64,000 bases of DNA from Vitis vinifera (lineage: Eukaryota; Streptophyta; Magnoliopsida; Vitales; Vitaceae), in the NCBI RefSeq assembly GCF_030704535.1, contig NC_081823.1:94501-158500 (forward strand), read 5' to 3'. A program made the position numbers and the translations under genes. The first letter of the stretch is position 1. Each line of letters opens with the position of its first letter. The notes beneath the pieces were generated by a model. It was not told where the DNA came from and searched no databases. It saw nothing but the letters and a program-made list of their open reading frames with translations. Positions 1 through 64,000 of this stretch are shown here, piece by piece.

Positions 1-1
1 C

Positions 2-1443
2 CTGGATAATCGGGAGAAGAAGAAAAACGAAGGAACTCTTCGGAAGGCTCCCGGACAGAAACGCAGCGCAGCCTCTCCTCCAAATAAAGCTCCAGCGAAA
101 AAGAGGAGGTTGGTGAAGAATGGGAAGGGGGTGAAGGAGCCCACCCCTCCCAAGGATTTTGCCCTTCCGCCAATTACTCATGAGACGGAGGTAATAATAG
201 AGGAGCCAGTGAACCCTGCTCCTCATTCTATCTCAAGCGGATCCGGGCACGTCGTGGGGCTGAACCACTCAAGCACCTCCTTGGCAGTGGTTGCCCGTCT
301 GGCTAATTTGGCTGAGGAAGCTGCGTCCATCAATCATCCGGACTCCCCTAATCCGGATGTCGATGCAGTTGAAGTCATTTGTGCGGCCCCGATGGAGGAA
401 GCGGGGGCAGAAAGCCGGGGTCAGCCTTCTGACGATCCGGACCGTCTGGCTATTGTTCTGGTGAAGGGGCCACCTTCGAAGAGACCTTGCTCGGCGCGCA
501 ATCTGAGGTCCGGACTCATCGGGTGGCTTCAAGATCGTCAGCTAGAGATTGAAGTTAGTTGCTCATCCGCCTACGACGCTCATCCGGAGGGGGGCGAAGT
601 ATAGATGGCAACTGAGACTCCAGCCGTCCCGGTGATGGTCCCGGATGAGGTTGCACCCGGGGAGACCCATTCGGCTGTCAATGTTGAGGCCCCGAATCCG
701 GAACAAGAGTCGCCTTCTGTTGCCTCATCAGGTGGGGATCTTGTTAATGATGCGTTTTGCACCTCCGGTAGCCCTTTTAGTTACGCGGAGTTGGAAGATA
801 AGCTGAAACAGATTCCACCCAGCTTGACCACTGTTATGCCTTCAGCCAAGATGTTCGAGATGGTGGAATCAGTATACTGTCTTTGTGCTTTTTGATTTTT
901 TGTCATTCTGATGTGTGTTTGTGGTGTGATTTCTAACTTTTCTTTTCTCGTTTGTCTGTTTGCCTGCAGCTGGTGAGTGGTCTCCGTGGCATGGCCAATC
1001 AATACGATCTTTTCACTAACCTGCTGCAGACCACTGATTATATGAAGGCCTTCGTCACTCGGCGCAAAGATACTGAAGACCAGTTGCGTCTAAGACTGGA
1101 GGAGGCTGAAGCCAGCTTATCCACCGTTCGAGAGGACAATGAAGCCCTTCGGGCAGATTTGGCTGAGGCTAAGGGCCGGGAGGAATCATCGATTGCCCGT
1201 CTGCATGAGGCAGAGGATGAGATAGGCCGGCTGAGGGGAGATGTGAGGCAACTCCGGACAGAGGCTTCTATTGAAAAGAAGCAGAAGGAAGATTTGCAGC
1301 TGCGTTTAACAGCGCAAAAAGAAGAGCTAGAGCGAGAGTTTGCAGCAGAGAGGGAGGAGCTTGAAGCGGACTATCAAAAGCAAGTGGATGACACCTTCAT
1401 CTTCGGCTATCGCTGTTGTATGAAGAAAAATGGCATAAAGTGA
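2..1443 (+). pseudogene. Retrotransposon antisense gene, copy A (3' part, broken)
   Basis: This is the copy A version of the gene read opposite to gag-pol; the intact version is at 32313-34744. It enters the window in frame 2. Exon 2 runs to 871, an intron follows (872-969, GTATAC...TGCAG), and exon 3 runs 970-1443. Residues near the left edge are rich in Lys and Arg (PAKKRR near nt 95-112), like a nuclear localisation signal. Exon 3 encodes a long heptad-rich coiled coil. Two nonsense changes break it relative to copy B: TAG at 602-604 where copy B has a Glu codon, and TGA at 1441-1443 where copy B has Trp, about 20 codons before the expected end. Intron position and phase are the same as in copy B. 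Confidence 0.8.
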
Positions 1444-1631
1444 GATGTCCCTTCGATCCCTTCGGGTGAAGAGAAGAAACTTCATGACAAGCCTGCTCCC
1501 TGATAGCTTTTCTTTTTTGCAATTTCCTCTGTAATCTTCTTTCTGTATTTTCGTGGTCCGGAGACCTCTTTGTACATACATTGATATATCAATAAAATAC
1601 TTTTTCTTCCATTTGTACTTGTCTTGTTTTT

Positions 1632-4600
1632 TCATTGATAGTACTGTTTTAAATTAGACACATTCCATGGTCTAAGTAATGGAGTTCCGTCTAACTTTTG
1701 TAAATGATAGGCTCCACTTTCGCTTGCCTTAGACACTATATAGGGTCCTTCCCAGTTAGCTTGGAACTTCCCTGCGCCTACTTCAGCAGTGTTTTCAAAA
1801 ACTTTTCTAAGGACAAGCGTACCATTTTTGAAGCTTCTGGGCTTTACTTTGCGATTGTAATGGGCGGATGCTCTTTGTTGATAGTCTGCCATCCGGATGG
1901 CTGCACTTTCTCTTACTTCATCCGTCCAATCCAAATTTCTTCCTAATTCCGCGTTTGCATCATTCTGCTTTGCTGCGTCAGTCCGGATAGTAGGAAGACC
2001 TATTTCAGTAGGAATGATTGCATCCATTCCATATGCGATGGCGAAAGGAGTGTTTCCTGTTGGTCGTCCGGGTGTGGTTCGATAGGCCCATAGGACGCCG
2101 GGTAACTCCTCCACCCATTTCCCTTTGGCTTGCTCAAGCCTTTTCTTTAAGGCAGTGATTAGGGTTTTGTTTGTGGCTTCTGCTTGCCCATTACTTTGAG
2201 GATATCACGGTGTGGAGTATGAATTCCGGATGTTCAGCTCCGAACAGAAATTCCTGAATGCAATGCTATCAAATTGTGGACCATTGTCAGCTATGATGGT
2301 TTGGGGGATTCCAAAGCGGCAAACAATGTTTTTCCATACGAACTTGGTGACATCTTTGTCTTTGATGCTAGCATATGCTTCAACTTCCACCCATTTACTA
2401 AAGTAATCAATGGCAACAAGGAGGAACTTTTTCTGGGCAGGCGCTGCTGGGAGGGGTCCCACTATATCCATGCCCCACTGCGCAAAAGGTCATGGGCCTG
2501 ACACTGACTTCAACGTTGCTGATGGCATATGTGGAACGGGAGCATACCTTTGACATTTATCACATCTTTTGACATATGTTGCCGCGTCTTTCTTCATTGT
2601 TGGCCAATAGTATCCTTGCGAATGAACTCTATGTGCTAGAGATCGTCCTCCCGAATGATTCCCGCATATTTCCTCATGCAACTCAGCTAACACATACTGG
2701 GCCTTTGAATGCCCTAGGCACCGAAGGTAAGGTCCTGTGAAGGATCGCTTGTACAGGTGCCCCCCAATCAGGGTGAAACGGACAGCTTGTACCCGGACTT
2801 TGTGTGCCTATTTGAGATCTCCGGGTAAAGTGCCTGTCCGGAGATATTCTGCAATATTGTACGTCCATTCTTGATGGTCCGCTTGGTTTGCGTCAATGGT
2901 GTTGCAGGTGGAAATCTCTGCGACAGAGAGATTGGTTTGCACATGTATAGGCAATAGAATAGCTTCTTTGATGGGAAGGGAAGCAGCTATACCAGCCAAG
3001 GCGTCAGCGCGCCTATTGTCAGTTCGCTTAATTTTTTCTATTGTCCATTCGGTGAATTGTTGCAAGGTGTTCCTTACTTTAGCTAAGTATCGCGCCATGC
3101 GTGCGTCTTTAGCCTCATACTCCTTCTGGACATGCCTTACCACGAGTTGTGAGTCGTTGTATATCCGGAGTTTAGAGATGGATAGAGCAAGAGCGAGGTC
3201 CAATCCGGACAAGATGGCCTCATATTCTGCTTCATTGTTAGAGGCAGAGAATCCCAGCCGGATGGCTTGCTCCAAATGTTCCCCAATTGGGGACTGTAGT
3301 AGGAGCCCAACTCCAGAGCCTGATGAGCGTGAGGCTCCGTTAACTCGCAGAGTCCACCATTCTTGTTTATTTGATTCGTGGTGTTGGCTGGGTCTTCAGG
3401 AATATTCTAGCACGAAGTCAGCCATTACTTGGCCTTTCATGGACAATCTGGGTTGGAATTCAATTCCAAACTCGCTCAATTCAATGGCCCATTGTAGCAT
3501 TCTCCCGGTTAAATCTGGCTTGTGCAGAATATTGCGAAGGGTTGGTCAGTTAGTACGATCACTGGATGAGCTTGGAAATAAGGGCGGAGCTTCTAGGCAG
3601 CGCTTCGAAGGGCTAAGGCTGTTAGCTCCATTTTTGAATATCTGGTTTCTACGTCTGCCAATGCCCTGCTGACGTAGTAGATAGGTTTCTGCTCCTTGGG
3701 TGAGGGGTAGCGGAATAGAACGACGCTGATTGCCCATTCTGATACCGCCAGATACATGTACAATTTTTCCTTTGGGATGGGGCTGCTCAAGATGGGTGGT
3801 TGCATAAGACAATGCTTAATCTTTTCGAAAGCGTTTTGGCAACTGTCCGTCCATCCGTGTGTTCCAGCTTTTCGTATTGCCAAGAAGAAGGGTCGCAATT
3901 CATCAGTGAAGCGGGCTATGAAACGCCCTAGTGCGACGAGCTTGCCTGTGAGCCGTTGCAGCTCCTTCTTGTTTCTGGGAGAGGGTGTTTCCATAACTGC
4001 CTTGACTTGATTCGGGCTGACTTCTATGCCCCTTTGGCTGACCATAAATCCCAGAAATTTGCCAGCACTTACGCCAAAGGCGTATTTAGAAGGATTTAGC
4101 TTCATGTCATACTTTCGTAAGAGGTGAAAAACTTCTTGTAAGTGAAGGACATGTTGTTCTCGGGTTTTGCTTTTAACCACGATATCATCAATATATACCT
4201 CTACCGTGTGGCCTATCAGAGGTTTGAAGATTTTAGTCATCAATCTCTGGTAAGTGGCGCCAGCATTTTTGAGTCCGAATGGCATGACTTTGTAGCAATA
4301 AAGGTCGTGTGGCGTTATGAATGCTGTCTTTTCTTCGTCATCCGGGGACATGGGAATCTGGTGATATTCGGATAAGGCATCCAAGAAAGAGAGCATCCCT
4401 TGTCCGGAAGTGGAATCCACAATTTGATCTATTCGCGGCAAGGGAAAACTGTCTTTTGGACATGCATTGTTAAGATTGGTGTAATCTACACAAACTCGCC
4501 ATTTTCCTTCTTTTTTGGGTACCACCACTACGTTTGCCAACTAATCCGGATAAGATACTTCTCTGATGAATCCGGCTTCTAGCAATTTGTCCATCTCATT

Positions 4601-4893
4601 CCGGATAACTTTTTGTCTATCCGGGTGGAAACGTCTAATCTTCTATCGGACGGTCTGGCAGCTGGAAAGACGTTAAGCTTGTGAGAGGAAATAGAGGGAT
4701 GAATTCCCTTCATATCAGAATGTGTCCATGCGAAGATGTCACGGTTTCGTTGGAGGATGTTTTGCATGCTCTGAGTTTCTTTTTGTGTCATGAGGGAACT
4801 GATGTTCGTGAGGTGAGTGTTTTCCTCCGAAATTTGGATTGTTTGTAAGAGATCTGCTGCCGGGGGATCTTTGTCCGCCGGACCCAATAATTG
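1632..4893 (-). pseudogene. Gypsy pol, copy A (RT, RNase H, second RNase H, integrase), broken
   Basis: The pol frame follows the gag UAG at 4894-4896 directly, with CAA-TTA next and no ATG. Recognisable parts, from high to low coordinates, are reverse transcriptase with the YIDD box near 4190, the RT-linked RNase H to about 3450, a second archaeal-type RNase H (DGA..., EAEYEA, DSQLV blocks, about 3300-2990), the integrase HHCC finger (about 2690-2540), and the integrase core with DNGPQF and the C-terminal tail ending at 1632. Lesions against copy B include a 1-nt loss near 4650, a TAG just upstream of 4540, a 1-nt loss near 3545, and TGA replacing Arg in the integrase core near 2210. Two further stops, TAG near 3593 and TGA near 2488, are also present in copy B. 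Confidence 0.9.
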
Positions 4894-7177
4894 CTATTGG
4901 TCATGTGCATGGCTGGGTTCAGGGGGAGATGCATCCTCCTAGTTGGCCCCTGCTTCTCGTGCTATCTGATAGCATTGGCGAGCGGCCAACTGGCTGCCAT
5001 ATAGGTCAATTTGCCCTTCGTTGGTGAGGAAACTCACCATTTGATGATATGTGGAGGGGATGGCTTTCATGTAATGTAGCCATGTGCGCCTCAAGATGAT
5101 ATTGAAGGGTGATAACTCTTGTACCACCGAGAATTGTACGTTGAGAGTGACTGGGTCAGCTTGGACCGGCAGTATAATGTCTCCCAAGGACGTAGTTGAA
5201 GACCCGTTGAATCCGGATAGGATTCGTCCAGGGTTTTCGAGGCCTGTGAGACTGTGTCCCATGTGGCCAACGACTGATGCTTGCACAAGATCGGTCGAAC
5301 TGCCTGGGTCAACCAAGATACGCCGCACATCGAAGTCCCCAATTTCTAGGGACAAGATGAGGGTGTCGCGATGTGGTTGCAGTGTCCGGGTGGGATCTAC
5401 TGGTGGGAAAATGATTGTCCCATCTATGGGGCGAGGGCCCCCTCCAGTTAGCCCAGGCCGGATGGAATTGATGTGTTCGCGTATTGATGCGACTCGCAAC
5501 AATTTTTGCCTCTTTCGCCTAGAGTTGTACTCCTCGTCAGATGGACCTCCGTTAATATAGTTTATAACGGCCTTGGGGGTGGCTGGGGCCCTGGGGGCTC
5601 TAGGATTGTGATGTTGAGATGCGTCCCTTCCTTCATTATCTGATCGGAGGTATTGCTTCAAATGCCTTACTTTTATGAGCCTCTCGACCAGATACTGGAA
5701 AGCTCGGCATGTCTCTGTTGTATGGCCATGATCCTTGTGGAAGACACATCTCCTACTACGATCTCTTGTGGATGGGTCCGTTCCAATGGGTCTAGGCCAC
5801 TTGAAGTCGGACAAGCCCTGGATCATTGGGAGAAGTTTCTCATACGATATGGAAAAGGGTGTGAGAGGCGGCCTTTCCGGGCGACTTGGCCCTTCCTGCC
5901 TCCGATCGGATGGCTTTGGCCGGTCCGGAGGTTTAGCATTTCTCTCTACGTCACCTCCAGATGGTCGTCTGGCAACCAAAACTTGTTGAGTGGCTGCACG
6001 TACGTCATCTTCAAGTATTGAATATTTGTTGGCACGCCTGAATAAGTCATCCATCGTTGTAGGAAGCTTTTTAGCCAGTGATTCGAAAAATGGAGTGCCT
6101 GGACAGATGCTTCGCTTGAAGATCTGCAGGACAGCATCCATACTGCAAGCCTCTACTTGAAGTACGACTTGGCCAAATCGCTTCACAAATTCCCTCAAGG
6201 ATTCGTTATCTTGCATTTTTATGTTCTGCAGGGTGCTGATATTTTGCTTGTGTCGAGCGGAGCACAAGTATTGTCCCACGAAAGCTTCGGACAGGTCCCT
6301 GAAATTGCCAACAGAGTTGGGAGGTAGGCGATGAAACCATGAGAGGGTCTGTCCTTGTAGGCTGGCGTGAAATACTTTGCATAGTAATGCATCGTTGCCG
6401 ATATCGAGCGTCATGAGCTGTCGATAATGCATGATGTGATCGAAGGGATCGTTGGTTCCATCGCATGTGGAAAATTTTGGTACGAGGAATCCCCTTGAGG
6501 GCTCGTAATGGATGATAGAAGGGCGTGGAGAGCATGTCATCCAACCTTCTGCTGATGGAGCTAATGGGTGGCTCGTTTGGAAGGTTTCCCCCAGCCTGCT
6601 GTACCGCTGGGTGCGAATGAACGTTGCGCATCACAGGGGTGACTATGGGGTCACGATGCGGGTGTACGTTCTGCACCATGGGGATGGCCATGGGGTCAGG
6701 GCGTGGTGCCCAGGTTGTGGCCATTGGTGGCCTTGATCTTCCAGGCTCTTGTGGGCCTAGTCTTGCGCGCATTGAATTTGACAACTGAGGTCTTCTATCG
6801 CGTTGTCTTTTTGCTGAAAAGTGAGTGGAGTCTGAGCTTTCCTCACGGGGAGCTCGGGGCATAGGCGTGTGTGGCTCATGAGGCCTCACGTTGCATGCTC
6901 CTGGGATAGCTCCTGTTGTCCCAGGATATATTGATTCTGGTTCTTGTTGAGGCCTTGAGTTTGCTACTTGGCCCCTTGAATGCTGACGTCGAGGAGGCCC
7001 TGATGTTGAAGCCTGGATGCGTAACACAGGGTTTTCTTATCTCAATCTTTCTGTCTCCTGGAGGAGAGCTTTTAGTTGTCGTTCGCTTGCCAACTGTCTT
7101 CTTTCGATGGTTTGACGCCATTCAAAATTATCATTCCCTCCCCTACCAGACGAACGACTTCGGGAAGATGTGGCCAT
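4894..7177 (-). pseudogene. Gypsy gag-protease ORF, copy A, broken
   Basis: The ATG at 7177 matches the copy B gag start, which encodes a short Ser-rich leader followed by a basic helix. The retrotransposon Gag domain lies around 6460-5950, a Cys/His-rich motif of CxFHxxHxHxxxxC type near 5740, and the retropepsin domain near 5310-5060. Its active site reads VDPGSS, so the Asp and Gly expected in the catalytic loop are present here. Breaks are a TAA about 45 codons after the ATG, an approximately 8-nt deletion near 6515 that shifts frame, and a TAG at 4939-4941 just before the shared terminal UAG at 4894-4896. That last stop is followed by CAA-TTA, as in copy B. Confidence 0.88.
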
Positions 7178-7211
7178 CTTTGCTAGTGACTGAATCAAAT
7201 ATGAAAAAGTA

Positions 7212-7229
7212 TTCCCACAGACGGCGCCA
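7212..7229 (-). other. Primer-binding site, copy A
   Basis: The minus-strand motif TGGCGCCGTCTGTGGGAA lies one base inside the 5' LTR. It begins TGG, as expected for pairing to a tRNA CCA end, and is identical to the PBS of copy B. I did not assign the tRNA. Confidence 0.85.
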
Positions 7230-7230
7230 A

Positions 7231-8015
7231 TGTTGATACCTCGCGCTCCTGGTGTTCCACATAGTTGTCAAATGGATGGACACGCGATCTCAACTCCCAA
7301 AGGTTCTTGATTCAGTCGTTATACCTGCAAAAGGCATCCGGACAGGGTGTCCGGATGCACCCTCCGATGGATTTGTTAGCCATGGTTAGAGAGGGAGATA
7401 TAAATCAGTTGGCCTTTTTCTAGGTATCAGGAGATTACCTTCCTCTTCGTGTGAAGGTTTATATATAGTGCCAGGAGTACTGTTCCTCTCATTAATGGTG
7501 AGGAGATATTTTATGTTTGTCATGATGACATTCGGAGGTAGCATGGTCATCGCCACCCTACTGGCGGCTGTCAGAAACCGTGGTGGGTGATGCTGCTATC
7601 AGAGATCGTGGGAAGTGATCATGTAGAATGATCGTGGGAAGTGACTTGTTGTCACCTCAACTCATCTTTTCACTCTGCAGCTGATAGGACGTGAGCCATG
7701 GCTGGTTTGCTGCGATAGCGTGTAAGACTCGCTTTACTTTAGTTAATGATCCGGACAATTATATTCGGATAGCCCATGTTGGTTATCCGGATGCATTGTG
7801 GAGCGGACACATTTATGAAAACCGTCCGGATGCCTATGCTTTGTAAGCGTCGTTTGCTCTTCCTTGAGGCAGTCCGGATGGGAAAAGCGTGTTATGTGTG
7901 CTTTATAGGAAGATCCGGATGAGAGTGACCCGGATGACAATGCGTGACTGTAAGATGCGTGCCACGTGTCACTGTAAGATGCGTGCCACGTGTCTCGGAG
8001 GAAGGGGTCCCTACA
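7231..8015 (-). repeat. 5' LTR of gypsy copy A (785 bp)
   Basis: It begins TGTAGG and ends TATCAACA on the minus strand, the same ends as the 799-bp LTRs of copy B. The TATA-like stretch near 7450 lies in the position of the copy B promoter. Two CACGTG boxes occur at 7963-7968 and 7987-7992, in a 24-bp tandem unit near the U3 start. The 78-bp duplication found in the copy B U3 is absent: only one, more diverged, unit is seen. Confidence 0.9.
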
Positions 8016-8139
8016 GAGTGGTGGTGACTTCATCAAGTTGTTATGTTGTAGAAGCTCTCAATAATGAGATAATATTAAGTTTTTTGTGGGTTGATGCATG
8101 TTGATCTTATGGTAAATAGTCAAAAGGTGGTGAATAAGA

Positions 8140-9240
8140 CCGATGTTGTGGCTAAAGAGGTATCAATTCAATTGGATAGTTGGAAAGATACACTCAGTTT
8201 ACTCAGTATCTCTTGGGTGATTTGGATTTGATACTTATCAATAAATTCTTTATAAAAGCTAAGGTGGTTTTGTTGCCATACTTAAATGGATTGCTAGTGA
8301 TATATGAAACCAACAATATTTTCTGTGCAGTTTCAATAAGGTTTAGAATGCAAGCAAGTCATCAAAGGCTAGAATGCACTCTATAGCACCACTAAGGAAA
8401 GAATAGTGTACTTATATAACCATGTTAATGGAAATCAAACAAAATCAGATTGTGGAGGTCCAATATCATGTTTAAGGTGTTGTAAGAGTTTACCGATGTG
8501 ATGCCCATGTTGTCAAAGCTTTTAAAGAAGTTATTAAATACTTGCACCTAAGCTAGCTAAACTTAGAAAATAGTTAACTGAGCTACTGGATGTAGGTTTC
8601 ATCCAACCTTCATGAGTGTCATATTGGGCACCAATGTCATTCCAAAAATAAAAAACAAGATTGTTCATTGAGGATCGATGACTTTGAATTATCATGCCTT
8701 AAATAAGACAATCATAAAACACAAATATATTTTTCCTCTTAGTGCAAATTTATTTGATAAACTATCTAAAAGTTCTTATTTCTCAAAGTTGGACTTGTGA
8801 TCTAGGTATTAGTAAGTTTGAATAATAGCATAAGGGAATAAAGTATAGGAGTTGCAAATTCCTTATGGGGCCATTTGGTCTTATTAAAGTTCTACAATTT
8901 TTTATAATTTGATGAATAATGTATTATTTGAATATGTTGATTGTTTATCTCAATGATATAGTGGTGTATAATCAAACACTTGAAGATCATGTAGCCCATT
9001 TGTGCAAGGTATTGTAGGGACTAAAACAATATCATATGTATGTATGAAAGGAGAAATGCCAGTTTGACAAAATTGAGATTAAGTTTTTAAGACACCTAAT
9101 ATCACAGGGTTGGATTTTGATGGATAAAGAGAAGGTGAAGGCAATAAGCGATTAGCAAACATCTATCAAGGTAACTGAATTGCACTCATTTCTTTAGCTA
9201 GACCATTGTTGCTTCATAAAGAACTTGCAAAAGAAAAGGG
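8140..9240 (+). pseudogene. Decayed Ty3/gypsy reverse transcriptase relic
   Basis: No long ORF remains, but frame-hopping translation shows successive gypsy RT motifs in the right order. They are an LRKQL..ELLDVGFIQPS-like block (about 8555-8610), a YHALNK..I..KYIFPL-like block (about 8690-8740), LFDKLSKSSYFSKLDL (about 8749-8800), a YGAIWS/FGLI block (about 8865), a VVYLDDIV-like remnant (about 8950), and an EGKVKAI...TKVTEL..FL block (about 9125-9195). It is much older than copies A and B and looks like a chromovirus-type sequence. The 3' edge grades into non-repetitive AT-rich DNA. Confidence 0.75.
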
Positions 9241-10020
9241 AAAATAACATATATAACTTTTGAGCACTTAATCCATGTTTCTCCTCTTTTGATACTTACA
9301 TCCTTATCCTTGAGTCATATTCCATCTCTAGTTATATTGTATTAAATACTTTTTATTCTTCATCACATCTCTACTTATTATTAGTTTAAACTTTATATAT
9401 GTCAATCCATCTTATAATTTTTTATTTTTTATTTGCTCTCATGTCCTAAGATAAATTGGTTGAGTTATACCTTTTGTAATCCCACAATGTAATGTTCCTT
9501 ATTAATTTCATAACAAAATCTATTTCTACAAAGAAACATAATATATTATAAATTACTCTATATAATACTTTATTTTATGGGAATAAATATGCATGAAATA
9601 GGGATTTGAAAATAATATTACTTAGGGAATATTAATATATAAAATGCTCTACGCTTTATCCTAATATGTGATGTCATGCATTTTTAATGAATTTGATGAT
9701 GTCTTTAGAAATAAATTAATGTAATTGTGAAATTATCCAAATTTTCAATAGAATGAATTAAAAGAGAATAAGAGATTATTTATTTATTGAAAAAGAAATC
9801 ATTTTGATTTTTGGGCAAAAAAAGTGAAGGAAAAGCCCAGACCACAAACTTTCACGATTAAAGCAATGCCATATGGCAGGCAACACGAGGCAAAAGTGTT
9901 CCAAACGTGGATAAATGTGAGCCTCTTCCACTAGAAAAACATGATGAGGTTCCGGCATAACAATTCATCCCTGTGTTCTTACAAGGGAATACGCGTGCCC
10001 AAATGTTGGACACATTGACT
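9241..10020. other. AT-rich intergenic stretch
   Basis: This lies between the gypsy relic and the steroid reductase gene. No ORF, RNA gene or clear repeat structure was recognised. The last few hundred bases must include the promoter of the downstream gene. Confidence 0.5.
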
Positions 10021-10025
10021 CTGCA

Positions 10026-10031
10026 TATATA
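10026..10031 (+). promoter_or_regulatory. TATA-like box very close to the steroid reductase start codon
   Basis: TATATA in the context GCATATATAGAG ends 23 bp before the first ATG at 10055. At the usual 25-35 bp spacing, transcription would start at or just after that ATG and favour the second in-frame ATG at 10106. An upstream promoter may be the one actually used. Confidence 0.4.
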
Positions 10032-10054
10032 GAGTTTGCACGAGTGAGGAGAAA

Positions 10055-11035
10055 ATGTTTCTGAGATTTGTTTTTCCACCACCTCCTTCTCTACTGGTGA
10101 CAGCAATGTCAGTGGTGAGTTTTGCATCAATGGCAAATGCAGGGCTATCAGAGTTGAAAGGAAAACACATGGAATACTCCAAGTTCTGGGAGCTCAAGTC
10201 TGGGAGAAAGTACAAAGTGGATAGTAGAACAGGCATGATCGTGTGTTATACTCCAGCATTTCTTGCTGGTGTGGCCTCTTTTGCCCTTTTCCCAGATGAG
10301 AGTTTCAGGTTTTTGCTGCTCACTTCGGCTCTCTCCATCCACTTCTTCAAGAGGATATTTGAGGTGCTTTCTCTATCTCATCTCAAAAATTAATCAAACA
10401 TTTTCCCACTCCCCATTCCCTCTTTCAAACCTGTCATTTCTCTCTTACATCTCATATTCCATCAACTCTTTTCTCTGTAAATATTATTTTGGGGAAGTCC
10501 ATCATAAGAATAGCTAAGGTGCAAAACCCACTCAAAAACATTGTCTTATACCATGTTTTTGCAGGTGCTATTTGTTCACAAATACAGTGGTGGGATGGCT
10601 CTCGATGCTGCCATTGTTATCTCTCTTAGCTACTTCATCTCTACTGCAACTATGATCTATGCCCAACACCTCTCTCGAGATTTTCCGGAGCCGCTAATGG
10701 ATCTCAAGTATCCAGGAATGGCGTTGTTTTTGGTGGGAATACTTGGTAACTTGTACCACCATTGCCAACTTTCCAAGCTGAGGAGCAAGGGTGAGAGAGA
10801 GTATAAGATTCCCAAGGGTGGTCTCTTCAACCTGGTAGTATGCCCACACTACCTTTTCGAAATATTAGGTTTTATTGGCTTCTCCTTCATTTCCCAAACG
10901 GTGTATGCATTCGCTCTTGCAACAGGCACAGCCTTGTATTTGATGGGAAGAAGTTATTCTACTAGGAGATGGTATGTTTCCAAGTTTGAAAACTTTCCCA
11001 ATAATGTCAAGGCGCTTATTCCATACATTCTCTAA
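10055..11035 (+). CDS. 3-oxo-5-alpha-steroid 4-dehydrogenase (steroid 5-alpha-reductase) family protein
   Basis: Two exons, 10055-10363 and 10565-11035, are joined across a 201-bp GT-AG intron and encode 259 aa. The protein is hydrophobic throughout, with several predicted membrane helices. It has the family's C-terminal signature: a GGLFNLVVCPHY block, then GRSY, W, and a KFENFP...KALIP ending close to the C-terminus. Members with this C-terminal domain reduce enone double bonds using NADPH in the ER membrane. The FPPPPSLLVTAMS start and overall length resemble the plant At5g16010-type clade more than DET2 itself, so a role in brassinosteroid synthesis should not be assumed. The first ATG is chosen because the FPPPPS stretch appears conserved in relatives from memory; Met18 at 10106 is an alternative. 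Confidence 0.9.
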
Positions 11036-12019
11036 TGTATGCAAGTGTTTGAAAGATTAAGATAAATTCAATTGGATTCTGTTGTTTCTTTTAGTTGTGT
11101 GGCTCAGTGAGAGCCTTGGCTCTGCTTCAGCTGTTTGGAAGCCCACTCATTCATGCTAAACAGCCACTACACTACATAATTCAATTTCTTTATTAATTTT
11201 GACAGGCTTCCTGTTTTTTATTTTATTTTTTTAAAATATATATAATTACTTTATGTGTTTAAGAATTACTTTTAAAATTTTTTAAATTTGAGATGATAAA
11301 AAATTTTAAAGGCCTCAATTTTTTTTTACCTCACACTTGGTTACTTTATACTTTATATGCAGGGATTACGTTTTATAGTCGATTTGAGTTGATTCCTTAT
11401 TGCTTTGATGCCTTTTCCTTCCATATTTATACTTTAATCCATCTCTTTGTGCTAGCCTTGTCGGTCATTGCTCCAACCCCTATATTTTTCGGTAAAAAAA
11501 AAAAAATTGTGGACAACGGTATCTATGAGGAGGTACGGCACTGGAACGTTCACACGGTAGCAACTAGCAATGACGTGCTACTTTGAAGGGGGGGCAATTT
11601 TGATCAAAGGTCAGCTTTAAATTCCATGTTGTCTTTGAAAAATGAAAAAGCATTGGGTGGACAAGGCATAAGTGAGATTGACCTTAACCCATCCTGAATT
11701 AAAATTAATTATATTTAATTCATCGGGATGGTCGGGATGAGGATAACCGTCCTGAATTGGCTGCTGACGATTGTGGGAAAAAAAAAGGTTGGAACGGAAA
11801 TGCCAAAGAGAAGTAGAGAACAGAATATTGCCAAAAATACTAGAAGTGAATGAAAATTGCCAAATAACACTCGGTTTTGCTGTATTTCTGCAGCAGAATA
11901 TTGCACTCTTATGTAACAGACTAGCACTAGCAGAGAATTACAAGCTACATAAGGACAAACAAAAAAAAAAAAAAAACCTAGAAATACACGACAACTACAA
12001 GCTCTTGTCATCCAAATCG
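11036..12019. other. Convergent intergenic region
   Basis: This lies between the 3' ends of the steroid reductase gene (+) and the X8 gene (-). It contains poly-A/T tracts (for example near 11495 and 11965) and several short ORFs, none with recognisable content. It probably includes both 3' UTRs. Confidence 0.5.
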
Positions 12020-13778
12020 TTACGCATAGGTGCAGCTGCCATAACCTGCAAAAAAATTGATTCAGAAACTTCTGTTGCTTAGCAAAAAATACACTGGCCA
12101 CACGGGGTTATTTGATTAAAAGATCATTATTGTAAATCTAATATTTCATCTTTTTTTTTTTATCTTTTTTTTATTACTTTTTTTGTAAAAATATATATAT
12201 ATTTTTTTTAAAAACATATTGTAAATATTTAAAATGATTAAAGATATTTATGTAAAAAAATTAAGTTGCCTTTCAAACATAAACATAAGGAGAGATAAAT
12301 TCACAAATATAAGGAATATTTTATTTCTTTTAACCAATTATTTATTTACAAAACACGTATAAAACTTCTTTTGAAAACAAATTTGAAATATTTTTAGTTA
12401 TTATGGAATATCGAATATTCTAAGTAATAGTTGACAATATAAATAAGGCTTAGGAAAGTTTTCCATTTAAATTGTCAAACAGAATTTTGAAGAAACAAAT
12501 TAATTGGTAAAACTATATCACAGTTGAACAGTTGAATGGGCTTGTTGGAATTGGTAGAAATGTGACTTACTTGGATCGGTCATGACAATGACGGCAGAGT
12601 TCTGAAAATAGCAGTTCCAGTGGTTCCTTCCCCTTGACTGGTAGTAAAGATTCATGGCTATTGAGGCATGGTTCATGAGATTATCTGGGGAGAAGCAAGG
12701 GCAGCCCCTCTGCAGAACCTGGCAATCTACTTGTGAACATGCATAATTGATGTTGGCTAAAAGAGTAGCCTGATCGGATGATGGCTTGGCCACACACCAA
12801 GTTTTCTGCGTTCACATTACAAAATTTCCCCAAAATCAATTCGAATAAGAAAAGCAAGATTTTGATAACAAAATGAAATGGGGCTTGTCTAGATCTTGGC
12901 TCTACCTCTCCATTCACCATTTTCAAAGTTCCTCCTGCAAAATTAGAAGCACCCTAGAGTTAATGAATTTCATGCAGTGATCAAATTGTAAATCTATATG
13001 ATAAAATTTACACAGTTGAATCAGAGGACAAAGTCAAAAGATAATATTACAAACATATGATTTATGTGAGATATAATCTAACTTGACTCGAGTTACACCA
13101 ATGACACCACCTAATTGGTATAGATACCAAGAAGTACCTTTCAATCCAAATAATCAAAAGTGCATATTAGGTGATACTTGGATCTGCTGAGATTATGGGA
13201 CCATATCAGTGAAATACAGCACAAGCATTTCAAGAAAAAACACAGGGATATCCCAATCCACGACATTCTCAGAGAAAATGCAGCTTATGGTATAGAAAAT
13301 GTTACAAAAATGAAGCAAAAGTTCACAAGTTTCAGATCCGAGGGAAACAGAAAACCAAAGTACCCATGAAAATCAGGTTAATAATTGATGGCCGGTGAGA
13401 ATCTAGTTCAGATCCAATGAAGGAGGCATAGTTGTTTGAGAATGAAGACGGGTAATCCATGGAAACCCATTTCAGATCCAAAGAAAAAGCGACAAAATTG
13501 AGAGAAATTCAAGTTTGTATTTACTCCGAAGCTAACAAACTGGTCAAGTTGCTGCAAGCCCAGTTCAAATCACCAGAAAATGGAGAAAATAAGCAAGGAC
13601 CAGTGTGAGCAAATGCAAGGAAAAGGCCAAGAAAATGTAGAGGAATGAGAGCAAATCTGCCTTGTTTTTCTAAACAAGGTACTGAAGAATGCAGAACCAC
13701 TGAAAACTAGGAGAAGATGATACCTGAAATGAAGGACAAAAGCAGGAGAAAGAGAGAGAGAGCAGCTGCTTTAGCCAT
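12020..13778 (-). CDS. Small secreted X8-domain (CBM43) protein
   Basis: Four exons are inferred: 13724-13778, 12906-12934, 12571-12805 and 12020-12045, all with GT-AG sites and consistent phase. They give 114 aa. Residues 1-19 form a signal peptide (short Lys-containing start, then a Leu/Ser-rich core). The rest is one X8 domain starting at a TWCVAKP block, with Cys residues in YAC, DC, GCPC, NC and a final GSC, ending a few residues later. X8 domains bind beta-1,3-glucan (callose) in the wall, sometimes at plasmodesmata. The protein stops right after the domain, so it lacks both the glucanase catalytic domain and the GPI-anchor tail of larger relatives. It resembles At1g78520-type proteins. 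The tiny 29-nt exon 2 and 26-nt exon 4 hide it from simple ORF searches. Confidence 0.88.
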
Positions 13779-15484
13779 GGCGGTGTGTGATCGTACAGCA
13801 GTGAAGAAAAGTGAAGTGACTGTTGGGCACTCAAAATTCTCAAGAAAGGTGGACCTTTAAGGATGAGCTTAAGGCATATAACATAACGGCTACATTCATT
13901 TGCTTAGCCGTTGGAGAGAATCTTTGATAAAAAAGGCCAAAGAAAGCAGCTGAGAGGGCGGACATGTGGTGGGACGACTCCTTTATGACTTGTTTGACAC
14001 TCATTGGCCTTTCTACCTGCTCTTTCCCATTCACTCTTTCTCTTCTCTTGTCATTGGGTAATGGATATTTCATATTTGACATTTGAACCATCATGGCTGG
14101 CTGCTGAGTTTGGCGGACCGGAGCCGTACCTATTTCTCTCCACCGACAAGATTTTCCTTGGACTTAAAATTTTCTAAAATATTAAAGCTTAAACAGGTTA
14201 CGATCCTCACTAACCAAAAGATCATAAATAGAGTTTTTATAGTTTGGATGGTTGTTTTCAACTTTAATGTGTTCAATTATTTCTACATAAAGTTGATTAA
14301 TTATTTTTTAAAGCTAATAAAATCCTAATTTAAAATAAATAAAAATAAAATATAGATAACAATTTTCTAAAACATTTAATAAAATCACCAACATTATCAA
14401 ATTCATGATCTAGGATGAAGTGAATTCAAGATTAAAAATTGAATCTTAAAATCAATTTGCATTTAAAACTTAAATTTTTATTTTTGAAAGTGAATTTCTT
14501 AAATCAATTAAATATGATAGCTAAATTAAATTTTCAATGTTATTTAATCAAAAACTTATATTTGACCCTTAAATTCATGAACAATATAATCTAATTAAAT
14601 TAATTAATGTATTCCTAAAAACTTTGTGAGAATCCATTAGGTCTTATTTAGAGTAAATTAACACAAAAAAAAAAAAATTATTTCTACCGATTCAAATATG
14701 GAACATAAAGAAATTCAATCAATACATTACTTTTTTTACTATTTTTTTAAATTTTTTATTATTAATATCTTCACAGTTCATAAAATTAACTAAACATGGT
14801 TTTGTGTGGGGACATGGAAGGAAAAAATTCTTCCGATTGTCAACTCCACTTCTAGATCATACCTAGGCATCTTTATGAGCCAGACTTAGGGCCTCCTGAC
14901 TTGGATTCAAACTAGGTAAATATTTGGAGAAAACTCATCATCAAATTAAAAATTTAGATCTGTGGGAATTATAAATGAAAAACAGTTTTCCATCTTAAAA
15001 ATCATTTTTTTGGCATGTAGATACTAATGATGTGCCAGAGTCATTAAGGGTATTGTTGCTCATTAATACCCTTGTTACACATTTTCCTCCTGATATAAAA
15101 TGTTTCTACTCCCAGTCAGTGGCCACAATATTCTTTGTCCAGACATCTTCAAATGAGGTTCATATGAAGTTAAACTTTGCTAAGCCACTTTCATAATTGA
15201 AATTAGTAGGATAAAAACGTGTTCCCATGGTGTTCCTTCTAATATTTCATTCAGTAAGGCATTCAACCACTGTCCGCCAGCCAACCACAGTCCCAACCCC
15301 TACACGCCCACCTATTTGAAGTAACAACCCTCTTTTCTCTATCCACATGGCATTACTGGGCTGGTGACAGGCTGGCAAATTCAATGCAACTAAATGGCAA
15401 AAATATCCGCTCCCAAAACTGTCGAGGGAAAAATAAAAGCCCTTTTTTGGTTTCTCATTTTTTATTTAATAATCCTACTCTGTA
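13779..15484. other. Divergent intergenic region between X8 and FAP3-like genes
   Basis: It contains the upstream regions of both genes. The stretch 14150-14800 is strongly AT-rich. No convincing gene, RNA or transposon was recognised. Confidence 0.5.
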
Positions 15485-18400
15485 TTGAATTTTCAGAAAA
15501 TGCTTGGAACTGTAGCAATTCAACCACCCATTTGGCTTCCATCATCAAAACCCACAATCTGTTTTCCAGGAAAACTTCCAAATTCAGGAGTCACACGGTA
15601 CAAAATCCACACTTGTTCACTCTTATCCACATTCGCACATCATTTCTCCCTCCAAAGAAAGGACAGATTTCAGACCCATGTCTCTCCAAATGCTTCCTCT
15701 TCTTCTTCTTCTGCTTCAGGTGAGCTCATGCCATTGCTCTTTTATGTAGATTGAAGCTCCTGTACTGCACACAATTTTCTTACTTGATTGTATGATATCA
15801 GGAGCTGAAAGTATTGTTATAATGTACTGGATTACTATGACCTCGCGCGGTTGTTTTTCTTTCTCTTGGTTTTCTTCAAAGATTTTTAAAGCAAATATGT
15901 TGCATTGTGTTTGAATTTCTGGCTTTGGGTCTTGTCGTAAGTACATTTTGAGAACTTGTAATGAATCTCAAGGCTGAAAATCTTGGAAAATAGAATTGAA
16001 AACTGGGATTTCAGCATGGATATATTTCAGGTAGAAATGTAGGATTCTTCAACAGTGGGCTGGCTTACTACAATGATTTAAAGGTTTTAAATCATGGTAA
16101 AATGGCATAGAGTTGGTTGAATTTGGATCCTAACAGGGTGCTCCAATTGTGTTGTGAAAGGAATTCTTTTTATAGCAGATAATTCAACCCAAAAAGGGAA
16201 ATTTGGAAATTGAAACTAGCTTGGACGAAACAAAAGTTGATGACTGCGCTGATTTTAAATCATAATCCAACATCTTTTAGATATGAGAGACACATCTGTA
16301 TAGTGGTTTCCTCTATACTAATGTTGTGGGCTTAAATGTGAGACACTTTCTTCAAGAGGCATCTTAAATGAAGTCTAAATAATCTAGAACAGCTGAAGTT
16401 TTGCCAAAATAACATTTAGAAAAAGATTTAAGAACAGAAAAAGAGGAATGGTAGATTTTCCAGAAGTGATTTTTTATCTTGTTCATTGGCTTTCTTGTTA
16501 AGTGTATTTAGTTCAAACCTTAGAGGAGGTGAATAGAATTAACCCTTACTTATCTAGGAAGGTGTTTGATTAACATATTGAATGATCAAAGGTGGAAATT
16601 ATGATATAATAAACTTGACAAAAACTAATAACTTGACTCATAGCATCAAAAGCATAAAGATTTGCTTCATGCAATCTACATGACAGCATATGGGGTTTTA
16701 TTTGCAACATTCAATGAACAGAAAGTTTAGGTATGCATTCAAAGTTTGAGATGTTATGGTAGACATAATATTCGAAATATGAAATTTTGTAGAGGATCTT
16801 GGATTTAAGAACAGAAAAAGACATAATATCCAAAACTTGCAATGTTTTTGCATGCAAGTAGAGCAGCTCACTGCTTTGATCTTATCCATAGTGATGTTTG
16901 GGGACCTTCCCCGGTTAGTTCACATGAGAAATTTAAATATGCTCATATTCCTTGCAGCAAAAACATTGCAAGTTTTTAGAATGCATAGGTGGTCCGTGTC
17001 CTTGGGCAGCATAAGCTACAGTTGTCGTCCCGGAACTGCCATGAGATTGCTCCAAAATAGCTTGAGTACTAAGGCATTGCTCTTCGCGAAGTAACTCACC
17101 AAAACAAATATCAAGAGAGGGAACAGGAGATCTATTCAGTAAAGAGGAGCGGACAGATTCATATTCCGGACGTAGTTTCATAAGAAACTGATCACGCCGG
17201 GTAGTCGCGTGAATAGTCTGAATAGTTGAGAGAGCGGCAATAAGAACATCCGCTGTAACCAAATCAACATATTCATGCCAAAGAGTCAGAAATGCTGAGT
17301 AGTAGTCCTGGATGGAAAGACTACCATGTTGAAACATGACAATCGCATGTTCTAATTGAAAGCGACGAGCATCGTTATCCTGATGATAAACTTTCTTCAA
17401 ATAAGCCCACATAGATTGAGCGGAGCGATGGGGCTGCAAGTGGGTGACAATATGAGGCTCCACTGAACCAAGAAGCCAAGACATGATGCGTGCATCAAGC
17501 ACAGCCCATGAAGGAGAAGACCCAACATCCTGAGATTTGTCAAAAGTGGATGGTTTTTCAACATCAGTGCCATCAATATGACCCCAAAGGTCTTTTCCCT
17601 TGAGAAAAAGTTCAAACTGAAATGCCCAGGTAGAATAATTTGTGTCTGTAAACTTAACACACAGAGGTGCGGAATCCATAAAAAATAAATAGAACCCGAG
17701 ACAAAAGGATGGACCAAAAAAAAATCCTAGAAGAAAACTGACCCATGACAGCCACAGAAATACTGAGAAAATGGTTGTGGTTGGGTGCAACACGGATCAA
17801 CACAAACTTGACCAAAAGACACGAGAGGCACCTCCGAAACCGAAAAGACAAAAGAATTTGAGGGAAGAAAAATTAGCAACCTTGCTCTGATACCATGTCA
17901 AAATATTGTGTGAATGACCGAATACCTTGGCCTTGAGTTTTGTATATTATATATAGACTTTACAAGGATGCTTTACATGGAAAGTAAATAAAAACAAATA
18001 AATTCCAGCATGATTCTAACCCTATACATGTAAACTATAATCTGTCAAATAATATATGCTAACTGTATAGAATAATAAATGGAGAAATAAGGAAACAATT
18101 GTGGGTTAAAATAAGGAAAGAAGGGTGGGCTAAATTAAAGAAAGAAGTGTGGACAGCCAGTGTGGGCTAAAATAAGGAAGGATGTGTGGACAGCAAAGCT
18201 GTCCTTTGACACTCAAAAGTAGCCAATAGAATTTGGTGGAATTGCTATATTGTGTTTGCGCACTTCTTTCCATGTAGAAGGTATTGGTTTGAGGGCAGTA
18301 TATTGGGTTAGGCTTTTATCACACACACACACAGAGAATTATTTTAGGAAGATTCATTCTTTTAATCATCAAGGATTTTGGTTCTTGATGGCATGGCTAA

Positions 18401-20443
18401 CCTAATGCATAATGCAAGGGTGCATTGATTTTTCAGACCAGACTTTGGAAAGCTATGCACCAAAACTGTTGAAAATGTACCCAATAGCCAAATTCAATTA
18501 GAGAAAGTTGAAACCACAAATTAGCCATCAAGGATTGTGGTTGGACTAACCTAATGCACATACAGAAAGCAGGAATTTTGCATTAAAACTGTTGAGAATG
18601 TACTCATTAGTCCACTCCAACTAGAGAAAGTTGAAACACATTCAGGCTTCGAACAAAAGATCACCAATCTTTAATAGTAATAGCATCTTATGATCTATTG
18701 ATGGCATCTTTTTTATACTAATAATTTCAATGTTAACCAAACTATCAAGTTTTAGTAGTTTTCTTGACAGCAGACATTGAAATAACCATAGTAGAGGTTT
18801 GAGAATTGCTCAAGGGGTTAATCTTCCAGTTTCAACCCAATTAATAGATGGTTATGGTTTGGATTGAGAATGCTAGGATTTGCATGGACTTGGTTACTTA
18901 ATACGAAGTATTGCATCTACTTGAAATCTTTGAAAATACAGATTTATTTGAATGGAAAAGGTTGAAAGTAAGTGGAAACCAAACTGTATTTTATCACATT
19001 CTATCTCTGTATGTATGCATGTTAAAAGACTGACATCTTTGGTCCTCTGATTTCATCACTGCAGTTGGAAGTGCAGAATACATAGAAGAACCTTCAACAA
19101 ATGTGAAATTTCAGACATCACTGACCCTGCCAGAGTGCTCAAGTCCATTATCTCTTCTTGGAACTGGTAAGTTTCCCTATTATCAGTAGAAAAACTCAGA
19201 ACCCTCAGACCACAATTAATACTTCGCAAAGTATTAATGTTTTCCCATTAATGTACTCAGAACCGTCAGAAAAATCCCATTGCTCTCATACCTTGGACAT
19301 GGGAAAATTGGATATATTATTGAAAACTATTTATGTATTCCTCACATTTCCCTAGAGATACACATTTTACATGGTGACATTTATCTCATATATGTTTGGT
19401 GCTTTATTTCACCAAGAATTGGACTGCCACCATATAATATTCCTCTATAACAAGTGTGAGATGTTTCTTCACCCGATTTTGTTTCCTTTTCTTTTTCTCA
19501 TTGAACAAGCAAAGCATTAATTAAAATGTAATCTAGTAGCTCTACTTAAAGCCATGTAAAGATTTATTTCACTTTGCATAACTCTGATGCAGTCTTTGAA
19601 CATCCTAAGCTAACCAAAGCATTTATTTTTATGGTTTGCAATAATTCAGGGTACAGGGAAAAGGTTTTTGCAATCATTGGTGTTAAGGTCTATGCTGCGG
19701 GATTATACTTGAATCAGTCTATCTCAAATAAATTGAATGCCTGGAAAGGACGATCAGCGACTGAGATTCAAGGGGATTCATCCTTGTTTGATTCAATTTT
19801 TCAGAGTAATTGTGTTGTCAATCTGCCTTTTTCACTTGCCAGATAGAGGGAGGATGCTAACATTAATTTTCTGAATTGCAGTTCCTCAGGAGAAATCATT
19901 ACAGATTGTACTAGTCAGAGACGTTGATGGTAAAACCTTCTGGGATGCTTTGGATGAGGCTATCTCCCCAAGAATCAAAGCACCCAGTCCTGTTGATGTA
20001 TCTGCTCTCTCCACATTCCGTAGCATCTTCCAAGGGCGATCTCTAAGGAAAGGAACTTTCATATTTTTGACTTGGATGGAACCATCCAAAATGCTTGTGA
20101 GTGTGCAATTAATTGAAATAGGATGGTTTTGCCAAAGCAATTATTGGTACTAAAAGTTTATGCACATAATATATAACTGGCTATTTGCATTTTTTTTCTT
20201 GTTTTTCCTTTCATTTTCCCAATTTATTCTCATTTTTTGGGTTTATGGACAAATGAAATATGATGACTGTATTGTGATTTTCAGGTTTGCATCTCATCTG
20301 ATGGTCTGCCTTCTTCTGTGGATGCTACAATCAAGTCAATGAATGTGACAATGGCCCTCTTTGATGTATTTTTTGGAAATTCTCCGGTTTCTCCTTCCCT
20401 CAAAGCTTCTGTCGCTAATGGTTTGGCAACAGTTCTCAAATAA
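15485..20443 (+). CDS. FAP3: Chloroplast fatty-acid-binding protein 3-like (chalcone-isomerase fold)
   Basis: Five exons are inferred: 15485-15719, 19065-19166, 19650-19805, 19882-20096 and 20285-20443, all GT-AG, giving 288 aa (283 if Met6 at 15500 is used). The first ~80 residues are Ser-, Thr- and basic-rich with few acidic residues, as expected for a plastid transit peptide. The rest matches the chalcone-isomerase-like fold: a [21 protein letters not shown] strand region, [15 protein letters not shown], and a TFIFLTW block followed by an ISSDG hairpin. FAP-type members lack isomerase activity, bind fatty acids in the plastid stroma and affect lipid content. The assignment to FAP3 (At1g53520) over FAP1/FAP2 rests on memory of the motifs and on the neighbouring IMP1 gene. 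Intron 1 (3345 bp) is swollen by a copia relic. Confidence 0.87.
16832..16976. repeat. Perfect 20-nt inverted repeat (foldback) at the copia break
   Basis: The arms 16832-16851 and 16957-16976 are exact reverse complements, separated by 105 nt holding the inverted copia integrase piece. The arms belong to the gag zinc-finger coding sequence. Confidence 0.8.
16933..17679 (-). pseudogene. Copia gag fragment
   Basis: The open frame from ATG 17679 gives a typical plant copia Gag N-terminus: [21 protein letters not shown], then W...D...[20 protein letters not shown], and a [14 protein letters not shown] helix region. It ends at CFCCKEYEH, the first half of a CCHC zinc knuckle, where the foldback begins. 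Protease, most of integrase, RT and RNase H are missing, so it cannot act alone. Confidence 0.85.
17880..17895 (-). other. Copia primer-binding site (initiator tRNA-Met type)
   Basis: The minus-strand sequence TGGTATCAGAGCAAGG directly abuts the LTR. The TGGTATCAGAGC core is the standard copia PBS pairing with the 3' end of initiator tRNA-Met. Confidence 0.9.
17896..18211 (-). repeat. Copia 5' LTR (316 bp)
   Basis: It begins and ends with the inverted pair TGTCAAA/TTTGACA and abuts the PBS. Its U3 contains imperfect tandem units with a GTGGGCTAAAATAAGGA-like core (about 18103-18205). Confidence 0.85.
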
Positions 20444-21790
20444 ATTCCACTTCAAGTTAGCTTCTTATATTGGCCTTTTCTTTTTCTTCTTTTTTTTTTT
20501 TCATGAATGAGTGGATAACTCCATGATTTGGTTTAGATGCCTGCCCATCTGTTCATATAAAACCATAAACATGGAAGCCCGTCAAATAGTTTAAGGTCCA
20601 AACTGCCTTCTCTTTTCTTTTTCTTTGCATTCTGAATAAGCAACTATTGACTGATGGCATCTGGGGAAGCAAAGGAATTGCCACTTGAATAATTTCTAAA
20701 CAATGAATGCCCTGTTAATGGTGAAAATGTGGCTAATAGGTTGTTTCATTTCAACTGAAGTGCAATGAACCTCTAAGAAGAGGCACTTTCTGACCTCTCA
20801 ATAAGCAGGTGCAACCAAATGGAAATCTGCTTATGTCCTGATAGTATAATTGCTCCTGCTGCCAGGCTGCAGTCTTGCTGATAAGACCTGGATATTAGGA
20901 CAGGTACCATAACAACAGCTTCGTAGATGATTCACTTCCAGTGCACCTGCCTTGTTGTAAGCTACTCAACAGTGTCATTTCCTGAAGTTACTCAGGAATG
21001 TGGTTTATTACCCAAGAGAAGGAAGATGGCCTTGCCTTCATGTTATTGTGAAGAAAAGCTTAACTACAAGTCATACTTTCTTGTATTTTTTTCTCTCAGA
21101 TATCCTAACCCACAGGTTAGTTGCATTTAAGGTCCTTCGATTGCTGCATGTCGTAGTAGCAGCCACCATCTATTGATGGTTTAAAAACATCAATCTGCAT
21201 GTTTAAGCTTCTGAACTTAATCTGGATAGTATACTGATAACAATTCAGTGTGAATGAAACATTTACAGATCTTGGTTACCCTAGATTCTTGAACCAAAAG
21301 TACATTTACAAAATATTCTCTTTTCTTACACCACTCTACAAGGCCAAGTTTCCTCTTCTTTCATTAGTCAGTCTTCCCTTGTTCACAACTTCATCAAGCC
21401 ATTACTTTTTTCTACTTTCCTTTATCCTTTTTGTGGCTTCAACCCAACCAGTTTGTTTAGATCCCAACAAGAAGATTAAAAATATGTGTTTCTCCATTCT
21501 TAACTACCTGCAAAAGTAAGATGCTTGAAGAATCTCCCTTATTAGAATGTGTTGATATGGTGATTTTATCTTTCAGACATTTTTTCCCATTCAGATTTTT
21601 TATTGAGGATTAATATAGTTTCAACTAGGGATAAAATTGCAAATGAACCTGGCTTTGTGTCTCCAAACAACAGAAATAAGCTAAATTGCATTCCCCACCT
21701 GTGGAAAATTGGATTGGCTGGTTAAAACTAAGATAGGATGTAACACACCATTGATGGGAAAAAAAGAAAAGAACAACTGTTAAGCAAAGA
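20444..21790. other. Convergent intergenic region
   Basis: This lies between the FAP3-like gene and the kinase gene, which ends on the opposite strand. The first few hundred bases are probably 3' UTR. No gene or repeat was recognised. Confidence 0.5.
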
Positions 21791-23807
21791 TTAGGATTCT
21801 TTTACAAGTTTGTCTGATTTTATTTGCTCAAGCATCTTGAGAACCTCAGCCATGGTAGGCCTCTTTGAGGGCTCTGACTCAAGGCACATTGTAGCAATAC
21901 TGAAGACATTGTTAACCTCATCAAGAGAACAACATTCTAAACTGCTGTCAAGTACATGCTCTTCCTTCTTCTCTAGAACAACGGCTTTCACCTGTTCCAA
22001 CATACAAGGATCATTGGTTAGTGAAAGATGTACTAGGAAAATCTTCATATTCATCCAAAACTGGGCATGACCCAATACAGATGGATGGATTCTCACTTCT
22101 GATGGTTCAACCATCTGAACCAGAAAGAAAGATTTGAAAGGTGGTAAAATAGAATCTTTCTCTGGAATTCCAGTTTGTAGAAGTCAAGGTCTTCAGTTGT
22201 AATTGAGGTTTTAAATCATTTACTACTAATTCTATCCACATCTTATATTGTTTTGCTCCAGTTTGTTGTCTAGTGATGCACAGGCTTCTTCATGAAACAA
22301 TTGTAGGTGTGGAAGGTTTTTTCAGGCATGCAGGGGTATTGGTGGAAGACCCTAACATGGGGGCTAGGCTTAGTGTTCTCTGGCCCAAAGTAAAATTGAA
22401 GTTAGGCTTGTGCTCCTAAATGCTCATGACATGAAGTTTAGAGGAACAAAGTTCTACATGCTGAAGTGCCAATCTCACTTGAGTTTGGGGAAATAACCAA
22501 CTCGCCATTCAACTATGAGGCAGAGAAAAATGCTTCAGTGATAGCTTATTGATATTAACCTACAGAGGACTATGAAAAGCATATTAAAAATGGAATTAGA
22601 ATCCATTGAGAAGTTCATTGGGTTTGAAGCTTACCCATGTCACAAGCCTGGTTCCCTCCTCTATAAATGCTTCATCTGATGGTCTTTTTCCTGTTAAAAG
22701 CTCAAGTAAAACAACACCAAAGCTGTAAACATCCCCTTTTGCAGTTGCTCTTCCTGTGTCAAAATACTCTGCAGAATAGCAATATTCCTTGTACATTAGT
22801 AGCTGAACAAAAGGGGGAGATGGACTATATTTTTTGTGGTCCAGAAGCCAGTACCTGGAGCCAAGTATCCAAAAGTCCCGGCTACAAATGTTGAAACGTG
22901 AGTCTTATCTGGTTCCATTAACGTTGCTAGTCCAAAGTCTGAGACTCTAGCCTCCATGTTCTGATCCAGTAATATGTTACTAGACTTGATATCTCTGTGG
23001 ATTATGTGTGGGATGCAATCATGATGAAGGTATGCAATTCCTCTTGCAGCACCTACTGCTATTTTGTATCTTGAAGGCCAATCCAGGAGCTTCTTTTCTT
23101 TCAGTCTTCCTGCAGTAAGTTCTTCCTTCAGATTAAAGATAAATTCAACAATTGGGGGGTTTCTAAGTGGATGAACTTGAGCATGAAATTCCTTAGTTTG
23201 AACATGATTGAAAATAATGTCACATACTTGGAAGGTATATATGTATTACCATGGAGGTAGGCATCCAAACTCCCATTAGGCATTAGCTCATATATGAGAA
23301 GATTATAATGAGGGGCAGTGTAATATCCATGAAGGGTTACAATATTTCGGTGCTTTATGTCTCCCATGGCCTCCAACTCTCGCTCAAAGCCTCGATCCTG
23401 ATCTGCACTTCCCCTGTTTAGTCTTTTTACAGCAAAGGCTACGGAGCCATCTACTGTCAGTCTATAGACAGTACCATGGCCTCCAGACCCAATGACATCT
23501 TTGTTGCTCAACCTTGTTGCCTTCTTCAACAACGCATCGGAATTGAGAGATTGCATCATTGGAGACGTAAACATCACCATCTTCCCACCTGAAATTGCAA
23601 GTAAGAATTTCTAAATATTCCCTTTCTCAGAAGCCTAGTTCAGAAATTCTCAATATAGTTTTAGCTATTACCTGAGAAGCTATCTTTGTAAATCGAGTGC
23701 TTTCTTTTCCATCTCTTATACAGGAGGACTGAGATGATGACCTTTGATGTAACAAAAGCAATACAACATACTGTGATATAAAGCACTATGATCCGAGCAT
23801 TTCCCAT
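21791..23807 (-). CDS. Receptor-like serine/threonine kinase, At1g78530 type
   Basis: Five exons are inferred: 23672-23807, 23250-23588, 22855-23109, 22635-22768 and 21791-21991. All have GT-AG sites and consistent phase, giving 354 aa. There is no LRR ectodomain: a short N-terminus leads into one membrane helix (about residues 5-33) and a basic stop-transfer RWKRKH. The kinase domain follows, with GSGGHGTVY glycine loop, AVKR lysine, HRDIKSSN catalytic loop, DFGLA, the APEYFDTG activation segment, and [18 protein letters not shown]. All catalytic residues are present and it is an RD kinase. Length matches the roughly 355 aa I recall for At1g78530. It probably sits in the plasma membrane and signals with a co-receptor, but the ligand is unknown. 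It is paired with the X8 gene in Arabidopsis too, from memory. Confidence 0.92.
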
Positions 23808-25772
23808 TTACTGCTAAAAGGAATATTGAAATCCAGAGAATGTGAATCAGATTACTGAACAAAAGGGTGTTCCTGGAATCAAATTCTTAGAAGAATCATT
23901 TATAATGATTGGTTGAGATGGTTCGGAACAAACCCTTTCATTTTTTGCTTTTGATGATATTGTAAGGGTTCAGCAAAAGACAAGGGGAAAAAAACACATT
24001 TAAGGTAATTCAAAGTTCAGCTCAAATCTTCCTTTTTTTGTGTCACTTTCAGAGGAATTGCTTGAAATCTATAGAACTAGAACATGACATAGAAACACAA
24101 CTAAGTCTTCTAAAACTTTGAACTCTAAATCTTAATGATTAATCCAACCAATCAAACATTTCCCTACAAAAAAGAAAAAAGAAAAACAGAAGTCCACTGT
24201 AACAGAAACATGAAAGCAAAGGAGATACATGGCTAGTTTTGCTTACCAGATAGAAAATCTTAAAAAAGAAGAAAAAATAGATCCTAGAAGATTAAGGGAA
24301 GGATAGAGCTTAGTGTAGAGAAGCAATTACGAAAGTAATGAGAAGAGAAAGATGAGGATATGAAGAAGACAAACTCTAAGGTGTACAAAAAGACAGGTCA
24401 TGTGGGGAAGGAGTGTTTTCTTTTTTATCATGCTATCATTTGACATCGGCGTACACAGAAACTATTCATTTGCATATGCACATTGGTTGACGACCCGATG
24501 GGGACTGTGGGGGCACATGTTCGATTGGGTTTGGATTGCAATAGGAACAGAATGGGTGAATTCTCAATGGGCTAGCTGAGTTTAACTCATCAAATTGGCC
24601 ATGCCAACTTTTTGATATGCAATGCACAGAATCCCTGCTTTGGACACATCTTTTCCACCTTGGTAGGTCTGGTGTGATGCATAACGGTGGCTGTGAAAAT
24701 GGTGGACTTTGCAATGGTCTATGACTCGTGTCATGACCCGTCCATATTGGGTTCAATATTGTTGGGTTTGGATCACCCTAGCCTTCAAAGCCCCTCATGT
24801 CCACTCCATTCAGACTTATTAAGAAAAAAAATATTCTCATACACTCATGTAAAAATAATTATAAAATAAAAATCCTCTAAAAATAATTCAAGTTTTACAC
24901 AAGGGGCACCTAAAATAGTCAAAAATAATATTTATATCATTAAAAGATAATACTTAAATAGTCAAATATAATACATTTGATTAATAAGTGCATGAAATAC
25001 TCATTATTTTTTTTATAATTGATTAAAATTTATATTATATAAACTTGAATTCCTATTTTATGATTTTATTTATTTATTTATTTATTTATGTAAGTATATG
25101 GAAATATACTTTTCTTGTTATGAGATGCATCGATTCTCATACCATATGTCATCACTCATCCACGAATATTGGGCATTTTGGACCGACAACCTTTAAGGTG
25201 TCGGTGGAGTTTGGCAGCAGTGATGGTGGTGGTTGAGGGTGGTGCTGTGATGCTTTTGGTTGACAAAATGCCATGCTTGGCTTTACGGCCTGTAGCTGTG
25301 AACAAAAATCAAAGCAAAGGATTCATACAGGTAGGAATGGAGGAATCATGTGAAAATCTCTACCATTTCAACCAATTATATGCCAACTATCGTTCGCCTT
25401 TATATGGAGGTCGAAATTTCAAAAGCTTGGTTGACATCCTCTTGTTGGGAAGAAGAAAGTCTGGTGGGAAAGGGACTCTCATTCTGCTCCTAACCAAAAA
25501 ATACAAAAAACGCATGTTAACTCTTGCCCAATTTTGGTATGGGAGTGTTAAAAGAGTATTTTTCAATGTAAATGCTATCCTAATAAATAAATAAAAAGTG
25601 GGGCTAATTTTGACATTAACATGATATAAATACAAATAAATTAACCTAGGTTTACTGAATCAAGTTAAAGTCGTTTAAATAGTTGAACAAAATATTTACC
25701 AATATTTTGAAAATCTAGTTTGATAATTTGTTTTGAACCAGTCTATGATTAAGCCGTTCAAGAATCAATGAC
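23808..25772. other. Kinase upstream region and intergenic DNA
   Basis: It holds the presumed promoter and 5' UTR of the kinase (to about 24400), then AT-rich sequence with a short (TTTA)n run near 25070. Short ORFs here show no recognisable content. Confidence 0.5.
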
Positions 25773-25777
25773 CCCAT
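25773..25777. repeat. Target-site duplication, left (CCCAT)
   Basis: CCCAT immediately precedes the left LTR and is repeated at 36155-36159 after the right LTR. The 5-bp length is normal for gypsy integrase. Confidence 0.95.
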
Positions 25778-25800
25778 TGTAGGGACCCCTCCCTCCGAGA

Positions 25801-25830
25801 CACGTGGCACGCATCTTACAGTGACACGTG
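25801..25830 (+). promoter_or_regulatory. Paired G-boxes (ABRE-like) in LTR U3
   Basis: ACACGTGGCAC occurs twice, with CACGTG cores at 25801-25806 and 25825-25830, 24 bp apart. ACACGTGGC is the classical core bound by plant bZIP factors of the ABF/ABI5 group. Copy A keeps both. In the right LTR of copy B the second core has decayed to CATGTG. Confidence 0.6.
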
Positions 25831-25900
25831 GCACGCATTGTCATCCGGGTCATCTTCATCCGGACCTTCTCATAAAGCACACATGGCACGCTTTTCCGAA

Positions 25901-26056
25901 CTACCTCAAGGAAGATCGAACGACACTTATAAGCACATCATCCGGACGACTTACACAATACATCCGGATGATCAAGGACTACCTCAAGGAAGATCAAACG
26001 GCACTTATAAGCATATCATCCGGACGATTTACACAATGCATCCGGATGATCAACAT
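25901..26056 (+). repeat. 78-bp tandem duplication in LTR U3
   Basis: Two units, 25901-25978 and 25979-26056, each begin CTACCTCAAGGAAGATC and each carry two TCCGGA sites. The same pair occurs in the right LTR. Copy A has one diverged unit. Confidence 0.85.
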
Positions 26057-26070
26057 AGGCCGTCCGGATA

Positions 26071-26088
26071 CAATGGTCCGGACCATTG
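26071..26088. repeat. Perfect 18-bp palindrome in LTR
   Basis: CAATGGTCCGGACCATTG is its own reverse complement, centred on TCCGGA. It is retained in the right LTR near 35650. Confidence 0.85.
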
Positions 26089-26338
26089 ACTAAAGTATAG
26101 CGAGTCTTACACGCTATCACAACAACCAGCCATAGCCCACGTCCCATCACCTGCAGAGTGAAAAGACGAGTTGAGGTGACAACAAGTCACTTCCCACGAC
26201 CTCTACACAGCAGCATCACTTACCACGGTTTCTGACAGCCGCCAGTAGGGTGGCGATGACCATGCTGCCTCCGAATGTCATCATGACAAACATAAAATAT
26301 CTCCTCGCCATTAATGAGAGGAACAGTACTCCTGGCAC

Positions 26339-26344
26339 TATATA
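26339..26344 (+). promoter_or_regulatory. LTR TATA box (copy B)
   Basis: TATATA in CACTATATATGAACC. It lies about 290 bp before gag, and the RNA start would be near 26370. The right LTR has the same box. Confidence 0.65.
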
Positions 26345-26577
26345 TGAACCTTCGCATGAAGAAGAAGGTAAGAAAGTGAGACCTAGTAAAAGGCCAACTG
26401 GTTTATATCTCCCTTTCTAGCCATGGCTAACAAAACCATCGGAGGGTGCGTCCGGACACCCTGTCCGGATGCCTTTTTGCAGGTATAACGGCTGAATCAA
26501 GAACCTTTGTGTGTTGAGATCGCGTCTCCATCCATTTGGCAACTACGTGGAAGCCCAGGAAAGCGAGGTATCAACAT

Positions 26578-26595
26578 TGGCGCCGTCTGTGGGAA
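26578..26595 (+). other. Primer-binding site, copy B
   Basis: TGGCGCCGTCTGTGGGAA starts one base after the LTR. The tRNA partner was not assigned. Confidence 0.88.
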
Positions 26596-26626
26596 ACTTT
26601 TTACTTTGATTCAGTCACTAAAAAAG

Positions 26627-28918
26627 ATGGCTACACCTTCCCGAAGCCAATCATCTGGTAAAGGAGTGGATGATAATTTTGAATGGCGTCAAACCATCGA
26701 AAGAAGACAGTTGGCAAGCGAACGACAACTAAAAGCTCTCCTCCAGGAGACAGAGAGATTGAGAGAAGAAAACGTTGTATTACACATCCAAGCTTCAACA
26801 TCAGGGCCTCCTCGACGTCAGCATTCAAGAGGCCAAGTAGCAAACTCAAGGCCTCAGCAAGAACCGGAATCAATATATCCTGGGACAACAGGGGCTATCC
26901 CAGGAGCATGCAACGTGAGGCCTCATGAGCCACGCACGCCTATGCCTCGAGTCCCCCGTGAGGAAAGCTCAGATTCTACTCACTTTTCAGCAAAAAGACA
27001 ACGTGATAAAAAATCTCAGTTGTCAAATTCGATGCGCGCAAGGCTAGGCCCACAAGAGCCTGGAAGATCAAGGCCACCAATGGCCACAACCTGGGCACCA
27101 CGCCCTGGCCCCATGGCCACCCCTATGGTGCAAAACGTTCACCCGCATCGTGACCCCGTAGTCACCCCCGTGATGCGGAACGTTCATTCGCACCCAGCGG
27201 AACAACCAACTGGGAGAAACATCCCAAACGAGCCACCCATTGGCTCCATCAACAAAAGGCTGGATGACATGCTCTCCACGCCTTTCTGCTCCCATATCAT
27301 TAATTACGAGCCCCCAAGGGGATTCCTCATACCAAAGTTTTCCACATACGATGGAACCAACGATCCCTTTGATCACATTATGCATTATCGACAGCTTATG
27401 ACGCTCGATATTGGCAACGATGCACTACTATGCAAAGTATTTCCCGCCAGCTTACAAGGACAGGCTCTCTCATGGTTTCATCGCCTACCTCCCAACTCTG
27501 TTGGCAATTTCAGGGACCTGTCCGAAGCTTTCGTGGGACAATACTTGTGCTCCGCACGACACAAGCAAAATATCAGCACCCTGCAGAACATAAAAATGCA
27601 AGATAACGAATCCTTGAGGGAATTCGTGAAGCGATTTGGCCAGGCCGTGCTTCAAGTAGAGGCTTGTAGTATGGATGCTGTCCTACAGATCTTCAAGCGA
27701 AGCATCTGTCCAGGCACTCCATTTTTCGAATCACTGGCTAAAAAACCTCCTACAACAATGGATGACTTATTCAGGCGCGCCAAAAAATATTCAATGCTCG
27801 AAGATGACGTACGTGCAGCCACCCAGCAAGTTTTGGTTGCCGGACGGCCATCTAGAAATAATACGGAGGGAAATAGTAAACCCCCGGATCGGCCAAAGCC
27901 GTTTGACCGAAAGCAGGAAGGGCCAAGTCGCCCGGAAATGCCGCCTCTCACACCTCTTTCCATATCATATGAGAAACTTCTCCCAATGATCCAGGGCTTG
28001 TCCGACTTCAGATGGCCTAGACCCATTGGAACGGACCCATCCACAAGGGATTGTAGTAGGAGATGTGTCTTCCACAAGGATCATGGTCATACAACAGAGA
28101 CATGCCGAGCTTTCCAGTTTCTAGTCGAGAGGCTCATAAAAGCAGGGCATTTAAAGCAATACCTCCGATCAGATAATGGAGGAAGGGACGCATCCCAACA
28201 TCACAACCCCGGAGCCCCTAGGGCCCCAGCTATCCCCAAGGCCGTTATAAACTATATTAACGGAGGTCCATCCGATGAGGAGTACGACTCTAGGCGAAAG
28301 AGACAAAAATTGTTGCGGGCCGCATCAATACGCGAGCGCATCAATTCCATCCGACCCGGGCTAACTGGAGGGGGCCCTCGCCCCATAGATGGGACAATCA
28401 TTTTCCCACCAGTAGATCCCACCCGGACACTGCAACCACATCGCGACGCCCTCATCCTGTCCTTGGAAATTGGGGACTTCGATGTGCGGCGTATCTTGGT
28501 TGACCCAAGCAGCTCGGCCGATCTTATACAAACATCAGTCGCTAGCCACATGGGACACAGTCTCACAGACCTTGAAAACCCTGGACGAATCTTGTCCGGA
28601 TTCAACGGATCATCAACTATATCTTTGGGAGACATTGTACTGCCGGTTCAAGCTGGCCCAGTCACTCTCAACGTACAATTCTCGGTGGTACAAGAGTTAT
28701 CATCCTTCAATATCATCTTAGGGCGCACATGGCTACACTACATGAAAGCCATCCCCTCTACATATCATCAAATGGTGAGTTTCCTCACCAGCGAGGGGCA
28801 GATTGACCTGTATGGCAGCCAGTTAGCCGCTCGCCAATGCTATCAAATAGCACGGGAGGCAGGGGTCAACCAGGAGAATGCATCTCCCCCTGAACCCAGC
28901 ATTGCACATGACCAATAG
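26627..28918 (+). CDS. Gypsy Gag-protease polyprotein, copy B (763 aa, ends at leaky UAG)
   Basis: The reading frame is open from upstream of the PBS, but the first ATG inside the element is 26627, matched by the copy A ATG. Residues 1-60 contain a basic helix rich in Arg, Gln and Glu. A Pro/Arg/His-rich spacer follows, then the retrotransposon Gag domain (about 237-400). Next come a CVFHKDHGHTTETC zinc-binding-like motif (about 479-492) and a retropepsin domain (about 610-740) that includes ILGRTWLH near 696. The protease loop reads VDPSSS, whereas copy A has VDPGSS, so the Gly normally needed in the active-site loop is missing and processing is doubtful. The ORF ends in UAG at 28916-28918, with pol following in frame. 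Confidence 0.92.
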   Translation: MATPSRSQSSGKGVDDNFEWRQTIERRQLASERQLKALLQETERLREENVVLHIQASTSGPPRRQHSRGQVANSRPQQEPESIYPGTTGAIPGACNVRPHEPRTPMPRVPREESSDSTHFSAKRQRDKKSQLSNSMRARLGPQEPGRSRPPMATTWAPRPGPMATPMVQNVHPHRDPVVTPVMRNVHSHPAEQPTGRNIPNEPPIGSINKRLDDMLSTPFCSHIINYEPPRGFLIPKFSTYDGTNDPFDHIMHYRQLMTLDIGNDALLCKVFPASLQGQALSWFHRLPPNSVGNFRDLSEAFVGQYLCSARHKQNISTLQNIKMQDNESLREFVKRFGQAVLQVEACSMDAVLQIFKRSICPGTPFFESLAKKPPTTMDDLFRRAKKYSMLEDDVRAATQQVLVAGRPSRNNTEGNSKPPDRPKPFDRKQEGPSRPEMPPLTPLSISYEKLLPMIQGLSDFRWPRPIGTDPSTRDCSRRCVFHKDHGHTTETCRAFQFLVERLIKAGHLKQYLRSDNGGRDASQHHNPGAPRAPAIPKAVINYINGGPSDEEYDSRRKRQKLLRAASIRERINSIRPGLTGGGPRPIDGTIIFPPVDPTRTLQPHRDALILSLEIGDFDVRRILVDPSSSADLIQTSVASHMGHSLTDLENPGRILSGFNGSSTISLGDIVLPVQAGPVTLNVQFSVVQELSSFNIILGRTWLHYMKAIPSTYHQMVSFLTSEGQIDLYGSQLAARQCYQIAREAGVNQENASPPEPSIAHDQ

Positions 28919-28924
28919 CAATTA
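28916..28924 (+). promoter_or_regulatory. UAG-CAA-UUA leaky-stop context between gag and pol
   Basis: The gag terminator TAG is followed by CAATTA, fitting the UAG-CAR-YYA rule for tobamovirus-type readthrough. Copy A has the same nine bases (4896-4888, minus strand). Pol continues in the same frame and has no ATG near its start, which is what stop-codon readthrough would require. Confidence 0.75.
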
Positions 28925-31900
28925 TTGGGTCCGGCGGACAAAGATCCCCCGACAGCAGATCCCTTACAAACAATCCAAATTTCGGAGGAAAGCACTCACC
29001 TTACAAACATCAGCTCCCTCATGACAGCCGAAGAAACTCAGAGCATGCAAAACATTCTCAGACAGAATCGTGACATCTTCACATGGGCACATTCTGATAT
29101 GAAGGGAATTCATCCCTCTATTACATCTCACAGGCTTAACGTCTTTTCAACTGCCAGACTCGTCCGGCAGAAAATTAGGCGTTTTCACCCGGATAGACAG
29201 AAAGTCATCCGGAATGAGATCGACAAATTGCTCGAAACCGGATTCATCAGAGAAGTTTCTTATCCGGAGTGGTTGGCAAATGTAGTGGTGGTACCCAAAA
29301 AAGAAAGAAAGTGGCGAGTTTGTATAGACTATACCAATCTCAACAATGCATGTCCAAAAGACAGTTTCCCCTTACCACGAATAGATCAGATTGTGGATTC
29401 CACTTCCGGGCAAGGGATGCTCTCTTTCTTGGATGCCTTCTCCGGATATCACCAAATCCCCATGTCCCCGGACGACGAAGAAAAGACTGCATTCATAACG
29501 CCACATGACCTCTATTGCTACAAAGTCATGCCATTCGGACTCAAAAATGCTGGTGCCACTTATCAAAGATTAATGACTAAGATCTTCGAACCTCTAATAG
29601 GCCACACGGTAGAGGTATATATTGATGATATCGTGGTTAAAGCAAAACCCGAGAGCAACATGTCCTTCACTTACAAGAAGTTTTTCACCTCTTACGAAAG
29701 TATGGCATGAAGCTAAATCCTTCTAAATGAGCCTTTGGCGTAAGTACTGGCAAAATTCTGGGATTTATGGTCAACCAAAGGGGCATAGAAGTCAGCCCGG
29801 ATCAAGTCAAAGCAGTCATGGAAACACCCCCTCCCAGGAACAAGAAGGAGCTACAACACCTCACAGGCAAGCTCGTCGCTCTAGGGCGTTTTATAGCCCG
29901 CTTCACTGATGAATTGCGACCCTTCTTTTTGGCAATACGAAAAGCTGGAGCACATGGATGGACGGACAATTGCCAGAACGCTTTCGAAAAGATTAAGTAT
30001 TGTCTTGCGCAACCGCCCATCTTGAGCAGCCCCATTCCAAAGGAGAAATTGTATATGTATCTGACGGTATCAGAATGGGCAATCAGCGTCGTTCTATTTC
30101 ACTGCCCCTCACCCAAGGAGCAGAAGCCTATCTACTACGTCAGCAGGGCGTTAGCAGACGTAGAAACCAGATATTCAAAAATGGAACTAATAGCCTTAGC
30201 CCTTCGAAGCGCTGCCTAGAAGCTCCGCCCTTATTTCCAAGCTCATCCAGTGATCGTACTAACTGACCAGCCCCTTCGCAACATTCTGCACAAGCCAGAT
30301 TTAACCGGAAGAATGCTGCAATGGGCCATTGAGTTAAGCGAATTTGGAATCGAATTCCAACCCAGATTGGCCATGAAAGGCCAAGTAATGGCTGACTTCG
30401 TGCTAGAATATTCCCGAAGACCCAGCCAACATGACGAATCAAGTAAAAAAGAATGGTGGACTCTGCGAGTTGACGGAGCCTCACGCTCATCAGGCTCTGG
30501 AGTCGGGCTTCTATTACAGTCCCCAACTGGGGAACATTTGGAGCAAGTCATCCGGCTGGGATTCTCTGCCTCTAACAATGAAGCAGAATATGAAGCCATC
30601 TTGTCCGGATTGGACCTCGCCCTTGCTCTATCCGTCTCCAAACTCCGGATCTACAGTGACTCACAACTCGTGGTAAAGCATGTCCAGGAGGAATATGAGG
30701 CTAAGGACGCACGCATGGCGCGATACTTAGCTAAAGTAAGAGACACCTTGCAGCAATTCACCGAATGGGCAATCGAAAAAATCAAGCGAGCTGACAATAA
30801 GCGCGCTGACGTCTTGGCCGGCATAGCTGCCTCCCTCCCCATCAAAGAAGCCATTCTATTGCCTATACACGTGCAACCCAACCCCTCTGTCGCAGAAATT
30901 TCCACCTGCAATACTATTGAGACAAACCAAGCGGATGGCCAAGAATGGACGTATGACATCACAGAATATATCCGGACCGGCAATTTGCCCGAAGATCTCA
31001 AACAGGCACACAAAGTCCGGGTGCAAGCTGCCCGTTTCACTCTGATTGGGGGACACCTTTACAAGCGATCCTTCACAGGACCTTACCTTCGATGCCTAGG
31101 GCATTCAAAGGCCCAGTATGTGTTAGCTGAGTTACACGAAGGAATATGCGGGAATCATTCAGGAGGACGATCTCTGGCACATCGAGCCCATTCACAGGGA
31201 TATTATTGGCCAACAATGAAGAAAGACGCGGCAGCATATGTTAAAAAATGTGATAAATGTCAACGATATGCTCCTATTCCACATATGCCATCAACAACAT
31301 TGAAAACAATCTCAGGTCCATGACCTTTTGCACAATGGGGCATGGACATAGTGGGACCTCTCCCGGTTGCGCCTGCCCAAAAGAAAATTTTGCTCGTTGC
31401 CACAGATTATTTCAGTAAGTGGGTGGAAGCTGAAGCATATGCTAGCATCAAAGACAAGGATGTCACCAAGTTTGTATGGAAAAATATTGTCTGCCGCTTT
31501 GGAATCCCCCAAGCCATCATAGCTGACAATGGTCCACAATTTGATAGCATTGCATTCAGGAATTTCTGTTCGGAGCTAAACATCCGGAATTCATACTCCA
31601 CACCGCGATATCCTCAGAGTAACGGGCAAGCAGAAGCCACAAACAAGACCCTAATCAATGCCCTAAAGAAAAGGCTTGAGCAAGCTAAAGGAAAGTGGGT
31701 GGAGGAGCTACCCGGCGTCCTATGGGCCTATCGAACCACACCTGGACGACCAACAGGAAACACTCCTTTCGCCCTCGCGTATGGAATGGATGCAGTCATT
31801 CCTATTGAAATAGGTCTTCCTACTATCCGGACTGACGCAGCAAAACAGAGTGATGCAAACACGGAATTAGGAAGAAATTTGGATTGGACGGATGAAGTGA

Positions 31901-32181
31901 GGGAAAGCGCGGCCATCCGGATGGCAGATTATCAACAAAGGGCATCAGCACATTACAATCGCAAAGTGAGGCCAAGAAGCTTCAAAAATGGTACGCTAGT
32001 CCTTAGAAAAGTTTTTGAAAACACTGCTGAAGTGGGCGCAGGGAAGTTCCAGGCCAACTGGGAAGGACCCTATATAGTGTTTAAGGCAAGTGACAATGGA
32101 ACCTATCATTTACAAAAGTTAAACGGAACTTCATTGCTTAGACCTTGGAATGTGTCTAATTTAAAGCAGTACTATCAATGA
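28919..32181 (+). pseudogene. Gypsy pol, copy B (RT, RNase H, archaeal-type RNase H, integrase), broken
   Basis: RT spans about 29215-29900 (VVPKK, LPRIDQIVDSTSG, YIDD near 29620). The RT-linked RNase H lies at about 30040-30420. A second RNase H at about 30452-30830 has DGA, EAEYEA and SDSQLV, so its acidic residues are present. The integrase zinc finger (H..H..CxxC, 31120-31270) precedes the core (MDIVGPLP, DNGPQF, ...NGQAEATNK, 31340-31720). The C-terminus ends at 32181. Private damage: a 1-nt loss near 29640 just after YIDD, and a stop at about 29727. Inherited damage shared with copy A: TAG at 30217-30219 and TGA at 31321-31323. RT and integrase cannot be made whole from this copy. Confidence 0.92.
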
Positions 32182-32312
32182 AAAAGCAGAGACAAGTGCA
32201 AATGAAAAAGAAGTATTTTTATTAATGTGGATAAATGTATGAACAAAGAGGTCTCCGGACCACAAAAATACAGAAAGAAGATTACAGAAGAAATTGCAAA
32301 AAAGAGAAGCTA

Positions 32313-34744
32313 TCAGGAAGCAGGCTTGTCATGAAGTTTCTTTTCTTCACCCGGAGGAATTGAAGGCACGTCCCACTTGATACCGTTCTTCTTCATGCAG
32401 CACCGATACCCAAAGATGAACGTATCATCCACTTGTTTTTGGTATTCTGCTTCAAGTTCCTCCCTCTCTGTAGCAAACTCCCGTTCTAGCTCCTCTTTTT
32501 GTGCAACCAAGCGCAGCTGCAAATCTTCCCTCTGTTTCTTTTCGATAGAAACTTCTGTCCGGAGGTGCCTCACCTCCTCCCTCAGCCGGGCCATCTCATC
32601 TGCTGTCTCATGCAGGCGGTAGGTTGTTGATTCCTCCCGGCTCTTTGCCTCAGCCAAATCCACCCGAAGGGCTTCATTATCTTCTCGAATGGTGGATAAA
32701 CTAGCTTCAGCCTCTTCCAGTCTCAGACGCAACTGGTTTTCACTTTCTTTATGCCGAGAGGCGAAGATCTTCATATAGTCAGTGGTCCGCAGCAGGTCAG
32801 AAAAGAGATCGTGTTGTTGGGCCATGCCACGGAGACCACTCACTAGCTGACACACAAATAAGCAAAACAAAGTTATAAATCATACCACAACAACACATCA
32901 AAATGGCAAAAGAATCAAAAAGTACAAAAAAACAATTTACCGTTTCCACCGTCTCGAACATCTTGGTTGAGGGCATGATGTCAGGCGAGCCGGGTGGAAT
33001 TTGTTTCAGCTTATCTTCCAACTCCGCATAGCTAAAGGAGTTAGCGGAGGAGCAAGATGCGTCATTAACAGGTTCCCCCCCGGATGAAGCAGCAAAAGGT
33101 GACTTTCGTTCCGGGTGAGGGGCCTCAACATTTACGGCCGGATGGGTCTCCCCGGGTGCAACCTCATCCGGGACCATCACCGGCGCGGCTAGAATCTCAG
33201 TTGCCATCTCGACTTCACCCCCCTCCGGATGAGCGTCTTGGGCGGATGCGCAACTAATTTCGATCTCTTGCTGACGATCTTGAAGCCGCCCGAAGAGTCC
33301 AGACCTCATATTGCGCACCGAGCGAGGCCTCTTTAAAGGTGGCCCCTTCACCAGAACGAGAGCCAGGCGGTCCAGATCGTCAGAGGGCTGACTCTGGTTT
33401 TCTGCCCCTGCTTCCTCCATCGGGGCCGCGCAAGTGGCTTCAATTGCATCGACATCCGGATTACGGGAGTCCGGATGATTGGCGGACGCAGCTTCCTCAG
33501 CCAAATTCGCCAGGCGGGCAACCGCTGCCAAGGAGGTGCTTGAGTGGTTCAGCCCCGCGACGTGTCCGGATCCGCTTGAGATGGAATGAGGAGCAAGGTT
33601 CACTGGCTCCTCTATCATTACCTCCGCCTCGTGAGTAATGGGCGGAGGAGCAAATTCCTTGGGAGGAGTGGGCTCCTTCACTCCCTTCCCATTCTTCATC
33701 AGCTTCCTCTTTTTCGCTGGAGTTTTCTTTGGAGGAGAATCTGCGTCGCGTTTCTGTCCGGGAGCCTTCCGGAGGGTTCCTTCGTTTTTCTTCTTCTCCC
33801 GATTGTCCAGGAGCGCTCGGCGCTTTTCAGCATCAGCCTCTTTTGACGCCTGGTAAATCGGGAGATCTTTCATAGTGTAATGCTCCCCAGGTACTACCTC
33901 CTTTGGCATCTTCCTGGGAAGAATGTTGATGACATACTCTTGGGGCTCCCAGACGACTACCATCAGATTCCGTGCAGTCAGCAGCATCTTGCACTGCCTC
34001 TCCTTGGCGTCTATCTCAAAACACTTGCTGAGACAGGCAAAAGACGCCTTTTCCACCCAATCCACGAGGTGGCCCCTTTTTTCCGGACCTACATTAACAG
34101 CACCAAAGGTTGAGAATACCATCCGGAGAGATCAACAAGAAAACAACAAGGTAAAATCCGGACAAAAGTCGCAAAGCAGACTTACCCGGAATCGCTAAGG
34201 AATAGTTGGGAGAGAAGGGCCTCGCCGGATGCCTCGACCCCGCCCACACACCCCGGACCATTACGTGTCCCTTCGCCCCTCCCTTCGTCGAGTCTGGCAG
34301 TTCCGTCACCAATTGAAGGGAGGGCAGGTGCGCGGACAGGCTGAAGATGTCAGTTTTCGCCTTCTTCAGCGAATACACGAAAAACACCTCCAGCAACGTG
34401 AGGTCAAGGTTGTACAGCATGTTTATGATGCTGCATCCCATCAGCACCCGGACGATATTGGGGTGAATGAAGACGGGTGGAATCTTGGTGAAATGAAGGA
34501 ATTCCTTGAACAACGCCGGCAGAGGCAACCGGAGCCCTGCGTTGAATTGTTCCTTGGAGAAGACGACAATATCATGTTCTGCTTTCTCAGTAGACACCAT
34601 GTCCTCCCCATTCAGAAATTCCACAATCACGCCATTTGGAACGCAGAATCGATCCCGGAACTCCTTTACGCTCAGTCTGTCTGTAGGTTTCTCATGAGCG
34701 TCGCTGGCGCGGGAAGATGAAGTAGCTTTCTTCTTTGAAGACAT
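32313..34744 (-). CDS. Opposite-strand spliced gene inside gypsy copy B (746 aa, Transposase_28-like domain plus coiled coil)
   Basis: Three exons on the strand opposite gag-pol: 34186-34744, 32941-34088 and 32313-32846. Introns of 97 and 94 bp have GTAAGT...TAG and GTAAAT...CAG ends and consistent phase (1 and 0). Domains: residues 1-20 basic/Ser-rich; about 20-190 the domain annotated in Pfam as 'putative gypsy type transposon' (Transposase_28), recognised from memory by its FCVPNG, LRLPLP...FLHFT and IHPN(I) blocks; an NLS-like PPKKTPAKKRK near 290; a Pro/Ser/Glu-rich linker; and a coiled coil of about 110 residues (ENQLRLRLEEAEASL to QKQVDDTF) near the C-terminus. It faces pol 3' to 3'. 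Function is unknown. The intact frame contrasts with the broken pol. Confidence 0.82.
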
Positions 34745-35113
34745 TTTTTAGCGCAAGATTGCACCGAAACCTGCATACAAGGAGCGCAACAGTTTAAGCA
34801 CAGCAAATCCAGAAAATCAACAAACACCAGCATTCAACACACAGTCGCAAGCGATTTGCCCAAAACAAGTCAGAAATCAAACCAACAACGCCAAAGCATA
34901 GAAAAGGAAAGAGCAAAGCACAAAGAATACGTACCGAATGTCAGAAAGAAGCAAAGGTTGCAGATCGCAAGGCAAGCACCGTCAAAGCGCAACAAATCAC
35001 CGTAAAAAATTCTAGGGTTTTCACTCAAAAGAAGCAACAATACGCACAAGGTTGACGAAGAAAGCTATCTCAGAAAAACGCAGTAGAAAAAAGCAACAGT
35101 GAGCATAGTATGC

Positions 35114-35121
35114 TATTTATA
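35114..35121 (-). promoter_or_regulatory. TATA box for the opposite-strand gene
   Basis: The minus strand reads CTATAAATAGC, a near-perfect plant TATA box (TATAAATA), about 370 nt upstream of the ATG at 34744. A long leader, or an intron in the leader, would fit the spacing. Confidence 0.6.
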
Positions 35122-35341
35122 GGGGGACATCCCCTCGGAAAGCCAAACGTCCAAACAACGCCATCATTGAAACGACATGATGCCTGGGAATACCCAGAGT
35201 CGGCGGCTCATCATAAATGTCTTTTTGGCTCTCGCACCCCCACTCGCCACGTGGCCTAACCAGACAAAAAGTCGATTTCGGTTTCAAAAAAACCAATTAT
35301 TTTTAACCCGCCCATTTTTGCTCGGGCAAAATAGGCAAGTT

Positions 35342-35352
35342 AAAAAGGGGGG
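35342..35352 (+). other. Polypurine tract, copy B
   Basis: AAAAAGGGGGG lies 3 bases before the right LTR (CAT then TGTAGG). This is the usual plus-strand priming site. Confidence 0.85.
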
Positions 35353-35355
35353 CAT

Positions 35356-36154
35356 TGTAGGGACCCCTCCCTCCGAGACACGTGGCACGCATCTTACAGT
35401 GACATGTGGCACGCATTGTCATTCGGGTCATCTTCATCCGGACCTTCTCATAAAGCACACATGACACGCTTTTCCGGACTACCTCAAGGAAGATTGAACA
35501 ACACTTATAAGCACATCATCCGGACGACTTACACAATACATCCGGATGATCAAGGACTACCTCAAGGAAGATCAAACGGCACTTATAAGCATATCATCCG
35601 GACGATTTACACAATACATCCGGATGATCAACATAGGCCGTCCGGATACAATGGTCCGGACCATTGACCAAAGTATAGCGAGTCTTACACGCTATCACAA
35701 CAACCAGCCATGGCCCACGTCCCATCACCTGCAGAGTGAAAAGACGGGTTGAGGTGACAACAAGTCACTTCCCACGACCTCTACACAGCAGCATCACCTA
35801 CCACGGTTTCTGACAACCGCCAGTAGGATGGCGATGACCATGCTGCCTCCGAATGTCATCATGACAAACATAAAATATCTCCTCGCCATTAATGAGAGGA
35901 ACAGTACTCCTGACACTATATATGAACCTTCGCATGAAGAAGAAGGTAAGAAAGTGAGACCTAGTAAAAGGTCAACTGGTTTATATCTCCCTTTCTAGCC
36001 ATGGCTAACAAAACCATCGGAGGGTGCATCCGGACACCCTGTCCGGATGCCTTTTTGCAGGTATAACGGCTGAATCAAGAACCTTTGTGTGTTGAGATCG
36101 CGTCTCCATCCATTTGGCAACTACGTGGAAGCCCAAGAGAGCGAGGTATCAACA
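35356..36154 (+). repeat. 3' LTR of gypsy copy B (799 bp)
   Basis: Same length and ends as the left LTR. All of the roughly 18 differences I counted are transitions. It keeps the 78-bp duplication, the palindrome and the TATA box. Confidence 0.96.
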
Positions 36155-36159
36155 CCCAT
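36155..36159. repeat. Target-site duplication, right (CCCAT)
   Basis: Exact match to 25773-25777, proving that this is one complete insertion. Confidence 0.95.
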
Positions 36160-37213
36160 CAGTTGAAATGACTATCAAATTGAACAGTTCGATTAGAGAG
36201 AAAGGACTCCCTTTTTCTTCAACCCATTTTATTGAAATCGGCCAACTCTTTCTCCCGGCTTTTTGCTCTTTGAACTCTTTATTTAATAGGCCCTTATTAA
36301 TAACTTTCTAGTTCAATAATTTATCTGATTGCAATAAACAATGATATTTATTGGTTTTTTTTTGCCTTGTTTAAGTAAATATTTCTATATTTTTTAGAAT
36401 ATTTAGTTAGAATTTTCAATAATTTTCATAATATTACCATTATAATAGAAATAGATATATTTTAGTGTACAAAATAATAATGTAACTTGAGCAGGTAATT
36501 TGTCCAACTTAAGATTTATATTAGTATGGATAGGGATTGCATAGGTTATATTGGACTTACCTTAGAAAATGCAGAATTTGAAAATATTAAATTTGGTGTT
36601 TCAAGGCTATCCATTGTTATTTATTCATTATTTTGTTAATTATTTTATGTATATTAATATTATTTTGTTAAAAATATGAAAAATATAAAACAATCCGGAA
36701 AGAACTTCATCCCTTCTCACTTTTTTAACCACGCTCATCAATAAATTTATAATTTTTTTTTGTTTAATTTTTAAAGCATCTTTGAATATTGAAACTTAGA
36801 GATTATAACATATGGTAAATCAATTATTAAAGATATATTTCATGATTTTCGAAACATATTTAACTTTTAAATTCTTATTATAAAATATGGTTTATGCTTT
36901 ATATATTTAAAATAATTATTTTACTTATTAAAAGCCTTCCTTCTAAACTTTTTGTTTGGTAATTTCGAGTTGGATATATTGATAGGTGGATTTAGTCGAA
37001 TCAGCCTTCTAATCTTTCCACCTCATCCAAGTTGTAGCTCACCACCCTCAGCCCGTAGGGGTAGGGCTTGGCTGAATGGGCGGGCGGAAGCTGCCTATTG
37101 GGCCTAAATTGCCCGGATGATTAGCCCCTTGACCCGGGTCGCGGTTCGGTTATCCCAAAATCAGGCCTCCGGGGATGAAATGTCGGCGTTTCGGAGGGAA
37201 AGGAGAGGAAGAC
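36160..37213. other. Intergenic region and IMP1 promoter
   Basis: AT-rich to about 37000, then more GC-rich up to the IMP1 start. No gene or repeat recognised. Confidence 0.5.
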
Positions 37214-40200
37214 ATGGGAGCTCTGAGCAAGCTAAGCCAATGGAGGACGCTAGCAAGAGAAGCAGCCGAACGAACAGCCATTCTCGCCAAGTTCCTCTGC
37301 ATCCTCCACGTCACCAACACCTACATTTGTACCCCTACTCTCGTCCGCACTCAATCCCCTCCTCCTCCTTCTCCTTCCTCTTTTCTCTTCCAATTCAATA
37401 CTCCATCCAGCTGCAAACTGAGTTTAATCCCTGTGCTTGCAGGTGTACGGTCCGAGCATGCTCCCGACGTTCAATCTGACGGGTGACGTGCTGTTGGTAG
37501 AGAACCTGACGGTGCGGATGGGGAAGGTGCGACCGGGAGACGTAGTTCTGGTTCGATCACCTGAAAACCCTAGAAAGACTGTGAGCAAGCGCATTTTGGG
37601 AATGGAAGGTGATAGGGTCACTTTCATGATCGATCCCAAGAACAGTAACAGATGTCAATCCGTCGTGGTATGCACCTTGAATTTCATTTTTTGGTTTTTG
37701 CATTTTTATTAAATGATCATGGAGACTTGAACAGTGATTTCCATCGCCAAGAATATCTGCTACTAAATTGTCCAAGAGTTTAAGCCTCGATGGACTATTA
37801 TGTAATTTGAATCTCACATAAAGCTTTTGGGTGTGTTGGGTTGACACTTGTTTGTGTGGAATCAACTGAGTAGTGAATTTAAGCACAGGCCCATGATTAT
37901 GACGAAGTTTCAAATGTGAAGGTAAATCTTATTTATGGATTAGCACCTATAGAGGATGAATAGGTGATTTGAAAAATTTTATCCTCAAGTTTTGTCATCC
38001 TCTGATTTTTTTTCCACATGCAACACGAGCATTAATGAATGCTGCAACACTCCCCCAATAATTAAAATATGCTAGTCACATGCAAATAAATTCAACAATC
38101 TCCCAATATAATAGCGATTCCATCTAGTTTTCATTCTCAATCACACAACGTACTCTAATGCAAATTTTACTATTTCAATACTCTCCCAGTGATAGCAAAT
38201 TAATCAATAATCACAGTTATGATATTCAGTTAGAATAAAATGAAATTGAGATAGTATAGAGAGGGATGAAAGTCAATTTTTTTTTTTTGATTGGAAACGA
38301 CACAAAGATATATTGATGAAAGTCAAATATCTGAAGAAATAAAAACCATGGGCCCCCAATGATTACAAAATCCAATATAATAAAAGACAATGAGTATGAG
38401 ATTTTACTAGGGGTGCAATTTGGGCAGACGGGCTTAACCCAACCTGGCATTTGGGCGAGTTTGGGCGATCATTTTTAATACTAGGGTTGGGCTTGTGTTG
38501 AGTTTTTTCAACCCGAGCTCAATTTAGATTGGGCTAGGATAATGTTCAGACAACCTGAGCCTAGAACAAATTTGAAGCTCGAGAACACTCTCAAGATTGC
38601 TCTCTCTTCTTAAACCCTATTTGGAAAAAGAATGGCTTAATTGGTAGAGTATAATTCCATCTAATGATCCCAATCATTTCAGAAAAATGTAAAATTTGTA
38701 TGCTGTGATCGAAGCTCGATTGATCCATTAATTAGTTAGAAACTTTCTGGATAATCGTTGATTTTAAAGTTGGCACCCATCCACAATTTTGCACTGATCC
38801 TTTTATTTTCTCACAACCTCTAGCCACTTTCAAGAGCATTGATCTTCAATATGATAAGAGTCTAAACGAAGATTTGAAGTATTTGAACTAGGAGTTCACA
38901 ATGGAATTTTGATCTAGAATTGCCAACACAGACATTCACAAAATGAATGATGCCCAAATGGTTTGTGTATAGTGTTTTAAGGAAAAATTAGGTAGATGTC
39001 CCTGATTGTGCAATGGATTACATGTTATGTCAATGAGTATATCAGATAAGCAAATTGGAGAAGTTGTTTGCAGCACAAATCATTTTTTGTTTTCTTTGCT
39101 GAAATGCTTGGCTGGTTTTTCTTTTTTCAAACTTAATGACATGTGACGAAAATTTTGCAAAATTGGGTCCATTAATGCAGTTGAAGAGGCAAATTGGGAA
39201 GCTCAATACTCGAATAGCATTCCTCCTTTAGGAGAAGGCTATGTGGATAACCGTTGTCATGGGTTCTGGTTATAGACAAAGTGCTAGCCATATTATTGGT
39301 TGAGAAGGAACCCATATGTGGAACAACCTTCTAAGTTTGAAGTCCAAACTCATTTGAAAATGGTTTATTTGTGCCTCTCTAAATTTCCTTTTTCCTTTTT
39401 TCTCTTCAATCTCACTTAATCAGATGTGCTAACTTTAATCAGAGGTGTAGTTAGGCAGTTATGTTTTGGGAGCTCAAATTTTACTGTTGAAATGGATTTG
39501 TGTTCCTCAATAATATGAGGTTGTGTGAATTGAAACATGTGCCACAATTATGGGAAATCAAGAAGATAGCTTATAGCAACGTTATAATGTCAATTTTTAT
39601 AGTTTTTCATCATTTTAGATGTTCGCTACTTCTAATCCAGGAGCTTGTAGCTGTTCTTTATCACACTCAAATCATTGTTGAACTTTCAACATCCAATTTG
39701 TATTTATTTATTTTATTTTTTGATAGGCAACAAGAATTTTATTGTAAAAAGTGCTCAACAAAAGGAGCCATACCCATGTTATACAATGAGGGTGCCTAAG
39801 GCACCAACAACACCTTCCCCTTTACCTAAACGGTCTGTGAGATCCATAGATTACGTAAACGAGCACATTCATCCACAAATCTGGTACTAGGATTCGTTGG
39901 ATTGTTGAGAGATAATTCTGGTTTGTGGCTAGTGTATGCTATTCAGTACATCTTAAAGGCCTTCTGACTGTGAAGTTTTAACAACTACAATACTTTGATG
40001 CTGATCCATAATAGTTGCCTGAACTTCCAAATATCATTAGTATAGGAAAAGACAAGCTCTTATTTTTTAACTTGCAAACTTCAATTATGATCCATGATAG
40101 TTGCATAAACTTTCAAATATCAATGCTGGTAGCAACTCTTGTCTAATCAAGGTGCCATTATTTTTTATTTTAATTTTTTTTTGATAGGTTATCAGAAACA

Positions 40201-43200
40201 TTTTATAAAAAAGAAAGGTAAAAAAAAAAGTGTTTTAAAGTACATAGGACATATACAAAGAAACACCTCAAGACAACACAAAAACAAAGAGGAACACCAT
40301 CAGCAACCCCCTTAGCCCAAACCCAACCACTCACAAAGTCTACAAAGGATAGAGGACTAGGAACTATGTACAACTTACACCAAGCCCCAAGATTACAAAA
40401 GAAGGAGAATTTCAACCCTTGAATTGACCGCCCCTTATTGTCAAACGCCCTACTATTTCTTTATTTTCAAACAGTCCAAAAAAGGCATAAAGGAGCAATC
40501 CACCACGCTTTTTTCCTTTTCTTACCCACGAAAAAACCATGTCACCGAAACAAAGCCTCTCTAACCAAGGAGTGGAGCACCCATGACACACCAAAAAGAG
40601 AGAACAGAAGATACTATAAAACTCTTATTCTATTACAATGAAGGAGAATGTGATCAACGGATTCTTCCTCCTTGAGGCATGGGAAGCATCTATTCGCCAA
40701 GGACCACTCTCTCCTCTGAATGTGCTTTAAAGTTAGAACCTTCCTCCAAGTAGCCTCCCAAACAAATAAGACCATCCTCAGTGACACCCACGGATTTCAA
40801 ATCACACTTGTTGGGAAAACGCCCTGCCTTACTAGTTCCAACACCTTGTACAAGGTCTTGACAGAGAAAGCTTCATTCTTAGACGTGGTCCACAAAATTT
40901 CATCATCCCTATCCCTAGACACCATCCTCCCATGCAGTCTCAAAAGGATGCACTCCATGGTTTCCATCTCCTAATCGTTGATTTGCTTAGTGAAGCGAGG
41001 GGCCCAACATCCTTCCTCAAATGAATGATTCCAAACCTCCTCCACCCATGCCTCTTTGGAGGAAGCTACAACAAATAAGGAAGGAAAAGAGATGCACAAA
41101 GGCTCATCACCACACCACTTGTCCTTCCAAAACCTCACCCTCCTACCATTTCCCCACCAAAAAGACAACATTGTAGCTTAACAAGTCTTCCTCATTCTTG
41201 ATGACTTTCCATAACCCTACCCTGTATGCTTCCCTCACTTCATGAGAGTGCCACCCTCTTTCCTCCTCCTCATATTTTCTGCTGATAACTTGCCTTTAAA
41301 AGGCCCCCTTCTCCTTAGCAAAATGCCAATTCCATTTGCATAGAAGAGATCTATTGAGCAGTAAGAGATTCCTAACCCCCAATCCACCTTTACTTTTGTC
41401 TAAGCAAACAATAAACCAACTAACCAAGTGAAGTTTCCTCTCAAGGGCCCCTCATTCCTTAAGAAAGTCTCTTTGAATTTGCTCCAATCTCAACCCAACC
41501 GATCTTGCCATGCAAAATAAGGACATAAAATAAATAGCAAAGCTAGACAAAGTGCTACAAATTAGGGTAAGTTTCCCTCCCTTAGAAATATACTGTCTTT
41601 TCCAAAGAGTCAGTTTTTTCCAAAACCTCTCATCCACACCGTCCCAAACTACTATAGAATTAGAAGGAACACCCAAAGGGAGGCCTAAATAAGTGGATGG
41701 GAGTGCCCCAACCTTGCATCCAAACTTGTGAGCCAACTCCCTTATATTCTCCACCCTTCTCACTGGCATTAGCTTGTTTTTTTCCAAATTAACTCTCAAC
41801 CCTAATATGACCTCAAATCGCATAAGCACCCAAATCAAGTAAGTCAATTGGTCTAAGGAAGGCTCATAGAACACTAACATATTATCAGCAAACAGTAAAT
41901 GAGAAATATCCACCCCCCCTCGTCCCCTTCCTCTCACCTACCACCTCAGTGGAAAACCACCAACCTTGGCCCTTTTTAGCAAGCAACTGTGGGCCTCCAT
42001 GACAATCATAAACAGATAAGAAGAAAGAGGTTCCCCTTGTTTTGACCCCTTAGAGCTCTGAATAAAGCTTGAAGAAGAACCATTAACAAGACAAAGAAGC
42101 TTACGGTAGAAATGCACCACTTGATCCAATTGATCCACCTATCACCAAAACCCATCTTTCTTAGCAACATGAGTAAGAAGCTCCAATTGACATGATTAGA
42201 CGCTTTCTCTATATCAAGTTTGCAAATTATCTTACATTTCAAAAGCGAATCAATGTCCTCATTAGCTATCAAAGAAGCATCTAGAATTTGCCTCCCCTAC
42301 ACAAGCATTTTGAGATTAGGATATTACCTTACCCACCACCTTCTTGAGTCTATTGGCTAACACTTAACTAACAACTTGTCAAGGCTACTCACTGAGCTTA
42401 TGGGCTTAAAGTCCCTAAGATCTTCAGCAGCCGCGCCCGCGCCGCGCCCCCGCGCCCCCCCCTTCTTAGGAATCAACACCAGAAAAGTAGCATGCATTCA
42501 AACTCTTTACGAATCTTCCATAGTCATGAAAACCCCTAACAAGGTGCCATTATGCTTGTAATAACTTTTCCCCCCTTACAATGGCTGCACTCTGGCCCAT
42601 GTTACCCCTTATATAAGTTGAATGAAGGATTTGCAGTAGGATGAGAATCCATATGTTACGAACCAAACAAATTATCAAAACCCTGAAGATTGATGATTCA
42701 TGTCAAATCAAGCCCTTTTTAGCTTTTTGGGATTGCGATTTGTGACAAATGCATCTTATCTAGGAAGCATGTCTCCAACTGGGAAGCAGTGTGGGGTAGG
42801 ACCTCAACTATAGACTTGTTAATGATGAGGAGGTGGACGATGGTTAATAGATGTAGTCTTTGCAAAGAATCTGAAGAGTCTGCTGACCACATTTAGATTC
42901 ATTGTGCGAGGACAAAGGTGCTATGGTCATTTCTTTTAATCAATTTTTGGTCAGTAAGGAATCTGCTCCTCAAGTAGAAGTTCAAGGGATTGGCTAAGAA
43001 GAGTTGCCATGTTTGGCAAATGGCGTCCCTATGCTTGTTCTGGTGTATATGGAAAGAGCGAAACCACAAAATCTTTCATGGAGAAGAGCTTGCAGATCAG
43101 AGGTTGAAGGAGTGCTTCATTAAATCCCCCTTTGATTGGTTCAAAGTTTCATTAGAAATGGAAAATATCTGGATTATGGCCTTCATAGATAGTCTTAGTT

Positions 43201-45880
43201 GCAGATAGTTTGGTTTTGCGGCTGTTTTTTCTGTAAATGCCTACTAGTATTTTTTGTTTTGATTTTTGTGCATACTTCCTATATATATAGGGTACTCCCC
43301 ATTTCATTGCTGCTCTTTTAATAGATTTCTCTGTTTTCTTTTCAACAAAACAAAACAGGAAAAAAAAAAAGAAAACTGGGGAATTTTTTGGTGGTAATGT
43401 TTAAAATGTTGAAAGTGCTTCAGAGAAACTTGGCAAGTGTTAAATGATATGACTAGCAAAGCACATTTTCTGTAATAGTTCTTATATGTGTTTTTAACCA
43501 ATGTTTGTGGATATTCCAACTGATCAAAGTGCAATAACTACTCTAGTACTACCTACTTTTTAAGACAGCAATAAGCAATCCAGCCACAGAAAAAAATTTC
43601 CTACGATGCCGACTTTTATTTAAATAAGAATTAAGAAGACAATAACCTTTTAAAGCACTTCTCTAACATTGTATATATTATTCTTTATATTTTAGAAGAA
43701 TAACAATTATCATGCTTTCTGTTTATGTTACATTTTGAACATTTAGATCATTATAAGCTTTTTGATTCTAAAATGATTTATTCTTGTTTTTGACTCTGGA
43801 TGAATAGATTCCAAAGGGGCATGTCTGGATTCAGGGGGATAATATTTATGCTTCTCATGATTCACGGAATTTTGGGCCTGTTCCCTACGGCCTTATTCAA
43901 GGCAAAGTTTTCTTCAGGGTAAGTATCTTTTCTTTGAAAATGTGGCTGTTATAGTTTTTAATTGGAAGTAGTTACTGCTCACCATTTTAATACAGATTTA
44001 TCCTTAACATGATGAAAGTTGCAAGTGTTATGCAGTTAGTCCTCTCTGCTTATTGGGTTCAATAGGAATATAGGATGATAGAGGCCCTAGTCCTAAATCT
44101 AAAGTTAATTTACACATTAGGTCTTTGAATTTCTTGATTTTTTACTTTCTTTTAAATTCATTGCCAGCCCTTTCATGAACATCAGCAAAAGTTCATAATA
44201 TGTATAAAACAAGAGACTCTTGTTAGTTTAGAAGCTGGAATGAAATCAAATGAATGGAATAGGTTTGTTTTGGGTTTTAAGAATTAATTATAATATATAA
44301 TTTTGTTAAGGGTAGTGAAGATGAATCTCACCTATGGATAACACCGCGAGGGGGGTGAATATGTGTTTTAAAAACAATTTGAGATAGTACCCACAAATGC
44401 TACACACTCCCCTGATTTTTCAATTGTTTTCTCTTTCTCATTCAATCCTTCGAATAAGCAAGCAAAGCACACAAGCAATATGGATGCACCAACACTCCCA
44501 ACAAAATAATCAATGCAATTTACATGCAAATGGGTCAACATTCTCTAACCAAGATATATATAAAACATTTCATCAACTCAAATTCACATTTTCACATGTC
44601 CATTAACATCAAAACCAAAATAAAAATATTTCATCGTCTTTTAAAGCTTAAATGATCCAATTTCAGCTCATAACCTCAATCTCTCAACAAAATAAATCAA
44701 TGGAGATTTCATAAGCCAATAAAAAATTAATCAAAAGATGAGATAGAATAGAGAGACAATGACACCAATATTCTAACAAGGAAAACCTCTAAAGAGATAA
44801 AAAACCATGGGCCTCAAGCGATCAAATAATCCACTATGAAGAAAATTAACTGAGTACAAGGATTTACCTAGCCCAAGCCTTTAATCCTCTCTCAGACCAC
44901 TTGATAGAACCTTCAAACTTCAACTACTCACTTTTTTTCTTTTGGAGCACACTTGAAATCCACATCAAGCTTGATCTCGACCTGTTCTTGAATCCACACA
45001 AGAAGAAATTTTGGTTTTACCCCAAAATGTTGAATATGAGAGTAAGGATGAAGAACACACTGAATCAACTCATTTTGAAAGAAATTTTCTCACTCAAAAA
45101 ATGATTTTCAACTCAAAACCCATAAAATTTTCTTTCAAACCAAACACCCCTAAAATAGATAAGAAACTTGAAGCTTAAAGAGGGTTTTCTCAGTTCTAAC
45201 AGCCGCCTCTACTCATCTAGAAAGAAGACTTAAATATTAGGGTTTTAAAACCCATCAAACAGTTGAGATTTGTTTGAAAAAAGCTGAAGACATGCAGATG
45301 TGATTGAAGCCTGATTGATCAGACAAGAAAAAAAAGAATTGGGTACAACAAAAACTATTACTCTTAAGTTCAATCAATTAGAAATCAATCCAAATGATTT
45401 AAACACAATGTTTTACACTCCTTAAGCAGTCGCGCCATGTTTCAATAAAATGATAAGAGTTTAAACATGGTTGATCAATGTTTGCCATCATTCAACCCCT
45501 CAAAAGCACTTACCATTTCCTCTAACCATCTTGAAACACGAACAATTTGGAAAAGGAAAGTGTCCAAGAGAGGATTTGAAAAGTATGAGCTAAGAAACAC
45601 AATGGGAATTTTGACCCAGAATTGCCAATACACAAATGCGCTTATTATTGAACCACGACTTTAAGATCTAGGTTATTGATACTATTTCATGCAGTTATCA
45701 ACTGCAAACTGCAACTCACAAAATTTCCCCTTTCATCGGTATTTGCTTGGCATGTTAATCATCTGGAATCTACTATAGATTTTTCATTGTTGGCTCTAAG
45801 TTCTTTGTAAATCGTGATCAAAGTTGTCCTTTTGCTTGTAGGTATGGCCACTTAACGGCTTTGGATCATTGAGGCAATGA
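37214..45880 (+). CDS. IMP1: Mitochondrial inner membrane protease subunit 1-like (signal peptidase I family)
   Basis: Four exons are inferred: 37214-37342, 37443-37667, 43808-43918 and 45842-45880, all phase 0, giving 167 aa. Residues ~20-43 form the N-terminal membrane helix ([17 protein letters not shown]). The catalytic Ser is in YGPSMLPT right after the exon 1/2 join, and the catalytic Lys in [13 protein letters not shown]. Exon 3 carries the GDN...[16 protein letters not shown] box shared by S26 peptidases. The protease removes sorting peptides from proteins of the mitochondrial intermembrane space. The exon 1 donor (CTC|GTCCGC) is weak but gives the expected L-V-Y-G-P-S junction. Intron 2 is 6.1 kb and is packed with LINEs and an unclassified repeat; intron 3 (1.9 kb) holds a second copy of that repeat. 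From memory, At1g53530 is next to FAP3 in Arabidopsis, as here. Confidence 0.9.
37922..38950. repeat. Unclassified dispersed repeat, copy 1
   Basis: It begins with a TATGGATTAGCACCTATAGAGG-like segment and ends with an AATGGAATTTTGATCTAGAA-like segment. The same features, diverged, bracket 44318-45645. Boundaries are approximate. It contains the 38-bp LINE insertion. No coding capacity seen. Confidence 0.5.
38265..38326 (-). mobile_element. Minimal LINE insertion (38 bp) with 12-bp target duplication
   Basis: GATGAAAGTCAA at 38265-38276 is repeated at 38315-38326. Between them are 38 bp: 12 T residues, then GATTGGAAACGACACAAAG and a short AT tail. This matches the 3' end of the LINE at 54426 (TTTGATCAGAAACGA...), so it is a 5'-truncated copy of almost only the tail. 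Confidence 0.75.
39711..39890 (-). mobile_element. LINE 3'-end fragment
   Basis: The poly-T start followed by TTTTTTGATAGGCAACAAG resembles the minus-strand 3' ends of the other LINEs here. Coding content is not recognisable and no target duplication was confirmed. Confidence 0.4.
40148..42553 (-). mobile_element. 5'-truncated LINE in IMP1 intron 2, with 14-bp target duplication
   Basis: CAAGGTGCCATTAT at 40148-40161 is repeated at 42540-42553. The insert is 40162-42539 (2378 bp), minus strand, with its A-tail at the left. Frames encode LINE reverse transcriptase: LIPKKG and DFKPISSV (about 42400-42460), CKLDIEKA and W (about 42200), [13 protein letters not shown] (about 42020), an FADN box in place of FADD (about 41890), YLGLPLG (about 41690) and a zf-RVT-like tail with FWTVWKE-like residues. 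Multiple stops and the missing 5' end make it inactive. Confidence 0.9.
42430..42462. repeat. 33-nt pure G/C run inside the LINE
   Basis: A stretch of only G and C interrupts the LINE frame between the IPKKG and AEDLRDFKP motifs, where related LINEs run continuously. Surrounding DNA is AT-rich. Confidence 0.8.
42790..43372 (+). mobile_element. LINE 3' fragment (zf-RVT region), plus strand
   Basis: Translation gives [28 protein letters not shown] and [16 protein letters not shown], the Cys/His block and W-rich motif that follow RT in plant LINEs. An A-rich tail ends near 43372. The 5' edge is uncertain. Confidence 0.7.
44318..45645. repeat. Unclassified dispersed repeat, copy 2
   Basis: Located in IMP1 intron 3. 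It starts with a CACCTATGGATAACACCGCG-like segment containing GAGGGGGGTGAATA, and ends with AATGGGAATTTTGACCCAGA-like sequence, paralleling copy 1 at 37922-38950. No coding capacity seen; boundaries approximate. Confidence 0.5.
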
Positions 45881-48800
45881 GAATGGTGAAGATTTAGTTT
45901 AAGGTATATAATTGGTACTTTTGAACCATTTTTTCCCCTAAATCTAACCATTGTACAATGTATGTTTTTTTTTTTTAATCCATTATAGTGTGATGCATTT
46001 ATCCTATATAGAATGCTTACAGAAAAAGCCTGCTAGATTTATTCATAAAAATGTTTGTGCTTTGTGGATTTGATTATGAGCTTTTGTAATTTTTTTGTAA
46101 CTGTTCCTCGTTTGCTTCATCCCCTCAAGATTGAAGTGTCACTGGGTGAGACTTTTATAAGAAGCTCTTTGATCCAGCATACCTTTCCACCACTTTTATG
46201 AGATCTTTAATCTCCCTCATAAGGTAGGGCATAATGGCAAGCTCATCCTCCCCTGCTTCACATAGAAAACAATTTACAACTGAGTCTCCCTCTGCTGCAT
46301 AACCTCTATTCTCCATGCTAATCAGAATAATGGACTTAATCCTAGAACTGACACGTATTGATATTCTACAAAGGGCTTGAAACAATAAAGGCTATGTGGG
46401 TTTATGGTCATTAGTTATTTTACCAACTTTTGTATGTGTTTGCTTTTTTGGGTGCATAGATTTTTCTTTTTCATTCATGACATTTTTTTACCATTTTTAA
46501 AAGTTTTGTTTTTGAAAATTTTGTTATATTAGTGCATGGTGGTTTGCATGCCATGATGTGGAGGATTTCCCCATCCTCCACTTCTAAATCGTCACAAAAC
46601 TTGCATGTGAATATTTCAATGTCAATGTGTTCCACTTAAGTTGTCTTATCCTGTTAAGCAGGGTACAAACCAATTACAGCAGATGTTGAAATTCAATATA
46701 TCTAGGATTATCTATGGGTAAAGCTTGCTTGAATATCAAAGATTGCATATAAAACCCCGGATATCAACCTTCATAGACTAGTGTATTGAGAATGTTTGAA
46801 GAAATGGACATCAACTGTCTCATTCCTTTAATTTTTCCAATTTTACCATCTTCTTCTCTTTTTCTTCCCTGAACTCCTACTACAGTGATTAAAAAATTAG
46901 GGCCATTTTTATCTTGACTGAAGTGTAAACAACAAGTGGAGGAAAAAAATAAAAAATTAGAGTGCGGTGATCGGTAATCTTAAAGCTTATAACCTCAGAT
47001 CCTTGCATTGGCTTGACTATCTATGCCTCAACATTGTTTTTAGTTACTCTCGGAACCCAAGCTAATTGTGTCTTAGAACAAAACAAAAAAAAGTTTCCAA
47101 AGCTGGTTGTTTGATTTTGTAGAAGGGATGTCTTCCATCAGCTTGCAGTAGTCTTCAAGTTCAGTGGATAATGGTATGGCTGAATGAAGCCTTTGGTGGG
47201 ATGTTATAATTGAAGTAGGGTTGTAATGGTAAAAGAACTTTCATTTCAATTATCTTCCATGTCAAACATGATGATGAAAACGAATTCGAATCCTGTTTGT
47301 CTCGTGTATTTGGCCCCAAAGTTGAATATAACCATAATACTCGATTGTGACTTTCTGTTTAAGACAAAAAAGAAAGGGAGAATATAATGCTGTAAGATTG
47401 GGGAAGTGCTATTACCTACCATTTCTCTCTCAACACTCGTCAATAGGCTATAACTTGGACGGGTTTGGTAGATTAAAAGGTTATCCAACAACAAACCTAT
47501 ATATCAATATGTTCAAACTCATGTCAAACTTAACCCAAGGTCGGATTGAGAATTTTTAATTCACACCAAAACCATGGTCATTTTAGAGTGACTAAAATAT
47601 GTCATGTTACAAACAACATGTGAAAAGCTAAATCTATCAAAGTGATAAAATATAATATTAACTACTAATTTAACATAAATAGATGTACATAAACTTAAAT
47701 TTTTATTATCAAATGTATTTTAATAATTAAAAAATGATAAAAAGTGAGAAAAGTTTTATTTATTTCTTATCCTTTTTATGTTCTTAATATTTGAATAAAA
47801 AATATATAATATAATTGAATATAAATAATAATGTTTGAGTTTGGGCTTGGTTGAATTACCTGTAACTTTAACCTATGTTAATTAATATTTTCAGGTTGGT
47901 GTTTCCCTAACCATGTCCAAAATTAACATGTTGAACACACCAACTTGGAGGTTGGATGGATTGGATTTACCCAAATTGCTACCTTACTAAACAATGTAGA
48001 TGCGGAGTCAAAAAGTAAAGGTACCCATGTTTAACATTATATCAGGGGAAAAAAAAAACCCTGCAAGAAGAACTTTCTTTTATTTCTGATCTAAATTGCG
48101 GAGAATACAAGAAAGCTACATATCATGAGCATGGTGATGGTTTGTAACAAGTTTCCAGCTCAGATATTAGCATATTATAACAATTTAACAAGATAAACAG
48201 CAACAAAAACAATCAGCTTAATGCATTATATAAAATTTCAAATACTAATAGTGGGGCTCATCCTGGACCTAGCTTGACATTTGAGTAGGTCTGAGTAATT
48301 AATTTTCAAGATCAGGTTCTGTTTGGATTGAAAGTTTTCTATCAGTCTGTATTTGGGGTAAGGTTTTTGTAAAAATAGATGCCTTAAAATAAACAGCTGT
48401 AGTGCCCTCTTTGTTAATATATAGTGTTTTGCTCTTCTAATAAAAAATGGTAATTATTTTTCATTTTACTATTTTTAGTTGAAATAAGAAAAAATAATTA
48501 TATTTTAAAATTTTGTTTTTATTGGAATACATCTCACCAGACTTTCTAGTCTGGATTAAATAGTTAAATGGTTTTTAAGTTTGGATTGAACAAGATATGG
48601 ATTTGCATTTCCACAAAAGATGAAACTGGGCTCATTGGTGCTTTGCCATTTTATCTTTTATGGATCGGTGTATTTTCATATTTTGGGTGCTTTTATTTGC
48701 AAATCAAGCTATTTTAGTCATGGAGTGAAACTTACTTTCGGATGTGTTTGCTTGGCAAAGAAAGTAGAGAGAGAAAAATACAAGGACATAAATAACGTAA

Positions 48801-48913
48801 AAAAAAATTATAATTTTTTATTTGATGGTTTATGAAAAAAATGGAAAAGAACTATATAGTTAAATAAGATATTTTTTTCCCAACTATTCTAAAAAAAATG
48901 ACAATTTTTTTTT

Positions 48914-48982
<69 letters not shown>

Positions 48983-50633
48983 CTTTTCATTTGTTTTTGT
49001 TTTTAATGTTATTATTACATAATTATGGATAATATAACTAGTTCACCATAGACCAACTGAGTTAACCAAAAACATTATATACATAATTATACGTCATAGA
49101 CAATTATTCATTTTTTAATCTTTTATTAGTTTTTAAATGGTACTTCTTTGAAAAGAATACTTCAAAGTTTCAAATAAAATTTTTATTAGAAGATTAAAAG
49201 TATTTTACAATATTTTAAAATATACTTCTTATAAAAATGGGATATTTGACAAAGTTTTTAAAAAATCCAAAAAATTATCTAATGACTTTTGGATTAATGA
49301 GTAACGGGACTTTTTTTTTTTTTTCCAAAAATAACAATTTTGTTATGTATGTAATCATCAAAAAATGCTTTTGAAGTACTTTCCTCTATTAAAAAGGAAA
49401 AAGAAAAATTAAATAAAACTAAGTGAGATAAATGTTTTTTCATTTAAATGAGTCATTTACAATAGCATAATAGGTCTGCTATAAGTTTTGATTTTTTTTT
49501 TATATTAATAATAAATATAGTTCATTTGCTCTTTAATTTAAGTACTAAGCTAAATTTATACCTATTTTATTGTAATCAAAATTGTAAAAGAAGTTTTTGC
49601 AAATAACTTAAGAGCGTTTTAAAACTAATTTTGAAAATCAAGCTCCCAAGTATTGCACTCAAATGCAAATGCATTATTGACATGAATTTAGAAATTTATG
49701 AACTTGGATTGGGTTGAGTACTCTCCATAAATTTTGAAAACCCATACTTAATTTTAGTGAATTTTCCTACTCTCCCATATAAACATAATTTGTAAGCTTT
49801 TAGTCTTTTACCAATAACCATTACAAGCTTATCTTAATTTGTTTACATTTAGCTAAGTATTTAGTTAAAACACACGAAATAAAATAAAGTTGCAAGGACA
49901 TAAAATAGAAAATAGAAAAAAGTTAAAAGAAAAGGAAATTCTTAATTGAAAATAATTTTGAAATTAGGTTATTTTTTACAATTAATTTAAATATTTTATA
50001 AAATATTTAAAAAAATAATCGAAAAAAAATTAAGAATTTCTATATTATATACAAATGTATAATATTTTATGGAGAAAAAGTTTTAAAATTATTTTTTATA
50101 TTTGAATTTTCAAATAGATTTTGTTATTATAAATATTTTTAAAAATTGTTTATTAAGATAGCTCATGTTCCATAATTATTTTTAAAAACACTTTTTTTTT
50201 TAATTTGAAAATATATTTACAAGACTTTTCACAAAAACATTATATATAGTTTGTTATAAAAATGGGCTATTGTTTAAAATAAATTTAGGGTATTTTCAGT
50301 TAATTTTTTTATAGTAACTAAGCAATAATTTAAAATGATAAATAATATTTTAGATATTTTTGTATTGTAAAATTGTTTTCTATACTTCAGTTCTTAAATA
50401 AAATTTTATTTTTAAAAATGATTAAGAATTATTTTTTGACAACATGTGGAAAAGCTATTAAGATATAAAAAAAGAAATTATGGATTAGTGATGGTTTTCT
50501 TGTATAGCGCGAAACAGAGGATGTTTGCCCATTTCCAAAAACATTCAACACCAACCGTTAATTAACAGCCGTCACAATACAGAGAAAGACGCGCTCGGAA
50601 GTCGGAAGAGGGGTTTTCAAAGAAGAGTCCCTG
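45881..50633. other. Long AT-rich intergenic region
   Basis: Between IMP1 and the lectin-like gene. It is very AT-rich, with poly-A/T tracts and one long (AT)n array. A 76-codon minus-strand ORF (46155-46385) shows no family I recognise. No transposon ends were identified. Confidence 0.5.
48917..48966. repeat. (AT)25 microsatellite
   Basis: Uninterrupted AT dinucleotides, followed by a T-run. Confidence 0.95.
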
Positions 50634-50641
50634 TATTTATA
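50634..50641 (+). promoter_or_regulatory. TATA-like box of the lectin-like gene
   Basis: TATTTATA lies 93 bp before the ATG at 50735, a plausible spacing for a leader of about 60-70 nt. Confidence 0.4.
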
Positions 50642-50734
50642 CACAGAGCAGGAGAGTAAAGAGAGTAGAGACGAGCAGGGAAGACAAGGCACTGACAAAA
50701 GCCCAGAAAACCCAGTTATCAGAAGCCAGTAATC

Positions 50735-51439
50735 ATGGCTGAAAATGTATCAGAAGACGCCCACGACTATTCTTTACTCAAGGATCTCAGATTGCAAATC
50801 GGTGTTGAAGATTCATCTTTCTCCCTCTGCTTTTGGGTTTACCTCATGAACTCCACTCCATTTCCTGCTACAATAATCGGACAGGTCTTAAACTACCCCG
50901 TTTCTTGTTTTCTTGGTTGCTTTTCTATTTTCCTGTCAATTTCATTGTTGTGTACGATGCCCGTTTATCCCCTTCTTTTTTGGTGTTCTTGAGGTTTTGG
51001 TGTGCTTGTCGTGGGTGTTCTGGGTATGGTTGTTGGATCTTCTTTTGTGGGTTGGTTGTGGAAACTGGGACAAGTTTCAGTTTTTTTAAGGTTCCACAGT
51101 GTGTCTGAAGTTCACTGAGTCTGTAATTATCTTTGTTAATCAATTGAAGCAAAATACCCATTTGTCAAATTTGTTGTTTTCTGTTTGTGTGGTTATTATA
51201 TGCTGTTTGTTGATATTTTTCTGCGGATTGGGGGTAAAAATATAGCATAAGTTTCAAGTTTTTTGGGTGCCAAAAAGTGTGAAGTCAATTGCAATATGTA
51301 ATCTCTATACCATTGGTTGGAAAGGTGTCAAATTCTCATTTATGTGTTTTTATAATTTGATTTATCATTTGCAATATTAAATCATATACGGTAAATAATC
51401 CCCATTGTTATCTCTCTGTTTCTCTGTTTATCTCATTAA

Positions 51440-51500
<61 letters not shown>

Positions 51501-54500
51501 AGATTTCTCTCATTTTAATGAAATTATTTGTCATTTGGAATGCTTTTGTGATGTTTTTTCATTATCAGTTTGTAAGATGATTGGGGGTTTTGCATTTAGT
51601 AGGTACTAGGTGCATCTAAAATCTGTGGCATTTGCGGTTGGTAAGAACAGAAGTTATCTATAATAAGATCATCTCTCTGCAGTCCATTTTCAACCTCTAA
51701 TTACCTCCTTTTCATCCTCATTGTGGTCTTCAATTGTTCTCTCTTCTATCTCCTCCTCATTGGCTGCATCAAACATCTTTTTTTGTATCAGCATTGCCCA
51801 ATGTACCATAGAGGTGATATGCAGATAATGGTTGCTGTAAAAATTGGGTCCCCTAGCAACACTCCTCTAGCATTTGCTTTATCACCTCCATTTTTGTATA
51901 TCTAGTTGGCCCTGATAAGAGATGCATTTGTTCAATTGGGGTCTTTCAGTGGTGATTGAAAGATTAATGGGTCAGCTTTGATGATGGGAAGTCAAGTTGA
52001 ATCAGTTGTTTAACTTTTTTCTTGTGGTCAGCGGTTTATATTTCTAAAGTTTTGCTAGACCAACTTTTTTTTTTTGATAAGTTTTGCTTGACCAACTTAT
52101 TATTTCTAGTCTTACAAACCGAGCTTGTGTGTATAGCTCTATTAATGTTTTCCTTGATGGATTAATAGGTTTTAAGCTGAGAATTTTTTTCTAATAATTA
52201 TTAATGCATTTTTATATAAATTGTTAATATTATGCAAACAATTGTAAATATTGGAACTGTAAATTATTAATTGAATGGCTCATGTCCTCTCTATCTTGCA
52301 TGCACTTGCCACCATCCACTTTGATGTCAGAGCTTGGTCATTATCTTCTTCAGACCTATTTTCAGTAAAATCTCTCTTTAGCCCTATCCAACCTTTCAAA
52401 TCTTGCTCATTTCTTTCCAGTAAAATTCATTTGGAAATCTAAAGCCCCATCTAAGATCAAGGCCTTTGCTTGACTAGTGGTCAACAAGAAGGCTAATATC
52501 AATGACTTGCTACAAGTGAGAAGTCCTTACAAAGCCTTTAGTTTTGATTGTTGCACTATGTGTGCGGAGAGTAGGGAATTGGTTGACCATCTTTTCTTAC
52601 ATTGCCCTATGACTTTAGGGCTATAGCATAGGCTTTTCAAACTAGCTAGACTCGATTAGGTTCCTCCTAGAAGCACAAGTGATTTAATGACTATCTTTTA
52701 AGGATTTAGGTAGTACAACTAGAGGCAAAATTTAGTGGCAAATTGCTTACCTCACTTTGATTTGGATAGAATGGAAGGAAAGAAATGCAAAGATTTATGA
52801 GGATATATAGAGAACTACAAAATCCATTTGGGGCCTTTGCATGGCTTTTGACAAATGAGAAGGTCAATATTAATGACTTGCTCTGATGGAAAAGACCATA
52901 CACAATGCTTAGCCCAAAATGGTGTGTTATGTGCAAGCAGAATGGTGAGTTTATGGTATTATGGTATAACCTTTTTTGACTTGCAGGAGTTGATTGGGTT
53001 TCCACCTAGAAAGATGGAGGAGATATTGATTATAACATTTAGAGGTTTTGAGAGACTTTTTCAAGGCAAGACACTTTGATGCATTGCTAGACTATCTTTG
53101 ATTTGGACCATTTGGCAGGAAAGGAACACAAGAATTTTTGTTTGTTTGTCACAAGTTTGAGTCGAGTAAGGATAGGTGGACTTCAGAAGCGCATTGGGAC
53201 TTATTTTACTTCTCTTCTTCATTGTAGGCTTCTACTAGTGAATTGCAAGCATTTATTTGAGCCTTATTTTGCTAGATTGGAACCTTGTTTGTAGAACCAC
53301 GAGATCGACAAAGGATTAACCTTGTGAATGGCTACCACTATTAGTAGGTTTTATCAAGCTAAATTTTGATGGATGTTTATTTGGCAACCCTGGGCAATTT
53401 GGGATTGGAGGGTTGATTAGAGTTCATTTTGGTAGAGTGTTAAAGAGCATTATCTAAACCTACAAGCTAAGGTTTAGCCATTGAGACAAAGATTCTAGCC
53501 CTTCTGGAAGGGTTGTTACTAGCAAAAACTTAGGGTTTTTCCAATTTTCTAGTAAAAGGTGATTTTGATGTTGTCATATTGTGAACGAATAAGAAAGAAA
53601 GAAGACTACGGAAGTTTGATTGGTGGTTGTTCTAGACTATTGACATTTCTTCATATATGGGATGCTCATTCTCATGGACTCCTTGCTTAGGCAATGACAT
53701 GACAAATGCGTTAGCTGATCCTTCTTTGTGTAGAGGATTAGGTACTTCTTGGAAGGATTGCTTGTCCTTCTTTGGACATAATACTTCATCACACTGAAAT
53801 CATTGTTTTCTTATAAAAAAAAAAAATGAAAAAAAAAAATGTGGGACCTAATTTATTTTTCTTCTTCTTGTTTGGCCTTTACAACTACAACTTGCGAGGG
53901 AACTCCTTTCAATGTCATTAAGCTCAATTGGAATATTGTGTCTGAATCATAAGGGTTAAAATAGTAAAGCTAGGAGCAAAGCTCCGATCTATAGAGAGTA
54001 GAGTCGCCTTCTTATGTATGTTTCTTTTGGCAATATATTAAGGTATAGGTCTTGTTTTGTACTTTGGGGAATTCATCCACTTGCTTTGTTTATCTAGGGT
54101 TTTGTATCTTAAGGGGGGATTCCTGGTCCTTCACATTACTTTCAATTTCTTATCAATGACTGGTTGTTTCTTGTAAAAAAGAAACTGTAAATAGTGGAAC
54201 TGTTTTTTGTTTTTTCCCTACTCTTTATATAGTGAACCTTAGTGACTAAATCTATTGGATATGAAAAATAACAGAATAATCTGAATAACAAATAGCTTTG
54301 AAGATCCAAATCATGTATATAAAGGCTACTCTTCTCATCATAGCTTTCTTCATTTATCCATGATTAGTTGTTGACAGCAATTGAATGGGTTAGCATTTTA
54401 ATGGATTCTGAAATAAAGGCTATACCTTTTTTTTTTTTGATCAGAAACGAAGAAAAATATATTAAAAGAAGAAAAGATATAAGAGAAGGAAGAGATACAA

Positions 54501-57500
54501 GAGAAGGAGAAGAAACAAGAGAAGGATGAGAGATCTTTCCCACAAAAACAAAAACTGAATAAAAGAGAAAACACCCAACTTTAGAAAACTAAATACAAAG
54601 AAAAACCCCAACACTCTCAAACTTTTGAAACGCAAACCGCAGTCCAGTTGAGTTGTAAAACACTAAGAGGAACTCCGTTAAAAGCTGCAGTACAAGAGGC
54701 CCAAAGAGAGGAATAGAAAAGAAGCAAGTCCCATAACATCTCTTCCGTTCTCCCCTTATCCTCAAAAATCCTATTGTTTCTCTCTTGCCTCACCATCCAT
54801 AACAAAGTGAGGCAAGCGATTTGCCAAAGTGTCTTGCCTCTTAATGAATTCCCCAAACCTTTAAAAGCAATAACCATCGTGTCCACAATACTCCTTGGAG
54901 GGACCCAAGCCAACCCTGCTAGATTGAACAGCTTGTGCTAGAGTCCAATGGTAGCAGGACAATGAAGAAAAAGGTGGTCGATCGATTCTCCATTTCCTTT
55001 GCAAAGAATGCACCATTGAGGACAGAGGGATTTGTAGGGTCTTCTCAATTACAACTTGTCATTGGTGTTTACCTTCCCATGTACTACTAACCAAGTGAGG
55101 GCCTTAACCTTTGAGGGAGCTTTTGAACTCCACAAAAACTTGGCCGGAAGGAACAAGATAGGATTTGAGACTTTTGATAAGGCCAAGAAAAAAGATTTCA
55201 CTGAAAACAAGCCTGATGATGAAAAAGACCAAACTCTTGAATCTGCCAAAGAAAGTGAGAAAAGCATTGAACTAAGGGAGGATATGATTTTCTGAAGGAG
55301 ATCAATTTCTGTATCAGTAAGATTACGACGAAAATTAAAATTCCAAGACAGTAGAAAGAAATTGCCAAGGATATTTGAGATAGTGGGGTTTTTCACAGAA
55401 ATAACTCTATAAAGACCAGCAAATTGAGAGCACAAAGTTTGGTTACCCCACCAAAGATCTTCCCAAAAACGGATTCTCTCCCCATTCCCCACCACTAGGC
55501 GAACGAAAGGGGAGAAATCCTGGAAAACTTGAGCAATAGCCTTCCAAGGACATCTGTGTGACCATCTAACCACCATCTTGGCGTCCCATCCATTAGGATG
55601 TGTCCCATAAATACTTGTAATAACCTTATGCCAAAGACCATTCCTTTTTCTAGGGAACCTTCAAAACCATTTCCCTAAGAGAGCAATATTTCTCAAAGAA
55701 ATCTTCCCGAAACCCAAACCTCCCAACTTCTTTGGCCTACAAACAACATCCCATCTGATAAGATGATCTTTCTTCCCTTCCCCCGCCCTAGACCAAAGAA
55801 AATCCCTTTACAGCTTCTCAATCTTTGAGGCTATTGATATTGGAATTTTGAAGAGGAAGAGGAAGTAGCTAGGGATGTGAGACAAACTTGACTGAATTAA
55901 AGTAATACTCCCTCCCAAAGACAAAAATGCTTTTTTCTAACCATCCAACCTCCTCGATATTCTCTCAACCATCGGGTCCCAAAAGCCTATTGTCTTTGGG
56001 TTCCCTCCCAATGGAAGACCTAAATAAGACAAAAGCCACTCTGACACTCTGCAATAAAAAACTGAGGTTAAACTAGACAACAACTCTTGCCTTGTATTAA
56101 TACCTGAAATGATGCTTTTTTCTAAGTTGATTTTTAATCCCGATACTTGCCCAAAAACCAAAAGGATAAGCTTAAGGTTTTGAAGATGTTCCAAAGAGGC
56201 TTTAGAGAAAAAGATGGTGTCATTTGCAAACTGTAGCAAAGACACTCTAGTCTTGTCCCTTCCCACAAGAAGCCCTCAGTTAGCCCAGTTTCCTCTGCTC
56301 TGATCATCAACCTACTTAGAACATTTGCTACTAAAGTTAAAAGGAAAGGAGAAAGGGGGTCTCCTTGTCTCAAACCTCTAAAGGCTATACTCTCTTGGTC
56401 TCCCGCTTCCTCTCCCTTCCTTCTCTCTCTCTCTCTCTCTCTCTCTCTTTGTTTGAGGGATGATTGATGCACTTTTTATTTTCGTAACACTCGGGTGTAT
56501 TTCACACCAAGGATATTTTCTTTCATTCTTGACTAAGATTGGTGCATCGTTATAAATTGTTTTTTCACTTTTCCTGTAGTTTTGTATCTCTTCTGTTTTT
56601 CCCTTTTCCATGATTTCAAGATGGCTAAGTTCATGTGTTTTTGGATTTGCAGGTGCATTCAGACATCACAGGCAGTGCCCCTTTTCTTGTTTTAAATGAA
56701 AAGAAAAAAATGATGCTTTTACCATTGCTTTATCTACACAGAGAAGCTCTCTATCCTGGAAATTCCACTTCATGGACTGAAGTTCCCTCTGCATCTGCAG
56801 AGGTTGACTTTCCCCTCAAGAGATGGGTTCATGTGGGATGTGAGGTACATTACAAACACCCTTCAAATCACACAATTATCCATCTATGGATTAGTTTAAG
56901 GCTTATTTTCTGTCATCAATTTTCTCATAAAAATTGAGATTATTATATAACAGTTTTTTCTTAAATTCTTCAACAGTTGTACAAATAAATTAACTGAACT
57001 GATGGTGTATTAAATCCATGTTGCTTGAACTTGGGTCCTAGGATTTTGTTCATCTTGTGCTACACCCTTTATGTTTTGGATCTTTGATGCATAACATTTT
57101 AGGGGCAACTATACTTTCTGAAAATGTTTTATGGGGCGGCTCTTTAAGTAACTATGAACTCAAGTGCATACAGATTTATGATTCACAAATTGGGTGTAGA
57201 TTTCCAATAAACGAAGCTTTATATATACAGAATGGCCTTTGTTAGCCTTCATGGATAGAAATAGTAGATTTATTTTTTCTTTTAATTTTTTTGGGTGTGT
57301 GTGCACAAGCCTGTATGTGGGGTTGGCTGTAAAGCTTTTCTCTATGGTGCATGCTATTTTCTAGTGAAAGATCATGGTTGATGCACCAAAGTTGGTCTCC
57401 TAAGGTAAGTGGGACAAGGACAGAATATATACAGTGTGATCTCAGTAAACCTATGGGATAGAGGTAAGTGGGACAAGGACAGCATATATACAGTGTGATC

Positions 57501-60500
57501 TCAGTAAACCTATGGGATAGAATGAGGATACTGAAAATTGATGGTTGGGAGATACCATCTTTATTTATTCTTTTGGATTGATTTTTTGTCCTTCAGGGAA
57601 GATTGAGAAGTGTATTGCACATAGAATTAGAGCAGTATTCATCTAAGACAGTATTAGTATGTAAATAGTGCTGTCTATAATTGGGTTTAAGGCTTGGCAT
57701 GATTTTTAGGCTACATGTGGGTCATAGAATGAGATAGTTGTTGTATTCCATTTCACCCATTCCAATGTTTGGATACAGGAAGGCATTTTATCGTCAAATT
57801 CTAATAGGTCTGCAACACCTATGAAGCATAGTGGTAGAAATCCATCTAGAGATGTGAGTTTGCAAAAATGATTCCTTAATTAAAAGTGACAAGTTTATCC
57901 TTATAGTTGTCAGGCAAATCACAATGCTATTTTTTTTTTTTTCAAAAGAATCTTGCAAAAAGGGGCATAACCCGTAAGCACAAGAGGTATGATGAAAGCT
58001 CTTGTCTAAGAAGAAAATAAATATAAAGACAAGAAAATAACCTTCGCTGATAAAATAATAAAGGTCCAACAAAGAGCAAGAATCCAACCCTATAGGATCT
58101 CTAGGCCATTGTAATGATGACTTGAAAAAGACGTCTTTCAACCTCTGAGCGAATCTCCACACCTTTCACCTCCTTTTATCCAAGTCTTTCACATGCCAAT
58201 TCAGAAGGAGATCTTTATTTGTCTAGAGAAGAACCTATTGAAACCCAAAAAATGTGAGTAAAAGATCTTATAACAAATTTGCTTTGTCACAAAGAATAAT
58301 GATGTGGTTTGTCATCTCCTTTGCCATCTTACATAAATTGCATTTGTTAATTAAGGATCACTCTCTCTTCATCAACTGATGTAGACTAGTGTTTAAAGTT
58401 TATGGAAATTTCCCCTATATTTTCACAAAATTTCCGTGTTTCAAAGGTACCGAAAGGATATTATAGTGGAAATTTCTATCAAATGATTGTTGCCGAAACC
58501 CCAAGCCATAGTAAGGGAAAGCTAGATCTTTTGTCTTATTATTTATGCTTGCATATGCTATATTTAAGTAAATATCTATGCACAAAATTAATTATTAAAA
58601 TAGAACTTTAGCCTAACACTATAATATATTAATGCATAAAATTAAATATCAAAATAAAACTTTGGTAAATAAATTAATTTTAATTATCTTATTTTCAAAT
58701 GTGATTTAATTGATTGTTAAAAATATAAAACCATCATAATAATTTTTCTAAGAAGTCTTTTTTATATCTTTTGTGTAGTAATTAAATATGGCGAGAATAT
58801 AAAGTTTTAAATAAAATTCTAAATATTTTTAAATATAAGTAATTATACTTATTTATTATTTCTTTTATGTCCTTGAATATTTTTAGATTAGATAAATCAT
58901 CATTTTAGCATTAAATATGTTTTCAAGTTATACAAATTATTGTCAAATTTCACAACTATTATCATACATATATTGTTTTCTTCAATAAAGTGGCTTTAAT
59001 ATGCATGTTATTGCTTATTTTATTATTTCTTGGAGTTTTTCCCAACATTTCTATGAGTTTGATCAATTTTTGTCCAACGATATTTTTTTGTTTGAATTTC
59101 CTTTTAATATTTCCAATATTTCTGTAAAGTTCAACCATTGATATTTCCATAATTTTTTATATTCTTATCCTTGATCTAGAATAAAGATTTTTGACCTGGT
59201 AGTCTCCCAAACAAAGAAGAAGAACCCCACAGGTGCACTAGAACTCCATGCCTCCCTTGTAGGAAAGATATTTGCTCTTGTAGTGTAGAAAAAATTGTAA
59301 TAAGACTTGCCTGAAGAAGACCCCTCCTTCGCTTCCCTCTAAACCATCTTGTCCACCCTCATCTCTAACACTCCCATGGAATGAATGAACTCCATAAAAG
59401 GATCCATCATCTCTAGCTCCCAATCTTTAAAAGGCCTATGAAAATAGGGTTGTAATGAACTGCATTCTTAAGTACTGCAAGATTCTTAAACTCATGGCTT
59501 CCCTCTAATGGCTTTCTGTAGTCCCATCCTAAAAGCCTCTCTTGCCTCCTATTACCCTTGCGATTCTCCTCCACAAGTTATTTGTCTTGGTTGCACATAT
59601 CTCTAAAGCCACCTAGCAAATAAGGCCTTACTTATGGAAGAGAGCCTTCTGATTCAAAAACATCCCTTTTTTTACCCAACACCTCATTAACCCACTTATG
59701 AGGTGAAGCTTTCTCCCCTCAACTTGATTCTTACACAAGAAGTGTCTTTGTATCTTCTCCAAAATGCTTTTAATCACCCTTGGAATGACCATTGATGCAT
59801 GAAATAAATTGGAAAGTTTGAAAGCGCATTTTTAATAAGTGTCAATCCACTTCCCTCAGACAAATCTTGATGGAAGCTAACTTCTTCCTAAAATATTCCT
59901 TTACTGAATCCCCAATAGAAGGTTAACAACATGATGGTAATGGTTAACAACACAATCTCCAGATTTTGATTGACTTTTTTGACTTGTAAAGCTATTAACT
60001 TTCCTAAACACTTACGTTATTAAGATCCATGATGTGTACTGGATTAACACTCTTCCTAATGTGTGGCCCCTTACCCTCATGTAGACACAGATTAGCAGTT
60101 ATGGATTATGTTAAATAGAAGGGGGACTAAATAGTAAGAGAGACTCAAATTTGAGACCTCTAGTTAATGGTAACTCCGATACCATGTTAAGTTACAAATT
60201 GACTAAAAAGCGTGAGGTGTTTGGATATCGCCCTACAATGTTTACCGGGAAAACGTAACTAATTACATGCTTTAGCTACGTTTGTCTTTTGTGATGTTTT
60301 GTGTTCTTTTCTGGAGTGGCTTATGATTTATTTGTTGATATGTTCATGTTAGGTTGCTACAGATTTTATGCGGCTTCACATTGATGGCAAGATTGTGGGA
60401 GAGAAGCTTCTATCTTCCTTGTCTAACAATGAATCTGATTCAAATGGTTCAGGGAGAGTAACTTTGGTTGGTATTGGTGGAGATGATGCTGTACAGGGTT

Positions 60501-60751
60501 ATATCCATAATGCAAAAATCTTGCCTTTAACATTTTCTATCAAGGATCACTATGTTCAGGTCCATAGAGAGTTGTAGTACTTGATATTCTTAGAATGTCT
60601 TCTTGTCAGACTGTAGAATCACTTAATTTCTTACTTGCTAAATATATTTATCTGATGCCAGGACCCGCCTTTACAACTATCTATTGATAGTTCAACTGCC
60701 TTAGATATTGAAGAGGACAGTGATGGTGTTTGGAGCATTGTTGGTGGCAAG
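50735..60751 (+). CDS. Gene with predicted concanavalin/LamG-like N-terminal domain (5' part; later exons not found)
   Basis: Four phase-0 exons with GT-AG sites are inferred: 50735-50884, 56653-56844, 60353-60559 and 60662-60751, giving the first 213 residues with no stop reached. The start codon follows an in-frame-free leader and encodes [34 protein letters not shown]..., [13 protein letters not shown] and GYIHNAKIL are the strand motifs of a LamG/concanavalin-like beta-sandwich (compare 'CxWVY', 'W.HV...', 'LYIDG' in LamG_3 domains). No signal peptide is seen, so it is probably intracellular. An acidic segment ([16 protein letters not shown]) follows the domain. I recall no reliable name for the full protein. 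The remaining exons must lie right of 60751, perhaps beyond the window. Introns of 5.8 and 3.5 kb carry LINEs. Confidence 0.72.
51442..51495. repeat. (AT)27 microsatellite
   Basis: Uninterrupted AT array in intron 1 of the lectin-like gene. Confidence 0.95.
52390..53841 (+). mobile_element. LINE 3' region with RNase H, decayed; zf-RVT segment appears twice
   Basis: Near 52470-52620 a KANINDLL...C..C...DHLFLHCP zf-RVT block occurs. A second, separate KVNINDLL...WCVMC block starts near 52860, so two fragments are joined or nested. From about 53355, [21 protein letters not shown] marks the RNase H found at the end of many plant LINEs. An A-rich tail ends near 53841. Many stops. The 5' edge is approximate. 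Confidence 0.75.
54414..56390 (-). mobile_element. 5'-truncated LINE in intron 1 of the lectin-like gene, with 12-bp target duplication
   Basis: TAAAGGCTATAC at 54414-54425 is repeated at 56379-56390; the insert is 54426-56378 with its tail at the left. Coding remains: [12 protein letters not shown] (about 56360), FANDT in place of FADD (about 56225), YLGLPLGG (about 56015), FWEDLWWGN (about 55455), and a zf-RVT/W-rich end (about 54880-54620). Same family as the 38-bp insertion at 38277-38314. Confidence 0.88.
56422..56448. repeat. (CT)n microsatellite
   Basis: A short CT/GA array just outside the LINE target duplication. It inflates an artificial Arg/Glu ORF on the minus strand. Confidence 0.9.
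57405..57522. repeat. 59-bp tandem duplication
   Basis: Two units, 57405-57463 and 57464-57522, each begin GTAAGTGGGACAAGGACAG. They differ at about one internal base plus the last positions, so the duplication is recent. It is intronic. Confidence 0.9.
59440..59970 (-). mobile_element. Degenerate LINE RT relic
   Basis: Minus-strand translation in several frames shows scattered LINE-like pieces (LWRRI near 59560, a QKALFHK-like stretch near 59620). There is no open frame and no ends. It may extend left to about 57935, where a poly-T run begins. Confidence 0.4.
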
Positions 60752-61495
60752 GTATGACTGTATGAGAGGTTCTTTCTGAATAGTCCTGTCAGTTGTGTCC
60801 ATTTCTTATGTTTGGATTAGAGGTATACTTCCTTGTTTCTTTTGCATTATTATTTGTGGAGTATCTAACAAACTGCATTTTGTCTCTGCACTTACACTAA
60901 CTTCTGTATCTCTTATAATAATTGAGTGAACCCATTGAATTTGCCTTCAGTGGTGTTTTTTTCCGTGTTTTGACCTGTTTTAGTTGTTTCAACTCATCTA
61001 GCTTTAACATCATGGACTTAGTGTGTGATTGAGATTTTGCCTATCAAACTAAAGGGAAAGTTTTATAAGGCAGATATTGGACCAGCATTGATCAATGAAA
61101 TGGAGACACAGTATTGGGCAGCCAAGAATGAAAAAATCAGTTGACCTGGTTTTAGGCCATATTGAGATGGATTAGTGGTGGGACAGGAACAGAAAAATTT
61201 AGAAATGAATGCATTTGTGAAGAGTTCGTAGCTGCAATTGGCAAGGCAATGAGAAAATCAGTTGACCTGTTTTGGCCCATGGTATCTAGATGCCTACTGA
61301 GACCAAAATATTTTTTGCTGTGCTTTATTTGAGTTTGGGCTGAGCTGAGTTGGGGTTACAGTTAGCTAAGGTTAAAGCCTGTCTAAAGCGTGAAGTATGA
61401 TAATACTTGTGTTTTACATTTATGGTGTACATGTATCATATTCATAAAGTTAGCACGGGCTACAGAAATGGTCAACATCTTGAAAAGTTGACATC
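60752..61495. other. Intron or downstream sequence of the lectin-like gene
   Basis: Follows the exon 4 donor GTATGA. No further exon in phase 0 was found. Confidence 0.4.
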
Positions 61496-62087
61496 AACTG
61501 GGAAAAGTAGCTACATGGGGGAAGATCCTTACTTTGGATAGGCTCCAAAGACGAGGGTGTCAGCTTCCTAATTGCTGTTTTTTGTGTGGTTGTGAAGAGG
61601 AAAATGTAAATCACATTTTTTTACATTGTACAGTGGCTAGGGTTCTTTGGGATATTATCCTTGCTTTGTTTGGGGTTCATTGGGTGTTCCCAGAGACGGT
61701 CATAGAGGTGTTACTTAGTTGGAGGGGCTCCTTTGTGGGGAAAAAGAGGAAAAAAATCTGGAATTCCATACCGGTGTGTATTTTTTGGACGGTTTGGAAG
61801 GAGAGAAATAGATTAGCCTTTAGGGGGGGCTCTTTAGACATACAGAAACTCAAAAATTATTTTGTTTGTAACTTGTGGAGTTGGGCTAGAGTGTACATGG
61901 GAGAGGAGTCCTCTTCGCTTTTATTCTTTTTGGAGTGGCTAGCGGCTACTTAAGGGTCGTTGAGGATGCTCGTTTCTATTGTTTTTTGGGGTGTGGCTGC
62001 GTTTGTATACTCCCTGTATGCCTTATGGCGGTTTGCCCTTTAATACAATTTGTGCTTACTTATCAAAAAAAAAAACTGGGAAAAGTA
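61496..62087 (+). mobile_element. 5'-truncated LINE (564 bp) with 14-bp target duplication
   Basis: AACTGGGAAAAGTA at 61496-61509 is repeated at 62074-62087. The insert 61510-62073 ends in an A-run. Its main frame encodes the zf-RVT finger (LPNCCFLCGCEEENVNHIF), HC..A..LW and the IPVCIFWTVWKERNRLAF motif, ending at 61953. The frame is nearly intact, so the insertion is young compared with the others. Confidence 0.92.
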
Positions 62088-62341
62088 ACACTTTTATTCA
62101 TTGTTAGTGTAATATATTGCTTGTAACCTAGAATCAAGGTTGCCTGAATTTGGTTGAAGCTCTTCCCTTGATTGAGCTGGTTTCTGGCTGATGCCTATGG
62201 GCTGAGATTAGTGTTAAGTTGAGCTTGTAAAGATTGTTTATTAGTTGTGTTGAGCTTGGACAAACCTAGGCCTGCCTCAGGCTGTTGAAGTTGAGAATCC
62301 TCTTTGTTCCTGTGAAAAGAAGACATGTAAATGCTTCACTG

Positions 62342-62419
62342 AGGAGTGGCATAATTCAGGTTAAAGATGCTGTAAGGACAAGGAGTGGCACAATTCAGGT
62401 TAGAGGTGCTGTAAGGACA
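62342..62419. repeat. 39-bp tandem duplication
   Basis: Two units, 62342-62380 and 62381-62419, start AGGAGTGGCAYAATTCAGG and end GGACA, with a few differences. Confidence 0.85.
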
Positions 62420-64000
62420 AGGAGAAGACAAAAATGGATGTGGAATAATGGTCTATGACAAAGGATGAATCTGGATGGAGTGAAATGGTGAAATGGATTT
62501 GGATGTCCATGGGACACCAAATAATTTGGAGAAAGTTCTGTAGCAAAGAAAGAAAATAACAATCAGCAATAGAAGAGATGCAAATGACTTCTAGTAAGAC
62601 TGATTAAAAGGAAACAAGATAAACAGGCAAGCAACAAGTGAAAGGTCAGAGCAGTAACCAGCTTTCAGTATTCAGTCTTTATAAATCCTAAATTGATTTT
62701 TTTCCCCTAGATTGCACTTAGAGGATGATTCTATCTTCCTAAAACACTCAAAACCTTTTAAAAGATAATAGTCTGGAAACTAACTGAAACAGATAAGGAA
62801 AAATAAATAAATTAGTAGGTTGGCCTTGTCCTTTCGTTGATTCACTTTATGTGTGGGTTGTTCTTTAGCTGTATCAGAAAAACTTTATCAAGTTGTAGTG
62901 ATGGTAATGGCAATGGTAATGGTGAGGAGGTGGTGAAGCATACTGTGGGTAATGGTTTTAGTGGATGGGTTAAGGTAGCAGCAGAATGCCAGTGATGCTT
63001 CTGGTTGTGATTTGTTGCTGGAGGCAGTGGCAGTGGCCCCATGATGGCAGGCTGCTAGTAGCTCTGGTAGTTGCAATGATTTTGGCATGGTGTTAAGGTA
63101 GAGATGATGATTGACCAAATACTGAATGTGGTTATGGTTGCACTCTCTCTTTCGCTCTCTATACAAATGCAAACACAAAAATATCTATATATATGTTCAT
63201 ATATTGGTTTTCCTTTCTCCAATTTCAACTGCAGATGCACCAGAAACTTTAATGAACCTTGGCATAAAAAAAAATGCCTTTTGAAATCCTGAGAATAAAA
63301 GATTTTTAAGTTTTGAACGCTGACAATTGATCTTAATCTTTTTTCTTGATATAATTTCATTAATTGATATGTTTACCCGGGGAAGATTCTAAATTTCATT
63401 CATAACTGAAGCCTTGAATTTTGACAAAGTGGATTGGTGATGAAGAATAGCATTATAAAACTGAGTTATTGCTGTCTAGAAGCATTGCTGGTGACTGAAG
63501 TTTACCGAATGATACGGTCTTCAGGTTTGTGAAGATGAAGGCCAATTATTAAGGTTTAAGGTAAAGTATTGAGAGCATAAGTTGATGGAATTCCAGAAAG
63601 AAGGTTGTTAGAATTTTTTGGGTAGCCACTAATATGGGGCTTTGGGGTGTCAGTGAATGGCTAAAGAGGTGGAAAGAGGTTTCTGATTATGAAACAGGTT
63701 TTAGGTTAGAGAATTAAAGAAATGATGGTAGGATTTATGGGGTTAAACGGATAAAGTAGTGCAAATAGACAAAAGAAGTTAGGCAGTCATTCCTTTAATA
63801 ATTGAACCTTCTAAAAAATAAGATAAACCAATATGTAAACAACACTCAGGTCATGCAAACCAGGGAGTTTTTAAAAGTCTAATAGGCTGGTTTTCAATGC
63901 AAGAGGACACTTCTAACTGGACTTGGAGGAGAAAAATAAACAAACTCATGTAGACCCTAGTGACAACAATCCAATAGCCAAACACTTTCTAACCTAGATT
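62420..64000. other. Right-edge sequence without recognised gene
   Basis: Probably still intron of the lectin-like gene. It has a TG/GGT-rich patch (62880-63060) that yields artificial His/Thr/Ser-rich ORFs on the minus strand. No exon is supported. Confidence 0.4.

Follow-up and report, generated by a model that had tools for sequence, protein, structure and literature searches.

The stretch of Vitis vinifera DNA analysed here (the window; 64,000 nucleotides of contig NC_081823.1) contains a Retand-like, gypsy-type retrotransposon at 25778-36154 (10377 bp, 10.4 kb), and this element very probably carries an antisense accessory gene between the end of pol (32181) and the 3' LTR. Judged from its sequence features, the gene would be a separate unit on the minus strand, opposite to gag-pol, and would comprise a TATA promoter of its own, three introns (one in the leader and two in the coding part), a frame for a protein of 746 codons and a poly(A) signal. 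The joined coding exons form a frame of 746 codons with a single stop at the end, and there are three coding exons, or four exons when the leader is counted. A preliminary description of the gene had correctly given the three coding exons, the 97- and 94-bp GT-AG introns, their phase and the 746 codons, but had missed the leader intron at 34934-34771, and the real count is four exons. The box that it had seen upstream was located, as TATAAATA, at 35121-35114, and the intron 2 that it had noted in copy A lies there at the same place, at 872-969, with exon 3 starting at 970. The features are as follows (positions in the window).

1-1503, forward strand: the gene as it stands in copy A (1-871, end of exon 2; 872-969, intron 2; 970-1503, exon 3)
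25778-26576, forward strand: 5' LTR, 799 bp, with the target duplication CCCAT at 25773-25777
28925-32181, forward strand: pol, as four ORFs in the window copy, with RT, RNase H-like, integrase zinc and integrase core matches
32218-32223, reverse strand: poly(A) signal AATAAA, about 37 bp short of the pol end (32181, other strand)
32313-32846, reverse strand: coding exon 3, charged, weakly matching coiled-coil families, with the stop codon at its end
32847-32940, reverse strand: intron 2, 94 bp, GT-AG, phase 0
32941-34088, reverse strand: coding exon 2, with a basic cluster KKRK at residue 312
34089-34185, reverse strand: intron 1, 97 bp, GT-AG, phase 1
34186-34770, reverse strand: exon joining the final 26 nt of the leader to coding exon 1 (ATG at 34744; coding part 34744-34186)
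34771-34934, reverse strand: leader intron, 164 bp, from GT at 34934 to AG at 34771
34935-35090, reverse strand: leader exon, its 5' end placed from the TATA box
35114-35121, reverse strand: TATA box TATAAATA, upstream of the leader exon
35199-35253, reverse strand: conserved, putative promoter stretch containing CACGTG (35253-35248) and AGCCGCCGAC (35208-35199)
35342-35352: purine tract, preceding the 3' LTR
35356-36154, forward strand: 3' LTR, 799 bp, with the target duplication CCCAT at 36155-36159

The domain order of pol was RT, RT_RNaseH, RVT_3 (64.8 bits), integrase zinc domain and integrase core, with a weak first RNase H match (RT_RNaseH, 17.8 bits, below the cutoff of 24.8); Ogre has the same domain order. 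A further RNase H-like domain, placed between RNase H and integrase, has been described as a trait of Retand elements (PMC6317226). The region from pol to the 3' LTR, inside which the antisense gene lies, measures 3174 bp (32182-35355) and falls in the range of 2933-6566 bp reported for the corresponding region of Retand elements, which harbours antisense ORFs (PMC11963269).

The conservation of the gene was studied by searching the genome (495.6 Mb, 21 contigs) with DNA, where the best 40 of 509 candidates were scored, and with the exon-1 protein, where the best 150 of 837 were scored. Removal of 18 repeats from the resulting 71 sequences (70 loci and copy A) left 53 copies, each of which was aligned singly to the window. 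All 53 were used for splice-site and indel counts, and the 40 full-length copies for intactness, dN/dS and the ratio of nonsynonymous to synonymous changes (N/S). As the copies were drawn from the best-scoring matches, the sample leans to close copies, all from one genome. The ATG and the GT of intron 1 were kept in 53/53 copies and the AG of intron 1 in 51/53, while both GT and AG of intron 2 were kept in all 52 copies that reach it. Many inner intron positions were equally conserved (42 of 85 in intron 1 and 21 of 82 in intron 2), so the invariant splice-site letters alone are weak to moderate evidence. The indels were more informative. Among those common to at least two copies, 8 were in frame and 1 out of frame in exons, while the corresponding counts for introns were 2 and 16 (Fisher p 0.00017); private indels gave 11 in frame and 19 out in exons, and 4 and 19 in introns (p 0.14). 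The copy comparison, through the indel pattern more than through splice-site invariance, supports splicing of the coding introns. The spliced frame was intact in 10 of the 40 full-length copies and broken in the other 30, and the unspliced frame was open in 0/40.

Six distant relatives were chosen among the PF04195 matches of the same genome. These showed 40-70% protein identity to exon 1, and in 6/6 the match ended at residue 186. In five of them intron 1 was present in the same phase, about 90-100 bp long and with GT-AG ends, and the exon-2 match resumed after it. The sixth relative, L076 (40% identity), has a GC donor and, judged by eye, an AG at the expected distance; a tblastn search found no exon-2 match in L076. 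Intron 2 was found at the same phase-0 place, again as GT-AG, in all three relatives whose 3' part was examined. Loss of intron 1 was not seen in any of the 65 copies examined (53 + 6 + 6; including L076, with GC for GT, judged by eye), which fits the proposal in the preliminary description that introns facing this way survive retrotransposition. They would survive because the element is copied from sense RNA, in which antisense introns go unrecognised and are not removed. Open frames of 350-730 codons had prompted a look for intron-1 loss as a fossil of splicing in L080-L085, but all six keep GT and AG; in L014, L024 and L044, such a loss was likewise ruled out, intron 1 being retained. L080 and L081 carry very long T runs within intron 1, with GT and AG kept.

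Promoter and leader signals were counted in 51 of 52 copies, one with a short upstream part being left out. The TATA pattern was present in 48/51 copies, the leader-intron donor GGTA[CT]GT in 48/51 (49/51 with a looser pattern) and the leader-intron acceptor pattern in 47/51. AATAAA followed the stop codon by 86-94 nt in 39/40 copies. When 30 copies were compared with the window in 10-base bins, identity ranged from 0.73 to 0.99 between the LTR edge and the TATA box, reaching 0.99 at the TATA box, and from 0.43 to 0.88 in the leader exon. Part of the conserved upstream stretch also serves the sense strand. The motif AGCCGCCGAC was found upstream in 25 of 31 copies; both it and CACGTG are regarded as putative plant promoter motifs. 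The earlier suggestion that the gene has its own promoter is supported by the copy comparison at the level of core-promoter signals, which most copies share.

The leader intron is highly variable in length, its donor lying 137 to 350 nt before the ATG and its acceptor staying near, and a search for folding of this intron gave nothing unusual (z 0.88). Some copies have a mosaic appearance: identity to the window is 99% in the leader exon and 82% in exon 3 for L017, and 96% in exon 3 and 81% in the promoter for L006. Copies of this kind suggest recombination between subfamilies.

The coding capacity was explored by comparing substitutions among the copies. The preliminary description had named dN/dS across family copies as a check, with a neutral value counting against the gene; the spliced frame gave 0.277 (780 pairs, 40 copies), which is not neutral. 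The other two frames of the same strand gave 0.95 and 1.15, and the frames of the opposite strand 0.99, 0.40 and 1.20, of which the one at 0.40 can reflect the coding frame through third positions. Read as codons in their three frames, the two introns gave 0.83, 0.99 and 0.44, the last lower than expected and calculated from 191 bp. By exon, the values were 0.23, 0.34 and 0.21. The eight copies L001-L008 allowed a comparison with integrase (28 pairs), in which the antisense gene, at 0.295, was less constrained than integrase, at 0.102.

The timing of this constraint was read from N/S, counted at two-letter sites of codons that 30 or more copies contain, with a neutral expectation that weights transitions four to one. 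Private changes (243 nonsynonymous, 109 synonymous) gave an N/S of 2.23, near the neutral 2.40. The ratio was 1.42 for changes found in 2-4 copies (214/151) and 0.93 for those in at least five copies (137/147; Fisher p 1.2e-7 against the private class). Stop-making changes numbered 6, 6 and 2 in the three classes, the first and last not differing significantly (p 0.31). Since shared changes are constrained and private changes are near neutral, purifying selection is taken to have acted during the spread of the element. This is the pattern of a gene that would be needed while the element multiplies and would decay after a copy has landed.

The relationship between the gene and the element was assessed from integrase matches, of which the best 40 of 652 candidates were scored. 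A match to the antisense gene lay close by, in opposite orientation, at 39 of these 40, the pairing being made through exon-1 protein matches in 37 cases and through DNA matches in 2; the fortieth had no gene match among the matches listed. The preliminary description had regarded the gene as a stowaway, and that view is not upheld: the gene stands beside 39/40 integrase matches, its constraint lies in shared and not in private changes, and the related antisense domain is reported in 97% of Retand clusters (PMC11963269). Because selection acted while the element spread, the gene is better described as an accessory gene of the element.

Several other explanations were weighed. A host gene that was taken up on the reverse strand as a passive passenger, useless to the element, would explain the anatomy of a nuclear gene, with promoter, introns and poly(A) signal. 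We nevertheless hold such a stowaway to be quite improbable, given the near-constant pairing with integrase (39/40 matches scored), the same placement in distant relatives as far as these were examined, the selection on the gene during spread, and the reported lack of similarity of TRP28 to anything outside transposable elements (PMC11963269). It is also very improbable that the locus makes a regulatory antisense RNA, feeding silencing for example, and that its open frame is a mere by-product. Double-stranded RNA can arise from antisense transcripts of LTR elements (PMC7264820, PMC12786077), and the two roles could coexist, but constraint at the codon level falls on the protein and 8 of the 9 shared exon indels are in frame.

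If there were no splicing, the exons would be separate short antisense ORFs, and an ORF finder does return three minus-strand ORFs of 216, 441 and 185 codons; in a few copies, moreover, the frame stays open across intron 1, as in L044, where it spans 615 codons. Against this, 16 of the 18 shared intron indels are out of frame, the phase is kept in distant relatives where there is no reading-frame reason for it, and exon 3 lacks an ATG at its start, its listed ORF beginning at a TTG inside intron 2; an unspliced arrangement is accordingly regarded as highly unlikely. The constraint might instead be caused by a sense-strand gene, of which the antisense frame is the mirror image, as one opposite-strand frame has a dN/dS of 0.40 and a sense ORF of 163 codons overlaps exon 1. 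The ratio of the antisense frame is lower, however, at 0.277, that ORF is the only sense ORF of at least 150 codons listed within the gene, and a sense-strand gene would give no reason for the splice sites, TATA box and poly(A) signal, which leaves this explanation with next to no probability.

For the preferred reading, an antisense accessory gene of the element, a promoter of the internal region just inside the 3' LTR would drive a reverse transcript, which would be spliced three times and encode a protein that benefits the element. The poly(A) signal would end this transcript just short of the convergent pol, and the genomic RNA, being the sense strand, would leave the antisense introns in place during copying. 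A broader reading was also considered, namely that the Retand-type lineage carries a complete multi-intron nuclear gene on its reverse strand, in an orientation that permits intron retention. In this broader form, the conserved leader intron and promoter would free expression of the regulatory protein from LTR control, perhaps allowing it while the LTR is silenced, and the protein could assist in activating the element or in directing it to chromatin; we put this forward tentatively, as rather unlikely in its entirety.

The product of the gene was examined by domain and structure searches. Exon 1 gave a weak match to PF04195 (Transposase_28) at residues 61-106, scoring 18.2 bits, below the cutoff of 26.2. 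Among the 150 matches listed, L076 was the only one above the cutoff, with 30.8 bits, and as it is 40% identical to exon 1 (E 4e-32) it links the gene to PF04195. In 14 control genomes, a PF04195 search returned one match, below cutoff, in E. coli. Since its own match is below the cutoff and it is homologous to L076, the gene is described as TRP28-related and not as a scored member. A heptad-like pattern surrounds residue 606 of the product, and exon 3 gave sub-threshold domain matches only, several of them to coiled-coil families. A sequence search of solved structures returned a single, chance-level match (E 1.1), a search of viral contigs gave no confirmed relative, and exon 1 predicted alone had a mean pLDDT of 35, the model being unusable. 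By analogy with the GENE23 product of Grande, reported as nuclear (PMC7264820), and with the DNA binding predicted for TRP28 (PMC11963269), the product could be a nuclear, DNA- or chromatin-associated regulator, a possibility that we rate at somewhat less than even chances.

The kind of antisense gene described here is already known. Vicient (2025), using ORF Finder, reported that every Retand cluster has antisense ORFs and that 97% have TRP28, with Gret1 of grapevine as one query element (PMC11963269), and Neumann (2019) reported Transposase_28 in 23% of Retand elements (PMC6317226). The window gene resembles the Retand TRP28 ORFs in its position between pol and the 3' LTR, its antisense orientation, its lineage-wide presence and its related N-terminal domain, and differs from those ORFs, as described there, in its three-intron model and joined 746-codon frame; the word 'intron' is absent from the main text of that survey (PMC11963269). 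It also resembles gene23 of maize Grande, an antisense accessory gene in the interval between pol and the 3' LTR; for gene23, transcription from a separate promoter lying upstream of it and a nuclear product are reported. Vicient and Casacuberta (2020), who noted this promoter, called for a look for antisense and spliced transcripts (PMC7264820). According to a 2025 review, plant LTR elements are generally without introns, with Ogre and EVADE as exceptions (PMC12786077), and the window element is like these two in having spliceosomal introns inside a plant LTR retrotransposon (PMC6317226, PMC12786077). The Ogre intron, however, is reported to separate two gag-pol ORFs of the sense transcript and to be partly retained, whereas the window introns are on the reverse strand. 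HTLV-1 HBZ offers a likeness in manner of working, with no homology implied, as it is antisense near the 3' end with a regulatory nuclear product (PMC11963269, PMC7264820); unlike the window gene, the HTLV antisense promoter is inside the 3' LTR (PMC7264820). Gret1, a Ty3-gypsy element of 10422 bp with an internal region of 8774 bp and LTRs of 824 bp (PMC10249860), compares with 10377, 8779 and 799 bp for the window element, whose LTRs are 25 bp shorter, the likeness being one of size only.

A literature search, mainly by title and abstract, brought up no account of an LTR element with an antisense gene of several introns. Within that scope, the conserved intron arrangement is a variant for which no description was found, and it seems little described. 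Where antisense genes are listed as intron-free ORFs, as in the survey mentioned above (PMC11963269), the protein may end up fragmented. With a gene model whose splice sites are conserved, RNA data that already exist can be used for a direct test of expression; the model also provides the full 746-residue product for functional work and bears on the role of the widespread TRP28 proteins. It also suggests how a retrotransposon keeps introns, namely by having them face away from its genomic RNA.

The age of the host element was estimated from its LTR pair, which differs at 18 sites in 802 aligned bases (K = 0.023). Substitution rates of 1.3e-8, 6.5e-9 and 2.5e-9 are in use for LTR dating, and they place the pair at 0.9, 1.8 or 4.6 million years, respectively. 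All 18 differences between 25778-26576 and 35356-36154 are transitions, as if the decay of methylated cytosines dominates, and for this reason the ages may be overestimated. Elsewhere in the window, a Steroid_dh (3-oxo-5-alpha-steroid 4-dehydrogenase) match at 10541-11032 on the forward strand and a protein kinase domain match at 23131-23580 on the reverse strand are likely parts of host genes. A Copia-type gag match at 16936-17793 and a zf-RVT match at 55052-55576, both on the reverse strand, mark remnants of other transposable elements.
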